Shown here piece after piece: positions 1 through 64,000 of a stretch of DNA of 64,000 nucleotides. The stretch's first letter is position 1. Every line of letters starts with the position of its first letter. A program made the translations under genes and the position numbers. This DNA comes from Sphingomonas rosea (GTDB lineage: Bacteria > Pseudomonadota > Alphaproteobacteria > Sphingomonadales > Sphingomonadaceae). The notes under the pieces are model-generated. The model saw only the letters and a list, made by a program, of their open reading frames with translations, was not told the origin of the DNA and ran no database searches. The stretch lies in the NCBI RefSeq assembly GCF_039538065.1, contig NZ_BAABBR010000001.1:1526501-1590500 (forward strand), in the 5' to 3' direction.

Positions 1-1971
1 GGCGGCGGCGGCCTCGTCGATGGCCTCTTCGCAGGGACGGCCGGCGGGGTCGGCCGGGGCGGGCTCATCGATCTCAAAATCGACGGGCAGGTCTTCACGC
101 CCGGCACCGGTTCGACCGCGGTCGCGGCGCAGAGCCTGGGCTCGCTCGGTGGCGGCAACATCACCATCACCGCCAATGGCGCCGTTCGCGGCGGCAGCGG
201 CACCGGCACCGGGGCGGGCGTCCTCCTCGACGGCGGCAAGGACAATCTCCTCACCAGCAACCAGTCGCTCTCGGCGGTCTCGGGTCTCGCGGCGCGCGGC
301 ACCAGCGGAAACGATACCGTCGTCAACAATGGGCTCGCGGTCGGCAACTTCAGCCTTGGCGGCGGGACCAACGCGCTCCTCAACACGTTCGGGGCGACGC
401 TCGTCACCATCGATAGCATCGACCTGCGCGACGGGCCCGGCAGCGATGGCACCTTCACCAATGCCGGAACCCTGCTCCTCGGCCAGTCGGCGAGCCGCTA
501 TCCGCTCGATCTCGCGGCCGGCGACCGCTTCGTGCCGCTGCGCACGAACGATCCCACGACCGACGTGCTGCTCGGCACCAACGTCATCAGCAAGGTGGCG
601 CTCGACGGCAATCTCCTCCTCACTGCGTCGAGCAAGTCGTTCTGGGACGTCGCCTTCGGGCCTTATGCGTCCGACCAGATCAACGTCACGGGCAATGCGG
701 CGGTGAACGGGACGGCCGACATCACCCTGACCTGGCTCCAGAACAACAAGCCGGTGGCCCTGGTCACGACCGGCGGCACCGCCGCCGACAACGGGCTCAA
801 GGTCAAGGACACGCTGGCGATGGATTACCGGGTCCAGACCACAGGCAATGCGATCAACCTCGCCTTCACGAGCAACTTCGGGCAGCAGTTCCTGACCGCG
901 AACGAGCGCGCGCTGGGCCGCTCGCTCGACTCCGCGCTCAACGCGGGCGACTCCCCGACCATCGGTCGTCTGCTCGCGCTGCTCGGCAACCTCGAAAACG
1001 GGCAGGAGTCGACCTACAAGGCGATCTTTGCCGAGCTCGACCCGTCGATGTTCGCCGCGCCGCAGCTCCTCCAGTTCGACAGCGCGCGCCGGTTCGGTGC
1101 GGGCGTGCTCGGCTGCCGCGAGGCAGTCGACACGGGCAAGTCGTGCGTGTGGGGCGAAGTCGACGGCACGCGCTACCGGCGCGGCACCGAGCGCGGCGAA
1201 TATCGCTTCGACCAGGATGCGGGCGCACGCCTCCGGATGGGCTACCAGCATGGCCTCGGCAATGGCTGGACCGCAGGCATCTCGCTCGGCTTCGACGATA
1301 GCGGCAGGTTCAACTATGCCGGTGATCGCGCCGAAGGCTCGGCCGAGGGCTTCCACCTCGGCGTCGCGGCGTCGCGGCGGTTCGGCAAGAACGACGCCGC
1401 CCTCGCCAGCGTGGCGCTGAGCGGGGGGATCCAGACGGTCGACCTCACCCGCCGGCAGTCGATCTTCGTCAGCCGCACGGGCGTCAGCCACTACAAGACC
1501 GATTATCTCGGCGGCACGGCGCGCCTGTCCTACACCTTCGACATGGGGACGCTGTTTGCGCGGCCCGAACTTGAAGCCTCGATGTTCCGCCTCGGCCAGC
1601 AGCGCTTCGCCGAGCAGGGCCTCGAAGGGCTCGGGATCACCGGTCTCAAGCACCACGAGTGGATCGGCACGGCCTCGCCGCTCCTCAGCGTCGGCGCGCA
1701 TTTGTCGCCGACGATCACCCTGTCGCTCAAGGGCGGTGGCGTGTTCCACAACGAGGGCGCAATCACCGCCCCGCTGCGGCTGGTCGGAGAGAATGCGGGC
1801 GCCGATCCGGCGATGATCCGCAGCCTGTTCGACAAGAGCAGCTGGATGGGCGGCGCCGAGCTTCGGGTCACCGGATCGGGCGCCACTTCGCTCGACTTCG
1901 GCTACCGGATCGAAGCGGGCAAGTCGGTGCAGAGCCAGGAGGGCCGGCTGACCTTCCGCGCCCGCTTCTGA
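1..1971 (+). CDS. Autotransporter domain-containing outer membrane protein (5' partial)
   Basis: The frame is open from the first base of the window, so the gene begins upstream; 656 codons are visible before the TGA. The first ~220 residues are Gly/Asn/Thr-rich beta-helix-like passenger sequence with repeated short strands such as GGGNITITANG. The last ~270 residues look like a 12-strand autotransporter beta barrel, with alternating hydrophobic strands, many GYR/GFD turns and a terminal Phe (RFRARF), the usual outer-membrane assembly signal. Such proteins export their passenger to the cell surface through the barrel, often as adhesins. Two Cys about ten residues apart (LGCREA and KSCVWG) precede the barrel. 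The function of the passenger cannot be told from this fragment. Confidence 0.88.
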   Translation, partial: GGGGLVDGLFAGTAGGVGRGGLIDLKIDGQVFTPGTGSTAVAAQSLGSLGGGNITITANGAVRGGSGTGTGAGVLLDGGKDNLLTSNQSLSAVSGLAARGTSGNDTVVNNGLAVGNFSLGGGTNALLNTFGATLVTIDSIDLRDGPGSDGTFTNAGTLLLGQSASRYPLDLAAGDRFVPLRTNDPTTDVLLGTNVISKVALDGNLLLTASSKSFWDVAFGPYASDQINVTGNAAVNGTADITLTWLQNNKPVALVTTGGTAADNGLKVKDTLAMDYRVQTTGNAINLAFTSNFGQQFLTANERALGRSLDSALNAGDSPTIGRLLALLGNLENGQESTYKAIFAELDPSMFAAPQLLQFDSARRFGAGVLGCREAVDTGKSCVWGEVDGTRYRRGTERGEYRFDQDAGARLRMGYQHGLGNGWTAGISLGFDDSGRFNYAGDRAEGSAEGFHLGVAASRRFGKNDAALASVALSGGIQTVDLTRRQSIFVSRTGVSHYKTDYLGGTARLSYTFDMGTLFARPELEASMFRLGQQRFAEQGLEGLGITGLKHHEWIGTASPLLSVGAHLSPTITLSLKGGGVFHNEGAITAPLRLVGENAGADPAMIRSLFDKSSWMGGAELRVTGSGATSLDFGYRIEAGKSVQSQEGRLTFRARF

Positions 1972-2101
1972 CGGGGTAGGTTGCGCGTGGGGCAAGCCAA
2001 ACGACTTGGCCCGCTCGTCCTGGGGGGAGGGTCCGGACTGCTGACCTCGTGTCGCATTCCGAGCCGTCCGCTTTCGGCCAGTTGCGGATGCTCGGGGAAC
2101 A

Positions 2102-2133
2102 ATATGGTGGGCTGGCGAGCCAGCCCACCATAT
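2102..2133. repeat. Perfect 15-bp inverted repeat with 2-nt spacer
   Basis: Positions 2102-2116 (ATATGGTGGGCTGGC) are exactly reverse-complementary to 2119-2133, with GA between. The repeat lies 3 bp beyond the stop codon of the minus-strand recombinase, so it could terminate that transcript, but no T-tract follows on either strand. It also sits at the junction between the core autotransporter gene and the accessory block, so a recombination site or cruciform is equally possible. Confidence 0.7.
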
Positions 2134-2136
2134 CAC

Positions 2137-2769
2137 TCAAATCTCAGTCGCTTCGGAAAGCGCCAAAGCGTCTTCGACTTCTACGCCAAGGTATCGAACC
2201 GTCGTCTCGATCTTGGTATGCCCGAGCAAGATCTGCACTGCGCGCAGGTTACCTGTCTGCTTGTAGATCAGGGCTGCCTTCGTTCGCCGGAGTGAATGAG
2301 TGCCGTAGTCCTCTCGACGAAGTCCAATCGCCGTCACCCACTCGTCGACCAGACGAGCGTATTGCCGAGTGCTCATATGTGAAAGCCGGTCAACACGGCT
2401 GGGAAAGACATACTCGTCGAGCGAGCCACCGCGCCGCTCAAGCCACTGGAGCAGGCTCGTGCGAGCGGGCTCCAGAAGTTCGAACTGCACCGGACGGCCG
2501 GTCTTCTGCTGGACGATTATTGCTCGCTGGCGGATGCGGGCTCCGCTTACCAGCTCATCGATCTTGATCTTAACGAGGTCGCATCCGCGAAGCTTGCTGT
2601 CGATCGCTAGGTCGAAGAGGGCGCGATCGCGAAGGCGGTGTTCCTGCTCCAGGAAAAAGCGCACGGCCCAGACCTGCTTGGGTAGAAGCGGGCGCTTCGC
2701 ACCGAGCTTTCGGCCAACATTCCACGCGGGACGGTCTTCCTGACCGGGATCGTAGATTGCATGTCCCAT
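2137..2769 (-). CDS. Short tyrosine-type recombinase/integrase
   Basis: A 210-aa tyrosine recombinase consisting almost only of the catalytic domain; full phage integrases are usually 350-450 aa with an N-terminal arm-binding domain. The active-site set is visible: Arg61 (KLRG), Lys89 (QQKTGR), His158 and Arg161 (THSLRR), His184 (LLGHTK) and the nucleophile Tyr193 (VRYLG). The start is backed by GAGGAG seven bases upstream. The gene is the first of the accessory block and reads toward the autotransporter gene. Short stand-alone recombinases of this kind occur widely in alphaproteobacterial islands. Whether it mobilises this block is inference, because no matching attachment repeat was found. 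Confidence 0.88.
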   Translation of the reverse strand: MGHAIYDPGQEDRPAWNVGRKLGAKRPLLPKQVWAVRFFLEQEHRLRDRALFDLAIDSKLRGCDLVKIKIDELVSGARIRQRAIIVQQKTGRPVQFELLEPARTSLLQWLERRGGSLDEYVFPSRVDRLSHMSTRQYARLVDEWVTAIGLRREDYGTHSLRRTKAALIYKQTGNLRAVQILLGHTKIETTVRYLGVEVEDALALSEATEI

Positions 2770-2990
2770 GCTTCATCTCCTCAGGCCAACAGCGGCCGAG
2801 GAGAAAACGAACTAAGAGGCTGTGCATGGTGCGAAGTGGGATGGCGGGCTCTAGGCGCTCGAAGGCAGACAGCAGACATTCGCCAGTGAGAAGTACGACG
2901 CCATGGATGATCAGCGACGGCTTACCTTTGAAGAGATACCTCGCTCAGGCCTCAACTGACTTGTAGACTATGCGTAAGAGGAAACTGGTC

Positions 2991-3275
2991 ATGAGAAAGC
3001 ATACGGGCAAGACACCCTCCGAGGTTCGAATCGCACTTCGTCTGCCAACCGACACGTTAGCTCTCATCGACCAGGCCGCAGCAGCGCTGGGCAAGTCACG
3101 CTCCGAGTTTATTCTCGATAGCGTGCGACCCCGGTCGATCGACGCAGTTCTCGACCAACGCGTGTTCGAGCTTGATGAAGTGCAGACAGCTCACTTCCTA
3201 GATGTCATGACGACCCCCCCGAAAGCTAACCAGGCACTCAAAGCTCTGATGCACAAGCGGCCTATTTGGGATTGA
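2991..3275 (+). CDS. DUF1778 family antitoxin (TacA-like), orphan
   Basis: A 94-aa protein starting MRKHTGK. An ATG 21 bases upstream is in frame, but AAGAGGAAA sits about 7 bases before the ATG at 2991, which favours this start. Residues ~9-45 form a ribbon-helix-helix segment (RIALRLPTDTLALIDQAA, then GKSRSEFIL), followed by a C-terminal toxin-binding tail ending MHKRPIWD. DUF1778 antitoxins normally repress their own operon and neutralise a downstream GNAT acetyltransferase toxin that acylates charged tRNA. Here no GNAT gene follows: the next 170 bases hold no coding frame and then run into a convergent gene. It is therefore a solitary antitoxin or the remnant of a TA pair. Confidence 0.85.
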   Translation: MRKHTGKTPSEVRIALRLPTDTLALIDQAAAALGKSRSEFILDSVRPRSIDAVLDQRVFELDEVQTAHFLDVMTTPPKANQALKALMHKRPIWD

Positions 3276-3444
3276 GTATTGGCTTTGCCCTCGGATGCGC
3301 CGCAGCTGGTGGATAGCGGAACGGCGGCTTCCGTGTCCAGGGAGGCGCATAGCCGACATTCGCCGGAGCAAGAGGCTGCTGCTCACCGAAGCCACTGGGC
3401 AGACCCCTGAGGCATACGCCCGTCCAGCGTTGAGATGGCTTGCA

Positions 3445-4431
3445 TCAGCTCGTCGTACCTGACCACCTGACGCAGGAGATGTGATCTTCGCCCCGTGAGT
3501 AATAGTGACACTTGTTGGCATTGCGGCAGCCGTCATGCGGCTCAGCCAAAAAGGCGGGGTTGGCGATAAGGTCGCGGCAGATGCCCAAATGAGCGTTAGT
3601 GGGAAGGGCGGCGGCATTGGCGCTAGCCCGTCCCGAGACGATGAATGACCGCTTCGGATGCCGAACTGCGACTGCAACGCTCTCAAGGTGCCGCGCGAGA
3701 AGGATCTCGGGTCTGGCCGGATATATGAGGCGCTTGTCGATGTTATAGAAGCCGGAGGAAAGGTCGATGAAGTCGAACGGCAGTCCGCAGAGAAGATCCT
3801 GCGCACGCTCGGCGCCCTCCTCATCGAACGCGCTGTGGCCGGTGCGCAGCGATATCCGCAGGGAACTTTCAATGCCCTGAGATCGCAACCAGTCAGCCAA
3901 GCTAGCTAGCTCGTCACGCACGTATGCCGCGTGCGGATTGAGCCGATCATCGACTAACAAGCTAAGCAGATAGCCGTGAGCGGCATGTATCTGAACATGG
4001 CGGAAGCCATGTCCGATCGCCAAGGTTCCACCTGTGCGGAACGCCTCCGTGAGACGGGCAAGGTCGGCACGACTATGCTGGTGGACCAAAGATCGGGCCT
4101 GATCGAGAACCTGGTCTCCATTGGTGGTCAGGAACTTGCGGGCTCCCTGATATCCCTTCCAGGCGGTCGCGAGCTGCACGCCGGGATTCGAACCGGCATC
4201 CGAGATGGCAGCGGCCACGCGCCCCCAGACTGGACTGCTGCCGATAGTTGGCGTGGATCGATTGCTACCATACCCGCCGGGCACAACGACGTTGCCGACG
4301 ATGGCGCAGTACAGGTTGGACGAACTTCGCTCCCGGTAGAAATCGACGTAGCGGCAATCGGGGTCGCCTTCCGTGACGAAGCCGGTGTTCACTCCCAGGA
4401 AGAAGACCCGCCTATCGCTCAAGCCCGCCAT
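3445..4431 (-). CDS. Old-yellow-enzyme-like NADH:flavin oxidoreductase
   Basis: About 328 aa from the chosen ATG (MAGLSDRR); in-frame ATGs also lie at 4440, 4443 and 4488. The protein has the TIM-barrel pattern of FMN-dependent Old Yellow Enzymes: a VQLATAW strand where the family has QL-x-HAGR, the strong motif VQIHAAHGYLLS, a RISL strand, FIDLSSGFYN, and a late ICRDLIANPAFL segment for FMN phosphate binding. A Cys cluster (DGCRNANKC, then HISC) resembles the iron-sulfur region of the 2,4-dienoyl-CoA reductase branch but has three Cys, not four. It overlaps the end of the MazG-like gene by about 20 bases, so it is the third gene of a coupled minus-strand cassette. The substrate is unknown. 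Confidence 0.75.
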   Translation of the reverse strand: MAGLSDRRVFFLGVNTGFVTEGDPDCRYVDFYRERSSSNLYCAIVGNVVVPGGYGSNRSTPTIGSSPVWGRVAAAISDAGSNPGVQLATAWKGYQGARKFLTTNGDQVLDQARSLVHQHSRADLARLTEAFRTGGTLAIGHGFRHVQIHAAHGYLLSLLVDDRLNPHAAYVRDELASLADWLRSQGIESSLRISLRTGHSAFDEEGAERAQDLLCGLPFDFIDLSSGFYNIDKRLIYPARPEILLARHLESVAVAVRHPKRSFIVSGRASANAAALPTNAHLGICRDLIANPAFLAEPHDGCRNANKCHYYSRGEDHISCVRWSGTTS

Positions 4432-4765
4432 AGCGATCATCATTCTGGGCCATTTTGGTGAGGATGTCCTGCTCAAGGTCCCCACCAAGAATGGTCGAAA
4501 TCCGGAAAAGATAGATGGCAGCGTCGGCCACTTCCTCGCGTAGATGGGCAGCCACCTCGTCCAGCCTAGGGCCGTGATAGCGCGGATTGGTAAAACTCAG
4601 CCCCACCTTCTTCAGCTGATTGGCGAACTCGCCGATCTCGCCAACTAAGCCAACCAGTTCCCGCGACAGCTGATCATGGCGCTCAGCGTCGGATGAAAAG
4701 GTTACGCTGAAGCCTCGACGCTCGTCGGCGGCAATCTGGCGTCTCACGATGGAAGAAAAGTCCAC
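4412..4765 (-). CDS. MazG-like nucleotide pyrophosphohydrolase
   Basis: A 117-aa all-alpha NTP pyrophosphohydrolase starting at a GTG (VDFSSIV). The start is set by GCGGAGGAA upstream and by a TAGTG overlap with the stop codon of the preceding gene, indicating translational coupling. The metal-binding pattern of the fold is visible: ELVGLVGEIGEFANQL (E-x-x-E helix) and LREEVADAAIYLFRI (E-E-x-x-D helix). The family hydrolyses (d)NTPs to monophosphate and pyrophosphate. Being fused operonically to a dCTP-deaminase-like protein suggests a role in nucleotide sensing or depletion, which is inference. A reading frame continues upstream of the GTG, but it lies within the neighbouring gene and shows no family similarity. 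Confidence 0.8.
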   Translation of the reverse strand: MDFSSIVRRQIAADERRGFSVTFSSDAERHDQLSRELVGLVGEIGEFANQLKKVGLSFTNPRYHGPRLDEVAAHLREEVADAAIYLFRISTILGGDLEQDILTKMAQNDDRYGGLER

Positions 4766-5541
4766 TAGCCATTCCTCCGCACGAAATTCAGAAGCAACGA
4801 CCCGACCGCGATGATGGCTGCGGCCACGAGACTGGTCGCGACACCAGTCAGACCCTCGATCAGCTTGTTTTGCACCAGAAAGATCGCCAGCGAGTTGATA
4901 ATGATGGCGATCACGAGACCAATGTTGGTCCATTGCTGATTGATCTCAAGGCGCCGGATCACGGATCGGGTTGCCTTTGGCAGCAGCGCCAGGCTTTCCT
5001 GTTTCTCGGACTGCACGCGTGGATCATCGGTGACCTGCGCATGGGTTTTCTGCAGATGTGTCTTGATTGGCCAAATGCCCATCTGAAAGCCGTGCTGCCC
5101 AGCATAGAGCCGGGTTGCTGCGCCGCTAAGTCGGCAGAATTCGGCTTTAGCGATAGGCTCTCCTTGCGGCAGCTCAATATATTTGTCGCTGATGTTCTGG
5201 GTGACAATCCCAAGATTGCCGCTGAACCCGGGGTCAGCATAGGTTGCAACCGCGCTTAGACCTACACTGAATAGGGAACCCTTACTAACAACTTTCACCG
5301 ATACGTTGGACGGTGTCTCGAGCTCTTCAGCAGTAATTAGCACAACTCGGTGCCCTGGCTTAATCAACGCGTGCTGACCGGGCTGAAGCTCAATGCGCGC
5401 ACCATCTTCCGTAAGATCATAATAAACGTCGCCAAGGCGGAGCTCGTAGCACGCACCATTCAAGCGATTTAGGTCAGCGTTTCTGACCAATCGCCCCGCT
5501 ACGATCTCAGCTTCGATGTCATTGTCGTTCAGAACTGCCAT
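4765..5541 (-). CDS. Membrane-anchored dCTP deaminase/dUTPase-fold protein with degenerate active site
   Basis: 258 aa, start ATG preceded by GAGGGG. Residues 1-146 align well with bacterial dCTP deaminase: NDNDIEAEIVAGRL at the N-terminus, LNGACYELRLG, then YADPGFSGNLGIVTQN and the closing LPQGEPIAKAEF. Compared with the E. coli enzyme as I recall it, the catalytic Glu138 position is Val113, Ser111 is Gly88 and Arg115 is Ser92 (SKGSLFSVGL instead of GRSSLARLGL), so deaminase activity is doubtful. After a ~50-aa linker, two hydrophobic helices (about 206-224 and 232-254) precede a basic tail, a hairpin membrane anchor unusual for this family. It is first in a cassette with the MazG-like and OYE-like genes. 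A membrane-bound nucleotide sensor is the most plausible reading. Confidence 0.78.
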   Translation of the reverse strand: MAVLNDNDIEAEIVAGRLVRNADLNRLNGACYELRLGDVYYDLTEDGARIELQPGQHALIKPGHRVVLITAEELETPSNVSVKVVSKGSLFSVGLSAVATYADPGFSGNLGIVTQNISDKYIELPQGEPIAKAEFCRLSGAATRLYAGQHGFQMGIWPIKTHLQKTHAQVTDDPRVQSEKQESLALLPKATRSVIRRLEINQQWTNIGLVIAIIINSLAIFLVQNKLIEGLTGVATSLVAAAIIAVGSLLLNFVRRNG

Positions 5542-6006
5542 GTTGCCCCTCGAATTTCAGCGGCAACCTCGTTCGCCGCGCAAACCCCGTCGCCTCTGCG
5601 TGTTGCTGGTGGCGCCGTTTGCAATGCTACGTCAGGCGAGATTGCACCGAATAGACACGAGCTTGTGACCTTGTTCGCTCACCGGTGGCAAGTGCCGAAG
5701 GCGAAGCTGCAGCCGTAAGATCGACTGCGGACACAGCAGTGCTACCGCAATGCGGATCGCACTGCTCGAGACTAGGGTGTGAAGACACTTGCGCTCGAAA
5801 AATCTGCATCGACACTTACCGCCGAGCTGGACGAAATTCGGCATTCTTATGAGAGCCGAAGCAGTTGCCGCTTAAGCACAGGGCTGTAGGTTCTCGATCT
5901 TCCCCGCCGCCGCCGAGGTGCAACTAAGGCTAAACTTCTTGTCGCCAACCTCTGCTGACCATAACGATCACGGTTAAGGCGGCGAGTGCTAGATGAGGCG
6001 GGCAGT
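5542..6006. other. 465-bp divergent intergenic region
   Basis: This gap separates the minus-strand dCTP-deaminase-like cassette from the plus-strand ATPase operon, so it should hold promoters for both. Short minus-strand frames at 5627-5844 lack family similarity and a convincing ribosome site. A GAGG at about 5994 precedes the chosen ATPase start at 6007. I see no repeat or recognisable operator. Confidence 0.5.
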
Positions 6007-7371
6007 ATGACGGTGCCGGGTAAGGAAAAGGCTGTTGCGTATCCGACTAAGGCCTTCTTCGTGCGCATGATCACCCGCGACATCAGTCTCGAGGACTGCA
6101 TTTTGGACTTGATCGACAACAGCGTCGACGGCGCCTGGAGCCAGGAAGGCAGTCGGCCAATGGGGTTGGCCGACGGCGCCGATCTGTCCAGCTACAGGAT
6201 CGAGATCGAGGCGGGACCGGAAGCATTCGTCATCAGGGACAACTGCGGTGGCATGACGCTGGACGCCGCCGCCGATCACGCCTTCAGCTTCGGTCGCAGC
6301 TCGCTCTCAGAGCACGACGAGTACAGCATCGGGGTCTATGGCATCGGCATGAAGCGCGCCGTGTTCAAGTTGGGCTCGGAAATTCGGGTGCGCAGCACCT
6401 TCACCAGTGAGGACGGCAACCGAATGTCGTTCGCGGTCCCGATCAACGTCATCGACTGGCTCGGGAGCGACGCCCCGCCGTGGGACTTCGATATCGTGGA
6501 CGACGATCCGCTCGATGCCGACGGAGTCGAGATCGTCGTGAGGTCGTTAACTCAAGGCTCGTCCACCTCCTTCTCCAGCCCGGCTTTCCTGCAGAACCTG
6601 AAGCGTACGATCGCACGGGACTATTCCTTCCATCTACTGCGGGGTCTCCGCATCTTTCTCAATGGCGAACCCGTTACGGGGTGGGCCATCGAACTGCGGC
6701 AAAGCGACGAGTTCGTACCGGTCCGCATGGAATACGAGGACGAAGTGGAGGGCCAGCCGGTCTCGATCGAGATCATCGGCGGCATGGCCGCGCCACCGCC
6801 AGAGAGCATCGATCCGGACGAGAGTGAGGAAGGCGACCGTCGCTACGGATGGTACGTCGTCTGCAACGGCCGCATTGTACTGGCCGCCGACAAGTCGCAA
6901 ATCACGGGCTGGGGAACCGAGGGGTGGCCTCAGTGGCATTACCAGTACGCTGGCTTTATCGGTATTATCTTCTTCACTGCCGCCAAGGCGTCTGCCCTCC
7001 CGCTCACCACCACAAAGAGGAGCGTAGACACTTCGTCGGAGGTGTACCGCCGCGCTCGACCCAGGATGCGCGAAGTATCCAAGTCCTGGATCTCGTATAC
7101 GAACCAGCGCAAGCAGGCCCTCGAAGAAGCCAGGCGAAAAGAGAACGCCGCGGTCGCCGTTCCGCTCGCCGCGGTCGCCTCCCGCAGCGCTGTCACTCTC
7201 CCGACGCTTGTTCCAAAGCCGGTCGAGAAGCCGGCCAACATCAATTACTCGGTACCGGTAACCCGCATGAAGAAGATGGCCAAAGCGCTCGGCAGCATCA
7301 ACATGCCGTATCGTGAGGTCGGGCTGAAGACGTTCGACTACGCCTACGACGACCTCGTTGGAGACGATTGA
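6007..7371 (+). CDS. GHKL (MutL/MORC-like) ATPase of a restriction-type operon
   Basis: 454 aa from ATG 6007 (MTVPGKEK), favoured over a GTG at 5986 because GAGG lies 8 bases before it. The Bergerat ATP-binding motifs are clear: the N box CILDLIDNSVDGA with Asn38 for Mg and Asp34 where MutL has its catalytic Glu; the G1 box VIRDNCGGM; and the G2 box SIGVYGIGMKRAVF. A second domain follows (about 210-380), then a charged linker rich in Arg, Glu and Ala (about 360-390). GHKL ATPases of this type cycle as ATP-driven clamps and are known in prokaryotic restriction-modification-like operons. The next gene starts inside its stop codon (TGATG), and a C5-methyltransferase and Vsr nuclease follow, which supports that role. 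Confidence 0.85.
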   Translation: MTVPGKEKAVAYPTKAFFVRMITRDISLEDCILDLIDNSVDGAWSQEGSRPMGLADGADLSSYRIEIEAGPEAFVIRDNCGGMTLDAAADHAFSFGRSSLSEHDEYSIGVYGIGMKRAVFKLGSEIRVRSTFTSEDGNRMSFAVPINVIDWLGSDAPPWDFDIVDDDPLDADGVEIVVRSLTQGSSTSFSSPAFLQNLKRTIARDYSFHLLRGLRIFLNGEPVTGWAIELRQSDEFVPVRMEYEDEVEGQPVSIEIIGGMAAPPPESIDPDESEEGDRRYGWYVVCNGRIVLAADKSQITGWGTEGWPQWHYQYAGFIGIIFFTAAKASALPLTTTKRSVDTSSEVYRRARPRMREVSKSWISYTNQRKQALEEARRKENAAVAVPLAAVASRSAVTLPTLVPKPVEKPANINYSVPVTRMKKMAKALGSINMPYREVGLKTFDYAYDDLVGDD

Positions 7372-8315
7372 TGGCGTCCTTCGATGTGGTCAATTATAGT
7401 CTGCGCCCGAGCAAAAGCATCCAGCGGCAGCTCGTCTTCGAAGGTGTGAAGAAGCTCCAGGCGCAGCTAGATCTCGACCGCTTGGTGTACGTCGGGTTCG
7501 GCTCGATCTGGTTCACCGACTTCGTTCTCGCGCACAAGCTGCTGGGCGTCGACGACATGGTTTCAATTGAAAGCAACGAAGTCGGCTATCGGCGCGCCGT
7601 CTTCAACTCGCCTTATGCGACTGTTCGTGTCCGGCACGGTTTCTCGTCGGCGGTCCTGCCGTCCCTCTACGAGGACGAAATCGTCCGTGGGCGACCTTGG
7701 CTGGTGTGGCTGGACTACGATAAGGAGTTCAACGCCGACCTGAAGGAGGACGTCGTCGCCCTGGTCGAGAACGCACCGACCAACAGCATCCTTCTCGTGA
7801 CCTTCAATGGAAACGAGATGAAGTACGACAAGGCTCCCGAACGCCCCGAGCATCTTAAGCGGCTCTTCGGCTCCGTGGTCCCGGACGACCTGCCGACCAG
7901 GGCATGCAAAGACGATCGGATGCAGGAAACGCTAGCCGACTTCTCGCTTCAGATGATGCAGTCTGTCGCCGCGGATCTCGCCAGGCCTGGCGGCTTCGTG
8001 CCCGCATTCCGTCTTATTTATCGCGATGTCGCTCCGATGGTCACCGTGGGAGGCGTCCTTCCGGCAAGAGGGGCGGCCCGGATCGCTTCCGAGGTCGTCC
8101 GGGCTGCCGATTGGCCTTGCCGGCCCCAAAAACCCATCGTGGCGCCGCATCTCACGGTGCGGGAGGCGGCTTCGCTTCAGAGCAGATTGCCTTGTGTCGG
8201 CCGCCTGGAGCGTGCGGACGTGCAGGCACTCGGCTTCGACTTGGAAGACGACCAGCTAGAAGCTTTTCAGGCCTACTACCGGCATTACCCGGCCTATGCA
8301 CAGATTGTGGCATGA
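7371..8315 (+). CDS. Methyltransferase-like (Rossmann) component of the GHKL-Dcm-Vsr operon
   Basis: 314 aa beginning at the ATG that overlaps the ATPase stop codon; a TTG one codon earlier is possible but less likely. Residues 39-51 (VYVGFGSIWFTDF) resemble the glycine-rich motif I of class I SAM-dependent methyltransferases. SIESNE (65-70) fits the acidic ribose-binding loop, and WLDYDKEF (113-120) and SILLVTFNGNEMKYD fit later strands. No DNA-methylase catalytic motif (PCQ, NPPY, DPPY) is present, so the substrate is unknown; O-methyltransferase-like is a structural description only. The tight coupling suggests that it works with the ATPase, perhaps as a specificity or signalling partner, which is inference. 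Confidence 0.6.
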   Translation: MASFDVVNYSLRPSKSIQRQLVFEGVKKLQAQLDLDRLVYVGFGSIWFTDFVLAHKLLGVDDMVSIESNEVGYRRAVFNSPYATVRVRHGFSSAVLPSLYEDEIVRGRPWLVWLDYDKEFNADLKEDVVALVENAPTNSILLVTFNGNEMKYDKAPERPEHLKRLFGSVVPDDLPTRACKDDRMQETLADFSLQMMQSVAADLARPGGFVPAFRLIYRDVAPMVTVGGVLPARGAARIASEVVRAADWPCRPQKPIVAPHLTVREAASLQSRLPCVGRLERADVQALGFDLEDDQLEAFQAYYRHYPAYAQIVA

Positions 8316-8391
8316 GGCGACCGAAGCTCACCGTCGAGTTCGGAGCCGAACCACGGTCGACATATCGACGTCTGGCCGTAGCAGCTCTGCC

Positions 8392-9471
8392 ATGAAGCTT
8401 GTCGATTTGTTCTGCGGATGTGGCGGATTCTCGCTTGGTGCGCATCAAGCGGGGTTCGAAGTCGTCTCGGCCTACGACATTGACCCGAATCTGACTCACT
8501 CCTTCGAGCGGAACTTCCCCAACACGCGGCTCCATCTTAAAGACGTGTCACGGCTGACGGGGGCGCAACTGCTGCTCTCCGCCGGTGGGCAGATCGACGG
8601 TATCTTCGGTGGTCCACCTTGTCAGGGCTTCAGCGACATCGGGCGACGGGCGGTCGACGATCCCCGCCGCCAGCTTCTGGGACACTTCTTCCGCCTGGTA
8701 GCCGAGGTGCGTCCGACATTCTTTATAATGGAGAACGTCCGCGGCCTCGCTCAGTCCGGCGCTCGCCAAGTTCTCGAGGACGCGCTCAAGTTGGTGCGGG
8801 ATCGATATCAACTCCTCGGCCCGATGGTCTTGGACGCAGCCGACTTCGGTGCTCCTACTAAGCGCCGCCGCCTGTTCGTCATCGGCTTGCATAAGGACCG
8901 CTCGGACCCGCTGCAGGCGGACGACGTACTCGCCGGAAGACGGCGCGCCGCGACGGTGCGGGACGCGCTGACCGATCTGATCGGAGCCGTTCGGGTCGGC
9001 GACGAAGAAGGTTACGACGTTTGGCGCTTCGGTCGTCGTGGTCGGCCGAGCGCATATGCACAGGCGATGCGCAGCATTGATCGCCGCTTCACGGGCAATC
9101 GGCTCACAGTCCACGCGCCAGTCATCGCCGAGCGCTTTGCCAAGCTCGACCCCGGCGCCATCGATCCCGTTGGTCGTCACCCGAAACTCGCCTGGGAGGG
9201 GCAATGCCCCACGCTCCGCGCCGGGACCGGCGCCGATCGGGGCTCCTATCAGGCCGTAAGGCCAATCCATCCCGGCGAGCCACGAGTGATCACGGTGAGG
9301 GAAGCAGCCCGCCTACAGGGCTTTCCCGACGCTCACCGCTTTCATCCTACTCTCTGGCACAGCTTCCGGATGATCGGGAACAGCGTGTCCCCGGTAATCG
9401 CCAGGGAGCTGTTTGTAGCGATCGCCAAGAAGCTCACCTTCGACCCGCGTGTCACGCTAGCGGCCGAGTGA
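8392..9471 (+). CDS. DNA (cytosine-5) methyltransferase
   Basis: 359 aa from ATG 8392, where the protein starts with motif I (MKLVDLFCGCGGFSLG) as is typical; an in-frame ATG at 8296 would add 32 unrelated residues overlapping the previous gene. All key motifs are seen: motif IV GGPPCQGFSD with catalytic Cys77, motif VI MENVRG (Glu114), motif VIII APTKRRRLFVIG, motif IX RAGTGADRGSYQ and motif X MIGNSVSP. The target-recognition region between VIII and IX is short (~120 aa), so one recognition site is likely, but it cannot be read from the sequence. The enzyme would protect host DNA in this operon, paired with the Vsr-type nuclease that follows directly. Confidence 0.95.
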   Translation: MKLVDLFCGCGGFSLGAHQAGFEVVSAYDIDPNLTHSFERNFPNTRLHLKDVSRLTGAQLLLSAGGQIDGIFGGPPCQGFSDIGRRAVDDPRRQLLGHFFRLVAEVRPTFFIMENVRGLAQSGARQVLEDALKLVRDRYQLLGPMVLDAADFGAPTKRRRLFVIGLHKDRSDPLQADDVLAGRRRAATVRDALTDLIGAVRVGDEEGYDVWRFGRRGRPSAYAQAMRSIDRRFTGNRLTVHAPVIAERFAKLDPGAIDPVGRHPKLAWEGQCPTLRAGTGADRGSYQAVRPIHPGEPRVITVREAARLQGFPDAHRFHPTLWHSFRMIGNSVSPVIARELFVAIAKKLTFDPRVTLAAE

Positions 9472-9888
9472 ATGGATCGGCTTACCCCCGAGCGCCGCTC
9501 GAGGCTGATGTCCCGTGTGCCACAAAAGAACACCTCGCCCGAGTTGCGGGTGCGACGAGCGGCACACGCGTTGGGACTGCGGTTTCGTATCCACCGCCGG
9601 AATCTGCCGGGCACGCCGGACCTCGTATTCCCTAAGTACAAGGTCGCCATATTCGTGCACGGCTGCTTTTGGCATCGTCATCCAGGCTGCCCCAAGGCAT
9701 CGGTCCCGAAGACGCGGCAAGAGTTTTGGGAAGCCAAGTTCGCCCGGAATGTCGAGCGCGACCGGCACGTGGATGCGCAGTTGAGCGCTCGAGGGTGGCG
9801 CGTTTGTAAGCTCTGGGAGTGCGAAACCAAGGACGAGCAAACCTTACGGGAACGGCTAGTGCGTATATTCGGCCTAGGAGTTTTTTAG
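9472..9888 (+). CDS. vsr: Very-short-patch-repair (Vsr) family endonuclease
   Basis: 138 aa whose ATG follows the methyltransferase TGA without a gap. Vsr hallmarks are in order: MSRVPQKNTSPELRVRRA at the N-terminus, GTPDLVFPKYKVAIFVHGCFW (51-67 region) with catalytic Asp50 and His63/His68, metal-binding Cys/His in HPGC, and KFARNVERD near 90. In Dcm systems Vsr nicks T:G mismatches arising from deamination of 5-methylcytosine. In operons with GHKL ATPases, Vsr-fold enzymes have also been proposed to be the cutting component. No other nuclease is present in this operon, so the second role should be considered. Confidence 0.93.
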   Translation: MDRLTPERRSRLMSRVPQKNTSPELRVRRAAHALGLRFRIHRRNLPGTPDLVFPKYKVAIFVHGCFWHRHPGCPKASVPKTRQEFWEAKFARNVERDRHVDAQLSARGWRVCKLWECETKDEQTLRERLVRIFGLGVF

Positions 9889-10402
9889 GGCTAGCCTGCT
9901 GGCCCCCTCACGTTCAACCTGTCTCGGATCTCAGGCGGCTTAGGGGGTATCAAGGCCATGCACCGGAACGTCCGCGACGGGCGCTTAGCTAACCGGCCCT
10001 GCCCCGAATGAGCGTCCGTTTACGAGTTTGCGCTGCGGCGTCTTGAAGGTCCGTTAGTGGGTCTTTTCTGACCTAAGCTCCGCCTCGGTTTGACCTCCTG
10101 GCCGATGCATTCTTCATCGCGCCCCGCAGTTTAAAATGCGGATCGAAATCCAGGAGTTACGTGCCAGGTCAACTCACTGGTTATTAGTGCAGCCTAAGGT
10201 GATGTGGAACTGGAATGTGGGACTGCTTAGACAGCAAACAGCCAACTAGCTGAGATATTGAAGAATTTTACTCTTGAATGGTGGAGCCGTGGGGGATCGA
10301 ACCCCAGACTCCTAAGTTCCTGAAAACACATGCTTCTTCGAGACGCGGGTGCTACGATTGGAACACCCAAATGTAACAGCCGTCCTTGCGCTAGGCAATG
10401 CG
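9889..10402. other. 514-bp intergenic region containing the left tRNA-Ala fragment
   Basis: No supported gene is seen between the vsr stop and the thsB-like stop. The notable content is the 33-bp tRNA-Ala 3' end copy at 10277-10309. The stretch 9889-10276 is lower in GC than the core and shows no repeat, RNA gene or coding frame that I can defend. Confidence 0.5.
10277..10309. repeat. attL: 33-bp duplicate of tRNA-Ala 3' end
   Basis: This stretch is identical to 16857-16889, which is the 3' end (T arm, acceptor, CCA and two flanking bases) of the intact tRNA-Ala gene on the minus strand. The flanking bases differ on both sides (10276 g versus 16856 a; 10310 t versus 16890 c). Direct repeats of a tRNA 3' end are the classic scar of tyrosine-integrase-mediated insertion. 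It marks the far end of a 6.6-kb element. Confidence 0.9.
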
Positions 10403-10957
10403 CTACTTGAACTCCACGCCCATCTTCTGCTGCGCCTCCTTGGTGTAGTAAGATAGCGGTCCATTCGGCTGCGTGGAGAGATCGAACCGGCGGATCGCTG
10501 TGTCGATCACCTTCTGCTTGAAGGGGATGTGGATAGCGCAGACAGACTTGTCGTCGATGCGCTTTGTTAGTGCAGCTGGCCATTCATGCCGATGTGACGC
10601 CGGGTTCAGAATGGAAGTGTAGCCAGTATAAACGACGATCACCGGGATGCCGCATACGTCTACTGCGTACTCTATCTCATGTGGGACGAAGTCAGTGTCA
10701 AGGTGGGTCTTCGGACCAACTATTAGCACCATGTTCTTAGAGTTATCGAGACGATCCTCCAGACTCTGCTTTATCTTAGACTTGCTAGCGCTGTCTTTGA
10801 CCGCTTCCACCTTGTCATGGCTATTGATAAACTTGAAGTCGATATCGTCGTTCTCATGCCAGGCCTTCATCATGCGATAGTATCTGATGTCAGACGCGGT
10901 GGGGTCTGTCTTACCTTCAGCGTGGAAGGCGATGTAAGTTCCGTTACGATAGGCCAT
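10403..10957 (-). CDS. thsB: Thoeris ThsB-like TIR protein (DUF1863/MTH538 type)
   Basis: 184 aa. The pattern matches the TIR-like fold of Thoeris ThsB proteins: an opening strand TYIAFHAEGKTD, RYYRMMKAWHENDDIDFKFI, SKIKQSLEDRLDNSKNMVLIVG, and a helix PHEIEYAVDVCGIPVIVVYTG. Glu94 lies at the position of the catalytic glutamate used for NAD+ cleavage in TIR enzymes. ThsB proteins detect phage and make a nucleotide signal that activates ThsA. The ATG is 2 bases after the thsA stop, so it is the last gene of the three-gene locus. It represents a second TIR lineage beside the DUF1883-TIR protein, as seen in Thoeris loci with several ThsB sensors. Confidence 0.82.
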   Translation of the reverse strand: MAYRNGTYIAFHAEGKTDPTASDIRYYRMMKAWHENDDIDFKFINSHDKVEAVKDSASKSKIKQSLEDRLDNSKNMVLIVGPKTHLDTDFVPHEIEYAVDVCGIPVIVVYTGYTSILNPASHRHEWPAALTKRIDDKSVCAIHIPFKQKVIDTAIRRFDLSTQPNGPLSYYTKEAQQKMGVEFK

Positions 10958-10958
10958 A

Positions 10959-11810
10959 CTACTTAGTACTCCAGTCTCTTCGTATCTCCGTCAGATCAAG
11001 AACCGAGAAGCAATCTTCGTGCAGCAAGATGCTAACGCTGTTCGGGAGCTGTGCGGTCTTAGCGTAATCAACGATTGCCAGTACCACTAGCCTGAGGAGA
11101 TGCTGAGGCGGCAGGTTGATGCTGGCGCGACCGTTGCCCAGAAGAGGCAGCGCTAAGGGCTGGCCATTGCCCCGCTCATGAACCTTGCAAAGAGCAGCAG
11201 AAAGGGCTGTCCAAAGCTCGGGGATGCTAGACTGAGCCTTGTTCGTACTGACGTCGGTGCGAGACAAAGCGACGAGGTAGATGTGCTTGTCACCACGGTC
11301 CAAAACTGCGGTGGTGCCAATCTCGTAACGTGTCGTCTCCCCTACGGTCCTTGGAATGGTGGTGCCGGTAAACGGCTGCAGCGCTGGTGTGACCTGCGTC
11401 CTGAACTTAGCTTCATCGCCGCCGAAGTAGTCGCAGATAACCTGGCCATGAATGGAGCCCTTCGCGACAACGTCGCCGATGCGGCTGTCGAAGAACTCGT
11501 TCACGCCAATGAGCCAATCGGCATCCTCCTTGAACAGATTGCCATACTTCAGGGTCAGCCGAGTACTCGTTAGCGGGATGTCGAAGGCTACCTTGCGGGG
11601 TTCGTAGATCGCCCACAGGAATCCGACCAAAGCGCAGAAAATCGCAAATCCAAGATAAGGCGTGCCGTGCTCGTCCAGCCAATGGTCAAGCCCAGCACTT
11701 GAGCGGGTGCCGACCTCCGTGAGGAGCCAGATCGCTCCCAGCACTGCTAGGCCGAACGCAACGCCTTCTTGCCACCGCCGAGAGGCGCCGAGGCGTATGG
11801 ACTTCCACAT
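10959..11810 (-). CDS. thsA: Type II Thoeris effector ThsA (two TM helices plus macro domain)
   Basis: 283 aa from an ATG overlapping the TIR stop codon (TGATG); a TTG one codon earlier also exists. Two transmembrane helices lie at about 16-34 (GVAFGLAVLGAIWLLTEV) and 52-70 (YLGFAIFCALVGFLWAIY). The remaining ~200 residues form the ThsA-type macro domain: LTLKYGNLFKEDADWLIGVN, a stretch naming small ligand loops (GSIHGQV), ALPLLGNGRASINLP and a C-terminal LLHEDCFSVLDL. In type II Thoeris this effector binds the TIR product (reported as histidine-ADP-ribose) through the macro domain and damages the membrane, causing abortive infection. The identification rests on domain order and on its two TIR neighbours. 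Confidence 0.85.
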   Translation of the reverse strand: MWKSIRLGASRRWQEGVAFGLAVLGAIWLLTEVGTRSSAGLDHWLDEHGTPYLGFAIFCALVGFLWAIYEPRKVAFDIPLTSTRLTLKYGNLFKEDADWLIGVNEFFDSRIGDVVAKGSIHGQVICDYFGGDEAKFRTQVTPALQPFTGTTIPRTVGETTRYEIGTTAVLDRGDKHIYLVALSRTDVSTNKAQSSIPELWTALSAALCKVHERGNGQPLALPLLGNGRASINLPPQHLLRLVVLAIVDYAKTAQLPNSVSILLHEDCFSVLDLTEIRRDWSTK

Positions 11811-12388
11811 CAACCTTGGTCCCCGATGACCTCGATAATCTCGGCAGCTATCTCTTCAACCGTATGAGTGGAAGTGCTACGGGCAAGCTTGTCTGCAAGC
11901 GACGACGAGTATTGCATTACCTCTCTCTTGGACACGTTGTGCCAGACAGGCAGAAGCACCTGCTCGCCTGAAACCGATCGAGAGACCAAGCCGTCCAGTT
12001 CATACTCGGGCCAGCCCTTGCCAAAGAAGGCTTGAGACAGCACGACAACGCCAAATCGGCTGCTTCGCAGACCCTCATCGATTTTGCGACGTAGGCTGTC
12101 GCCAATCTTCAGCGTGAACTCATCGTACCAAACGTCGAGGCCACCGGCTCGCAGCGCCTCTGCGAGAGGGCGCGCAACCTCATCTTTGTCTTCGGAAGCG
12201 TGCGATATGAAGACGTCATGAGTAGCGCTGCTGGGCTCATCAAGACTTGGCGGCGTGTTGTCAGCAGCCGGCCGGACGAGAGAGGGCACCGTCGACAAGG
12301 GCGCCTCATTTAAGGCTGGCAGCGGACGCATCGCCGAGGGCGGTATCACCCGTACGCTACTCCTAGTCGTGCCCCTGAGCCCCTGCAT
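11810..12388 (-). CDS. TIR domain protein, C-terminal part of a frameshifted DUF1883-TIR (ThsB-like) gene
   Basis: 192 aa if started at the Met of MQGLRGTTRSS. A Pro/Ser-rich linker (about 15-56) leads to a canonical TIR domain: HDVFISHASEDKDEVARPL, GLDVWYDEFTLKIGDSLRR, RFGVVVLSQAFFGKGWPEYE with catalytic Glu130, and LPVWHNVSKREV. Such TIRs cleave NAD+ and act as ThsB in Thoeris. The first dozen residues are the end of a DUF1883 domain whose beginning is in another frame just upstream (12390-12605), so the annotated start is probably internal. Reading the two frames together would give one protein of about 265 aa. If the shift is real, only this fragment, an unusual start or ribosomal slippage could supply the TIR. 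Confidence 0.8.
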   Translation of the reverse strand: MQGLRGTTRSSVRVIPPSAMRPLPALNEAPLSTVPSLVRPAADNTPPSLDEPSSATHDVFISHASEDKDEVARPLAEALRAGGLDVWYDEFTLKIGDSLRRKIDEGLRSSRFGVVVLSQAFFGKGWPEYELDGLVSRSVSGEQVLLPVWHNVSKREVMQYSSSLADKLARSTSTHTVEEIAAEIIEVIGDQG

Positions 12389-12389
12389 A

Positions 12390-12605
12390 TCGACGGCGAC
12401 ATGCCATGTCCCCCGAACTTGGCACCGTGATCCGAGCAGGGGAGCGATTGATTAGCCCGCCGTAGTATCGATGCTGCCGGCCACTCTGGTAACTGGAAAG
12501 ATTGGAGCTATCCATCAAGCGTACGTTCGCAGCACTACCACTTAAAGTGACTTCTACGACGCTGCCTCGCTCAAGGTGTCCAAGCCGATAATGCGTGAAA
12601 CTCAT
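12390..12605 (-). pseudogene. DUF1883 domain, 5' part of the frameshifted DUF1883-TIR gene
   Basis: From ATG 12605 the frame reads MSFTHYRLGHLERGSVVEV and then SAANVRLMDSSNLSSY, a recognisable DUF1883 domain, up to ITVPSSG. After that it departs into DMACRRRYAGAQ and stops at 12363. In the other frame the expected domain end (WHVAVDMQGLRG) begins at once and continues into the TIR protein. Removing one base from the run of five C at 12410-12414 (plus strand) restores a single frame. DUF1883 fused to TIR is a known architecture. The cause may be a mutation, a phase-variable or programmed shift, or a sequencing error. Confidence 0.8.
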
Positions 12606-12872
12606 ACCACTAACTCCATGCCCCATCTTCAGAGTGGCATGAGCAATGTCAACGACGAGACCCCGGTGGTCGTTAGCTCTGCAAGTAAACGCCGCAGTCT
12701 ACGACCTGTACATGCGGCGCTTACCTGAAAACGTCCCTCTGACTAAACGAGCGAAGGCTTACCCCCATGGGGCCGGAGCTTTCAGCGGACGCATGTCCAA
12801 TATAGCCAAACGTTCGTTTGACAGTCGTGGACGGTGCGACTATCAGGCCGCGAACAGCTGCAGGCGTGAGTG

Positions 12873-13541
12873 ATGCGTACAATCAACTACTATCGTGTCT
12901 CGACAGCTAAGCAGGGTCGCAGCGGCCTAGGGCTAGAGGCACAGCAGGCAGCGATCGCGAACTTCTGCGCTAGCCGAGGATACGAGCCATTGGGTGAGTA
13001 CACTGAGCAAGAGAGCGGCAAGCGCGATGATAGGCCGGAGCTGGCCAGAGCGCTCCATCATGCGAAGGTAACAGGGGCAACTCTCGTCATCGCCAAGCTC
13101 GACAGGCTAAGCCGCAATCTGGCCTTCCTCGCTACGCTTCAAGACGCCGGGACAAAGTTCGTCGCAGCCGACATGCCGGAGGCTAATGAGCTGACCATCC
13201 ACATCATGGCTGCAATGGCTCAGGCCGAGCGGAAAGCGATCAGCAAGCGGACCAAGGAAGCTCTCGCTGTGGCAAAGGCGAGGGGTACCAAGCTCGGCAA
13301 CCCGATGGGGGCAAAGGCTTTCGGCGCCTACAAGGGCAACGGGGAAGCAGTGGCCGCGATCAAAGCGAAGACCAGAGCCTTCGCTGCGGACGTCATGCCT
13401 ATCATCGAAGCGGTAAGGGTGGAAGGCCACACCAGCCTTCGAGCTATTGCCAAAGAGCTGAATGACAGGGGCATTGTCACGGCGCGAGGCGGCAAATGGG
13501 GGCCACAATCGGTTAGCGATCTGCTGCGGGTCGCACCCTGA
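12873..13541 (+). CDS. Serine recombinase (resolvase/invertase family)
   Basis: 222 aa from ATG 12873 (a GTG one codon upstream is possible). The N-terminal catalytic domain is clear: the nucleophile Ser in YYRVSTAKQGRSGLGLE, QESGKRDDRPELARALHHAK, LVIAKLDRLSRNLAFLATL with catalytic Arg residues, and HIMAAMAQAERKAISKRTKEAL. A C-terminal helix-turn-helix for DNA binding follows (TSLRAIAKELNDRGIVTARGGKWG region). It is small-serine-recombinase sized, lacking the long C-terminus of phage integrases. It diverges from the Thoeris locus across a 265-bp gap. It may resolve or invert DNA in the element, but I found no obvious crossover sites. Confidence 0.9.
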   Translation: MRTINYYRVSTAKQGRSGLGLEAQQAAIANFCASRGYEPLGEYTEQESGKRDDRPELARALHHAKVTGATLVIAKLDRLSRNLAFLATLQDAGTKFVAADMPEANELTIHIMAAMAQAERKAISKRTKEALAVAKARGTKLGNPMGAKAFGAYKGNGEAVAAIKAKTRAFAADVMPIIEAVRVEGHTSLRAIAKELNDRGIVTARGGKWGPQSVSDLLRVAP

Positions 13542-13662
13542 CGGATAGCCGCCTCTCATGAGCTTCTGGGGCCTCGCTGAAGCGCGTCTCAGGTGATTTT
13601 GGTGCCAGGATAGCAGAGACGTTGCCGAGGCACTGCACGGCCAGAAAATCGGCAATCGGCGA

Positions 13663-13690
13663 ATGTCCGCTTTCGACCCAAAGCGGACAT
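13663..13690. repeat. REP-like palindrome, copy 1
   Basis: An 11-bp arm ATGTCCGCTTT (13663-13673) is exactly complementary to 13680-13690 across the spacer CGACCC. A related, slightly decayed copy lies at 14201-14228. Half-like fragments with gacattcgcc occur near 2875 and 3352. Palindromes of this sequence type are, as far as I recall, common between genes in sphingomonad genomes. Confidence 0.75.
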
Positions 13691-13777
13691 CGGGATAATC
13701 ATCTAAAGCTCACATTCTCCTCATGACGTTGCTTGCCAGTGGCAGCCAAGTAGGCGTGGAAGTGCAGAGCGAAGGGG

Positions 13778-14194
13778 GTGGGCCTGATCCAACGTAAGAG
13801 GGCGAGTGCCCGTGCCAGTTTTCTCATTGCGTCGGCGCTGTTCCTCGCTTCGTGCGAGTTGGGCGCGCGGCAGCTATGCTGCGGATACGAGACGAGAGAG
13901 GACTGGAGCAGCGATGTCTCGATAGTTGACGGCGAAAGTCGTATCGTCTTCCAGCATGTTAGTGCCATAGCCGAACAGGCGGACGCATACGTGGTCGAGA
14001 TACGGGAAACGGACCCTCACGCTTCCGGACTGACTTACAAGGACTGTCGGTATGCGCGTATCGAAAAGAGAACCGGTGCCCGGTCTCTGATACTCAACGC
14101 GCAGTATCGGGTCGCACTTGATGAGCGGCTAACAAGCGGGAATGCACAGTTCGTGCTGCGGACGCAGAACTCGTGCCTTGTCGATATGTCATAG
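13778..14194 (+). CDS. Hypothetical lipoprotein
   Basis: 138 aa from a GTG (MGLIQRKRA). A basic N-terminus and hydrophobic stretch (SFLIASALFLASC) end in a lipobox with Cys26, so the mature protein should be lipid-anchored in the envelope. The rest has several Cys (CCGYE, KDCRY, NSCLVDMS) and no motif I recognise. It is flanked on both sides by REP-like palindromes (13663 and 14201), so the pair could mark an inserted cassette. No RBS is strong; the GAAGGGG just before the GTG is too close. Function unknown. Confidence 0.6.
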   Translation: MGLIQRKRASARASFLIASALFLASCELGARQLCCGYETREDWSSDVSIVDGESRIVFQHVSAIAEQADAYVVEIRETDPHASGLTYKDCRYARIEKRTGARSLILNAQYRVALDERLTSGNAQFVLRTQNSCLVDMS

Positions 14195-14200
14195 GCGGGA

Positions 14201-14228
14201 ATGTCCGCTTCCCACCCATAGCGGACAT
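14201..14228. repeat. REP-like palindrome, copy 2
   Basis: ATGTCCGC (14201-14208) is complementary to GCGGACAT (14221-14228) with a 12-base middle, ttcccacccata, that differs by a few bases from the copy at 13663-13690. It lies 6 bp after the stop codon of the hypothetical lipoprotein gene and in the same orientation as copy 1. Confidence 0.7.
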
Positions 14229-14303
14229 AAGAGGCCGCCAGTTGCCTTTGTCGAAGAGGGAACGCATCCTAGCTTAGCTCGGGTAAGCCACGAGGGGGCC
14301 AGT

Positions 14304-14780
14304 ATGTTGCTTCTGATCCTGCAAGCCGCTGTCGCGCAGCTGCCGTTGAACCTAACCTGTGGAGGTGGTGGCACTGCCAACAAGGCGGCGGTCGCCACCG
14401 TCAACTCGTACGGAAGCGCTCACGGCTCCGTGGGTACCACACCCTTCGGGACATCTGGCAACTCCGCATCCACCGTCACGACCACCCGTCAGCAGAGCTT
14501 TGCGGACCAGGTCGATATTCGGCTGTTCGCTGGGGATGATCGGATCCGCCTGCCACGAACCATGCTGCCTCCGCTTCACGGCGGTTCAGATGGGTGGTTC
14601 AAGCTCAAGAACGTGACCGCCGATGACCGATCGATACGAGCGAGCGCCGGTGTGAACTTCATGAATAACCCCAAGGTCTACATAGATAGATTGACGGGCA
14701 CGATCACGATCTCAGGGAAAGCCGGAGATTTCACTGGTCAATGCCAAGCGGTCGACCCGCAGGCCCCCAAGAAGTTCTAG
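14304..14780 (+). CDS. Hypothetical exported protein
   Basis: 158 aa from ATG 14304, which has AGGGGG about 5 bases upstream; the frame is open earlier but without an RBS. A short hydrophobic start (MLLLILQAAVAQLPLNL) looks like a signal peptide. It is followed by CGGGGTANK, a Thr/Ser-rich stretch, then FADQVDIRLFAGDDRIRLP and GWFKLKNV, ending with a short beta segment GTITISGKAGDFTGQC. I recall similar hypothetical proteins in sphingomonads, but no function is known to me. Two Cys, near the start and the end, could form a disulfide. Confidence 0.65.
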   Translation: MLLLILQAAVAQLPLNLTCGGGGTANKAAVATVNSYGSAHGSVGTTPFGTSGNSASTVTTTRQQSFADQVDIRLFAGDDRIRLPRTMLPPLHGGSDGWFKLKNVTADDRSIRASAGVNFMNNPKVYIDRLTGTITISGKAGDFTGQCQAVDPQAPKKF

Positions 14781-15211
14781 CGAACCCAGCTCCGACGCAT
14801 TGCCAGTCTACGGCCTAAGCTGAGCACGGGGCTCGAAATCGCGCATTTGATACCGTCCCGCACACGGAAAGGTACAAGAGAACTGATACCGTCATGCACA
14901 AGGGAGCACTTGGCCTCGGCCTCTTAGCTCTATGACGCTTGGGAGAGACCGCTTGCGGTTAGCGTCACCGGCTGCCCTCACGACCGCTCAGCGACCCGAC
15001 GGTTCATGGCTTCCGGCCTTCCTCTGTATCTATTTGTGAGTATCCCGGGGGGAACCCTGATGGTGCCCATCCAAGAAGAGCAGGGGGGAGAGCCGGACAG
15101 CTTCACCCCGCTAGGACCCTCGGGTTCATGAACCACATGAAACAGCAGTGAGCCCCAGCAGCTTCCAGAGGAAAGCCCGAACGCAAGCACCATCTGTCTC
15201 GTCTGCGTGAC
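14781..15211. other. 431-bp intergenic region, no gene seen
   Basis: This stretch lies between the exported protein and the integrase stop codon, which face each other. It holds no supported coding frame or RNA gene. A motif tgataccgtc recurs at about 14849 and 14885 on the plus strand, but two copies are too few to call a repeat family. Confidence 0.45.
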
Positions 15212-16765
15212 CTATGCCGCTGCCTTCCCCGGCGTCTGACTTGCAATCTCAAGCCCTGGCACCTTGTATCGCTTCATGGCTTCAACGAGCTGGTGGTCCC
15301 AAGCACCGGAGCCATAATCATCAGCCACGTCTCCTGAACTGTGACCCATAAGGGCACGCTGTAGCGCTTCTTCAATGTCGGCCAGTCGGCAGTAATCTTT
15401 GAATGTGTGCCGGAATGAATGGAAAACCATGCGCGGGTCTGTAACCCCACAAACCTCGCGCCGGTACTTACTCCAATGCTCTCCCCACTTGGCAGTGAGG
15501 CGCCCGTAAATGTTTGGCTTGAGCAAGGGGAACAAGCGTTCCTGCTTAGCATCCTTGGCTGCCGCCACGAACTCTAAGAACCCCCGCTTGAGTAGCTCGA
15601 CGTGAACTGGGACGCGGCGCTCACTGGCTGCGTTCTTGAGCTTAAGGTTGCCATCGTTGTCTTCACGGATCTGTATAATCCAAGCTGCCTGCTCGCTTCC
15701 CTCACTGTCGATATAGCGACCTTCGTTCACATCCTTCGGCCGTAGCTGTCCGAGTTCCTCCAACCTCGCGCCCGTGAATAAGCCAAGGAGAGGAAGCCAG
15801 TAGCCGGCTTCTCCCCGCAGGGATGCGGGCCTTGCTCCCCGCAAGTAGACCGGGCTGTTGAAAATCGCGTTCAGAGAAGGCAGATCGAAGGGCAAGCGCT
15901 TCTTCTTCGCTGCTCGTCCATCACGTATAGTTACGTCGGCAGCGACATTGGCCTCGATGTGCCTGTTGGCTTTGGCCCAGCTCATGAGGGTCCGAAGGTG
16001 CGACAGCTTCTGTTTGATGTTCGCGGGTGTCTTCCCCTCCGCAAGCAGCTTCGCCTTGAAGGCCAAGAAGTCGTCCTCGGTGAGTTCCCGAACGGGCCTC
16101 CGGCCAATGCGGTCGTAAAACTAGCGGGCGGTGGAGCGATGTGTGTCGATGCCCTTCTGGCTCGGCTTCCGCTCTGCGGCCCATCCGTCCACAATCTCGC
16201 CATCGAGCCACAGAGCCACCGTCGAGCGTTTCGCAAGCGGCGGGGGTCCTGGGACATCTGAGGCCCCTCGTACGGCCTCCACGGCCTTTAAACGGGCTTC
16301 TGCGGCGTCAGCTCGCTCGCGTTGTTCCCGCACCAGATCGGCAATCACCGCATCGCGGGGGTCTATCTCAGCAGTGGTACCTGCCAGCTTTTCGCGGAGC
16401 TGAAGGCGCAGCTCGCGTCGGGCTAAGCGGCGTGCTTCCCGCTCTGCCGTCCTCCGGGCGATAAACTCGGCCTCTTCCGTGGCGAACTCTCCAAGCCACT
16501 CTCCATCAAGGGGAGCGGACACGCTGGCGTCGCTGGAGGGGACCGTGGCCATGAGTTGTGCCCGTGCTTCATCGAACAGCCGGTCAGTCATACGGACGTA
16601 GTCAGGGAGGAGACGCTTAGCGTCCTCTCTCACCTTGGTTCGGAGTGAAATCTTGAACTCGCTTCGCGGATTGCCGCGCTCGGTCAGCAGGTATCGCTGG
16701 AGTTCATCGGGAACGGCTCGCCGGAAATAATAGGTCGAGCGAACTTGGTCGAGATACGTGCACAT
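15212..16765 (-). pseudogene. Tyrosine site-specific integrase interrupted by an in-frame amber codon
   Basis: One continuous frame of 517 codons from ATG 16765 to the stop at 15212, broken only by TAG at 16121-16123. The N-terminal piece (214 aa, MCTYLDQVRSTYYFRR) carries the phage-integrase SAM-like and coiled region; the C-terminal piece would restart at MAFKAKLL-type codons near 16066 and holds the catalytic domain: Arg in LFTGARLEELG, Lys in LKLKNAASERR, HSFRHTF, LMGHSSGD and Tyr in DDYGSG. Sequence on both sides of the TAG matches family spacing (STAR-stop-FYDRIGRRPV), so this is a point mutation or a readthrough site. It lies beside the tRNA-Ala attR, as expected for the integrase of this element. 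Confidence 0.88.
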
Positions 16766-16856
16766 GGATCCTACACCCTATTACAGATGTAATACCCGCT
16801 TGGAAGAAGTGCTTGTTTTCTCGGACTTTCCCCGAGCCTACAGAGGCTTAGGAGGA

Positions 16857-16889
16857 AATGGTGGAGCCGTGGGGGATCGAACCCCAGAC
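16857..16889. repeat. attR: 33-bp tRNA-Ala 3' end copy within the intact tRNA gene
   Basis: Identical to 10277-10309. It covers the CCA end, acceptor 3' strand and T arm of the tRNA-Ala gene. The integrase gene begins 92 bp inside the element from here, the usual arrangement for tRNA-targeting islands. Confidence 0.9.
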
Positions 16890-16934
16890 CTTCGCAATGC
16901 CATCGCGACGCTCTCCCAGCTGAGCTACGGCCCC
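16859..16934 (-). tRNA. tRNA-Ala (anticodon GGC)
   Basis: 76 nt including an encoded CCA. On the minus strand the acceptor is GGGGCCG paired with CGGCTCC, the D arm is GCTCAGCTGGGAGAGC, the anticodon loop is ATGGCAT with GGC at plus 16899-16901 reading as complement, and the T arm is TGGGGTTCGATCCCCCA. GGC pairs with GCC and GCU alanine codons. The gene is intact because the integrated element restored its 3' end. Confidence 0.95.
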
Positions 16935-17004
16935 AATGCGAGCGCCTTTAAGGGCTAGTCCGCGGCCTGCCAACCCCTTTGTTGCGGTTCGAAGGCTCGG
17001 TGCG

Positions 17005-17037
17005 AAACAAAAACGGCGCCGGGAGGCCCGGCGCCGT
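17005..17037 (-). terminator. Rho-independent terminator of the first Flp pilin gene
   Basis: An 11-bp perfect stem (ACGGCGCCGGG at 17013-17023 with 17027-17037) and 3-base loop is followed on the minus strand by TTTTTGTTT. It lies 35 bp beyond the pilin stop codon. Confidence 0.88.
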
Positions 17038-17071
17038 CGTCGGTCGGCTGGTGCCGGCCCTGGTTCCCCGC

Positions 17072-17233
17072 TTACTTCAGCTTGTCGCTGACGTTCGAGA
17101 AGGTCGAATTGAGGTTGGTGCCGATGTTGCTGAGCGCGGTGATCGCGGCGACGGCGATGAGGGCGGCGATCAGGCCATATTCGATGGCGGTGGCGCCGTC
17201 GTCGTTCGACAGCATCTTGCGGAAGTTGGTCAT
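17072..17233 (-). CDS. Flp family type IVb pilin
   Basis: 53 aa, starting MTNFRKMLSNDDGATAIEYG. The Flp prepilin motif is plain: a short basic leader, then G-ATAIEYGLIAALIAVAAITA, with the cleavage glycine before ATAIEYG and Glu/Tyr at mature positions 5 and 6. It forms thin tight-adherence pili after cleavage by a TadV-type peptidase. AGGAGA lies 9 bases before the ATG. It is about 85% identical by eye to the second pilin gene 200 bp upstream, so this is a recent tandem duplication. Each copy has its own promoter region and terminator. The tad export genes are not in this window. Confidence 0.92.
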   Translation of the reverse strand: MTNFRKMLSNDDGATAIEYGLIAALIAVAAITALSNIGTNLNSTFSNVSDKLK

Positions 17234-17365
17234 CGTCTTTGCTCTCCTGAGAAGAAGCGATGCGCCGTACTGAACCCCTACCGGTGCTCGGCTTCCGGTT
17301 CAGTTGTAGTTTGCCACCCTAAAAACTTCCTTAATGCGCCCCGTGTGCTGCGCGCGGGCGGCGCA

Positions 17366-17411
17366 AACGAGAAGACCCCGCCGACACCGTCCGAAGAGGG
17401 TGCCGGCGGGG
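17366..17411 (-). terminator. Terminator of the second Flp pilin gene
   Basis: A 13-bp stem (17376-17388 with 17399-17411) that is fully paired on the minus strand when one G-U pair is allowed, with a 10-base loop. It is followed by TCTTCTCGTTT, a weak T-rich tail. It begins 24 bp after the pilin stop. Confidence 0.75.
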
Positions 17412-17435
17412 CCTCCGGTCAAGCTATCTCGAAGC

Positions 17436-17597
17436 TTACTTCAGCTTGTCGCTGACGTTCGAGAAGGTCTTGTTGAGGTTGGTGCCGATGTTGCCGAGCG
17501 CGGTGATCGCGGCGACGGCGATGAGGGCGGCGATCAGGCCGTATTCGATCGCGGTGGCGCCGTCTTCGTTGTTCAGCATCTTGATGAAATTGGTCAT
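17436..17597 (-). CDS. Flp family type IVb pilin
   Basis: 53 aa from ATG 17597 (MTNFIKMLNNEDG); a longer in-frame start at 17645 adds a Gly/Arg-rich stretch not seen in pilins and lacks a ribosome site, while AGGAGAC is well placed before 17597. The same prepilin signature as its neighbour is present: cleavage after Gly, then ATAIEYGLIAALIAVAAITA. It differs mainly at the N-terminal leader and in TNLNKTFSN near the C-terminus. The role is a surface pilus subunit for adhesion. Confidence 0.92.
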   Translation of the reverse strand: MTNFIKMLNNEDGATAIEYGLIAALIAVAAITALGNIGTNLNKTFSNVSDKLK

Positions 17598-17744
17598 GTC
17601 CGGTCTCCTAGTTCCACTTTGTCCCCGGGGGGCTTGCCCCCGCACCGTCGAACCTTGGCCCGTCGGTCAAAAGTGTTTCTAGGAGGAAGGGGTTAAGAAC
17701 TTCCTATACCGGTCGGTAAATGCATCTTTACCTTGTTAATTGCT

Positions 17745-19841
17745 TCAGCGGCGCTCGCCGAGGAGGTCGGTGGCGGCCTTGACGAGGCCGCCGATCCACT
17801 GGTCGAGATCGCCTTCGGACGCCTGGGACGGGGTGGCGGGCGCGCGGCGCGGCACCTGGTAACCCGCCGGAAGATAGGTGGCCCCGCGCCCGTCGACCGA
17901 CAGCGCCGGAGCCATGAACGCGCGCCAGATCTGCGCGGGCAGGGTGCCGCCCGAGACATTCTTGCCCAGCGACTTGTTATCGTCGCGGCCGACCCACACG
18001 CCGACGACGAGGTCGCCCGCGAAGCCGACGAACAGGGCGTCGCGATTCTCCTGGGTGGTGCCGGTCTTGCCGAAGGTGGCGGTCGGAAGCGCGGCGCGCT
18101 TGCCGGTGCCTTCGTTGGCGGCGGCCCAGAGGAGGTCGAGCATCGGCCGCCAGTCGCGTCGTTCGTCGAGCCGGCCGTTGCGGCCGAACAGGCTGTCGGT
18201 GATCGAGCCACTGTCGTCGACCTGCGGCTGGGGCGGGAGCCCCACCGCGCCGACCGGATAGCGCCCGCTAGCCACCGCGGCATAGGCGCCGGTGAGTTCG
18301 AGCAGGCTAACCCCGGCAGTGCCTAGGGCGACGCTCGGCGAATCGGGTAGCGGGGTGCTGATCCCGAGCTCGCGCGCAGTGCGCAGGACGTTGCTCCGGC
18401 CGACCGCTTCGGACAGGCGCACGGTGGCGGCGTTGCTCGAGCGGGCGAAGGCCTGCTGGAGGGTGACGGGCCCACGGTAGATGCCGTCGCTGTTGGCCGG
18501 ACTCCAGCCGTCGATGGTGATCGGCTTGTCCTGGATGATCGTGTCGGGCCGATAGCCGGCGCGCATCGCGGCGAGATAGACGAACAGCTTGAAGGCCGAG
18601 CCGGGCTGGCGCCGGGCCTGGGTCGCGCGGTTGAAGGTCGATTCCTTGTAAGAGCGGCCGCCGACCATCGCCACGACCCGGCCGTCGGGCCGCATCGCGA
18701 CCAGCGCGGCCTGCATGCCGGGGCCGAGCGCGGCATTGGCGACCGCCCGGTTGGCGAGGCGCTGGAGGTCGGCGTCGAGCGTCGTCTTGACCTTGACCTC
18801 GCCGAAGTCGCTTTCGAAGGCCTGCGCGGCTTGGGGCGCGACCCAGTCGGCGAAATAGGTCCCGGTGGGGACCTTCTCGACCTGGCGGATCGGTCGGGCG
18901 CTGACCGTCGCGCGGGCGCGCGCGAGCGGAATGACATTGGTGTCGGCCATGGCCGCGAGGACCAGTCGCGAGCGCTTCTGGGCACCGGCGAGGTTGCGGG
19001 TGGGGGCGAGCCGGCTCGGCGCCTGGACCAGCCCGGCGAGCATGGCCGACTGGGCGAGGTTTAGTTTCTCGGGCTCGCGGCCGAAATAATGGTGCGAGGC
19101 GGCGCGCAGGCCATAGACGCCGTCGCCGAAATAGACCGACGATAGGTAACGCGAGAGGATCTCCTCCTTGGTCAGCCAGCCTTCGAGCCAGAAGGCGATG
19201 ATCACTTCCTGCGCCTTGCGCTTGAGGCTCCGGTCGCCGTTCAAGAAGCTGGTCTTGGCGAGCTGCTGGGTGAGCGTGGAGCCGCCCTGCTTGACCCCGC
19301 CGGCGTGGAAGTTGGCGACCATGGCGCGGCCGATCGCGCGCGGGTCGATCCCCCAGTGGCGGTAGAAGCGGCGGTCCTCGATCGCGACAAAGGCGGCGGG
19401 GGTCAGCGGATTGAGCTTGGCGACCTCGACCGGCGCTTCCTTGATTGCGCCGCGGCGGGCAATGGCGCGGCCCTCGCTCGAGACGATCAGCATTGCCGGG
19501 TCGGGCAGGGGCTCGAGGGCGCGGCCGAGCGGAGCAGTGATAACCAGCCACAGCAAGGTGACGAGAAGGAGCGCGCCAAAACCGGTCAGGCCCCAGCGCC
19601 AATAACGGCGGCGATTCGACGGTACGGCCGGCGGCGGTGGCGAGGGCGGGAGCGGATCCGTCGGACTGGCAGGGAAGACAGGCTTCTCGCGCGCGGCCTC
19701 GGCAAGGCGCTGCTCGCGGCGCTGCCACCAGTTGAGGCGCCTGACCGTCGGCGGCGCGCCGAACACGGGCGCGGCGAAGGGATCGGGCAAGTCCTCGATG
19801 TTGCGCCCGCTGCGCTGCCAGGGTGAGTCGCGATCCGCCAT
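17745..19841 (-). CDS. Bifunctional class A penicillin-binding protein (PBP1A family)
   Basis: 698 aa. A Pro-rich cytoplasmic tail (1-78) is followed by one transmembrane helix (about 83-103). The GT51 glycosyltransferase domain has catalytic Glu155 in FVAIEDRRFYRHWG and the GGSTLTQQLAK motif at 187-196. The transpeptidase domain has Ser415-x-x-Lys418 in PGSAFKLF, the SSN triad at 468-470 and KTGTT near 590. It polymerises and cross-links peptidoglycan in the periplasm. The C-terminus is shorter than in E. coli PBP1A and has no OB-like extension that I can see. It is monocistronic and diverges from the peptide-binding lipoprotein gene. Confidence 0.92.
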   Translation of the reverse strand: MADRDSPWQRSGRNIEDLPDPFAAPVFGAPPTVRRLNWWQRREQRLAEAAREKPVFPASPTDPLPPSPPPPAVPSNRRRYWRWGLTGFGALLLVTLLWLVITAPLGRALEPLPDPAMLIVSSEGRAIARRGAIKEAPVEVAKLNPLTPAAFVAIEDRRFYRHWGIDPRAIGRAMVANFHAGGVKQGGSTLTQQLAKTSFLNGDRSLKRKAQEVIIAFWLEGWLTKEEILSRYLSSVYFGDGVYGLRAASHHYFGREPEKLNLAQSAMLAGLVQAPSRLAPTRNLAGAQKRSRLVLAAMADTNVIPLARARATVSARPIRQVEKVPTGTYFADWVAPQAAQAFESDFGEVKVKTTLDADLQRLANRAVANAALGPGMQAALVAMRPDGRVVAMVGGRSYKESTFNRATQARRQPGSAFKLFVYLAAMRAGYRPDTIIQDKPITIDGWSPANSDGIYRGPVTLQQAFARSSNAATVRLSEAVGRSNVLRTARELGISTPLPDSPSVALGTAGVSLLELTGAYAAVASGRYPVGAVGLPPQPQVDDSGSITDSLFGRNGRLDERRDWRPMLDLLWAAANEGTGKRAALPTATFGKTGTTQENRDALFVGFAGDLVVGVWVGRDDNKSLGKNVSGGTLPAQIWRAFMAPALSVDGRGATYLPAGYQVPRRAPATPSQASEGDLDQWIGGLVKAATDLLGERR

Positions 19842-19953
19842 TCGGTCTCGAGAATTGAGGTGCCCTAATGCCCTAATACAGCATCGAGAGCGTGGCTAGG
19901 GGAGATTGGCTGAACCCTTGGTTTCCGGCCGGGTGATCGGCTAGGCCGGTCTC

Positions 19954-21489
19954 GTGATCGATCGAGGTGCACCAAGGCGGCGGGGCCCGGGCGGGCTTGC
20001 GGTCCTCGCGCTCGCGGGTCTCGCGGCGCTCGGCGGGTGCCGCGAGCGCAACGGCGGCGAGATCACGGCGACGGTGATCGGCGAGCGGCTGCCGCAGATC
20101 GTCGATCCGGTGACCAAGGCGCCGACGACGGGCGACGCCATCCTTCTCAGCAACGCGGCGCAGGGGCTGGTCCGGTTCGATCCGGCCGGCAACATCGCGC
20201 CGGGGTTGGCCGAGCGCTGGGCGGTGAGCGACGACGGGCTGAGCTATATCTTCCGGCTCGAGAAAGCGAACTGGAGCGACGGGCGCCGGGTCCGGGCGCG
20301 CGACGTGGTTCGGCTGATCGAGCGGCAGCTGCAGCGCAAAAATGGCGATGCGACGCGCGACACGGTCGGGGCGATTGCACAGGTGGTTGCGATGACCGAC
20401 CGGGTGATCGCGATCGAGCTGAGTTCGCCGCGTCCGCACCTGCTGCAACTGCTCGCGCAGCCGGCCTTCGCGCTGGTGCGCGACTCGAAGGGAACGGGGC
20501 CGTTCGCGGTCGCGACCGAGAACAATGGTCTCCTGCTCAGCCGGGTCACGCCCGGCCTCGATGGCGACGAGGGGCAGCGCGAGCAGGTTCGGGTGGAATC
20601 GGCGCCGGCGGAAAAGGCGGTGGCGGCGTTCGTCGCGGGGAAGACCGACCTCGTGCTGGGCGGGACGGTCGGCGACCTGTCGTTCGCGCTTGGCGCCAAG
20701 CTGCCGCGCAATTCGCTGCGGATCGACCCGGTGGCGGGGCTGGCGGGGCTGGTGCCGGCGCGCAAGGACGGGCCGGGGGCGGACCTTCGCGTGCGGGCGC
20801 TGCTCGACGAGGCGATCGACCGCGCGGCGCTGGTGGGCGCGCTCGGCGTGCCCGACCTCCAGCCGCGCGCGAGCCTGCTCCAGGCCGGGCTCGACGGGGT
20901 CACCAATCCCTATCAGCCGGCCTGGACGGGGCTTGCACCGGCGGATCGTTCCGCGGCGCTGCTCGAGCGGGCCCGGACGCTTTTTGCAGAGCCCGCGGTG
21001 ACGCCGGCGAAGGGAGCGGCGCCTGCCGAGGCTGAGCCGGCGCCGCGACCGGTGATCCGGATCGCGCTTCCCGAGGGGCCGGGCGGGGCGATCATCCTCA
21101 GCCGGTTGCAGACTGACTGGCAGCCGCTCGGCCTCACGGTCGAGGCGGCCGGGCCCGGCAAGCCGGCCGATTTCCGCTGGGTCGACCAGGTCGCGCCCTC
21201 GACCTCGCCGGCCTGGTTCCTGCGCAGTTTCCGGTGCGAATTCGTGCCCGTCTGCTCGGAGGAAGCCGACCAGCTGCTCGATGCCGCGCGGCTCACCGGC
21301 TTCGCCCCGCAGCGCAACGCCTTCTTCGCCGATGCCGAGCGGATGATGCGCGATGCGGTGCTGTTCATCCCGGTCACCGCACCGATCCGCTGGTCGCTGA
21401 CCGACCGGAGCATCGACGGCTTTGCCGAGAACCGGTTCGCGGTTCACACGCTGATGGGCTTGCGCGAGCGCGCGAACACCCAAGATTAG
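19954..21489 (+). CDS. ABC transporter substrate-binding lipoprotein (peptide/nickel type, SBP_bac_5)
   Basis: 511 aa from a GTG. A basic N-terminus (MIDRGAPRRRG) and hydrophobic core end in the lipobox LAALGGC (Cys29), so it is lipid-anchored. The body follows the family 5 solute-binding pattern: DAILLSNAAQGLVRFDPAGNIAPGLAERW, YIFRLEKANWSDGRRVRARDV, and the later two-lobed fold to the end. No permease or ATPase gene is adjacent, so its transporter must be elsewhere. The ligand is unknown; oligopeptides are usual. The next gene follows 5 bases on. Confidence 0.82.
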   Translation: MIDRGAPRRRGPGGLAVLALAGLAALGGCRERNGGEITATVIGERLPQIVDPVTKAPTTGDAILLSNAAQGLVRFDPAGNIAPGLAERWAVSDDGLSYIFRLEKANWSDGRRVRARDVVRLIERQLQRKNGDATRDTVGAIAQVVAMTDRVIAIELSSPRPHLLQLLAQPAFALVRDSKGTGPFAVATENNGLLLSRVTPGLDGDEGQREQVRVESAPAEKAVAAFVAGKTDLVLGGTVGDLSFALGAKLPRNSLRIDPVAGLAGLVPARKDGPGADLRVRALLDEAIDRAALVGALGVPDLQPRASLLQAGLDGVTNPYQPAWTGLAPADRSAALLERARTLFAEPAVTPAKGAAPAEAEPAPRPVIRIALPEGPGGAIILSRLQTDWQPLGLTVEAAGPGKPADFRWVDQVAPSTSPAWFLRSFRCEFVPVCSEEADQLLDAARLTGFAPQRNAFFADAERMMRDAVLFIPVTAPIRWSLTDRSIDGFAENRFAVHTLMGLRERANTQD

Positions 21490-21493
21490 GGGC

Positions 21494-21928
21494 ATGAGCG
21501 TCCGCCCCCAGACCTTCCGCCCCGACCTGCCGCTCGGCCGCGAGCCCGCGCATGTCCGCCAGCGGGTGGAAGCGCTCGAGCACATGCTCGAGGGACTGGT
21601 GAAAGTGCCCGGGCTCAACCGCAAGGTCGGGCTCGACGTGATCCTCGATTTCGTACCGGGCATCGGCCCGACGGTGGCGGCGGGGCTCGGCGCCTATCTT
21701 GCCTGGGAAGCGCGCAACCTGGGCATGAGCAAGTGGCAGATCACGCGGATGGGGAGCAACATCGGGGTCGACTGGCTGCTCGGCATGATCCCGTTCGTCG
21801 GCGCCGTTCCCGACTTCTTCTTCCGCTCGAACACCCGCAACCTTCGGATGATCAAGCGCCACCTCGACAAGCATCATCCGGGCAGCCGGACGGTCGAGGT
21901 CGATCCGCTCCGCGGCACCCTTCGCTAA
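21494..21928 (+). CDS. DUF4112 domain-containing protein
   Basis: 144 aa. The DUF4112 core is visible at about 25-120: VKVPGLNRKVGLDVILDFVP, GPTVAAGLGAYLAWEARNLG, and NIGVDWLLGMIPFVGAVPDF, with membrane-associated helices at about 48-66 and 91-108, then FFRSNTRNLRMIKRHL. Function is not established for this family. It lies 4 bases after the lipoprotein gene and 11 bases before the fRMsr gene, so the three may be co-transcribed. Confidence 0.85.
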   Translation: MSVRPQTFRPDLPLGREPAHVRQRVEALEHMLEGLVKVPGLNRKVGLDVILDFVPGIGPTVAAGLGAYLAWEARNLGMSKWQITRMGSNIGVDWLLGMIPFVGAVPDFFFRSNTRNLRMIKRHLDKHHPGSRTVEVDPLRGTLR

Positions 21929-21939
21929 AAGAAAGAGCC

Positions 21940-22419
21940 ATGTACGACTTTAAGATCGAAGCGGCCGACAAGCCGACGCTGTATGCCGACCTCCTGCAGG
22001 CGCTCGACGGGCTGACCGCGGGCGAGAGCGACGGGATCGCCAACATGGCCAATGCCGCGGCGCTCATCTGGGAGACGCTACCCGATCTCAACTGGGCGGG
22101 CTTCTACCGCAATGTCGGGGGCGAACTGGTGCTCGGGCCGTTCCAGGGCCGCGCAGCCTGTATCCGCATCCCGTTCGGTCGCGGCGTGTGCGGCGCGGCG
22201 GCGGAGACGCTGCAGGTCCAGCGCGTCGAGGACGTCCACGCCTTCCCCGGGCATATCGCCTGCGACGCGGCGAGCCAGTCGGAGCTGGTGGTGCCGATCG
22301 TTCGGAATGGCGAGCTGCTCGGCGTGCTCGACCTCGACAGCCCGCAAAAAGCCCGCTTCGACGCGGCGGACGAAGCGGGCTGTAAGAAGCTATGCGCGCT
22401 CCTCGCGGAGCGGCTCTGA
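21940..22419 (+). CDS. msrC: Free methionine-(R)-sulfoxide reductase (GAF domain)
   Basis: 159 aa, a single GAF domain starting MYDFKIEA, with GAAAGAG about 6 bases upstream. The three cysteines of the fRMsr family are present: Cys74 (RAACIRIPFG), Cys84 (GRGVCGAAAE) and Cys108 (FPGHIACDAAS), with the flanking SQSELVVPI. The spacing equals that of E. coli YebR as I recall it (84/94/118). It reduces free Met-R-sulfoxide in the cytoplasm using thioredoxin. Confidence 0.93.
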   Translation: MYDFKIEAADKPTLYADLLQALDGLTAGESDGIANMANAAALIWETLPDLNWAGFYRNVGGELVLGPFQGRAACIRIPFGRGVCGAAAETLQVQRVEDVHAFPGHIACDAASQSELVVPIVRNGELLGVLDLDSPQKARFDAADEAGCKKLCALLAERL

Positions 22420-22423
22420 CGGT

Positions 22424-23017
22424 TTAGTTGGCCGCGAGCTGGATCGCGAGCGGCTCCTTGGTCATGACCTTCCATTCCGAGCCCTGCGCGGCGGTCGCGC
22501 TGCGGCCGGTGACGAAGGCGCCGAACACGCCGACCGCGACCACCGCGCCGACCGCAGCGCCGGTGTTGCCCTGACCCTCGATGCGATAGTGACCGCTGAC
22601 CGGGATAATGCGGCCGTTGAGGTCGATGCTGTCGATGTCGAACTCCATCTTGGCCGACTTGCCGAACGCGCCCTTGCCGGTGCGGTAGGAGACGCGGCCC
22701 CTGGCCGGCGTGCCGCGCGGAATGACCACATATTGCCCCATCATCACGTCGCGCGAGACGCGGAAAGCGACCGCGTCACCGACCTTGGCCTTCTTCGAGG
22801 ACAGTTCGCTGTCGAGGCTGACCCAGACGTCGGTGTTGCTGGGCAACATGGTGCCATTGATGACCTCGGCCGGCTTGACCGCCATCACGGGGACGGCCGG
22901 AACGGCCGGGGCCGCGGGCGTGGCGAGGACGGCCGGCGCGGGTGCAGCCTGCGCGAAAGCGGCGCCCGAAGCGCACACGACGGCGGCGCCGAACGCGGCG
23001 CGAAGCAGAATAGTCAT
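22424..23017 (-). CDS. Hypothetical secreted protein
   Basis: 197 aa from ATG 23017 (MTILLRAAFG), chosen because GGGGG lies 5 bases upstream; an ATG at 23029 is possible. A signal peptide ends near ASGAAFA-QAAP. An Ala/Pro-rich linker follows, then a domain from ~55 with GTMLPSNTDVWVSLDSELS, VGDAVAFRVSRDV and YVVIPRGTPARGRVSYRTG, which looks like a TrbI/conjugal or SH3-like beta fold. A Gly/Ala-rich hydrophobic stretch (about 155-170) could insert into a membrane. I do not recognise a named family. Confidence 0.7.
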   Translation of the reverse strand: MTILLRAAFGAAVVCASGAAFAQAAPAPAVLATPAAPAVPAVPVMAVKPAEVINGTMLPSNTDVWVSLDSELSSKKAKVGDAVAFRVSRDVMMGQYVVIPRGTPARGRVSYRTGKGAFGKSAKMEFDIDSIDLNGRIIPVSGHYRIEGQGNTGAAVGAVVAVGVFGAFVTGRSATAAQGSEWKVMTKEPLAIQLAAN

Positions 23018-23111
23018 GAAAACCCCCATTAACTCGGAACCGAGCGGAAGGGATTGTTAGCGACGCGTTATGAAAGAGCAATGACCGGCTTTAGTTAACG
23101 GTCGTCGGTGC

Positions 23112-23582
23112 TCAGCTCAGCGCTTCGAGCCGCTCGTCGCTGAGCCCGCCCGGGATGATCATCACGGGGCAGGGGAGCTTGCCGGCGTCGCTGCCGGTGA
23201 AGGCGGTGACGAGTGCGCCGGGGTCGCCGGTGGGGGCGGCGCCGAGCACGAGGGCGGCGATGTCCTCGCGGCTGCGGACGATCTCGCGCACGACCGCGAC
23301 GGGTTCGCCCGGCTGGAGCAGGATCGCGTCGGGCTTGAGGCCTTCGACGCCCGGAAGCTCGCCCAAAGCGGCGGCGACGCGGGCCTCGATCCGAAGCTGC
23401 TGTTCTTCCTTGATCGCGGCCTCGACCCCGCCCCACTGGACGAAATCCTGCGCTTCGGTGATCGCCAGCACCTCGATCGCGCCCCCGGTCTTGGCCGCGC
23501 GGCGAGCGGCGAAGCGGAGCGCCTGCCGGGCCTCCTGGCTGTCGTCGATCACGACGAGATAGGTGCGCTTGCCGGTGGCCAT
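23112..23582 (-). CDS. Universal stress protein (UspA family)
   Basis: 156 aa from ATG 23582 (MATGKRTYLVVIDDSQEA); another ATG is at 23591. The frame is open far upstream, but only this part resembles a protein family. The UspA fold is visible: first strand TYLVVIDDS, helix ARQALRFAARRAA, then ALVLGAAPTGDPGAL, FTGSDAGKL and PVMIIPGG. The ATP-binding G-2x-G-9x-G-S/T motif is only partly kept. It diverges from the pyruvate dehydrogenase E2 gene. The role in stress is known only for the family. Confidence 0.8.
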   Translation of the reverse strand: MATGKRTYLVVIDDSQEARQALRFAARRAAKTGGAIEVLAITEAQDFVQWGGVEAAIKEEQQLRIEARVAAALGELPGVEGLKPDAILLQPGEPVAVVREIVRSREDIAALVLGAAPTGDPGALVTAFTGSDAGKLPCPVMIIPGGLSDERLEALS

Positions 23583-23672
23583 GGCGCCCATCAGTGCCCC
23601 GCGACTGCTTGACGGGCAAGGGGGCATGGTCTTTGGGAGGTCCCGAAGAAGGATTTCGCACGAAGGCTTGTC

Positions 23673-24977
23673 ATGGCGATCGAACTGAAGATGCCCGCTC
23701 TGTCCCCGACCATGGAGGAAGGGACGCTGGCCAAATGGCTGGTGAAGGAAGGCGATACCGTCGCGAGCGGCGACATCCTCGCCGAGATCGAGACCGACAA
23801 GGCGACGATGGAATTCGAGGCGGTCGACGAGGGGGTCGTGACCAAGATCCTCGTCGCCGAAGGGACCGACGGGGTGAAGGTCGGAACGCCGATCGCGCTG
23901 ATCGGCGGCGAGGGCGAGGAAGCGGCGCCGGCTGCTGCTCCGGCCGCGAAGCCTGCCGAAGCGCCCAAGGCGCCGGAAGCCTCCGCCCCGAAGGCCGAGG
24001 CGCCCGCACCCGCGCCGGTCGAGACCCCGGCCGCACCGGCCCAGCCTGCCGCCGCGCCCAAAGCCGAAGGCGACCGCGTCAAGGCGAGTCCGCTGGCCCG
24101 CAAGCTCGCGCAGGCGCAGGGGATCGACCTGTCGACGCTGACCGGCTCGGGTCCGGGCGGGCGAATCGTCCGCGCCGATCTCGGCCAAGCCGCCGGTGGC
24201 GCTGCCGCCGCGCAGCCGCAGACCGCGCCGACGCCAGCCGCTGCCGCCCCGGCTGCTTCTGCTCCGGCCCAGCCGTTCTCGACCGACATTCCGCACGAGG
24301 CGGTCAAGCTCAGCAACATGCGCAAGACGATCGCGCGCCGCCTGACCGAGGCGAAGCAGACGATCCCGCACATCTACCTGACGGTCGACGTCCGGCTCGA
24401 CGCGCTGCTGAAACTGCGCGGCGAGCTGAATGCCGGCCTTGCGGGCCGGGGCGTCAAGCTCAGCGTCAACGACCTGCTGATCAAGGCGCTGGCGCTCGGG
24501 CTCGAGGCGGTGCCGGAGTGCAACGTCAGCTTCACCCCCGACAGCCTCATCCAGTACAAGCGCAGCGACATCGCGGTCGCCGTCAGCATCCCGGGCGGGC
24601 TGATCACGCCGATCATCACCGACGCGGCGGCCAAGTCGATGAGCAAGATCTCGACCGAGATGCACGAGCTCGCGGGCCGGGCGAAGGAGGGCAAACTCCA
24701 GCCGCACGAATATCAGGGCGGCACGGCGAGCATCTCCAACATGGGTATGTTCGGGATCAAGCAGTTCGACGCGGTGATCAATCCGCCCCAGGCGATGATC
24801 CTCGCGGTCGGCGCGGGCGAGAAGCGTCCGTGGGTCGATGGCGACGCGGTGACGGTGGCGACGGTAATGAGCATCACCGGCAGCTTCGACCACCGCGCGA
24901 TCGACGGCGCCGACGGCGCGCGCCTGATGAAGACGCTCAAGGAGCTGATCGAAAGCCCGCTGGGTCTGGTGGCTTGA
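23673..24977 (+). CDS. pdhC: Pyruvate dehydrogenase E2 (dihydrolipoamide acetyltransferase)
   Basis: 434 aa. One N-terminal lipoyl domain with Lys43 in [12 protein letters not shown], an Ala/Pro-rich linker (about 88-130), a peripheral-subunit-binding domain ([28 protein letters not shown]), a second Ala/Pro linker, then the catalytic domain with [20 protein letters not shown] and the active-site [14 protein letters not shown] near the end. It transfers acetyl groups to CoA in the pyruvate dehydrogenase complex. A single lipoyl domain with the sequence ALSPTMEEG is typical of alphaproteobacterial PDH E2 and not of 2-oxoglutarate dehydrogenase. E3 lies 670 bases downstream. Confidence 0.93.
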
Positions 24978-24991
24978 CGAGCACTCAGACT

Positions 24992-25279
24992 ATGAATGTC
25001 GACCGGGGGCGCCATTTCGCACTCTCGCTTGCGCTATTTTGGTTTGGCGCGGCCACGCTTTTCGTCAGCGCCGTTTTGGCAGCGCAAGGTCTTGTCGGCG
25101 GTCCCAAGGGATTTCCTCTGGACTGGATCGTGCCACCCACCTTCTGGGCGGTGGGTGCTGTTCTGCTTGCCTGGCAGCTCCGGCAACCTCGCGTCGCACG
25201 AGCGACAGTGGCGCTAGGAGCGGCATGGCTGAGCGTGGGGATCGTCGCTGCGACTTGGTTTCGGATAGCCAATGGCTGA
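24992..25279 (+). CDS. Small three-helix membrane protein
   Basis: 95 aa starting MNVDRGRHFALSLALFW. Three hydrophobic helices are predicted by eye at about 10-31, 44-62 and 70-90. The start is 15 bases after the E2 stop and the end overlaps the thioesterase start by 8 bases, so it is co-translated within the PDH cluster. Sequence GGPKGFPLDWIVPP links the first two helices. I do not recognise a family, and the ribosome site is weak, so the start is uncertain. Confidence 0.6.
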   Translation: MNVDRGRHFALSLALFWFGAATLFVSAVLAAQGLVGGPKGFPLDWIVPPTFWAVGAVLLAWQLRQPRVARATVALGAAWLSVGIVAATWFRIANG

Positions 25280-25658
25280 TCGGGTCCCCCTTATCCGCAC
25301 CACCGCGATGCCGACCGACACCAACCCTTATGGCGGCGTGTTCGGCGGGTGGCTGATGGGGCAGATGGGGCTCGCTTGCGGGTCATTCGCGTCGCGGCGG
25401 ACGGGGGGGAAGGCGATTCTCGTGGCGGCGGAGAAGTTGCGTTTTCCGGGCGCGATGGCGGTGGGCGACGAGCTCAGCGTCTATGTCGAGTGCCTGCGCG
25501 AGGGCCGGACCTCGCTGCTTGTGCGCGCCGAGGGCGTGGCGCGCGAGCGCGACGGCGAACTTGAAACACTGGTGGCGGAGGGCGAGTTCACCTTCGTCGC
25601 GCTCGATTCAGAAAACCGACCGCGGCCGATCGCGGCGAAGGAAGAGACGAATGGCTGA
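25272..25658 (+). CDS. Acyl-CoA thioesterase (hotdog fold, YciA-like)
   Basis: 128 aa. A single hotdog domain: TTAMPTDTNPYGGVFGGWLMGQMGLACG has the N/D-x-G catalytic pattern of YciA-type thioesterases, followed by VAAEKLRFPGAMAVGDELSVYVE and a final LVAEGEFTFVALD strand. It hydrolyses acyl-CoA, probably as a hexamer. It overlaps both the upstream small membrane protein and the downstream lpdA gene (ATGGCTGA), giving a tight cluster with pyruvate dehydrogenase genes, where it may balance acetyl- or acyl-CoA. Confidence 0.87.
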   Translation: MADRVPLIRTTAMPTDTNPYGGVFGGWLMGQMGLACGSFASRRTGGKAILVAAEKLRFPGAMAVGDELSVYVECLREGRTSLLVRAEGVARERDGELETLVAEGEFTFVALDSENRPRPIAAKEETNG

Positions 25659-27069
25659 GAATTACGACCTCATCGTGCTGGGCTCGGGCCCCGGCGGCTA
25701 TGTCGCGGCGATCCGCGCGGCGCAGCTCGGGCTCAAGGTCGCCATCGTCGAGCGCGAGCTCTTGGGCGGCATCTGCCTCAACTGGGGGTGCATTCCGACC
25801 AAGGCTCTGCTGCGCTCCGCCGAGATCCTCCATTATGCGCAGCATGCCGACAGCTATGGCCTCAAGCTCGCGGGCAAGATCGAGGCCGATCTCGCAGCGG
25901 TGGTGAAGCGCAGCCGCGGCGTCGCCAAGCAGCTCAATCAGGGCGTCACGCACCTGATGAAGAAGAACAAGATCACGTTGCATCTGGGGACGGGGACGAT
26001 GACCGGCCCGACCAGCATGACGGTGAAGGGCGACAAGGGCGAGGAGCAGCTCAGCGCCAAGCACGTCATCCTGGCGGTGGGCGCGCGGGCGCGCGACCTG
26101 CCGTTCGCGCCCGCCGACGGCAAGCGCATCTGGACCTATCGCCATGCCATGACCCCGACCGAGATGCCGACCAAGCTGCTGGTCATCGGGTCGGGCGCGA
26201 TCGGGATCGAGTTCGCGAGCTTCTACAACGACATGGGCGCCGAGGTGACCGTGGTCGAGATGCTCGACCGGATCGTGCCGGTGGAGGATGCCGAGATCTC
26301 GGCCCAGCTCGAGAAGAGCCTGACCAAGCAGGGCATCACGATCATGACCGGCGCGGGGGTCGAATCGATCGCCGCCTCGGCCTCGGGCGTGAAGGCCAAG
26401 ATCAAGGGCAAGGGCAAGGACGGCAAGGTCGCCGACCAGGATTTCAGCCACTGCATCGTCGCGGTCGGGATCGTCCCCAACACCGAGAATGTCGGGATCG
26501 AGAAGCTGGTCGAGATGGACCGCGGGTTCATCCAGATCGACCCCTATGGCCGGACGAAGTCGAAGGGCCTGTGGGCGATCGGCGACTGCACGCCGGGGCC
26601 GTGGCTGGCGCACAAGGCGAGCCACGAGGGTGTCACCGCCGCCGAGGCGATCGCGCAGGAGCTCGGCAACAAGGACGTGCACCCGCATGCCCTCGACCGC
26701 TCGAACATTCCGGGCTGCACTTATTGCCACCCGCAGGTGGCGAGCGTCGGGCTGACCGAGGCCAAGGCCAAGGAAGCGGGCCATGAAGTCCGGGTCGGCA
26801 AGTTCCCCTTCATCGGCAACGGCAAGGCGATCGCGCTCGGCGAGACCGAGGGCTTCATCAAGACCGTGGTCGACGCCAAGACCGGCGAACTGCTCGGCGC
26901 GCACATGATCGGGGCGGAAGTGACCGAGCTCATCCAGGGCTATACGGTGGGCAAGACCGCCGAACTCCTCGACGAGGATTTCGCGCAGACCATCTTCCCG
27001 CATCCGACGCTGTCGGAGATGATGCACGAGAGCATCCTGTCGGCGCAGGGCCGGGTGATCCACATCTAG
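25651..27069 (+). CDS. lpdA: Dihydrolipoyl dehydrogenase (E3)
   Basis: 472 aa starting MAENYDLIVLGSGPGGYVAA, with GGAAGAG upstream. The FAD-binding GxGxxG motif is at 11-16, the redox-active disulfide is GGICLNWGCIPTK (Cys42 and Cys47), the NAD-binding VIGSGAIGIEFASFYN is near 180, and the dimer-interface catalytic HPHPTLSEMMHE is near the end. It reoxidises E2-bound dihydrolipoamide, passing electrons to NAD+. The variant Leu-Asn-Trp-Gly between the Cys is common in alphaproteobacterial E3 (others have LNVG). Confidence 0.95.
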   Translation: MAENYDLIVLGSGPGGYVAAIRAAQLGLKVAIVERELLGGICLNWGCIPTKALLRSAEILHYAQHADSYGLKLAGKIEADLAAVVKRSRGVAKQLNQGVTHLMKKNKITLHLGTGTMTGPTSMTVKGDKGEEQLSAKHVILAVGARARDLPFAPADGKRIWTYRHAMTPTEMPTKLLVIGSGAIGIEFASFYNDMGAEVTVVEMLDRIVPVEDAEISAQLEKSLTKQGITIMTGAGVESIAASASGVKAKIKGKGKDGKVADQDFSHCIVAVGIVPNTENVGIEKLVEMDRGFIQIDPYGRTKSKGLWAIGDCTPGPWLAHKASHEGVTAAEAIAQELGNKDVHPHALDRSNIPGCTYCHPQVASVGLTEAKAKEAGHEVRVGKFPFIGNGKAIALGETEGFIKTVVDAKTGELLGAHMIGAEVTELIQGYTVGKTAELLDEDFAQTIFPHPTLSEMMHESILSAQGRVIHI

Positions 27070-27135
27070 GCGGGAACGCGCTGCGCTCCTGTCCCGTTGG
27101 TCCGCTTCAGGACGAACAGGATAGGAATGCGTGCC

Positions 27136-27690
27136 ATGAATCGTTTGATTGTCGGGGTCGCACTGGGCGCGCTCGCGCTCAGCGCCTGCAACAAGTCGAA
27201 GAACAGCGACACCACCACGGTTGAGCGCAACGTCCTCATCGACAATGGCGCGGCGGCGGCGACCACCGCCAGCGCTGCTGACCAGGCCTTCGTCGAGGCC
27301 GCGGCGGCGAGCAACATGGTCGAGATCGAGAGCAGCAAGCTTGCGCTGACCAAGGCGACCCTGCCGTCGATCAGGACCTATGCGCAGATGATGATCGACG
27401 ACCATGGCAAGGCGAGCACGGACCTCGCCGCCGCGGCCGCCGGCGCCGGGGCGACGGTCCCGACCGCGCTTCCCGCCGACCAGCAGACCAAGCTCGACGC
27501 GCTCGGCAAGCTGTCGGGTGCGGCCTTCGACAAGCAGTATCTGGCCGACCAGAAGGCGGGCCACGTGGCGACGCTGGCCAAGCTCAAGGACTATGGCGCG
27601 AGCGCGCCTGCGGGCGGGCTCAAGGACTTCGCCAACGCCACCGCCCCGGTGGTCCAGAAGCATCTCGACACGCTGGAGAAGATCAAGTGA
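27136..27690 (+). CDS. DUF4142 domain lipoprotein
   Basis: 184 aa from ATG 27136 (MNRLIVGVALG), preferred over ATG 27127 because AGGATAGGA is better spaced. A lipobox LALSAC gives lipidation near residue 19. The four-helix DUF4142 domain follows (about 50-180): DQAFVEAAAASNMVEIESSK, SIRTYAQMMIDDHGKAS, AFDKQYLADQKAGHVATL and VVQKHLDTLEKIK. The family is ferritin-like in fold and envelope-located with unknown function. The cupin gene overlaps its stop codon. Confidence 0.88.
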   Translation: MNRLIVGVALGALALSACNKSKNSDTTTVERNVLIDNGAAAATTASAADQAFVEAAAASNMVEIESSKLALTKATLPSIRTYAQMMIDDHGKASTDLAAAAAGAGATVPTALPADQQTKLDALGKLSGAAFDKQYLADQKAGHVATLAKLKDYGASAPAGGLKDFANATAPVVQKHLDTLEKIK

Positions 27691-28109
27691 TCGACACGAC
27701 GACCGCCAAGAAGGGCTATTGCGCCGACATCGAGGAAGCGACGATCGCCAACAACGATTTCCGCCGCGTGCTCTACACCGGCGAGCATCTGCAGCTCGTC
27801 CTGATGAGCCTCGCGCCGGGCGAGGAGATCGGCGAGGAGACGCACGAGGACCGCGACCAGTTCTTCCGCTTCGAGGAAGGCGAGGGCGTGGTCGTGATCG
27901 ACGGGGTCGACAACAAGGTCGAGGACGATTTCGCGGTGATCGTGCCGGCGGGCGCGCGCCACAATGTGAAGAACACCGGCGAGGAGCCGCTCCAGTTCTA
28001 CACGCTCTACGGACCGCCCGAGCACAAGGACAAGGTCGTGCACAAGACCAAGGCGCAGGCCGAGGCCGACCACGACAATGACGAGTGGGACGGCAAGACG
28101 ACCGAGTGA
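27687..28109 (+). CDS. Cupin domain protein
   Basis: 140 aa from GTG 27687, overlapping the previous stop (GTGA). The cupin metal-binding motifs are visible: GEEIGEETHEDRDQFFRFEEG has the G(X)5HXH-like pattern with only one clear His plus Glu/Asp ligands, and PAGARHNVKNTG supplies the second motif His. An acidic C-terminal tail (KAQAEADHDNDEWDGKTTE) is not part of the barrel. Small cupins of this type are often annotated as mannose-6-phosphate isomerase-like; the actual reaction is unknown. Confidence 0.83.
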   Translation: MIDTTTAKKGYCADIEEATIANNDFRRVLYTGEHLQLVLMSLAPGEEIGEETHEDRDQFFRFEEGEGVVVIDGVDNKVEDDFAVIVPAGARHNVKNTGEEPLQFYTLYGPPEHKDKVVHKTKAQAEADHDNDEWDGKTTE

Positions 28110-28116
28110 GGTCGGG

Positions 28117-29139
28117 TCAGGCCGGGGCGAGCGCGATGCCCGTCCCGGCCTTCCCGCGCTGCCGAAGCAAGGCCAGGATCGGTTTTTCGAACAGATTGTA
28201 GACCGCGAAGGACGCGATGGCCGAGAGCAAGAGGTAGATGGCGAGACTGAACGGCTGAAGGATCGGCGGAAGGACCAGGCTCGACAGCGGAGTCAGGATC
28301 GCGGCATGCGCGAGGTAGATGGAATAAGAGGCGTCGCCGACCGCAATGGCTGATGACGGCCAAGCGAAGTCGAGGTGGAGAAAGCCGAAGACGAGCATCG
28401 CCGCCGGGACGCCGATCTCGACCGCGCGCCACAGCGAATTCTGAGCGTTCATCGTGCCCACGACGCTGGTGAGTGTTTCGACCGCCGGATTGAGCAGCCA
28501 CAGGGCGAGCGCGGCGACGACGACGATGGCCGCGATCGGCGGCGACACCCGATGGCCGCGCTTCCACAGAGCGCCGATGGCGACCCCGGCGAGAAACTCG
28601 AGAATGATCGGGTTGCCGAGAAACTGGGCAGCGACGAGTCCGCTCGGAATCAGGGCCATCGCGGACAAATAGGTGCCAGCCAGCACTAGCGCGTTGCGCC
28701 GGCTGGCGATCGATGCGCACGCCGCGACATAGAAGAGGAGCTCGAAGCTCAGGGTCCAGCCGACGCCGAGAATGGGCTGGGTCATCGCTCCCCACGCCGG
28801 CCAAAGGGTCAGGCTTGTGAATGCATTGGCCGCGGTGACCCCCTTGGCGAACGGCCAGGCCAGCATGGTCATGAGGAAGTAGAGCGGAACGACCCGGATC
28901 AGGCGCCGGCGGAGGAAATCGCCGGGCGAGCGCTTCGGGATGATCGTGATGATGACTCCGCTCAGCGCGAAGAACAGGTCGACCCCGGCCGCGCCGAGGT
29001 GAAAGCGCCAGTCCGAGACCCGAGCCGATTGCGCGAGGTGCGAGACATGCAGGATGACGACCATGCTCGCAGCAATGCCGCGCAAGACCTGAAGCGAGAG
29101 GATGCGCCGGCCTTCGGCCGCCGGAGAGGTGACCGCCAT
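28117..29139 (-). CDS. Acyltransferase family 3 membrane protein (OafA/YrhL-like)
   Basis: About 340 aa from ATG 29139 (MAVTSPAAEG); ATG 29181 would add 14 residues. The first motif LSLQVLRGIAASMVVILHVSH contains the catalytic His of acyltransferase-3 enzymes. GAAGVDLFFALSGVII and FLRRRLIRVVPLYFL follow, then about ten transmembrane helices and ASYSIYLAHAAIL near the end. Members O-acetylate surface polysaccharides or lipids. Transcribed alone, convergent with the cupin gene. Confidence 0.85.
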   Translation of the reverse strand: MAVTSPAAEGRRILSLQVLRGIAASMVVILHVSHLAQSARVSDWRFHLGAAGVDLFFALSGVIITIIPKRSPGDFLRRRLIRVVPLYFLMTMLAWPFAKGVTAANAFTSLTLWPAWGAMTQPILGVGWTLSFELLFYVAACASIASRRNALVLAGTYLSAMALIPSGLVAAQFLGNPIILEFLAGVAIGALWKRGHRVSPPIAAIVVVAALALWLLNPAVETLTSVVGTMNAQNSLWRAVEIGVPAAMLVFGFLHLDFAWPSSAIAVGDASYSIYLAHAAILTPLSSLVLPPILQPFSLAIYLLLSAIASFAVYNLFEKPILALLRQRGKAGTGIALAPA

Positions 29140-29340
29140 TCGGCTGCTGACCGTCGGAATATGCAACACGACCCACCCCATACGCTGCGTCCGGTCAACC
29201 GCTGTCCGGATCCGTGGACGCCCTCACTCGAGCAGGAACCCTGTAGCGCTCACTTCTTAGTTAAAGGTGGATAAGCGGAGCCGTTAAGTTTCTGGCGACC
29301 AGGATCGCGTAGGCTCGACCTCCGACGAGAGGGGCGGGCG

Positions 29341-30051
29341 ATGCACACATTTCATTATCGGGCGGGCAAGTCGGCCTTCTTCGGGCTCATGCTTGGGATG
29401 CTGGCGGTCTTCTTCGGCTGGGATGTCGTCACGGGCGAGGCCGACGTCTTCAACACGGCGATGACGTTGGTGTTCGCCGCAGGGGCGGTCAAGCTGGTGA
29501 TGGATTCGTTCAGCAGCACGCCGGCCCTGGCCTTCGATCGTGAAGGGCTGCGGATCCGTCGAACCTGGGGACAGGTCGCCGCGCTCCGCTGGGACGAGGT
29601 CCACTGGATCAAGGTCGAATCGATTACCATCCGCTATTACGGGGTCATTCCCGTCGCCAAGCACGAGCATCTGGTGGTGAAATGCGATGGCGGGTTACTG
29701 GGCGGGCGGCGGCTGACGCTGGCGGCGAAGCTCATCCAGCTGCCGCCGGGCGGCGTGCACCAATTGTGCGCGGCGCTCAACGCGGCGCATTTGGCCGCGG
29801 TCGGCGGGGCCGGGGTCTATCTGAAGGAGGCGGGTCCGAACGGTTGGGGCGTCCAGCCGCGACCCTCGGCGGCGTCCCTGGTCGAAGCCGGCGGGGGGAC
29901 CGAATTCGATGCGGAGGCGGCGCTCGCCCGCTATCTTGCCCGCAAGGACAGCGCGACCGAGGCCGTGGCACCGCTCGCAGCTGCGGCGCCGGTGGCAGCG
30001 CCGGCGACTCCGGCCCGGCCCGTGTTCGGGCGCAAGTCGAGCGCCGCATGA
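29341..30051 (+). CDS. Hypothetical membrane protein with PH-like domain
   Basis: 236 aa with GAGAGGGGCGG upstream. Two transmembrane helices (about 12-30 and 37-55) precede a domain with FDREGLRIRRTWGQVAALRWDEVHWIKVE, the pattern of bacterial PH-like membrane proteins (STM3941-type). The last 40 residues are Ala/Pro-rich and end VFGRKSSAA. No enzymatic motif is seen. It stands alone upstream of the str operon. Confidence 0.65.
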   Translation: MHTFHYRAGKSAFFGLMLGMLAVFFGWDVVTGEADVFNTAMTLVFAAGAVKLVMDSFSSTPALAFDREGLRIRRTWGQVAALRWDEVHWIKVESITIRYYGVIPVAKHEHLVVKCDGGLLGGRRLTLAAKLIQLPPGGVHQLCAALNAAHLAAVGGAGVYLKEAGPNGWGVQPRPSAASLVEAGGGTEFDAEAALARYLARKDSATEAVAPLAAAAPVAAPATPARPVFGRKSSAA

Positions 30052-30264
30052 GCGGCTCGCTTCCTCCCGGCGGCGTTGACGAGCGACGCGGGCAAGGCTA
30101 AGGGGCCGCTCGTCCGGCGCCGGTCAGTCCAGCACCGGGCAGAGCTGAACATTGCGTTTCTTCAGAGCGATATGGCCGGCGGCCTTCGGGTCGGCCGGCC
30201 TTCGCGCTTGAAGCGGGCAAAGTAACCGCCGGGTCTTCCGGCATCAACAAGGTGAAGAGGCTTC

Positions 30265-30636
30265 ATGCCAACGATCAACCAGCTGATCCGCAAGGGTCGC
30301 GAACCGCAGAAGGCCAAGAGCAAGGTCCCTGCGATGGAACAGAACCCGCAGAAGCGCGGCGTTTGCACCCGCGTCTACACGACGACCCCGAAGAAGCCGA
30401 ACTCGGCGCTCCGCAAGGTGGCCAAGGTTCGCCTGACCAACCAGCGCGAAGTCATCAGCTACATTCCGGGCGAGGGCCACAATCTCCAGGAGCACTCGGT
30501 GGTCCTGATCCGTGGCGGCCGTGTGCGCGACCTTCCGGGTGTCCGCTACCACGTGCTTCGCGGCGTGCTCGACACCCAGGGTGTCAAGGACCGCCGTCAG
30601 TCGCGCTCGAAGTACGGCGCCAAGCGCCCGAAGTAA
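30265..30636 (+). CDS. rpsL: 30S ribosomal protein S12
   Basis: 123 aa, normal family length. [42 protein letters not shown] (the Lys43 streptomycin-target loop is KKPNSA) and the second loop [11 protein letters not shown] are all present, so no streptomycin-resistance substitution is evident at the usual lysines. First gene of the str operon (rpsL-rpsG-fusA-tuf). The ~210-base leader before it includes a GC-rich hairpin-forming run (gccggcggcc at 30175 with ggccggcc at 30193). Confidence 0.98.
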
Positions 30637-30698
30637 GCTGGTGTGTTGGCCGCGCCGCGTGAGAACCGCAGGCGCGCTGCTCAAGAAGGAAGAATTCC

Positions 30699-31169
30699 AT
30701 GTCACGTCGTCGTCGCCCAGAAAAGCGCGAGATCCTGCCGGACCCGAAGTTCGGTGACATCACCCTGTCGAAGTTCATGAACAACATCATGCTCGACGGT
30801 AAGAAGTCGGTCGCCGAGAGCATCGTCTACGGTGCTCTCGAAGTCGTCGAGACCCGCCTCAAGCGCGAGCCGATCGGTGTCTTCCACGACGCCCTCAACA
30901 ACGTGAAGCCGGGCATCGAGGTCCGCAGCCGCCGCGTCGGCGGTGCGACCTACCAGGTCCCGGTCGAAGTTCGCGACGTTCGCGCCCAGGCGCTGGCGAT
31001 CCGCTGGCTCATTTCGGCCGCCCGTGCGCGCTCGGAGAAGACCATGGCCGCCCGCCTGTCGGGTGAGCTGATGGACGCGGCGCAGAACCGTGGCAACGCG
31101 GTCAAGAAGCGCGAAGACACGCACCGCATGGCCGAAGCGAACCGCGCCTTCAGCCACTACCGCTGGTAA
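30699..31169 (+). CDS. rpsG: 30S ribosomal protein S7
   Basis: 156 aa, starting [16 protein letters not shown] with AAGGAAG upstream. [22 protein letters not shown] and [20 protein letters not shown] are family signatures. It initiates assembly of the 30S head by binding 16S rRNA and often controls the str operon by translational feedback. 62 bases follow rpsL. Confidence 0.98.
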
Positions 31170-31236
31170 AACAAACACCTATATCGTGGGGGAGGGCCGT
31201 CCGGCCTTTCCCCACATTGCTAAGGAACTGACGATC

Positions 31237-33330
<2,094 letters not shown>

Positions 33331-33407
33331 CCTGTTTTTTGACGCTAAGGGCGCGCTCGCAATCGGGCGAGCGGGCCTGAGCAACATATCCCAAGAAGAG
33401 GCGTAAA

Positions 33408-34598
33408 ATGGCGAAGGCGAAATTCGAGCGGAACAAGCCGCACGTGAACATCGGCACCATCGGTCACGTCGACCATGGCAAGACCTCGCTCACCGCGGCG
33501 ATCACCAAGGTGCTGGCTAAGCAGGGCGGCGGCGTCGCCGTCGACTTCGCCAACATCGACAAGGCGCCGGAAGAGCGTGAGCGCGGCATCACCATCTCGA
33601 CCGCGCACGTCGAGTATGAGACGGCCAACCGTCACTATGCCCACGTCGACTGCCCGGGCCACGCCGATTATGTGAAGAACATGATCACCGGCGCCGCGCA
33701 GATGGACGGCGCGATCCTCGTCGTGTCGGCTGCTGACGGTCCGATGCCGCAGACCAAGGAGCACATCCTGCTCGCGGCGCAGGTCGGCGTTCCGACCATG
33801 GTCGTCTTCCTCAACAAGGTCGACCAGGTTGACGATCCCGAGCTTCTCGAGCTCGTCGAGCTCGAGATCCGTGAAGAGCTCTCGAAGCGCGGCTTCGACG
33901 GCGACAACATTCCGATCGTCGCGGGTTCGGCGCTTGCCACCCTCGAGGACCGCGATGCCAACATCGGCGACGAGGCGATCCTCAAGCTGATGCAGGCCGT
34001 CGACGACTGGATCCCGCAGCCGGAGCGTCCGCTCGACAAGCCGTTCCTGATGCCGATCGAAGACGTGTTCTCGATCTCGGGCCGCGGCACCGTCGTGACC
34101 GGCCGCGTCGAGACCGGCATCGTCAAGGTTGGCGAGGAAGTCGAGATCGTCGGCATCAAGGACACCAAGAAGACCGTCGTCACCGGCGTCGAAATGTTCC
34201 GCAAGCTGCTCGATCAGGGCCAGGCCGGCGACAACATCGGTGCGCTGATCCGCGGCGTCGCTCGTGACGAAGTCGAGCGTGGTCAGGTTCTCTGCAAGCC
34301 GGGTTCGATCACTCCGCACACCGACTTCTCGGCCGAAGTGTACGTGCTGTCGAAGGACGAGGGTGGCCGTCACACGCCGTTCTTCGCCAACTATCGTCCG
34401 CAGTTCTACTTCCGCACCACCGACGTGACCGGCGAAGTGACCCTCCCCGAGGGCACCGAGATGGTCATGCCGGGCGACAACGTCACCCTCGGTGTCAAGC
34501 TGATCGCTCCGATCGCGATGGACCAGGGTCTGCGTTTCGCCATCCGCGAAGGCGGCCGCACCGTCGGCGCCGGCGTGGTGGGCACCATCACCAAGTAA
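33408..34598 (+). CDS. tuf: Translation elongation factor Tu
   Basis: 396 aa starting [27 protein letters not shown]1 GHVDHGKT, G3 DCPGHADY and G4 NKVDQVDD are present, with domains 2 and 3 ending [11 protein letters not shown]. It delivers aminoacyl-tRNA to the ribosome. AAGAGGCG precedes the start. A clear terminator (34636-34668) ends the str operon after it. Confidence 0.98.
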
Positions 34599-34635
34599 GC
34601 ATCGGCGCCTTCGGGCGCTGGTCCTGACGCGAAAG

Positions 34636-34668
34636 GCCCGGGGTCTCGAAAGAGGCTCCGGGCTTTTT
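34636..34668 (+). terminator. Rho-independent terminator of the str operon
   Basis: A 12-bp stem (34636-34647 with 34652-34663, two G-U pairs) capped by a GAAA tetraloop, followed by TTTTT. It lies 38 bases after the tuf stop codon. Confidence 0.92.
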
Positions 34669-34755
34669 GCATGTGCGGCGGGGCGGGGGCCCGTCTTCCG
34701 TCGGCGGGCATTTGCGCTATCACGCCGGCAGCCAGGTGCGTGGGAGAGTATTGGA

Positions 34756-35853
34756 ATGCAGCGTTCGAGGGTACCGACGGCCGGTGAGCGCAGCGGCTTC
34801 ACCCTGTTCCTCGTCCTCATTACGGTCGCGCTGGGCTTCGTCGCCTGGCCCTTTGCCTCTGCGCTGCTGTGGGCGGTGCTCGCCGCGATCATGTTCCAGC
34901 CTCTGAACCGCTGGATGCTGGCGCGGCTGAACGGAGGCGCCAATCGCGCCGCCTTCGCGACCCTCTTCGTGATCCTGGTGGCGGTCATCGTTCCCGCCAT
35001 CGCCATCGGCAACGTCATCATCGGCCAGGCACTGCAAATCTATGAGGTGGTGAAGGCGGGGCAATTCGATGCCGCGCGCTATTTCGAGCAGGTCCAGGGG
35101 CGTCTGCCGGCCCGCCTGCAGCAGATCATCGAAGGTTCGGGCTACGGCAACTTCTCGGTCATCCAGGAACGGGTGACCGCCATCGTCCGCGACAGCCTGA
35201 CGGTGATCGCCAAGCAAGCGCTGCAGATCGGCGGCAACGCCTTCACCTCGCTGCTGGTGTTCGCGGTCGGGCTCTACGTCACCTATTTCCTGCTCCGCGA
35301 CGGCGAGCGCATCGGCGCCAGGGTCAAGGAGACGCTGCCGCTCGACGCGCGCTCGGCCGACGAGCTGTCGAGCAGCTTCGTCTCGATCATCCGCGCGACG
35401 ATCAAGGGATCGGTGGTTGTGGGGCTGGTGCAGGGGATGCTCGGCACCATCACCTTCTGGATCGTCGGTTTCCCCTCGGCGGTGCTGCTCGGGGTCCTGA
35501 TGGCGATCGTCTCGCTCCTCCCCGCGGTGGGCCCCGCGCTCGTCTGGGCGCCGATCGCCGGCTACCTCCTGTTGACGGGCTCGATCTGGCAGGGGATCGT
35601 GGTGATCGTCTCGGGTGCGCTGGTGATCGGCATGGCCGACAACGTCTTGCGCCCGATCCTCGTCGGCCGTGACACCGGCATTCCCGACTGGCTGGTGCTC
35701 GTCACCACGCTTGGCGGAATCGCCGCCTTCGGGCTGAGCGGAGTCGTGGTCGGCCCGGTGGTCGGCGGCCTGTTCCTCGCCGGCTGGTCCATCTACCGCG
35801 AGGAGCGGCTGCGCGAGAAGGCGGAAGGGGAGGGCGAGCTCCGCCTCGGCTGA
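34756..35853 (+). CDS. AI-2E family transporter (PerM-like permease)
   Basis: 365 aa with about eight hydrophobic helices. Helices 1-2 (TLFLVLITVALGFVAWPF, LLWAVLAAIMFQPL), a third (FATLFVILVAVIVPAIAIG), a periplasmic or cytoplasmic amphipathic middle (80-150), then GGNAFTSLLVFAVGLYVTYFLLRDGERI and the family signature DNVLRPILVGRDTGIPDWLVL with GPVVGGLF near the end. The family includes AI-2 exporters and Na+/H+ antiporters, so the substrate is not known. The gene sits between the str and S10 operons, which are often adjacent, and it has its own upstream gap after the tuf terminator. Confidence 0.88.
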   Translation: MQRSRVPTAGERSGFTLFLVLITVALGFVAWPFASALLWAVLAAIMFQPLNRWMLARLNGGANRAAFATLFVILVAVIVPAIAIGNVIIGQALQIYEVVKAGQFDAARYFEQVQGRLPARLQQIIEGSGYGNFSVIQERVTAIVRDSLTVIAKQALQIGGNAFTSLLVFAVGLYVTYFLLRDGERIGARVKETLPLDARSADELSSSFVSIIRATIKGSVVVGLVQGMLGTITFWIVGFPSAVLLGVLMAIVSLLPAVGPALVWAPIAGYLLLTGSIWQGIVVIVSGALVIGMADNVLRPILVGRDTGIPDWLVLVTTLGGIAAFGLSGVVVGPVVGGLFLAGWSIYREERLREKAEGEGELRLG

Positions 35854-36103
35854 CCTCCGTCCGATTCGCGTGACGGTCAAACCGTTGGCGTCGTGTTTTC
35901 GCGGGTCGCGCAGCCGACACGGGGGTTGATCTCGACCCGGCCCCACTGTAGAGGCGCTCCACCGGCGGGGATTCGTCCCGGCCAACAAGTTTCAGCGTTG
36001 GGGTCTCGCCGACCCGGGTAACCGGGGCCAGTCGGCTGCGGCCTCATTGTTTTTGCGGACTGGCAACAGTTCGTGCGGCTCTTTGCAATCGGTAGTGGAA
36101 CCC

Positions 36104-36415
<312 letters not shown>

Positions 36416-36420
36416 GGGCC

Positions 36421-36624
36421 ACGGCGTGGCGGTTGAATCGCTCTAGCGATCCTGCTGCGCCAACGAGTTAGGGATACCGCGGGAGGCCTCGAAAGAGGTT
36501 GCCCGGCCTGCGTCCCCCGCTTCCTGTTTCGGCAGGAATAGCCCAGGCGGGGCCGACGCATTTCATTCACGGGCTGCATGCTCCCTCGGGTAACCGGCGG
36601 AGCCTCTGTGAGGAGTGCTAGATC
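36421..36624 (+). promoter_or_regulatory. Structured spacer/leader between rpsJ and rplC
   Basis: A ~200-base non-coding gap inside an operon whose other gaps are under 30 bases. It holds a small stem with a GAAA loop (36487-36498) and a nested three-part hairpin: 36510-36514 with 36555-36559, 36515-36520 with 36547-36552, and 36523-36526 with 36533-36536. Such a gap is a likely place for ribosomal-protein feedback or an internal promoter; neither is shown. Confidence 0.5.
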
Positions 36625-37374
36625 ATGCGCACTGGCGTGATCGCCAAGAAGGTTGGAATGACCCGCCTGTTTCAGGCGGACGGACGTCACGTCCCCGTGA
36701 CGGTTCTCCAGCTCGAAGGCGTCCAGGTGGTCGGCCGCCGCGACGGCGAGACGGATGGCTATATCGCCGTCCAGCTCGGCGCCGGCAAGGCCAAGGCCAA
36801 GAATGTCAACAAGCCGCAGCGCGGCGCCTTCGGCAAGGCCGAAGTGGAGCTCAAGGCGAAGGTCGTCGAGTTCCGGGTCGCCGAGGACGCGCTCCTCGAC
36901 GTCGGTTCGGAAATCTCGGCGGATCACTTCGTCGAAGGCCAGATGGTCGATATCTCGGGTGTCACCCAGGGTAAGGGCTTCGCCGGCGCCATGAAGCGCT
37001 GGGGCTTCGGTGGTCTTCGCGCCACCCACGGCGTCTCGGTCTCGCACCGCTCGCACGGCTCGACGGGTAACCGCCAGGATCCGGGTCGCGTCTTCAAGAA
37101 CAAGAAGATGGCCGGCCACATGGGCGCCCGCAACCGCACGCAGCAGAACCTCGAGATCGTCCGCACGGACGTCGAGCGCGGCCTGCTGTTCGTGAAGGGC
37201 TCGGTGCCCGGTCACAAGGGCAGCTGGCTGACCGTCAAGGACGCGGTCAAGCTCGCCCGCAACGAGAATGCGCCGTATCCGGCCGGTCTTCGCACCGCCG
37301 CTGCGGCTCCCCAGAACAACGACGCTCAGGTGACGGACAATGCGCCGGCCGCCGACGAGAGCACGGAAGGCTAA
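36625..37374 (+). CDS. rplC: 50S ribosomal protein L3
   Basis: 249 aa starting [20 protein letters not shown], with GTGAGGAG upstream. The signature [28 protein letters not shown] is complete. The C-terminus carries ~30 extra acidic and Ala-rich residues (from [11 protein letters not shown] to DESTEG) beyond the usual ~210, as in many alphaproteobacteria. L3 starts 50S assembly near the peptidyl transferase centre. Confidence 0.98.
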
Positions 37375-37377
37375 GCG

Positions 37378-38004
37378 ATGAAGGTCGAAGTCAAGACCCT
37401 CGACGCCGCTGGAAGTGGCAATGTCGAGCTCAATGACGCCGTGTTCGGTGTCGAGCCGCGTGCCGACATCCTGCACCGCGTCGTCACCTGGCAGCTTGCC
37501 AATCGTCGCGGGATGGCTCGCGCCGCCCGCGAGCGGTCGGACGTTGCCCGCACCGGCAAGAAGTTCGGTCGCCAGAAGGGCGGCGGTACCGCCCGTCACG
37601 GCGATCGCCGCGCCCCGATCTTCATCGGCGGCGGCAAGGCCCACGGCCCGCGTGCCCGCCTGTTCACGCTGTCGCTGAACAAGAAGGTCCGTGCGCTCGG
37701 TCTCAAGATGGCGCTGTCGAGCAAGGCGCAGGGCGGTCAGCTGATCGTTCTCGACAACCTCGACGTCGCCGAAGGCAAGACCAAGGCGCTGGTCGAGAAG
37801 CTGGGCAAGCTCGGCTTCGGCAAGACCGCGCTGGTGATCGACGGTGACGCGCTGAACGTGAGCTTCGCCCACGCGTCGTCGAACCTCGTCGGTGTCAACC
37901 TGCTGCCGGCCGTCGGCGCCAACGTCTACGACATCATGCGCCACGAGACCCTGGTCCTGACCAAGGCCGCGGTCGAGAAGCTGGAGGCCCGGTTCAATGG
38001 CTAA
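37378..38004 (+). CDS. rplD: 50S ribosomal protein L4
   Basis: 208 aa ([20 protein letters not shown]). The exit-tunnel loop region [20 protein letters not shown] is conserved. Starts 3 bases after rplC; its end overlaps rplW by 8 bases. In gammaproteobacteria L4 represses the S10 operon; whether it does so here is not known. Confidence 0.98.
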
Positions 38005-38317
38005 GAAGCCGACCACCGAGGCGGTCGATATCCGCCATTACGACGTGATCCGTGCGCCGCACATCACCGAGAAGTCGACCCTGCTCTCCGAGCATAATGC
38101 GGTTGTCTTCAAGGTTGCCGGCGACGCCAGCAAGCCGGAGATCAAGGCTGCGGTGGAAGCGCTGTTCAACCGCAAGGTTGCGAGCGTCAACACGCTGGTC
38201 ACCAAGGGCAAGACCAAGCGCTGGAAGGGCCAAGCCTACCAGCGTTCGGACGAGAAGAAGGCGATCGTGACCCTGGCCCCGGGCCAGGACCCGATCGACG
38301 TCACGAGCGGGATCTAA
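37997..38317 (+). CDS. rplW: 50S ribosomal protein L23
   Basis: 106 aa. [23 protein letters not shown] and [17 protein letters not shown] are the family motifs. It lies at the tunnel exit and docks trigger factor and SRP. It overlaps the end of rplD. Confidence 0.97.
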
Positions 38318-38323
38318 GGACCG

Positions 38324-39166
38324 ATGGCACTCAAAGCATATAAGCCGACGAGCCCGGCCCGCCGTGGCCTGATCCTCGTCGACAAGAGCGCGCTCTGGAA
38401 GGGTAAGCCCGTCAAGGCGCTGACCGAAGGCAAGCGCAAGACCGGTGGCCGCAACAACAAGGGCCATGTGACCAGCCGCGGCATCGCGGGTGGCCACAAG
38501 CAGAAGTACCGGATCATCGACTTCAAGCGTCGCAACTGGGACGTCTCGGCTACCGTCGAGCGGCTCGAGTACGACCCCAACCGGTCGGCGTTCATCGCGC
38601 TCATCACCTACGAGGGTGAAGGCGGCGAGCAGGCGTACATCCTCGCGCCGCAGCGCCTCGCGCCGGGCGACAAGGTCGTCGCCGGCAAGAAGGTCGACGT
38701 GAAGCCGGGCAATGCGATGGAGATCGGCCAGATGCCGGTCGGCACCATCGTCCACAATGTCGAGCTCAAGCCCGGCAAGGGTGGCCAGATCGCCCGCGCC
38801 GCCGGCACCTATGTGCAGGTCGTGGGCCGCGACAAGGGCATGGTCATCGTTCGCCTCAACTCGGGCGAGCAGCGCTATGTCCGCTCGGACTGCATGGCGA
38901 CCGTTGGCGCGGTGTCGAACCCCGACAACGGCAACCAGACGCTGGCCAAGGCGGGTCGTACCCGCTGGCTCGGCAAGCGTCCGCTGACCCGCGGCGTCGC
39001 CAAGAACCCGGTCGACCACCCGCACGGCGGTGGTGAGGGCCGTACCTCGGGCGGCCGTCACCCGGTCACCCCGTGGGGCAAGCCGACCAAGGGTGCCCGC
39101 ACCCGTCACAACAAGGCAACGGACAAGTTCATCATCCGTAGCCGTCACGCCAAGAAGAAGGGCTAA
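38324..39166 (+). CDS. rplB: 50S ribosomal protein L2
   Basis: 280 aa, near the usual 273-278. [19 protein letters not shown] and the C-terminal [20 protein letters not shown], with the conserved His important for peptidyl transfer, are present. It starts 6 bases after rplW. Confidence 0.98.
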
Positions 39167-39169
39167 GAG

Positions 39170-39445
39170 ATGGCTCGTTCCGTCTGGAAGGGTCCCTTCG
39201 TGGAGCTGTCGCTCCTGAAGAAGGCCGAAACCGCTCAGGACGCCGGCGCCCGCGCGCCGATTAAGACCTGGTCGCGCCGCTCCACCATCCTGCCGCAGTT
39301 CGTCGGCCTGACCTTCAATGTCTACAACGGCCGCAAGTTCGTGCCGGTGTCGGTCAACGAGGACATGGTCGGCATGAAGCTCGGCGAGTTCGCTCCGACC
39401 CGGTACTTCCCGGGTCACGCGGCCGACAAGAAGGGCAAGCGCTAA
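39170..39445 (+). CDS. rpsS: 30S ribosomal protein S19
   Basis: 91 aa. [43 protein letters not shown] and [20 protein letters not shown] match the family. It binds 16S rRNA with S13 in the head. It ends in an overlap with the rplV start (TAATG). Confidence 0.98.
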
Positions 39446-39828
39446 TGGGCAAGGTTGCAGCACCCCGCAAGGTGGGCGACAAGGAAGCGCTCGCCGTCGG
39501 CAACACGATCCGTGGCTCGGCGCGCAAGCTGAACCTGGTGGCGCAGCTCATCCGTGGCCGCAAGGTCGAGGAAGCGCTGAACATCCTGAAGTTCAGCACG
39601 AAGGGCATGAGCGAGGACGTCTACAAGGTCCTGGCTTCGGCCGTCGCCAATGCCGAAAACAACCACAACCTCGATGTCGACGCGCTCGTCGTTCACGAGG
39701 CCAGTGTCGGCAAGTCGATCTCGATGAAGCGTTTCGCGACCCGCGCCCGCGGCCGCTCGAGCCGCATCGTCAAGCCGTTCAGCCGCATCCGCGTCGTCGT
39801 GCGCGAGCGTGAGCAGGAAGAAGCCTAA
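39445..39828 (+). CDS. rplV: 50S ribosomal protein L22
   Basis: 127 aa. [20 protein letters not shown] and the beta-hairpin end [20 protein letters not shown], which lines the exit tunnel near the macrolide site, are present. Start overlaps the rpsS stop; the end overlaps rpsC. Confidence 0.97.
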
Positions 39829-40541
39829 TGGGTCAGAAGAGCAATCCGATCGGGCTTCGGCTTCAGATCAACCGCACTTGGGACAGCCGCTGGTTCGCCG
39901 AGGGCCAGGACTATGGCCGTCTGCTGCTCGAGGATCTCAAGATCCGCAACTTCATTATGAAGACGCTGCCGCAGGCCGCGATCTCCAAGGTGGTGATCGA
40001 GCGTCCGGCCAAGCTGTGCCGCGTGTCCATCTATGCTGCGCGCCCCGGCGTGATCATCGGCAAGAAGGGCACCGACATCGACAAGCTGAAGAAGACCCTG
40101 TCGAAGATGACGGGTTCGGAAGTCAGCCTGAACATTGTCGAAATCCGCAAGCCGGAAGTCGATGCGCGTCTCGTGGCGCAGGGCATCGCCGACCAGCTCG
40201 AGCGTCGTATCGCTTTCCGTCGCGCCATGAAGCGCGCGGTGCAGTCGGCGCTTCGCCTCGGCGCGGAAGGCATTCGTATCGAGTGCGGCGGTCGTCTCGG
40301 CGGTGCCGAAATCGCCCGCTCGGAGCGTTATCGTGAAGGGCGCGTGCCGCTCCATACGCTGCGCGGCAACGTCGATTACGCCGAGGCCCAGGCGCACACC
40401 GCTTACGGCGTGTGCGGCGTGAAGGTCTGGGTGTTCAAGGGCGAGATCCTCGGTCACGACCCGCTCGCGCAGGACCGCCTGATGATGGAAGCGCAGACTT
40501 CCGGCGTCCGCCCCGCGCGTGACGACGACCGGCGCCGGTAA
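39828..40541 (+). CDS. rpsC: 30S ribosomal protein S3
   Basis: 237 aa. [20 protein letters not shown], the KH domain [16 protein letters not shown] and the C-terminal [16 protein letters not shown] are conserved. The ~15-residue basic and acidic C-terminal tail ([13 protein letters not shown]) is typical. It helps form the mRNA entry helicase. Confidence 0.98.
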
Positions 40542-40553
40542 GGAACAGAAACA

Positions 40554-40985
40554 ATGTTGCAGCCCAAGCGCACCAAGTTCCGCAAGGCCTTCAAGGGCCG
40601 CATCCATGGCAATGCCAAGGGTGGCACCGAACTCAACTTCGGCGCCTTCGGCCTCAAGGCCATGGAGCCGGAGCGGATCACCGCCCGCCAGATCGAAGCG
40701 GCTCGCCGCGCGATCACCCGTCACATCAAGCGCCAGGGGCGCTTGTGGATCCGGATCTTCCCGGACGTGCCCGTGTCGAGCAAGCCTGCCGAAGTCCGCA
40801 TGGGCTCGGGTAAGGGTTCGCCCGAATTCTGGGTCGCCCGCGTCAAGCCCGGCCGCATCCTGTTCGAGCTGGACGGTGTTCCGGGCCCGATCGCCAAGAC
40901 CGCTTTCGAGCGGGCGGCGGAAAAGCTCCCCATCAAGGTCAAGGTGGTTGCCCGCCTTGGCGAAACCCTGATCGAGGCCGACTAA
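40554..40985 (+). CDS. rplP: 50S ribosomal protein L16
   Basis: 143 aa. [40 protein letters not shown] and [15 protein letters not shown] match. It supports the A-site tRNA on the 50S. 12 bases after rpsC with AAGGAACAG upstream of the ATG. Confidence 0.97.
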
Positions 40986-40988
40986 GCC

Positions 40989-41198
40989 ATGGCGAAGCGA
41001 GAAGACATGTCGGTGAAGACCGACGACCAGCTGGCGACGCAGCTCTCCGAGCTGAAGCGCGAGCAGTTCAACCTGCGCTTCCAGGCGGCGACGAACCAGC
41101 TGGAGAAGCCGAGCCGCGTGCGTGAAGTCCGCCGGACCATCGCCCGCATCAAGACCCTGCAAGGCCAGCGCTCCAAGAGCGCGCCGGCGCAGGGCTGA
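40989..41198 (+). CDS. rpmC: 50S ribosomal protein L29
   Basis: 69 aa. [21 protein letters not shown] and [21 protein letters not shown] segments (here [18 protein letters not shown]) identify it. It sits at the tunnel exit beside L23. Confidence 0.95.
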
Positions 41199-41210
41199 GG
41201 AGAGTAACAG

Positions 41211-41486
41211 ATGCCTAAGCGCGTCCTCACCGGCACCGTGGTGTCCGACAAGGGTGACAAGACCGTGGTGGTCCGTGTCGAGCGGCGGGTTAAGCACCCG
41301 CTGTACGGCAAGATCATCAAGCTGTCGAAGAAGTACCATGCCCACGACGAGGCAAATGCCTATTCGGTGGGTCAGCAGGTTCGCATTGAAGAATGCGCGC
41401 CGGTTTCGAAGCTCAAGACCTGGACCGTTGCCGGACTGGTTGGTGAGGCGAAGGCCTCCGACCTGGCCGAAGCGGCCAACGTCTGA
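41211..41486 (+). CDS. rpsQ: 30S ribosomal protein S17
   Basis: 91 aa. [34 protein letters not shown] in short pieces and the [13 protein letters not shown] signature are present. An Ala/Glu-rich tail ([14 protein letters not shown]) extends beyond the E. coli protein. AGGAGAG lies before the ATG. Confidence 0.96.
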
Positions 41487-41515
41487 GCGGCTCTGGTCAA
41501 GGATAGGATAGAACC

Positions 41516-41884
41516 ATGATCCAGATGCAGTCCAACCTCGACGTCGCCGACAACAGCGGTGCCAAGCGCGTCATGTGCATCAAGGTGCTCGGCGGGTCCA
41601 AGCGCCGTGTCGCCGGCGTCGGCGACATCATCGTCGTTTCCGTCAAGGAAGCTGCGCCGAAGGGCCGCGTGAAGAAGGGTGACGTGCACCGCGCCGTCAT
41701 CGTTCGCACCGCCAAGGACATCCGCCGTCCCGACGGTTCGGTGATCCGCTTCGACAGCAATGCCGCCGTGCTGGTCAACAAGAACGAGGAGCCGATCGGC
41801 ACCCGTATCTTCGGGCCGGTGGTGCGCGAACTGCGCGCCAAGAAGCACATGAAGATCATCAGCCTTGCGCCGGAGGTGCTGTAA
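41516..41884 (+). CDS. rplN: 50S ribosomal protein L14
   Basis: 122 aa, exact family length. [36 protein letters not shown] and [19 protein letters not shown] are diagnostic. It begins the spc operon part; the stop overlaps the rplX start. Confidence 0.98.
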
Positions 41885-42204
41885 TGGCCGCCGCGAAGAT
41901 CAAGAAGGGCGACAAGGTCGTCGTCCTGTCGGGCAAGGACAAGGGGAAGACCGGTGAGGTCGTCCGCTCCATGCCCAAGGAACAGAAGGTCGTGGTGAGC
42001 GGCGTCAATGTCGCCACCCGCCACAAGAAGCCGACCCAGGCAGCCCCGCAGGGCGGCCTGGAGCGCAAGGAAGCGCCGCTGCACATCAGCAAGGTCGCGA
42101 TCGCGGATCCGAAGACCGGCGCGGCCACCCGCGTCCGCTTCGAGGAGCGTGACGGCAAGAAGGTGCGCGTGGCCGTGAAGTCCGGGGAGCTGATCAATGG
42201 CTGA
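41884..42204 (+). CDS. rplX: 50S ribosomal protein L24
   Basis: 106 aa with a KOW motif ([20 protein letters not shown]) and the end [19 protein letters not shown]. It starts 50S assembly. It overlaps the start of rplE by 8 bases. Confidence 0.97.
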
Positions 42205-42784
42205 GCAGGCCAGCTACACGCCGCGTCTCAAGGCGGATTACGACAATCGCATCGCCAAGGCGATGACCGAGAAGTTCGGGTACAAGAACTCGATGGAAGT
42301 TCCGCGCCTGGACAAGATCGTCATCAACATGGGCGTCGGCGAAGCCACCCAGGACAAGAAAAAGGTCGAAGCGGCCGCTGCCGAAATGCAGCTGATCGCC
42401 GGTCAGAAGCCGGTGATCACCAAGGCCAAGACCTCGATCGCGCAGTTCAAGCTGCGTGAGGGCATGCCGATCGGTTGCAAGGTCACCCTTCGCCGTGAGC
42501 GCATGTACGAGTTCCTCGACCGTCTCGTGACCATCGCCCTTCCCCGCGTCCGCGACTTCCGCGGCCTCAACCCGAAGAGCTTCGATGGTCGCGGCAATTA
42601 CGCGATGGGTCTCAAAGAACAGATCGTGTTCCCCGAGATCGAATATGACCGGATCGAAAAGGTCCGCGGCATGGACATCATCGTCACCACCACGGCGAAG
42701 ACCGACGAGGAAGCGCGCGAGCTGCTGCGCCTCTTCAACTTCCCGTTCCCCGCAGACGCTGAACAGCAAAAGGCTGCCGCGTAA
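42197..42784 (+). CDS. rplE: 50S ribosomal protein L5
   Basis: 195 aa. [20 protein letters not shown] and [20 protein letters not shown] are the family signatures. It binds 5S rRNA. The C-terminal tail ([13 protein letters not shown]) is slightly longer than usual. Confidence 0.98.
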
Positions 42785-42805
42785 GCGGTTAGGAGAACTT
42801 AAGTC

Positions 42806-43111
42806 ATGGCGAAACTGAGTTCCATCAACAAGAACGAGCGTCGCAAGAAGCTCGTCGAGAAGCAGGCGGCCAAGTACGCCAAGCTCAAGGCTATCGCGAA
42901 CGACGAGAGCCTCGACGAGACCGAGCGTTTGATCGCACGTCTGAAGATGGCGGAGCTGCCCCGTAACGGCAATCCGACCCGTATCCGCAATCGGTGCGAG
43001 CTGACGGGCCGGTCCCGCGCTTATTACCGCAAGTTCCGTCTCTCGCGCGTGATGCTTCGCGAATTGGGCAACAAGGGCCTGATTCCGGGTCTCACCAAGT
43101 CGAGCTGGTAA
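42806..43111 (+). CDS. rpsN: 30S ribosomal protein S14
   Basis: 101 aa, the long zinc-free type: only one Cys ([16 protein letters not shown]) and the N-terminal [20 protein letters not shown]. It is an S30 head protein. TTAGGAGA precedes the ATG. Confidence 0.97.
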
Positions 43112-43121
43112 GGGTCACAAG

Positions 43122-43517
43122 ATGGCGATGACCGATCCCCTGGGTGATATGCTCACCCGCATCCGCAACGGCCAGCAGGCGAAGAAGGACAGCGTCCTGA
43201 CGCCGGCTTCCAAGCTGCGTGCCCACGTCCTCGACGTGCTCCAGCGCGAAGGCTACATCCGCGGCTACTCGGAAGAGGAGCTGGCGGGCCAGAAGGGCCT
43301 GCGGATTGAACTGAAGTATTTCGAAGGCCAGCCGGCGATCCAGCATCTGGCGCGCGTCTCGAAGCCCGGTCGCCGGGTCTATTCGGGTGCTCGCGAGCTG
43401 CCGCGGGTCCGCAACGGCCTTGGCATGACCATCGTCTCGACGCCGCGCGGCGTGCTTTCGGATGCGGAAGCGCGTGAGCAGAACGTCGGCGGCGAAGTGC
43501 TGGCGGAGGTGTTCTAA
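43122..43517 (+). CDS. rpsH: 30S ribosomal protein S8
   Basis: 131 aa. [20 protein letters not shown] and [19 protein letters not shown], ending [16 protein letters not shown]. It binds 16S helix 21 and represses the spc operon in other bacteria. Confidence 0.98.
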
Positions 43518-43518
43518 G

Positions 43519-44055
43519 ATGTCCCGTATCGGCAAGAAGCCGGTCCCGGTTCCGGCCGGGGTCACGGCCTCGCTCGAGGGCCAGACCCTCAGCGTCAAAG
43601 GCCCCAAGGGCACCCTTTCGATGACCGTGCTCGACGAGCTGGTCCGCACCTCGATCGAGGACGGCCAGATCAGCGTGCAGCCGGTCAATGACAGCCAGCG
43701 TTCGCGCGCGGCGTGGGGCATGCAGCGCACCAACGTGCTGAACCTCGTCACCGGCGTGACCGAGGGCTTCACCAAGGTGCTCGAGATCACCGGCGTTGGC
43801 TATCGCGCCGCGGCCCAGGGCAAGAACCTGAAGCTGCAGCTCGGCTACAGCCACGACGTCAACTACGCGATCCCGGAAGGCATCGACGTCAAGACTCCCG
43901 ACCCCAACACGGTCGAGATCTCGGGCATCGACAAGCAGAAGGTCGGCCAGGTGGCCGCCGAGATCCGTCGCTGGCGCAAGCCCGAGCCGTACAAGGGCAA
44001 GGGCATCAAGTACCGCGGCGAGTTCATCTTCCGCAAGGAAGGGAAGAAGAAGTAA
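43519..44055 (+). CDS. rplF: 50S ribosomal protein L6
   Basis: 178 aa from ATG 43519 ([15 protein letters not shown]), one base after the rpsH stop region; the frame is open earlier without meaning. [20 protein letters not shown] and [20 protein letters not shown] are diagnostic. Confidence 0.97.
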
Positions 44056-44408
44056 TGGCCAAGCTCTCCCTCTTCGATCGCCGCCGGCGCCGCGTGCGCA
44101 CGGCGCTCAAGGCCCGCGCCTCGGGCAAGCCGCGGCTTTCGGTGCACCGCTCGGGTCGTCACATCTACGCCCAGGTCATCGACGACGCCGCTGGCCGGAC
44201 CGTCGTCTCGGCCTCGACGCTCGACAAGGACCTGCGCGGCAAGACCAACGCCACGACCGAGGGCGCCAAGCTCGTCGGCAAGACGCTGGCCGAGCGCGCC
44301 AAGGCTGCCGGTGTGGACCGGGTCGTGTTCGACCGCGGTGGCTTCCTGTTCCATGGCCGGGTCAAGGCCCTGGCCGATGCCGCCCGTGAGGGCGGTCTGG
44401 AGTTCTAA
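44055..44408 (+). CDS. rplR: 50S ribosomal protein L18
   Basis: 117 aa ([20 protein letters not shown]). [18 protein letters not shown] and [20 protein letters not shown] match. It binds 5S rRNA. Both ends overlap neighbours (TAATG). Confidence 0.97.
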
Positions 44409-45163
44409 TGATGGCTGACGAGACTGAAACCCAGACCCCGGCGGTCACCCCGGACGCGCCGGTCGCGGCCGAGACGGCGGATGCCGGTCAGCCGAGCCAG
44501 GACAATCGCGGTCCGCGCGGCGCCCGTGGCGGCCGTGGCGGTGGCGGCGGTCGCGACAATCGCGGCGGCGGCAACCGTGGCCGTCGTGACGATCGCCGCG
44601 GCGGTCGTGGCCAGGAAGACGATGGCGGCGAAGAGCTGATCGAGAAGCTGGTTCACATCAACCGCGTCTCGAAGACGGTGAAGGGCGGCAAGCGCTTCGG
44701 CTTCGCGGCGCTGGTCGTGGTCGGTGACGGCAAGGGTCGTGCGGGCTTCGGCCACGGCAAGGCCCGTGAGGTTCCGGAAGCCATCAGCAAGGCGACCGCG
44801 GCGGCCAAGAAGGCCATGATCCGCGTTCCGCTGCGCGATGGTCGCACGCTGCACCATGACGGCAAGGGCCACTTCGGCGCCGGCAAGGTGAACCTGCGCG
44901 CGGCTCCGGCCGGTACCGGGATCATCGCGGGTGGCCCGATGCGTGCCATCTTCGAGAGCCTCGGCGTGGCCGACGTGGTGACCAAGTCGGTCGGCACCTC
45001 GAACCCGTACAACATGATCCGCGCCACCTTCGAGGCGCTCAAGGATCAGACCAGCCCCCGTTCGGTGGCGCAGCGTCGCGGCAAAAAGGTCGCCGACCTG
45101 CTCGGCCGCGGTGGCGTGAGCCAGGCGGAGGCCGAGGCCACCGCTGACAGCATCACGGAGTAA
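44408..45163 (+). CDS. rpsE: 30S ribosomal protein S5 with long Gly/Arg-rich N-terminal extension
   Basis: 251 aa (or 250 from the second ATG), against about 167 in E. coli. The first ~80 residues are an extension: acidic/Ala/Pro-rich, then RGG-like repeats ([28 protein letters not shown]). The normal S5 double-stranded RNA-binding domain follows ([40 protein letters not shown]) and the C-terminal [19 protein letters not shown]. It governs decoding accuracy on the 30S. The extension, which I recall as frequent in sphingomonads, could bind RNA; its job is unknown. Confidence 0.96.
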
Positions 45164-45168
45164 CAGAC

Positions 45169-45345
45169 GTGGCGACCATCAAGATCACCCAGACGGGTTC
45201 GCCGATCCGCCGCGACAAGACCCAGCGCGCGACGCTGGTCGGTCTCGGCCTGAACAAGATGCATCGCACCGTGGAAGTGGAGGACACCCCCGAGGTGCTC
45301 GGCCAGATCCGCAAGGTGCAGCATCTGGTGAACGTCGAAAAGTAA
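45169..45345 (+). CDS. rpmD: 50S ribosomal protein L30
   Basis: 58 aa from a GTG ([19 protein letters not shown]). [20 protein letters not shown] and [12 protein letters not shown] identify it. The start is unusual (GTG), only 5 bases after rpsE, with a weak ribosome site, so translational coupling to rpsE is likely. Confidence 0.95.
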
Positions 45346-45353
45346 GTTGGCTT

Positions 45354-45379
45354 CGAGCCCCTGTTCGTGCAGGGGCTCG
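45354..45379 (+). other. 10-bp stem-loop between rpmD and rplO
   Basis: CGAGCCCCTG (45354-45363) pairs perfectly with 45370-45379 around TTCGTG, followed by TTTCCATTTC. It begins 8 bases after the L30 stop. It resembles a weak intrinsic terminator or an RNA-processing hairpin inside the spc operon; rplO, 80 bases on, would then need readthrough or its own promoter. Confidence 0.65.
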
Positions 45380-45460
45380 TTTCCATTTCAAACCAAGTGA
45401 CTGGCCTCCTGCCCCGGCAGGGGGCCAGATGCGCGACCAAAGCGAAAGCGAGTGCACAAC

Positions 45461-46012
45461 ATGACGATCAAGCTCAACGACCTCCGCGACAACGATGGCG
45501 CCCGCAAGTCCCGCATGCGGGTCGGCCGCGGCATCGGCTCCGGCAAGGGCAAGACCTCGGGCCGCGGCCAGAAGGGCCAGACCAGCCGCTCGGGCGTCTC
45601 GATCTTCGGTTTCGAGGGCGGCCAGATGCCGCTCCACATGCGGATCCCGAAGCGCGGCTTCAACAACATCTTCGCCAAGGACCATGCCGAGGTGAACCTC
45701 GGCGCGATCCAGAATCTGGTCGACGCGGGCACGCTCAAGACCGACGGCACCATCGACCATGCGGCGCTCAAGGCCGCCGGTGTCGGCCGCGGCGGCAAGG
45801 ACGGCGTCCGCATCCTCGGCAAGGGCGATTTCTCGGCCAAGCTGAACTTCCGCGTCGCCGGTGTCAGCAAGGGCGCCCGTGAAGCGATCGAAAAGGCCGG
45901 CGGCAGCGTCGAAGTCATCGAGCGCAAGGACAAGGCCGAGCTGGCCAAGGCCAAGAAGGGCGTCGCCCGCGAGGCGCGCATCGCCAACAAGGCTGCCAAG
46001 CAGGCCAAGTAA
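45461..46012 (+). CDS. rplO: 50S ribosomal protein L15
   Basis: 183 aa from ATG 45461 ([20 protein letters not shown]). [20 protein letters not shown] and [16 protein letters not shown] are the family motifs. The C-terminal ~25 residues are Ala/Lys-rich ([20 protein letters not shown]), longer than in E. coli. Confidence 0.97.
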
Positions 46013-46019
46013 AACCTTC

Positions 46020-46096
46020 CCCGGCGACGAGCCGGAGCCCGGTCCTCCCGCGCCCGCGTGGTGATGAAGGCTCTGGGCTCCTGGCTTGTCGCCGGG
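46020..46096 (+). other. Long stem-loop between rplO and secY
   Basis: 46020-46040 pairs with 46075-46096 over about 19 of 21 positions (CCCGGCGAC against GTCGCCGGG, AGCC against GGCT, AGCCC against GGGCT), enclosing 34 bases. No T-tract follows. It occupies nearly all of the 150-base gap before secY and could stabilise or process the transcript. Confidence 0.6.
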
Positions 46097-46163
46097 TAAC
46101 GGCTTTCATCGCCGCAGCGGACCCCTATATGGAGCGCTGACGGGGTAGGGACGAAAAACACAC

Positions 46164-47534
46164 ATGGCATCGCAGGCCGAACAACTGGCTTCGAACATCA
46201 GCCTCGCCAACTTCGGCAAGGCGACCGAGCTCAAGAAGCGTATCTGGTTCACCATTGGTGCGCTGATCCTCTTCCGGCTCCTCAGCCACGTGCCGATGCC
46301 GGGCATCGACCCGCGGGCCATGGCCGAGCTGTTCAACACGCAGCGCGGCGGCGTCCTCGACTTCTTCAACACCTTCTCGGGCGGCAGCCTGGCGCGGATG
46401 AGCATCATCGCGCTCGGCGTCATGCCCTACATCACCGCCTCGATCGTCGTGCAGCTCGGCGCGACCATGTACGGCCCGTGGATGACCCTCAAGAAGGAGG
46501 GTGAGGCGGGCCGCAAGCGGCTCAACCAGTACACCCGCTACCTGACGGTGCTCCTGACCACCGTGCAGGGCTATTTCATCGCGGTCGGGCTCGAGGGCCT
46601 CGGCGCCAACCAGGGCATTCCGGCGGTCGTCGATCCCGGCATCCTGTTCCGCGTCGCCGCGACGGTCAGCCTCGTCGGCGGTACCTTGTTCCTGATGTGG
46701 ATCGGTGAGCAGATTACCAGCCGCGGCATCGGCAACGGCGTGTCGCTGATCATCATGGCCGGCATCGTCGCCTCGCTGCCGCGAACGCTCGCGCAGCTGC
46801 TCGAGGGCGGCCGCAGCAACACGATCGATCCGCTGATCATCATCCTGGTGATCGTGCTGGTTGTCGGCCTGATCCTCTTCATCTGCTTCATGGAGCGCGC
46901 GCAGCGCCGGGTGCTGATCCAGTATCCCAAGCGCGCGACGGCGCGCGGCATGATGGCGCAGGAGCGCTCGCACCTGCCGATCAAGATCAACACCGCCGGC
47001 GTCATCCCGCCGATCTTCGCCAGCTCGCTCCTGCTGATGCCGCTGACGGTCATCCAGATGGCCGGCGCGACCCCGGGCGCGGAAGGCGGCTCGGAGTGGC
47101 TGATCACGCTGTCGACCTACCTGCAGCATGGCAGCCCGGTCTTCATGACCCTCTACGGGCTCGGGATCGTCTTCTTCAGCTTCTTTTACACGAGCGTCCA
47201 GTTCAACTCGGAAGAGACGGCGGACAACCTCAAGAAGCATGGCGGCTTCATTCCGGGCGTCCGTCCGGGCAAGGCGACCGAAGTCTATTTCGATCACCTG
47301 CTGACCCGCCTGACGGTGATCGGCGCGGCCTATCTGGCGGTGATCTGCCTCCTGCCCGAATTCGCGGTGACGCAGGCCGGCATTCCCTTCTATCTCGGCG
47401 GCACCAGCCTCCTCATCGTGGTCAACGTCACGATGGACACGGTCAGCCAGATCCAGGGCCATCTCATCGCCCACAGCTACGGCGACCTCATCAAGAAGGC
47501 GAAGCTCAAGGGCGGCCGTCCGGCACGTCGCTGA
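46164..47534 (+). CDS. secY: Preprotein translocase subunit SecY
   Basis: 456 aa with ten transmembrane helices. KKRIWFTIGALILFRLLSHVPMPGI, ALGVMPYITASIVVQLG and the lateral-gate region GNGVSLIIMAGIVASLP are characteristic, as is HGGFIPGVRPGKATEVYFDH near 360. It is the protein-conducting channel of the Sec translocon in the inner membrane. It lies between rplO and adk as in most bacteria. Confidence 0.97.
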   Translation: MASQAEQLASNISLANFGKATELKKRIWFTIGALILFRLLSHVPMPGIDPRAMAELFNTQRGGVLDFFNTFSGGSLARMSIIALGVMPYITASIVVQLGATMYGPWMTLKKEGEAGRKRLNQYTRYLTVLLTTVQGYFIAVGLEGLGANQGIPAVVDPGILFRVAATVSLVGGTLFLMWIGEQITSRGIGNGVSLIIMAGIVASLPRTLAQLLEGGRSNTIDPLIIILVIVLVVGLILFICFMERAQRRVLIQYPKRATARGMMAQERSHLPIKINTAGVIPPIFASSLLLMPLTVIQMAGATPGAEGGSEWLITLSTYLQHGSPVFMTLYGLGIVFFSFFYTSVQFNSEETADNLKKHGGFIPGVRPGKATEVYFDHLLTRLTVIGAAYLAVICLLPEFAVTQAGIPFYLGGTSLLIVVNVTMDTVSQIQGHLIAHSYGDLIKKAKLKGGRPARR

Positions 47535-47591
47535 TGCTTGACGGGCTCGGACAAGCCCGTGACTGTCGGCCGAACTAACAGGGAGCGTAGC

Positions 47592-48236
47592 GTGGACATC
47601 ATCCTCTTGGGGCCCCCGGGCGCCGGCAAGGGCACGCAGGCGCAGCGACTGGTCGAGACGCGCGGCATGGTCCAGCTGTCGACCGGTGACATGCTCCGCG
47701 CGGCGGTGAAGGCGGGCACGCCGGTCGGGCTCAAGGCCAAGGCCGTGATGGAAGCGGGCGAGCTCGTCAGCGACGCGATCGTCTCGGCGCTGATCGGCGA
47801 GCATCTGGACCAGAGCGACGGCAAGGGCGCGATCTTCGACGGCTTCCCGCGCACCCAGCACCAGGCCGAGGCGCTCGACATGCTGCTCGGCGAGCGCGGC
47901 CGTTCGCTGGCGCATGTGATCGAGCTTGGGGTCGACGAGGAAGCGCTGGTCGAACGCATCACCGGCCGCTTCACCTGTGGGACCTGCGGCGCACCCTATC
48001 ACGACCGGTTCAAGCCGACCCAGATCCAGGACACGTGCGACGTCTGCGGCGGGCACGAGTTCAAGCGCCGTCCCGACGACAATGAGCAGACGGTGCGCAC
48101 GCGCATGGCCGAGTATCGCGCCAAGACCGCCCCGATCCTGCCTTATTATCAGGAGCGCGGACTGGTCACGCGGGTCGACGGCATGGCTTCGGTCGAGGAC
48201 GTCGCCGCGCAGATCGATGCGGTCCTCGACCGCTAA
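47592..48236 (+). CDS. adk: Adenylate kinase
   Basis: 214 aa from GTG 47592 (VDIILLGPPGAGKGTQAQRL), set by GGGAGCG upstream; the frame opens 54 bases earlier but the family starts here. P-loop GPPGAGKG, the NMP-binding STGDMLRAAV, DGFPRTQHQAEAL and a long LID domain with four Cys (CGTCGAPYHDRF, CDVCGG), so it should bind zinc. It interconverts AMP, ADP and ATP. It is co-transcribed with secY. Confidence 0.96.
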   Translation: MDIILLGPPGAGKGTQAQRLVETRGMVQLSTGDMLRAAVKAGTPVGLKAKAVMEAGELVSDAIVSALIGEHLDQSDGKGAIFDGFPRTQHQAEALDMLLGERGRSLAHVIELGVDEEALVERITGRFTCGTCGAPYHDRFKPTQIQDTCDVCGGHEFKRRPDDNEQTVRTRMAEYRAKTAPILPYYQERGLVTRVDGMASVEDVAAQIDAVLDR

Positions 48237-48239
48237 GGC

Positions 48240-48722
48240 CTAGGCAAGGCGCTCCAGCGTCACGAAGGCGAAGGCGGGGCGACCGTCCTCGCTGCCATGC
48301 TCCTCGCGGAAAGTTTCGCGCCACAGCCCGCTGTCGCGCGGGTCGGGCATAACGGTATCCCCGGCGATCTCGCCCTTCACTTCTGTCAATTCGACCTTGT
48401 CGGCAAAGGCGATGGCGAGGCGGAAGATCTCGGCGCCGCCGATGATGCTGACATCGTCGGGCTCGGCCAGCGCGAACGCCTCGGGAAGCGAGTGAACGAT
48501 TTCGGCGCCCGGTGCCGACCAGTCGGGGTTGCGCGTGATGACGATGTGGCGGCGACCGGGGAGGAGACCGGGCAGGCTCTCGAAGGTCTTGCGGCCCATG
48601 ACCATGGCGGTGCCGAGCGTCAGCTGCTTGAAACGCCGGAGGTCCGCGGGCAGGCGCCACGGCAGGTCGCCATTGCGGCCGATGACGCCGTTCTCGGCAC
48701 GGGCGACGACCAGCTGGATCAT
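48240..48722 (-). CDS. folA: Dihydrofolate reductase
   Basis: 160 aa, convergent with adk. GVIGRNGDLPWRLPADLRRF with Asp27 in the folate pocket, VMGRKTFESLP for NADPH binding and DDVSIIGGAEIFRLA are present. It reduces dihydrofolate to tetrahydrofolate. It overlaps the stop of the methyltransferase gene upstream by 4 bases (ATGA), which suggests co-transcription. Confidence 0.95.
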   Translation of the reverse strand: MIQLVVARAENGVIGRNGDLPWRLPADLRRFKQLTLGTAMVMGRKTFESLPGLLPGRRHIVITRNPDWSAPGAEIVHSLPEAFALAEPDDVSIIGGAEIFRLAIAFADKVELTEVKGEIAGDTVMPDPRDSGLWRETFREEHGSEDGRPAFAFVTLERLA

Positions 48723-49585
48723 GCCGGCACCGCCGCGGCCATCAGGTAACGGCGCTCGCGGGTGCGGAAGCGCTCAAACTTTGCGCTTCCTTCGACCGCC
48801 GCATAATTGGCGAGTTCGCGGCGAAGGAGCAGGCGGGCGGGCAGGGGCGCACGGGCGGCAATAACGGCGCGTCGCCGCGGGGTATCGAGCCGGCAGGCCT
48901 CGACGACATGGCCGGTGATGTCGGCAAGGTCGAAGGCGAAGCCGGCGTCGGAAAGATCTCGGGCCATGCGGCCTTGGTTGGCGGCTTTTTCGGTATCGGC
49001 ATAGAGGAATATGCCGCCGGGCCTCAGGACCCGGCGGACCTCGGCGAAGAAGCGTCGCCGGTCGGGATAGTCGTTCGACGCCTCGACGTTGAGGACGACG
49101 TCGAAGCTCCTGTCGGCAAAGGGCAGGGCCATGGCGCAGCCGCAGACGAATTCGCGGTCGGCCCATCGCTCGGCGCAGAAGCGAACCGCGCTTTCGGCGA
49201 CATCGAGCCCGGTGGCCCGGAAGCGGTCGGGGCCGGCGGCGGCAAGGAAGGAGTCGAGCCCGCCCCCGCGGCCGCAGCTCACCTCGAGCAGGCGGGCGCC
49301 GTCGGGAAGGCGGGGGTTGGTGCGGGAGAGCAAGGCGAGCATCTCGCGATAGAGCTGGCGCTGGAAGCGGTCGGGCGCGGTGTCGGCAGGATCGGCGGGC
49401 GCGAAACCGTAATTGTTGGTGGCGGTGTCGCCCCAGTCGACCGCGTAGAAGCGGTTCCAGAGCGCGGGGCGAAGCCTATGGTCGTCGCGCAGGCGCCGCA
49501 GCCGCCGCTTCACCGCGACACCGCCGATGGCGAGCGACAGTGCTGCCACGCTCGATACGAACCCCGCCCAAAGCCAGGAGCTCAC
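48719..49585 (-). CDS. Class I SAM-dependent methyltransferase with N-terminal membrane helix
   Basis: 288 aa. A single hydrophobic helix (about 5-24, LWAGFVSSVAALSLAIGGVA) precedes a methyltransferase domain: ARLLEVSCGRGGGLDSFL (motif I), RATGLDVAESAVRFC, MALPFADRSFDVVLNVEAS and RVLRPGGIFLYAD. The set is typical of ubiquinone/lipid-type methyltransferases. The anchor suggests a membrane lipid or quinone substrate, which is inference. It is coupled to folA. Confidence 0.82.
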   Translation of the reverse strand: MSSWLWAGFVSSVAALSLAIGGVAVKRRLRRLRDDHRLRPALWNRFYAVDWGDTATNNYGFAPADPADTAPDRFQRQLYREMLALLSRTNPRLPDGARLLEVSCGRGGGLDSFLAAAGPDRFRATGLDVAESAVRFCAERWADREFVCGCAMALPFADRSFDVVLNVEASNDYPDRRRFFAEVRRVLRPGGIFLYADTEKAANQGRMARDLSDAGFAFDLADITGHVVEACRLDTPRRRAVIAARAPLPARLLLRRELANYAAVEGSAKFERFRTRERRYLMAAAVPA

Positions 49586-49669
49586 ACGCCTCTTCTCCCC
49601 TCATGCCCGGCGTCATCTTCGCTCGCTCCCTCTCGCCTGCCAAGCGGCTGTTGCGCTAGGGATGGGCCG

Positions 49670-51079
49670 ATGTCGCAGCAGGCCTTTCTCGATCAGCTCC
49701 AGAACCAGCTCGCGCCGCGTGCAATCGTCACCGATCCCGAGCGGATCGCGCCGTGGCTGACCGACTGGCGCGGCCGCTGGCATGGCAAGGCCTCGGTGCT
49801 GCTCGAGCCTTCCACCACGGCGGAGGTCGCGGCAATCGTCGCAGCCGCCGAGGCGCATGGCGTCGCGCTCGTGCCGCAAGGGGGCAACAGCTCGATGGTC
49901 GGAGGGGCGACCCCGCCTGACGACGGATCGGCGGCGATCCTGTCGCTCCGGCGGATGAACGGCATCCGCCACATCGCGCCCGACCATGCGATCGTAGAGG
50001 CCGGCGTGATCCTCGAGCATCTGCACGCCGCTGCCGAGGACGTGGGCGCACGCTTTCCCCTGGACCTCGGCGCGCGCGGGTCGGCGACCGTCGGCGGCCT
50101 AGCGGCGACCAATGCCGGCGGGGTGCAGGTGCTGCGCTTCGGGACGATGCGGGCACAGGTGCTGGGGATGGAGGCGGTGCTGTCGGGCGGGCTCGTCCAC
50201 GACAGCCTCGGCGGGCTCAAGAAGGACAATCGCGGCCCCTCGCTCGACCATCTGCTGATCGGGGCCGAGGGGACGCTCGGGATCATCACCGCCTTGCGCT
50301 TGCGGCTGGTGCCGGGGCGGGTTGAGCGTACCGCGGCGTGGGTCGGGGTCGCGGGGCCCGAGCAGGCGCTCGCGCTGCTGCGCTTCGTCGAGGCACGGAC
50401 AGACCGGGTCGAGGCATTCGAACTCATTCCCGCCGCAAGCCTTGCCCGGGTGCTTCGCCACATTCCCCAGACCCGTGCGCCGCTGTCGCCGCCGCATGCC
50501 TGGAACGTGCTGATCGAGGCGGTTGCAACCGGTGAAGGCGAAGTGGGGGGGCAGGTGCTGGAACGCCTCTTGTCGGAGGCGTCGGAGGCTGGGCTGCTCG
50601 CCGATGCCGTGATCGCCCAGTCGGGCGAGCAGACCGAGCAATTCTGGCGGCTGCGTCACTCCATCTCGGAGGCCGAGCGGACCGATGGCCCGGCGGCGCA
50701 GCACGACATCTCGCTGCCGGTCGAACGCGTGCCCGCCTTCCTGACCGGGGACGCGCGCGCGATCGAGGCGGCGTTCCCGGGCACCGAGGCGAACGGCTAT
50801 GGCCATCTCGGCGACGGCAACGTCCACTTCCACGTCCGCGCGCCCGGGGGAGCGGACCGCGGCTGGGCCGATGGCGATGAGGGCAAGGCGGTGAGCCGGA
50901 TGGTCCACGACCTCGTCACTTCGGCGGGCGGGTCGATCTCGGCCGAGCATGGCATCGGGCAGATGAAGAAGGACGAGCTGGCCCGGCTCGCCCCGCCCGC
51001 GCGAATGCAGGCGCTCCGAGCCATCAAGCGCGCGATGGATCCGCACGGAATCTTCAATCCGGGTAAGCTCTTGGACTAG
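49670..51079 (+). CDS. FAD-linked oxidoreductase (D-2-hydroxyglutarate/D-lactate dehydrogenase family)
   Basis: 469 aa from ATG 49670 (MSQQAFLDQLQNQL). The FAD-binding type 4 domain is visible: VLLEPSTTAEVAAIVAAAEA, VPQGGNSSMVGGATPP, GARGSATVGGLAATNAGGVQV and HLLIGAEGTLGIITALRLRL. The C-terminal oxidase domain ends with AEHGIGQMKKDELARL and ALRAIKRAMDPHGIFNPGK. Members oxidise D-2-hydroxy acids with electron transfer to the respiratory chain; the pattern is closest to D-2-hydroxyglutarate dehydrogenase, but this is not certain. Confidence 0.88.
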   Translation: MSQQAFLDQLQNQLAPRAIVTDPERIAPWLTDWRGRWHGKASVLLEPSTTAEVAAIVAAAEAHGVALVPQGGNSSMVGGATPPDDGSAAILSLRRMNGIRHIAPDHAIVEAGVILEHLHAAAEDVGARFPLDLGARGSATVGGLAATNAGGVQVLRFGTMRAQVLGMEAVLSGGLVHDSLGGLKKDNRGPSLDHLLIGAEGTLGIITALRLRLVPGRVERTAAWVGVAGPEQALALLRFVEARTDRVEAFELIPAASLARVLRHIPQTRAPLSPPHAWNVLIEAVATGEGEVGGQVLERLLSEASEAGLLADAVIAQSGEQTEQFWRLRHSISEAERTDGPAAQHDISLPVERVPAFLTGDARAIEAAFPGTEANGYGHLGDGNVHFHVRAPGGADRGWADGDEGKAVSRMVHDLVTSAGGSISAEHGIGQMKKDELARLAPPARMQALRAIKRAMDPHGIFNPGKLLD

Positions 51080-51091
51080 GTCGGAACGTCA

Positions 51092-54000
51092 ATGCCGACG
51101 ACCCGTTCGGGTGGCATGGCACGGGGCGACGAACAGCGAAATCCGGAACGGCTACTCGAGATCGGCGAGGCGGCGGCAGCGCTGCTGGCCGTCGACGCCC
51201 CTTCGATCATCTTCATCGCCCGCGACGAACTTCGCGCCGCTGCGATCGCACGGGCGGCGGAGGAAGCGGCAGGCGAGCGCACTGTGCTCTATCTTCCCGC
51301 CAGCGACGCCTTGCCGGGTGACGAGGCACCGGCATCCCCCGGGGTTGCCGGGCAGCGCACTGCGGCGCTTCGCCATTTGGGTGAGGCCGTCTCAAACCGG
51401 CGTCCGGTGCTTCTGGTAGCGCCGGGCGAGGCCGCAGGCCGCCTGGTCGCGCCACCCGACAGTTTCGCCGCGGTGCCCCCATGTTTGCGCGCCGGCCAGG
51501 CGCTCGACCTCGAGAAGTTTCGCGAGGATGCCGTCGCCCTCGGCTACATCGAGGACGAACGGGTCGACGAGCCCGGCGAAGTGGCGGTGCGCGGAAGCGT
51601 CGTCGACATCTTCCCGGGCGACGCGCTCGAGCCGGTCCGGATCGACGTGGTCGACGGCATGATCACGACGCTTCGGCGCTACGATGCGCTGACGCAGCTC
51701 ACCACCGAGGAACTCGACGTCCTCGAGATCGGGACGGTGGCCGAGCCCAAGGGCGCCGGCGGAGTCCCGATCACTGCTCATCTGGACGACGCCGTGCTGA
51801 CGATTGAGCCGGGCGCCGACCGGCGCCGAACGCAGTTTCTCGCGCTCGCGGCCGATACCGCCAAGCGGCTCCCGCGGCGGGCGCTGGCCGACATCTGCCC
51901 GAACGAGCGCTGGCAGGAGGCGATCGCGCCGCTCGAACGGATCGACCTCGGCGCGGAAGCTGGCGAGGCACCGCCGCGCTTCGTCGAGCAGAAGAATCCC
52001 GACCGAGCCTTCCGTCGGTTCGCGAAGGAGGTCCTCGATGCCAAGCGAAAGCTCGTGCTGCTCGGCTCCCCGCGCGACCTACGGTTCCTGACGGGCCGCG
52101 TGGCAAAGGCGCTCAAGCTTGACGTGAGCGAGGCGCAGAGTTGGACCGAGGTCGCCAAGGCGAAGGGCGGTGAGCTCATGACCCTGCCGATGGCGGTGGG
52201 GCGCGGCTTCACCCGCGGCGACATTGTCGCCGTGGCCGCCGCGGACCTCATCGGGTCGCGCGCCGCGCTCGATCCCCATGGCCCGACCTCGGCGACCGAA
52301 GTCTTCGCGGCGCCGGATATCCGGCCCGGTGACGTGGTCATTCACGAAGACCATGGCCTCGGGGTCGTAGCCGGCCTTGCGGAACTTCCCGATAACGGCG
52401 GTGATGCGATCGTCCTTCGCCACGCCAATGACGCGCGGCGGCTGGTGCCGGTGTCGGATGCGGGCAAGATCTGGCGCTACGGCTCGGACGAGAATGCGGT
52501 CACCCTTGACAAGCTCGACGGCTCGTCGTGGGAGAAACGGCGGGGCGAGGTGCTCGGCGCGATCGCCGCGACTGCCCGCGGGCTGATCGAACTGGCCGCG
52601 CAGCGCGACACAATCAGCGCGCCGGCGATCGAGCCCGACGCCAGCCGCTACGAACAATTGTCGGGCGGCTTCCCCTTCAGCGAGACCGCCGACCAGCTCA
52701 AGGCGATCAGCGCCATCCGCACCGACCTTGCGAGCGGCCGGCCGATGGACCGGCTGGTCGTCGGTGACGTCGGCTACGGCAAGACCGAAGTGGCGCTCCG
52801 GGCGGCGGCGATGGCGGTGTTCGCGGGCAAGCAGGTCGCGCTCGCCGCACCGACCACGGTGCTCGCCCGCCAGCATCTCGAGACCTTCCGCGCGCGCTTC
52901 GCCGATCTCGGGGTCGAAGTCGGGATGCTGTCGCGCCTCGTCACCGCGGCCGAGCGCAAGAAGACGCTTGCCGGTATCGCCGACGGCAGCATCGGGATCG
53001 TGGTCGGCACCGGTGCGGTCGCCGGCAAGGGCGTCGTCTACCAGGACCTCGCGCTGGTCGTGATCGACGAGGAGCAAAGGTTCGGCGCCAAGGACAAGGA
53101 AAAGCTGCGCGGGCTCGGTGCGCCGCATGCGCTGAGCCTTACCGCCACGCCGATCCCGCGCACGCTCCAGTCGGCGCTGGTCGGGCTTCAGCCGATGAGC
53201 GTGCTCGCGACTCCGCCCGCGCGCCGCCAGCCGATCCGCACCGAGGTCGGGCCCTTCGACCCGGTCAAGCTTCGCGCCGCACTGATGCGGGAGCGTGCGC
53301 GGGGCGGGCAGAGCTTCGTCGTCGTGCCGCGGATCGAGGCCATGCCCGCGCTTCGCGAGGAACTCGACAAGCTCGTTCCCGAACTTTCGATCGTCGAGGC
53401 GCATGGCAAGATGGCGGCCGCCGACATCGATGCCGCCATGGTCGGCTTCGCGGGCGGGGAGGGGGACATCCTTCTCGCGACCAGTATCATCGAGGCCGGG
53501 CTCGACGTGCCGCGGGCGAACACGATGGTGGTGATGCATGCCGACCGCTTCGGCCTTGCCCAGCTGCACCAGCTGCGCGGGCGGGTCGGGCGCGGCGCGC
53601 GGCGCGGCGTCATTCTCCTCATGACCGACAAGGATGCGGCGATCGCGCCGCGGACGCTCGAACGGCTGAACACGCTCTCGGCCTTCGACCGGCTGGGCGC
53701 GGGCTTTGCGATCAGCGCCCGCGATCTCGACCTGCGCGGGGCCGGCGATCTCCTCGGCGAGGAGCAGTCGGGCCACCTCAAGCTGATCGGGATCGACCTG
53801 TACCAGCATCTCCTCGGGCTGGCGCTCAAGCGGGCGCGCGGCGAGGAAACCGACATCGCGCCGCCCGACCTTCGCCTCGGCCTCACCGGGCGGCTGCCAG
53901 CCGATTGGATCCCGGAAGAGGAAGTGCGCCTGGCGCTCTACCTCCGGCTGGCCCGGATCGAGGAAGCGGCCTCGCTGGACAGCTTCGAGGCCGAACTCAC

Positions 54001-54259
54001 CGACCGGTTCGGCGAATTGCCCGAGGAAGCGCTGGCGCTCGTGACGCTCAAGCGGCTGGCGCTTCTGGCGCGTGATGCGGCCGTCGCGCGGGTCGATGCG
54101 GGGCCGGCGGCCATCGCCATCACGCCCCGCGACGCCAAGGCGCCGGCTCCCGAGGGCACAGAAGCGAAGGGCGGACGCTGGCTGCTGCGGCCCGAGGCCG
54201 AGGAGAGCAGCGCCCGGATCGACGCGCTCGAGGAAATGCTGGTCGGGCTCGCCGACTAG
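51092..54259 (+). CDS. Transcription-repair coupling factor-like helicase (Mfd family)
   Basis: 1055 aa from ATG 51092 (a second ATG at 51116 is possible), against 1148 in E. coli Mfd. The N-terminal UvrB-like region is kept in outline (LPASDALPGDEA, GYIEDERVDEPGEVAVRGSVVDIFPGD). The RNA-polymerase-interacting domain is seen as GDVVIHEDHGLGVVAGL. The translocase has Walker A DVGYGKTEVALRAA, DEEQRFG, TATPIPRTLQSAL, a helicase C-terminal region with SIIEAGLDVPRANTMVV and QLRGRVGR, then the TRCF domain. It displaces stalled RNA polymerase and recruits UvrA. A paralogue with another role cannot be excluded, since the N-terminus is divergent. It is convergent with the MFS gene. Confidence 0.83.
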   Translation: MPTTRSGGMARGDEQRNPERLLEIGEAAAALLAVDAPSIIFIARDELRAAAIARAAEEAAGERTVLYLPASDALPGDEAPASPGVAGQRTAALRHLGEAVSNRRPVLLVAPGEAAGRLVAPPDSFAAVPPCLRAGQALDLEKFREDAVALGYIEDERVDEPGEVAVRGSVVDIFPGDALEPVRIDVVDGMITTLRRYDALTQLTTEELDVLEIGTVAEPKGAGGVPITAHLDDAVLTIEPGADRRRTQFLALAADTAKRLPRRALADICPNERWQEAIAPLERIDLGAEAGEAPPRFVEQKNPDRAFRRFAKEVLDAKRKLVLLGSPRDLRFLTGRVAKALKLDVSEAQSWTEVAKAKGGELMTLPMAVGRGFTRGDIVAVAAADLIGSRAALDPHGPTSATEVFAAPDIRPGDVVIHEDHGLGVVAGLAELPDNGGDAIVLRHANDARRLVPVSDAGKIWRYGSDENAVTLDKLDGSSWEKRRGEVLGAIAATARGLIELAAQRDTISAPAIEPDASRYEQLSGGFPFSETADQLKAISAIRTDLASGRPMDRLVVGDVGYGKTEVALRAAAMAVFAGKQVALAAPTTVLARQHLETFRARFADLGVEVGMLSRLVTAAERKKTLAGIADGSIGIVVGTGAVAGKGVVYQDLALVVIDEEQRFGAKDKEKLRGLGAPHALSLTATPIPRTLQSALVGLQPMSVLATPPARRQPIRTEVGPFDPVKLRAALMRERARGGQSFVVVPRIEAMPALREELDKLVPELSIVEAHGKMAAADIDAAMVGFAGGEGDILLATSIIEAGLDVPRANTMVVMHADRFGLAQLHQLRGRVGRGARRGVILLMTDKDAAIAPRTLERLNTLSAFDRLGAGFAISARDLDLRGAGDLLGEEQSGHLKLIGIDLYQHLLGLALKRARGEETDIAPPDLRLGLTGRLPADWIPEEEVRLALYLRLARIEEAASLDSFEAELTDRFGELPEEALALVTLKRLALLARDAAVARVDAGPAAIAITPRDAKAPAPEGTEAKGGRWLLRPEAEESSARIDALEEMLVGLAD

Positions 54260-55617
54260 ACGGCGGCTTCGGCCTCGCGCGCCTGCTCGGCTTCGCGCTT
54301 GCCCCACTCGCGGTTGATGAGCAGCGCCCCGAGCGTGCAGATGACGCCCGACAGGAGGTAGAGGCCGACGGCCCACAGCCCGACATGCGCGGCAAGCCAC
54401 AGCGCGACCAGCGGCGCAAAGCCTGCTCCGATGAACCAGGCCGAGTTCGAGACGATGGCTGCCCCGGTGTAGCGGTAATTCTGGGCAAAGCTGCTGTTCA
54501 CCGTCCCCGACGACTGGCCGAAGGACAGGCCGAGCAGGATGAACCCGCCGAGGAGGTAGATGGCCTCTCCGATCTGGCCGGCGCTCAGGAGCTGGGGGGC
54601 AAAGCCGCTGTAGGCGCCGATCAGCACCGCCGACACCCCGAGCACCGCGCGGCGGCCGACCCGGTCGGCGAGCAGGCCCGAAGCGACGATCGCCATCACG
54701 CAGATCAGCGCGCCGACGCCCTCGATGATGAGGAAGCGGACGGGATCGGTGTCGGTGAAGAGCTGGTTGTACGAGAGCGGGAACACCGCGACGAGGTGGA
54801 ACAGGGCGAAGCTCGCCAGTGGCGCGAAGGCGCCGAGCACGATCGTCCGCCACTCGGCGAACAGGGTCTCGAACGGCGGCGATGGCTGGAGTTCGCGGCT
54901 TTCGAACAGGCGCTTGAACTCGGGTGTCGCGACTAGCCGGAGCCGTGCGAACAGCGCGACGATGTTGAGCGCGAGCGCCACGAAGAAGGGATAGCGCCAG
55001 CCCCAGCTGAGGAAATCCCCCGGCTCGAGCAAGGCGAGGAAATAGGCGAACAGGCCGCAGGCAAGCGCGAGGCCAAGCGGCGCGCCGATCTGCGGGATCA
55101 TCGAATACCAGCCGCGCCGGTCGTTCGGCGAATTGAGCGCGAGGAGGGAGGGCAAGCCGTCCCAGGCACCGCCGAGCGCCACGCCCTGGAGCAGTCGGAA
55201 CAGGCCGAGCAGCCAGGCACTGGTCGCACCGACCTGCGCGTAGCTCGGAAGGACCGCGATCGCCATCGTCGACCCGCCGAGCAGGAAGAGCGCGATGGTC
55301 AGCTTGACCCCGCGGCCATGGTGCTGGTCGATGTAGGTGAAGAGGAAGGTGCCGAGCGGCCGGCCGAAGAAGGCCAGGCTGAACAGCGCGAAGCTGTAGA
55401 GCGTGCCGGTCAGCGGATCGACATACGGGAAGACGTAGCTCGGAAACACCAGCACCGAGGCGATGGCGTAGACGAAGAAGTCGAAGAATTCGGTCGTCCG
55501 GCCGATGATCACGCCGATGGCGATCTCGCCCGGGCGGATGTCCTTGCCGTCCTTGTGAAGAAGGCGCGCGTCGCGCTCCAGCGAATCGGAGCTTGGGGCA
55601 GTGGCTGGAGCGGTCAT
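54256..55617 (-). CDS. MFS transporter (metabolite:H+ symporter type)
   Basis: 453 aa from ATG 55617 (MTAPATAPSSDSLERD); an upstream ATG at 55680 has no ribosome site. About 12 transmembrane helices. GRTTEFFDFFVYAIASVLVF is the helix 1 signature of the SHS/ProP-type metabolite symporters, RPLGTFLFTYIDQHHGRGVK is the helix 2-3 loop, and DRVGRRAVLGVSAVL lies in the second half. Substrate unknown; dicarboxylates or osmolytes are usual for relatives. The final 4 bases overlap the convergent Mfd-like gene. Confidence 0.85.
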   Translation of the reverse strand: MTAPATAPSSDSLERDARLLHKDGKDIRPGEIAIGVIIGRTTEFFDFFVYAIASVLVFPSYVFPYVDPLTGTLYSFALFSLAFFGRPLGTFLFTYIDQHHGRGVKLTIALFLLGGSTMAIAVLPSYAQVGATSAWLLGLFRLLQGVALGGAWDGLPSLLALNSPNDRRGWYSMIPQIGAPLGLALACGLFAYFLALLEPGDFLSWGWRYPFFVALALNIVALFARLRLVATPEFKRLFESRELQPSPPFETLFAEWRTIVLGAFAPLASFALFHLVAVFPLSYNQLFTDTDPVRFLIIEGVGALICVMAIVASGLLADRVGRRAVLGVSAVLIGAYSGFAPQLLSAGQIGEAIYLLGGFILLGLSFGQSSGTVNSSFAQNYRYTGAAIVSNSAWFIGAGFAPLVALWLAAHVGLWAVGLYLLSGVICTLGALLINREWGKREAEQAREAEAAV

Positions 55618-55775
55618 GGCCTCGTCATTCTTTCCACTTGAAGCGCTTCCTGCACGAGACGCCAGGAGCGTGCGCCACAATAACGCACGAAATCCCTATG
55701 GCGCAGCAGGAACCATGATGGGATTGGACATTTTGTCCAATGTCGCGCCCGGAAAAGCGAGCTTAAAGGGGCTTC

Positions 55776-56876
55776 ATGCTGCAGCAGACCCTCCGCCACC
55801 GTTGGAAGTGCGCCGCCCTCAGCGCTGCCGTGCTGCTGCTCGGCGCATGCGACCGCGGTGTCCTCAATCCCGCCGGCGAGATCGCTCGCCAGCAGCGCGA
55901 CCTCATCTTCATCTCGACCGCGCTGATGCTGCTCATCATCGTGCCCGTGCTGATCCTGATCGTCGTGTTCGCGTGGCGCTATCGGAAGGGCAAGGGGGGG
56001 ACCTACGATCCCAAGTTCGATCACTCGACCAGCCTCGAGCTCGTCATTTGGTCGGCCCCGCTGCTGATCATCATCGCGCTAGGCGCCTTGACCTGGTCGA
56101 GCACCCACCTTCTCGACCCCTTCCGGCCGATCGACACCAAGGCCACCGCGCTCGAGGCGCAGGCCGACAAGGCGCTTCCACCGCTCCGTGTCCAGGTCGT
56201 CTCGCTCGATTGGAAGTGGCTGTTCATTTACCCCGACCAGGGCATCGCGACGGTCAACGACCTCGTGTTGCCGGTCGGTCGCCCGGTCCGCTTCGACCTG
56301 ACGTCGTCGAACATGATGAACACCTTCTACGCGCCGACCATGGCGGGGATGATCTACACCATGCCGGGGATGCAGAGCACGCTTCACGCGGTGCTCGACC
56401 GGCCGGTCGACGACACGGGCTACTCGGGCAATTATAGCGGCGCGGGCTTCTCAGACATGCGCTTCCGCATCCGCGGCGTAAGCGAGGCGCAGTTCGACGG
56501 CTGGGTGAACGGCGCCAAGGGGAGCGGCCGGACCCTCGATCGGGCCGCCGCCATCGCCCTCCTGAAGCCGAGCGAGAAGGTCCCCGCGATGCACTTCGCC
56601 GCGACCGAGAAGGACATCTACAAGCGCATCCTCGAGCGCTGCCTGATGCCCGGCCAGCCGTGCATGAGCGATGTCATGGCCAAGGACATAGGCCACGGCA
56701 TGGCCATGCCCCCCGGCCGCAGCTCGCAGCCCATCGCCGGCCAGAAGCCCGAGGGCGCGCTGATGAAATCGCCCGACGAAAAGGGCACCGGAACCAACGT
56801 CGGCAAGCCGATCGACCCGAGCAAGGCGCCTGGCGTCACCAAGCCCGGCGATCCTGCCAACCGTAACATGAGCTAG
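55776..56876 (+). CDS. cyoA: Cytochrome bo3 ubiquinol oxidase subunit II
   Basis: 366 aa. A lipobox LLLGAC (Cys25) follows a signal segment, then two transmembrane helices (about 43-66 and 87-106) and a cupredoxin domain with VQVVSLDWKWLFIYPDQGIA and NMMNTFYAPTMAGMIYTMPG. The Cu-A ligands of cytochrome c oxidases are absent, as expected for quinol oxidases. The C-terminus has a ~60-residue Pro/Lys-rich tail. First gene of cyoABCD. Confidence 0.95.
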   Translation: MLQQTLRHRWKCAALSAAVLLLGACDRGVLNPAGEIARQQRDLIFISTALMLLIIVPVLILIVVFAWRYRKGKGGTYDPKFDHSTSLELVIWSAPLLIIIALGALTWSSTHLLDPFRPIDTKATALEAQADKALPPLRVQVVSLDWKWLFIYPDQGIATVNDLVLPVGRPVRFDLTSSNMMNTFYAPTMAGMIYTMPGMQSTLHAVLDRPVDDTGYSGNYSGAGFSDMRFRIRGVSEAQFDGWVNGAKGSGRTLDRAAAIALLKPSEKVPAMHFAATEKDIYKRILERCLMPGQPCMSDVMAKDIGHGMAMPPGRSSQPIAGQKPEGALMKSPDEKGTGTNVGKPIDPSKAPGVTKPGDPANRNMS

Positions 56877-56884
56877 GCCCCAAA

Positions 56885-58933
56885 GTGTTCGATCCCAAGA
56901 TCATCTTCGGCCGCCTCGGCCTCGACAGCTTTCCGATCCACGAGCCGATCCTCATCGTGACCTTCATCGTGGTCGCGATCGGCGGCCTCGGAGTCCTTGG
57001 CGCGATCACCAAGTTCAAGCTGTGGGGCTATCTGTGGCGCGAGTGGTTCACCACCGTCGATCACAAGAAGATCGGGATCATGTACATGATCCTCGGCGTC
57101 GTGATGCTGCTGCGCGGCTTCTCCGACGCGATCATGATGCGCGCGCAGCAGGCGATGGCCTTCGGCGCCAACGAGGGATACCTCAACGCCCACCACTACG
57201 ATCAGATCTTTACCGCCCACGGGACGATCATGATCTTCTTCGTGGTGATCCCGCTCATCTCGGGCGTCATCAACTTCGTCATGCCGCTCCAGATCGGCGC
57301 GCGCGACGTCGCCTTCCCCTATCTCAATTCCTTGAGCTTCTGGCTGACCGCGGCGGGCGCGGGGCTGGTGATGGCCTCGCTGTTCATCGGTGAGTTCTCG
57401 ACTGCCGGCTGGCTCAACTACGTGCCGGTGGCGAACCTCCAGAACAGTCCGGGGGTCGGGCCGGACTATTATCTCTGGGCCCTGCAGATCGCGGGTGTCG
57501 GGACGACGCTCAGCGCAATCAACATGGTCACCACGATCATCAAGATGCGCGCGCCCGGCATGGGCATGATGAAGATGCCGGTGTTCTGCTGGACGACCCT
57601 GTGCAGCCAGACGCTCGCCATCGCCATCTTCCCGATCCTCACCGGCGCGCTCGGCATGCTGATGCTCGACCGCTACATCGGCACCAACTTCTTCACCAAC
57701 GACCTTGGTGGGAACCCGATGATGTACTGGAACCTCGTGTGGATCTGGGGTCACCCGGAGGTCTACGTCCTGGTCCTGCCGGTGTTCGGCATCTTCTCGG
57801 AAGTGACCAGCACGTTCACCGGCAAGCGGCTCTTCGGCTATTCGTCGATGGTCTATGCGAGCGTGGTCATCACGATCCTGAGCTTCCTCGTCTGGCTCCA
57901 CCACTTCTTCACCATGGGCTCGGGCGCCAGCGTCAACAGCTTCTTCGGCATTGCCACGATGGTGATCTCGATCCCCACGGGAGCGAAGATCTTCAATTGG
58001 CTCTTCACCATGTATCGTGGCTCGATCCGGTTCGAGCTGCCGATGATGTGGGTCGTCGCCTTCCTCATCACCTTCACGGTGGGCGGGATGACGGGCGTGC
58101 TCCTCGCGGTGCCGCCGGCCGACTTCGTGCTCCACAACAGCCTGTTCCTCGTCGCCCACTTCCACAACGTGATCATCGGCGGCGTGGTGTTCGGCCTGTT
58201 CGCGGGCATCGAATATTGGTGGCCCAAGGCATTCGGCTTCAAGCTCGACGAGAAGTGGGGCAAGGTCCACTTCTGGGGCTGGGTGATCGGCTACTGGGTC
58301 GCCTGGACGCCGATGTACATCGTCGGCCTGATGGGCACGACGCGCCGGGTCCGCCACTTCGACGATCCGACGCTGCAGCCCTACTTCATCATTGCCGCCA
58401 TCGGTGCCGCGATCATCCTCGTCGGGATCATCGGCTTCCTGGTCAGCATCGTGGTCTCGATCCGCGACCGCGAGAAGCTCAAGGTCGGCAATGATCCGTG
58501 GGATGCCCGCACGCTCGAATGGTCGACCACGTCGCCGCCGCCGGCCTATAATTTCGCCTTCACACCGGTGATCCACGACCTCGATGCCTGGTACGACATG
58601 AAGAGCCGTGGCTACGACCATCCGCGTGACGGCTATCGCCCGATCCACATGCCGCGGAACACCGGAACGCCGGTGATCCAGGCCGGCCTCGCCGCCGCGC
58701 TCGGCTTCGCGATGGTGTGGTATATCTGGTGGCTGGCGATCGTCGCGGCGCTCGCGCTTGTGGCGGTGACCATCTGGCACAGCTTCGACTACAACCGCGA
58801 CTACGATATTCCGGCCGACGAGGTCGCGAAGACCGAGCGCGAGAAGATCGGCTTCGCCACGCCAGGCTACCTTCCGCCCAAGGCGGCGCAGGCCATCGAC
58901 AAGCTCGACCCCGCGCCGGCAGGAGCGCACTGA
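56885..58933 (+). CDS. cyoB: Cytochrome bo3 ubiquinol oxidase subunit I
   Basis: 682 aa from a GTG (MFDPKIIFGRLG). Fourteen or so transmembrane helices; the heme-copper motifs are visible: AHGTIMIFFVVIPLISG with the low-spin heme His, WIWGHPEVYVLVLP with the Cu-B His-Tyr pair, and LHNSLFLVAHFHNVIIGG with the heme o3 and b ligands. It reduces oxygen and pumps protons. Starts 8 bases after cyoA and overlaps cyoC by a single base (TGATG). Confidence 0.96.
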   Translation: MFDPKIIFGRLGLDSFPIHEPILIVTFIVVAIGGLGVLGAITKFKLWGYLWREWFTTVDHKKIGIMYMILGVVMLLRGFSDAIMMRAQQAMAFGANEGYLNAHHYDQIFTAHGTIMIFFVVIPLISGVINFVMPLQIGARDVAFPYLNSLSFWLTAAGAGLVMASLFIGEFSTAGWLNYVPVANLQNSPGVGPDYYLWALQIAGVGTTLSAINMVTTIIKMRAPGMGMMKMPVFCWTTLCSQTLAIAIFPILTGALGMLMLDRYIGTNFFTNDLGGNPMMYWNLVWIWGHPEVYVLVLPVFGIFSEVTSTFTGKRLFGYSSMVYASVVITILSFLVWLHHFFTMGSGASVNSFFGIATMVISIPTGAKIFNWLFTMYRGSIRFELPMMWVVAFLITFTVGGMTGVLLAVPPADFVLHNSLFLVAHFHNVIIGGVVFGLFAGIEYWWPKAFGFKLDEKWGKVHFWGWVIGYWVAWTPMYIVGLMGTTRRVRHFDDPTLQPYFIIAAIGAAIILVGIIGFLVSIVVSIRDREKLKVGNDPWDARTLEWSTTSPPPAYNFAFTPVIHDLDAWYDMKSRGYDHPRDGYRPIHMPRNTGTPVIQAGLAAALGFAMVWYIWWLAIVAALALVAVTIWHSFDYNRDYDIPADEVAKTEREKIGFATPGYLPPKAAQAIDKLDPAPAGAH

Positions 58934-59565
58934 TGCTCAAGCCCACACCCGCCGCCCCCGTCGACCGCGACGTCTTCCACCTCGATGAGGCGGACGGTCA
59001 CGGCAGCCACTCGAGCCCGGTCCTGCTGGGGTTCTGGATCTACCTGATGAGCGACGCGCTCATCTTCGCCTCGCTGTTCGCGACCTATGGCGTGCTCTCC
59101 TCGAGCTTCGCCGGTGGCCCCAGCCAGCGCGAGATCTTCGAGCTTCCGCTGGTCGCGCTCAACACCGCGATCCTGCTGGTCTCGTCGATCACCTACGGCT
59201 TCGCGATGCTCGCGATGGACAAGGGCCGGGTCCGCACCGTGCAGGCGTGGCTGGCCGTCACCGCGCTGCTCGGCATCAGCTTCGTGTCGGTCGAGCTCTA
59301 CGAGTTCGGCAAGCTGATCCACGAGGGCGCGACGCCGCAGCGTTCGGGCTTCCTGTCGGGCTTCTTCACGCTCGTCGGGACGCACGGCCTCCACGTCAGC
59401 GTCGGTATCCTGTGGATCGGGATCATGCTGGTGCAGGTCGGCCGTTTCGGCCTCAACACGATCAACAAGCGCCGGCTGATGTGCCTCAGCATGTTCTGGC
59501 ACTTCCTCGACGTCATCTGGATCGGCGTCTTCACCTTCGTCTACCTGCTGGGAATGCTGCGATGA
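58933..59565 (+). CDS. cyoC: Cytochrome bo3 ubiquinol oxidase subunit III
   Basis: 210 aa with five transmembrane helices. LGFWIYLMSDALIFASLFATY and GTHGLHVSVGILWIGIML are the subunit III signatures, and MFWHFLDVIWIGVFTFVYLL closes it. ATG overlaps the cyoB stop. Confidence 0.95.
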   Translation: MLKPTPAAPVDRDVFHLDEADGHGSHSSPVLLGFWIYLMSDALIFASLFATYGVLSSSFAGGPSQREIFELPLVALNTAILLVSSITYGFAMLAMDKGRVRTVQAWLAVTALLGISFVSVELYEFGKLIHEGATPQRSGFLSGFFTLVGTHGLHVSVGILWIGIMLVQVGRFGLNTINKRRLMCLSMFWHFLDVIWIGVFTFVYLLGMLR

Positions 59566-59945
59566 GCTCGCCTGCCGACACCGATCTCCACGCGCATGAC
59601 GACGGGCAGACCCATGGCACCCGCAAGAGCTATCTGATCGGCTTTGCGCTGTCGGCGATCCTGACGATAATTCCCTTCTGGCTGGTGATGGCGCGGCCGG
59701 TGGCCGATGCGAACGTGACCGCGGCGATCGTCATCGTCTTCGCCGTCGCGCAGATCCTCGTCCACACCATCTGCTTCCTCCACGTCAACACGACGAGCGA
59801 GGGCGGCTGGACGCTGCTCGCCTATGTCTTCACCGGCGTGCTGCTGGTGATCACGATCGCGGGCTCGCTGTGGATCATGTACCACCTCAACACGAACATG
59901 ATGCCCGGGATGATGGACACCGGGCAGGCCAGCACCACCCCGTGA
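59562..59945 (+). CDS. cyoD: Cytochrome bo3 ubiquinol oxidase subunit IV
   Basis: 127 aa with three transmembrane helices: KSYLIGFALSAILTIIPFWL, AAIVIVFAVAQILVHTICFLH and TLLAYVFTGVLLVITIAGSLWIMYHLN. His/Asp-rich N-terminus (DLHAHDDGQTHG). ATGA overlap with cyoC. Confidence 0.93.
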   Translation: MSSPADTDLHAHDDGQTHGTRKSYLIGFALSAILTIIPFWLVMARPVADANVTAAIVIVFAVAQILVHTICFLHVNTTSEGGWTLLAYVFTGVLLVITIAGSLWIMYHLNTNMMPGMMDTGQASTTP

Positions 59946-60640
59946 GCGGGCGGGCGCCCAAGCGCCTCGCCTTGCTGACCTTGTGCGGGCTGCTCGCGCT
60001 GTTGTTCGCCGGTCTCGGCGTCTGGCAGGTCGAGCGGCTCCGCTGGAAGCTCGACCTCATCGCCCGGGTCGATGCCCGCCTGGCCGCCGCCCCGGTCGCG
60101 GTCCCGCCTTCGAGCCGCTGGCCCAACCTCGACGCGAAGGACGACGAATATCGCCGCGTCCGCATGACGGGCCGCTTCGACGACCGGGCGGCCACCCAAG
60201 TCGATGCACTGACCGAACTCGGCCCCGGCTGGTGGATCCTCACCCCGTTCCGAACGAAAGACGGCACGATCCTCGTCAACCGCGGCTTCGCGCCCAAGGA
60301 GGCGGTCGTCGCGCCGGCGGGCGCGGCCACGGTGACCATCACCGGCCTGATGCGCGCGAGCGAACTCGGCGGTCGCTTCCTGCGCGCCAATCGCCCCGCC
60401 GAGGAGCGCTGGTATTCGCGCGACGTGGAAGCGATCGCCGCCAGCCGCGGGATCGGGCCGGTCGCGCCCTTCTTCGTCGATGCGGCGCGCGGAGAGGGGA
60501 GCGGCTGGCCGCGCGGCGGGATGACCGTCGTGCGCTTCCGCAACGCGCATCTCGTCTACGCGCTCACCTGGTTCGGGCTGGCGGCGCTGGCGATCGCGGG
60601 GCTGGTCCTCGTCTGGCGAAGCCGCGATAGAGTGACGTGA
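59942..60640 (+). CDS. SURF1 family oxidase assembly protein
   Basis: 232 aa from a GTG overlapping the cyoD stop. Two transmembrane helices at the ends (about 9-26, LTLCGLLALLFAGLGVWQVER; 208-226). WQVERLRWKLDLIARVDARL, WWILTPFRTKDGTILVNRGF and the end ALTWFGLAALAIAGLVLVWR are SURF1 features. SURF1 helps insert heme in heme-copper oxidases. In this operon it replaces the cyoE farnesyltransferase gene usually found after cyoD. Confidence 0.92.
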   Translation: MSGRAPKRLALLTLCGLLALLFAGLGVWQVERLRWKLDLIARVDARLAAAPVAVPPSSRWPNLDAKDDEYRRVRMTGRFDDRAATQVDALTELGPGWWILTPFRTKDGTILVNRGFAPKEAVVAPAGAATVTITGLMRASELGGRFLRANRPAEERWYSRDVEAIAASRGIGPVAPFFVDAARGEGSGWPRGGMTVVRFRNAHLVYALTWFGLAALAIAGLVLVWRSRDRVT

Positions 60641-61941
60641 TGGATCGCCCGGTGCTCGCCGCAACCTCGCCGCTGTCGCGCCCCGCGAGCCGTAGCAAGC
60701 AGCAGGTCGTGGCCGAGAACATGCGGCTTCTCAACCAGCTGCGCTGGATCGCGGTCGCGGGCCAGATCGCCGCCATTCTCTTCGCCGCTTTCGTGCTCGA
60801 GGTGCAATTGCCGCTGGTGCCGATGCTCGCGGTCGCGGCGCTCCTTGGCCTTGGCAACCTGCTGTTCGTCACCACCCAGCGCCAGACCTGGATCGTGCCG
60901 GGCGAATTGCTGCTCGCGCTGCTGCTCGACATGGCGGCGCTGACCGCGCAGCTCTATCTTTCGGGCGGGACCAACAATCCGTTCGTGGCGCTCTACCTGC
61001 TGCAGATCGTGCTTGGTGCGATCCTGCTCCCGCCCGCCTTCGCTTCCTTCCTGCTGCTCGTCTCGATCGGCGCGTTCATCTTCCTGACCTTCCGTCACCT
61101 GCCGCTCGACCTCACCGTGCCTGGCCCGGGCGGCGTCGACCTGCGGCTGCTCGGCGAGGAGATCGCCTTCGTCATGGTGGCGGTGCTGCTGGTCCTCTTC
61201 ATGGTCCGCATCATCGACAATCTGCGCCGCGCCGACCGCTCGGTCGCCGAGCTTCGGCAGCGTGCCGCCGAAGAGGATTCGATCGTCCGCATGGGGCTGT
61301 TCGCGAGTGGCGCGGCGCACGAACTCGGCACGCCGTTGTCGTCGCTCTCGGTGCTGGTCGGGGATTGGGAGCACGACCCGACCTTCGCCGCCGACCCCAG
61401 GTTGCAGGAAGAATTGAGCGACGCCCGGCGCGCGGTCGAACGGTGCCGTGAAATCGTCAGCGATATCCTCGACAGCAGCGGACACACGCGCGGCGAGGCC
61501 ATGGGGCTGGTCAAGGCGAGCGAGCTCCTCGAAGGGCTCATCGCCGACTGGACCCTCTTGCATGAGGACGTGCCGCTCGGCGCCGAGATCGAGGCCGCCC
61601 GAAGCGCCCGGATCCCGGCCGAACCGGCGCTCCGCCAAGCCCTGTGGAGCCTGCTCGAGAATGCAGGTGAAGCTTCGCCGCATGGAGTGGTGATGCGCAC
61701 CGAGGTGGCGGGGGAGCGGCTGCTGGTCGATATCCTCGACTTCGGTCCCGGCTTCACGTCCGAGCAGATCGCGCGGCTCGGTCAGGCCGGCCAGTCGCCC
61801 AAGGGGCCGGGCCACGGGCTCGGCCTGTTCCTCGCGGCGAGCGTCGCGCGCCGGCTCGGCGGCGAGCTCAGCGCCCGCAACCGGGCCAATGGCGGCGCGC
61901 AGGTCCGACTTGCCTTGCCACTGGTGGGGGCAGCATCGTGA
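60640..61941 (+). CDS. regB: RegB/PrrB-type redox-sensing histidine kinase
   Basis: 433 aa. Six transmembrane helices occupy about 30-195, with the quinone-site sequence SGGTNNPFVALYLL between helices 3 and 4. The H box is FASGAAHELGTPLSSLSVL with the phosphorylated His. The conserved redox Cys of the family appears in AVERCREIVSDIL. The ATP domain has LLENAGEASP (N box), FGPGF and GPGHGLGLFLAASVARRLGG (G boxes). It senses quinone redox state, fitting its position after the quinol oxidase genes; ATG overlaps the SURF1 stop. Confidence 0.93.
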   Translation: MDRPVLAATSPLSRPASRSKQQVVAENMRLLNQLRWIAVAGQIAAILFAAFVLEVQLPLVPMLAVAALLGLGNLLFVTTQRQTWIVPGELLLALLLDMAALTAQLYLSGGTNNPFVALYLLQIVLGAILLPPAFASFLLLVSIGAFIFLTFRHLPLDLTVPGPGGVDLRLLGEEIAFVMVAVLLVLFMVRIIDNLRRADRSVAELRQRAAEEDSIVRMGLFASGAAHELGTPLSSLSVLVGDWEHDPTFAADPRLQEELSDARRAVERCREIVSDILDSSGHTRGEAMGLVKASELLEGLIADWTLLHEDVPLGAEIEAARSARIPAEPALRQALWSLLENAGEASPHGVVMRTEVAGERLLVDILDFGPGFTSEQIARLGQAGQSPKGPGHGLGLFLAASVARRLGGELSARNRANGGAQVRLALPLVGAAS

Positions 61942-62468
61942 GCGACCGGCGGCTGCTGATCGTCGAGGATGACGAGGATTTCGCACGGACCCTTGCCCGG
62001 TCGTTCGAACGCCGAGGCTACGCCGTCACGACGGCAATCGGACCGAACGAAGTCGAAGCGTTGCTAAAGAACGCGATGTTCGACTTCGCCGTGGTCGATC
62101 TCAAGCTCGGCACGCAATCGGGCCTTCCCTGCGTCGCCGCCATCGCATCCGCCAATCCCGACACGCGGATCGTGGTGCTGACAGGCTTCGCGAGCATCGC
62201 CACCGCGGTCGAGGCGATCAAGCTCGGCGCGTCGCACTATCTCCCAAAGCCGAGCAACACCGACGACATCGAGGCGGCGTTCGGCCGGACGGTGGGGGAT
62301 GCGGACGTGCCGCTCAAGGGGCAGGCAACCTCGCTCAAGACGCTCGAATGGGAGCGGATCAACGAGACGCTGATCGAGACAGGGTTCAACATTTCGGAGA
62401 CTGCGCGGCGCCTCGGCATGCATCGCCGGACGCTCGCCCGGAAGCTGGAGAAGCGGCCCGTCCGCTAG
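61938..62468 (+). CDS. regA: RegA/PrrA-type response regulator
   Basis: 176 aa from a GTG overlapping the regB stop. Receiver domain (LLIVEDDEDFARTLARSFER) with Asp54 in AVVDLKLGTQSG as the phosphate acceptor and Lys at the end (HYLPKPSNTDD). The Fis-type C-terminal helix-turn-helix is NISETARRLGMHRRTLARKL. This pair regulates respiration and redox genes in alphaproteobacteria; the target here probably includes cyo. Confidence 0.94.
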   Translation: MSDRRLLIVEDDEDFARTLARSFERRGYAVTTAIGPNEVEALLKNAMFDFAVVDLKLGTQSGLPCVAAIASANPDTRIVVLTGFASIATAVEAIKLGASHYLPKPSNTDDIEAAFGRTVGDADVPLKGQATSLKTLEWERINETLIETGFNISETARRLGMHRRTLARKLEKRPVR

Positions 62469-63793
62469 TGCTCGTCGTCGCCGATGTGGCGACCGGCCCG
62501 CCGAAGCCCGAGCCACACGCCGAGCACCACGAGCGGGACGAGGGCGAAAGTGATGAGGTCGGTGCGAAGGCCTCGAACGCCATGTTCGCCAAGCGCCTTC
62601 ACCGGGATCAGCAGCAGCGACACGACGTAGTAGGAGACGGCGGCGACCGACAGCCCTTCGACGGTGCGCTGGAGTCGAAGCTGCATCGAGGCGCGGCGGT
62701 TCATCGAGCGCAGGAGATCGGCGTTGATCTTTTGCGTGACGAGCTCGACCCGGGTGCTGAGCATCTGCCCGGCGCGGGCGATCCGGGCGATCATCCCGGC
62801 TTCGCGGTCGGCGACGCTGACACAGGTCCGGATCGCCGGGACCAGCCGGCGGTCCATGAATTCGCGCATCGTCTGGCGGCCGGGGAGGGGCTCTTCGCCG
62901 AGCCAGCCGATGCGGGTCTGCACGATGTCGAAATAGGCGCGTGCGGCGCCGAAGCGGAAGCTCGTGCTCGCGCCCATCGCTTCCATCCGGCCCGACAGCG
63001 CGACCAGCTTGGCGAGGAGGTCGCGGTCGTCGTCGACCCCCATGTGGGTCGCGATCTTCTCGGTCAATTCGCGCGCCTCGGCTTCGATGTCGAACAGCTT
63101 GGCGGCGGTCTGCTGGGCGACCGGAAAGGCGAGCAGCGCCATCAGCCGGTAGCTTTCGATCTCGAGCAGGATCAGCGCGATGCGGCCGGTCAGCACCGGA
63201 TCGTCGCGGTGCATCGTGAGGAGGAACCGGGTCATTCCGTCGGCGTCGGCGCGAAGGTCGGTGAGCACCGTCGCCGCGCCGCCCATGACCCGCGACCCAA
63301 TCGCTTCGGATCGCGCCGGGTCGAGCGACTGCGCTTCGTCCATCCGGTCGATGATCAGGGTGGTGAGCACCAGCACCGGACCGGGGAGGGAGTCGAGCCA
63401 AGCCTTGGGAACGCGGTCGATCGCGCTCTCGCCGGCGGTCCAGCTCGGCTTGGCAAAGAAGGTCCAGCTGGAGAATTCGCCGTGCCGTTCCCAGCGCAAT
63501 TGCCAGTCGCCCCCGTCGATCGCGCACCAGACGCTGTCGTCGGCGGGGCGGGTCTTGCCCATGCGGGTGCAGAGGTCGGCAATGTGCCGGCGGTCGGCCG
63601 CCACCCCCTCCTGGCCTGACAGCGCGGCGATTCGCGTGACCAGCATCGGGGCTTCGATCGGCGTGGATGGCCGGGCGTGAACCTCGGCCAGCAGCGAGTC
63701 GCGCGACGGGTGGAACTCCACAGGCTGACCCTTCTGCCGTTTGATGGAGAAAAGCGCAGAATTCGTGCGTTCGCAACTGGCCTTTGTATTCAT
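62465..63793 (-). CDS. DUF3422 family membrane protein
   Basis: 442 aa. The family opening is visible at about 25-45 (VEFHPSRDSLLAEVHARPST), followed by a soluble alpha/beta region, FLTMHRDDPVLTGRIALILL, and IGWLGEEPLPGRQTMREFMD, LVPAIRTCVSVADREAG. Two transmembrane helices end the protein (about 370-395, VAAVSYYVVSLLLIP; 410-425, LITFALVPLVVLGVWLGL). No function is established. The stop overlaps regA convergently by 4 bases. Confidence 0.88.
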   Translation of the reverse strand: MNTKASCERTNSALFSIKRQKGQPVEFHPSRDSLLAEVHARPSTPIEAPMLVTRIAALSGQEGVAADRRHIADLCTRMGKTRPADDSVWCAIDGGDWQLRWERHGEFSSWTFFAKPSWTAGESAIDRVPKAWLDSLPGPVLVLTTLIIDRMDEAQSLDPARSEAIGSRVMGGAATVLTDLRADADGMTRFLLTMHRDDPVLTGRIALILLEIESYRLMALLAFPVAQQTAAKLFDIEAEARELTEKIATHMGVDDDRDLLAKLVALSGRMEAMGASTSFRFGAARAYFDIVQTRIGWLGEEPLPGRQTMREFMDRRLVPAIRTCVSVADREAGMIARIARAGQMLSTRVELVTQKINADLLRSMNRRASMQLRLQRTVEGLSVAAVSYYVVSLLLIPVKALGEHGVRGLRTDLITFALVPLVVLGVWLGLRRAGRHIGDDEH

Positions 63794-63848
63794 TGCCGGG
63801 CGACAACAATTCTGCTTACTTCGCTGCCGTTACGAGGAGGACTCACTT

Positions 63849-64000
63849 ATGGTTCGTAAGACGCGTCTCGTTGCTTCCGCCCTGTTCGTCGTTGCCACGG
63901 CCTCGGCCTGCGGGGGAGGTGGGTCCAAGTCCGAGGACAGCTCGACCACAGCCAGCACCGCCAACACGCCCGCCGCTTCTCCGGCGGCTCCGGCCAACAC
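63849..64000 (+). CDS. Lipoprotein (3' truncated by window end)
   Basis: Only 50 residues are visible: MVRKTRLVASALFVVATASAC has a signal peptide with a lipobox ending in Cys21, followed by GGGGSKSEDSS and an Ala/Thr/Pro-rich linker. GAGGAG lies 10 bases before the ATG. The linker would suit a tethered periplasmic domain such as a c-type cytochrome, but the domain itself is beyond the window, so the function cannot be said. Confidence 0.75.
   Translation, partial: MVRKTRLVASALFVVATASACGGGGSKSEDSSTTASTANTPAASPAAPAN

What the first reader, a model, noticed from the sequence alone, without database searches (positions are those of the whole stretch)
4412..5541. Cassette of degenerate membrane dCTP-deaminase-like protein and coupled MazG-like enzyme
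The deaminase-fold protein appears to have lost all three catalytic residues I recall for the E. coli enzyme (Glu138 to Val113, Ser111 to Gly88, Arg115 to Ser92) and has two C-terminal membrane helices. It overlaps by TAGTG with an intact MazG-type pyrophosphohydrolase. A membrane-bound nucleotide-binding sensor paired with an NTP-cleaving effector would be a new arrangement, distinct from known phage-defence dCTP deaminases, which keep their catalytic residues.
Basis: partly seen in the sequence, partly recalled or inferred. Interest (0 to 1): 0.85.

Follow-up and report, generated by a model that had tools for sequence, protein, structure and literature searches.

The report
Membrane nucleotide-binding operon in defence island
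The two genes are part of a rare, mobile operon that couples a membrane-tethered, apparently non-deaminating relative of dCTP deaminase to a dCTP-cleaving-type enzyme and, most constantly, to a flavin enzyme; here it sits among phage-defence genes, and its function has not been tested.

Summary
Window 5541-4765 (-) encodes a dCTP-deaminase-fold protein that lacks the S111/R115/E138 equivalents (G88/S92/V113) and ends in two hydrophobic helices. It overlaps by TAGTG a MazG-type gene (4765-4412) with intact ExxE...ExxD. DCD and flavin genes occur in the same 2 of 396 genomes of the order and the same 5 of 72,556 plasmids; none of the three window proteins hits any of 50,697 phage records.

MazG is fused to the DCD once and replaced by a Nudix hydrolase once. 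Thymidylate kinase, deoxynucleoside kinase or 5'-nucleotidase genes are sometimes appended, and two distant DCD relatives pair with a flavin reductase. MazG's best solved match is dCTP pyrophosphatase 1.

Best reading: an uncatalogued, probably anti-phage, pyrimidine-nucleotide-processing system built on a non-deaminating membrane nucleotide binder. Composition and linkage are shown; ligand, chemistry and defence are inferred.

The parts
4765..5541 (-). membrane-anchored dCTP-deaminase-like protein, 258 aa (stop TAG 4765-4767)
   Evidence: PF22769 E 6.8e-13; model pLDDT 84; 694 homologues E<=1e-3, 120 of them listed
5266..5280 (-). codons of G88-S92, where E. coli DCD has S111...R115
   Evidence: alignment; conservation
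5203..5205 (-). codon of V113, where E. coli DCD has Glu138
   Evidence: alignment
4873..4929 (-). first C-terminal hydrophobic helix, residues 205-223
   Evidence: Kyte-Doolittle 2.33; helix in model
4789..4845 (-). second C-terminal hydrophobic helix, residues 233-251
   Evidence: Kyte-Doolittle 2.25; helix in model
4763..4767 (-). TAGTG overlap of DCD stop and MazG GTG start
   Evidence: sequence
4412..4765 (-). MazG/DCTPP1-type all-alpha NTP pyrophosphohydrolase, 117 aa, ExxE...ExxD intact
   Evidence: profile match to dCTP pyrophosphatase 1 6sqw E 8.5e-11; residues 50/50
3445..4440 (-). OYE-superfamily flavin oxidoreductase with C-x5-C-x11-C tail; ATG 4440 (alternative 4431), overlaps MazG by about 29 nt
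   Evidence: profile match YqjM 1z41 E 1.7e-31; model pLDDT 92; 619 homologues E<=1e-3, 120 of them listed

Best explanation
It is a mobile accessory operon that processes a pyrimidine (deoxy)nucleotide, most likely dCTP or a dCTP analogue, and most likely serves anti-phage defence. SHOWN: a DCD-fold protein with a hydrophobic two-helix tail and without the deaminase residues is genetically linked to an OYE-type flavin oxidoreductase and usually to a DCTPP1-type MazG. INFERRED: the DCD-like protein binds the nucleotide at the membrane and acts as sensor or scaffold; MazG (or Nudix) turns the triphosphate into the monophosphate; the flavin enzyme reduces or otherwise changes the base; optional kinases or nucleotidases carry the product onward. 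The result would be a changed or depleted pyrimidine pool that stops phage DNA synthesis.
For: Linkage: flavin gene linked in 30 of 34 loci, MazG adjacent or fused in 23 of 34 (L019 settled). Of the 34 carrier genomes 30 hold the flavin subfamily (>=215 bits); besides pieces of those same genes in G399 and G392, nothing else exceeds 100 bits. The same 2 of 396 genomes carry both genes. In plasmids DCD, flavin and MazG hit the same 5, 5 and 4 of 72,556 records, the missing MazG being frameshifted. Matched divergence: DCD vs flavin r 0.91 (34 loci), DCD vs MazG r 0.92 (28 loci), 0 of 2000 permutations each. Nucleotide theme: DCTPP1 as MazG's best solved match; DCD-MazG fusion and Nudix replacement; thymidylate kinase beside the operon in L015, L017/L018, L025, L029, L030, with another copy elsewhere in 6 of 7 genomes checked; dNK in L027; 5'-nucleotidase 12 nt downstream in L014. 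Flavin theme: positions aligned with flavin and active-site residues invariant in 120 of 120; two distant DCD relatives sit beside Flavin_Reduct (L033, L035). Defence setting: Thoeris and Dcm genes in the window, a Vsr-like gene by eye; Gabija GajA beside L040; 360 PADLOC models hit among 145 neighbours against 47 among 127 control genes.
Against: No assay. MazG is missing in 11 of 34 loci and the flavin gene in 4 (L027, L033, L034, L035), so no step is universal. In L007 and L009 the flavin reading frame is broken. The PADLOC contrast counts models, not genes: one methylase hits dozens, and the control also hits helicase and mad2 models. Of 20 neighbours scanned singly, 9 had no PADLOC hit. 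Priestia copies lie beside DNA-repair genes, which would also fit nucleotide sanitation. A divergent family member (L029) does hit 9 virus records, several annotated dCTP deaminase or dUTPase, at about 26-31% identity over at most 59%, so the fold itself is not foreign to viruses. Substrate specificity cannot be read from the MazG fold.
Confidence: 0.5

Rival explanations
1. Simple dCTP-depletion defence: the membrane DCD-like protein senses infection through nucleotide binding and switches on MazG, which empties the dCTP pool; the flavin enzyme is a regulator or redox sensor.
For: DCTPP1-type MazG, fusion in L016, defence island.
Against: MazG is absent from 11 of 34 loci, and in 7 of those 11 the flavin gene stays; added kinases would refill pools.
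Confidence: 0.2
2. Housekeeping-like sanitation: the operon removes damaged or unusual pyrimidine nucleotides (oxidised, environmental or modified) and is accessory metabolism, not defence.
For: MazG, Nudix, 5'-nucleotidase and kinases all fit clean-up; Priestia copies beside a damage-repair gene.
Against: Rare and patchy (2 of 396 in the order, 1 of 385 in the class), found on plasmids, in a low-GC stretch here (0.589 vs 0.668); membrane tail unexplained.
Confidence: 0.2
3. Nucleotide-gated membrane effector: the DCD-like oligomer with two helices per subunit opens or disrupts the membrane when it binds a nucleotide made or changed by the other enzymes, as Cap1 does with cA4.
For: Ligand-type fold plus two hydrophobic segments in 118 of 120; precedent Cap1, CARF-like plus TM1/2 (abstract seen).
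Against: L016 has no such helices and carries MazG instead, though it is one MAG; the helix sequences are less conserved than the DCD core.
Confidence: 0.15
4. The DCD-like protein is still an enzyme with another reaction, for example dUTPase-like hydrolysis using the invariant D103.
For: D103 120/120, K87 120/120, GQHG tail motif nearly invariant; similarity to dUTPases.
Against: Equivalents of S111, R115, E138 lost; the resemblance of D103 to the dUTPase Asp is recalled, not tested.
Confidence: 0.15

Closest known systems
dCTP deaminase Dcd (TIGR02274, PF22769)
   Same: Fold and core motifs; aligned over residues 3-150.
   Different: 56.3 bits against a 92.8 cutoff; three active-site residues replaced in the family members examined; C-terminal two-helix tail.
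dCTP pyrophosphatase 1 (DCTPP1/RS21-C6), all-alpha MazG superfamily
   Same: Best solved match of the MazG partner, metal motif ExxE...ExxD intact. DCTPP1 is described as having high affinity for dCTP and modified dCTP derivatives (PMC7162842, start of abstract in search listing).
   Different: Bacterial, operon-encoded; specificity unknown.
Old Yellow Enzyme class of YqjM (PF00724), and Fe-S relatives such as 2,4-dienoyl-CoA reductase
   Same: Barrel-type model, invariant Q86, H149, H152, Y154, R192, R286; Cys tail resembles the Fe-S motif of dienoyl-CoA reductase/TMADH (recalled).
   Different: Second Cys of the motif variable (position 305: H 62, R 21, S 11, Y 7, K 6 and others); single domain; no unlinked copy found in the genomes and plasmids searched.
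Defence dCTP deaminases / dGTPases that deplete dNTPs (Tal et al., Hsueh et al. 2022; recalled)
   Same: Would act on the same pool.
   Different: As recalled, they are zinc-type cytidine deaminases; no PADLOC model hits any of the three proteins.
Two-helix ligand-gated effectors such as Cap1 (PMC12642688, abstract)
   Same: Nucleotide-binding domain joined to two TM helices.
   Different: Different ligand fold; no signal-making enzyme identified here.

Membership tests
dCTP deaminase (catalytic) | equivalents of S111, R115, E138 | tested here: not met
   G88/S92/V113; (catalytic role of these residues recalled)
dCTP deaminase (catalytic) | NCBIfam equivalog score >= 92.8 | tested here: not met
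   56.3 bits
DCD/dUTPase fold superfamily | Pfam PF22769 over cutoff and predicted fold | tested here: met
   49.4 bits vs 27; model; a structural comparison could not be run
MazG/DCTPP1 all-alpha pyrophosphohydrolase | ExxE...ExxD metal site | tested here: met
   E43, E46, E78, D81 50/50
MazG/DCTPP1 all-alpha pyrophosphohydrolase | Pfam PF12643 over cutoff | tested here: not met
   15.4 bits vs 27; profile against DCTPP1 structure E 8.5e-11
DCTPP1 | cleaves dCTP | not testable with these tools
   needs assay
OYE flavin oxidoreductase | flavin-binding and HxxH(N) active-site positions | tested here: met
   120/120, alignment to YqjM; residue roles recalled
OYE flavin oxidoreductase | Pfam PF00724 over cutoff | tested here: inconclusive
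   window protein 22.9 vs 27; most of the 120 listed homologues carry PF00724 in the database
Fe-S OYE (dienoyl-CoA reductase/TMADH type) | four-Cys cluster motif | tested here: inconclusive
   three Cys invariant, fourth variable
Anti-phage defence system | lies in defence islands | tested here: met
   window; other loci: where enrichment is counted by models only and 9 of 20 single neighbours had no hit
Anti-phage defence system | protects against phage | not testable with these tools
   needs plating
Catalogued defence system (PADLOC 2023) | model hit | tested here: not met
   0 families at E<=1 for all three proteins

The most novel reading that the evidence does not exclude
The operon builds an antiviral nucleotide: MazG or Nudix frees a pyrimidine monophosphate, the flavin enzyme reduces or otherwise modifies the base, and a thymidylate-kinase-type enzyme (own or host) recharges it to a triphosphate that poisons phage polymerases, while the membrane DCD-like protein presents or senses the dNTP. 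This would be a flavin-based counterpart of viperin.
Probability: 0.12. Interest if true: 0.95.

Novelty: new variant of a known kind. Interest (0 to 1): 0.72.

Why it matters
If it is defence, it adds flavin redox chemistry to nucleotide-pool immunity and shows a DCD-fold protein turned from an enzyme into a membrane-bound nucleotide binder. The close DCD-flavin linkage, with MazG, Nudix and kinases as interchangeable modules, gives a direct way to test what substrate passes between the partners. It would also give a candidate function to a family now unnamed or labelled 'dCTP deaminase' in databases (694 homologues at E<=1e-3, of which the 120 listed were examined and 118 have the two-helix tail; the unlisted ones may include ordinary deaminases).

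Tried and rejected
Rejected: 'two-gene pair' (third gene more constant). Rejected: phage auxiliary gene (no match in 50,697 phage records for each of the three window proteins at E 1e-5; 3 loci in IMG/VR; but a divergent member hits 9 virus records weakly). Rejected: PADLOC-listed system. Tried without result: more DCD-MazG fusions in 384 genomes of the class of L016 (only L016's own genome); a sigma-70-type promoter (0 found; the scan covers only that type); four distant plasmid relatives for shared partners (one record unannotated, none with the flavin gene listed).

Literature: searches of the held open-access library for dCTP deaminase + MazG + transmembrane + anti-phage, old yellow enzyme + MazG + dCTP deaminase (20) and dCTP deaminase + MazG + flavin (36) gave 0 papers; dCTP deaminase + Glu138/Ser111 gave 0 (88). 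Listings (15 of 20 papers shown; 15 of 68; 10 of 202; 6 of 6; 12 of 73; 7 of 8) show titles and abstract starts only; none of those describes this operon. DefensePredictor (PMC13092281): section 8 and found passages read; it names MazG and dUTPase as unvalidated predicted defence domains; 'flavin', 'oxidoreductase' and 'deaminase' occur 0 times in its main text; its supplement was not looked at (no look-ups allowed). 'Not in print' means only these searches.

Biases: the 34 loci were fetched with the patterns TYADPGFxG and [VI]VSKG[SA]LFS, so invariance of those columns is partly built in; the 120 homologues were not so chosen but are close (58% or more identical). Dropped before counts: L007, L009, L034 from the DCD-flavin correlation, which included window, viral and plasmid loci; L001, L019, L034, L043 and genes under 110 aa from the neighbour set. 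Control genes come from 19 stretches of the same genomes; a 20th (L064) fell out at the residue cap. The 20 neighbours scanned singly were chosen by hand, mostly long ones: 11 of 20 hit PADLOC at 1e-8.

Full report
What is there. On the minus strand three genes overlap: 5541-4765 (DCD-like, 258 aa), 4765-4412 (MazG type, GTG start inside TAGTG) and 4440-3445 (flavin oxidoreductase). Pfam calls the first DCD above cutoff, the second and third only below their cutoffs. Profiles of their families are clearer: MazG matches dCTP pyrophosphatase 1 (E 8.5e-11), and the third matches YqjM and other OYE enzymes (E 1.7e-31). AlphaFold gives mean pLDDT 84 for the DCD protein and 92 for the flavin protein.

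Is the DCD protein degenerate? Against E. coli DCD, S111, R115 and E138 fall on G88, S92 and V113. This is not decay of one copy. K87, G88, D103 and other positions are 120 of 120 among the closest homologues, position 113 is V or I in all 120, and 118 of 120 have two C-terminal hydrophobic segments. Among 47 rows (44 distinct) from many phyla no E is found at position 113 (the patterns used to fetch these loci bias some columns, see Tried and rejected). So it is a conserved subfamily under its own constraint: I infer that deamination is unlikely and ligand binding likely. Two more distant plasmid relatives also have C-terminal hydrophobic helices and lie near uracil-DNA glycosylase or beside dUTPase genes (L065, L066).

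Who are its partners? In 34 genome loci from Pseudomonadota, Myxococcota, Desulfobacterota, Actinomycetota, Bacillota, Bacteroidota, Planctomycetota, Verrucomicrobiota and Nitrospinota (phylum names from the record titles), the flavin gene is linked in 30 and missing in L027, L033, L034 (a truncated 132-aa DCD frame) and L035. MazG is adjacent or fused in 23 (L016 fused; L023 after the flavin gene and of the PF03819 type); 11 lack it. L019 counts among the 30 and 23 because its contig of 19,545 bases carries the rest of the operon at its other end. In 7 of the 11 loci without MazG the flavin gene remains (L015, L017, L018, L021, L025, L031, L032). In L007 and L009 the flavin frame is broken, and in L031 the order is reversed.

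Presence tests agree. In the class, the own genome alone of 385 has either above threshold, except three flavin-profile hits at 106-115 bits in frames of 650-748 aa. In plasmids the same 5 of 72,556 records hold DCD and flavin genes, and 4 of these hold MazG. Distances between loci match across genes, although shared organism history contributes to this.

What are the swaps? L021 has Nudix in MazG's place; L027 has a deoxynucleoside kinase downstream; L033 and L035, two of the most distant, have Flavin_Reduct genes 2 nt downstream of or overlapping the DCD gene. Thymidylate kinase genes lie within 121 nt of the operon in L015, L017, L018, L025, L029 and L030, with further copies 1-3 kb away in L012 and L014. 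Six of seven such genomes checked have another thymidylate kinase elsewhere; the Pedobacter draft shows only the linked one. L014 also has a 5'-nucleotidase 12 nt downstream of the flavin gene. These swaps keep two activities, cleavage of a nucleotide diphosphate bond and flavin redox chemistry, around the DCD-like protein.

Flavin protein. Q86, H149, H152, Y154, R192 and R286, which align with flavin and active-site positions of YqjM (roles recalled), are 120 of 120. N15, near the place of the redox-tuning cysteine of YqjM (recalled), is 120 of 120. C302, C308, C320 and H309 are 120 of 120, with position 305 variable; some distant members have a fourth Cys there. This looks like an Fe-S or zinc site, not proved.

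Setting. The window copy lies in a lower-GC stretch (0.589 vs 0.668) between a tyrosine integrase and a serine recombinase (by eye). With it are a Thoeris set (ThsB, macro ThsA, TIR), a cytosine methylase, a GHKL ATPase with a PF20553 protein and a Vsr-like gene (by eye). Elsewhere: Gabija GajA beside L040, a type I methylase beside L024, a type IIG-like gene near L013, CARF6 proteins at L002 and L003. Pooled, 145 neighbours hit 360 PADLOC models and 127 control genes from 19 stretches of the same genomes hit 47. The number of proteins behind these models is not given by the tool, so I treat this as supportive only; singly, 11 of 20 hand-picked neighbours had a hit.

Mechanism and standing. 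I commit to a pyrimidine-nucleotide-processing defence module (0.5), with dCTP depletion, sanitation, a gated membrane effector, and retained DCD catalysis as rivals; these overlap in part, so the odds are not meant to sum to one. What it works like (nucleotide-pool immunity) and what it is (a member of no catalogued system tested) are kept apart. The parts belong to known folds; the combination was not found in PADLOC or in the paper searches listed. Hence 'new variant of a known kind'.

Noticed in passing
window 10403-12388 (-): Thoeris-type operon: ThsB TIR-like, macro-domain ThsA and a second TIR protein.
   Followed up: partly
window 5986-9888 (+): GHKL ATPase, PF20553 putative methyltransferase, Dcm-type cytosine methylase and a Vsr-like gene (by eye) in a row, divergent from the operon; may be one system.
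   Followed up: no
L003 4850-8888, L008 10177-15111, L010 2294-6317, L039 10610-15412: Recurrent neighbour set in 4 loci: CARF6-like protein, ORC-CDC6-like ATPase (PF24389), a third protein annotated metallophosphoesterase in L039, in L008 and L039 with a Dam-type methylase.
   Followed up: partly
L065 4971-5705; L066 4965-6038: Other DCD-like proteins with C-terminal hydrophobic helices, near uracil-DNA glycosylase or beside dUTPase genes.
   Followed up: partly
L016 7998-8930: Single protein fusing the DCD-like domain to MazG without hydrophobic helices (one MAG).
   Followed up: yes
L041 10774-11128: MazG of the Priestia B1 plasmid is frameshifted while its relative L042 is intact.
   Followed up: yes
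L019 and L070: Operon runs over the two ends of one 19.5-kb contig, as on a circular element.
   Followed up: partly
window 2137-2769 (-) and 2970-3275 (+): Short tyrosine integrase (210 aa) and a small ORF that looks by eye like a ribbon-helix-helix protein at the island edge.
   Followed up: no
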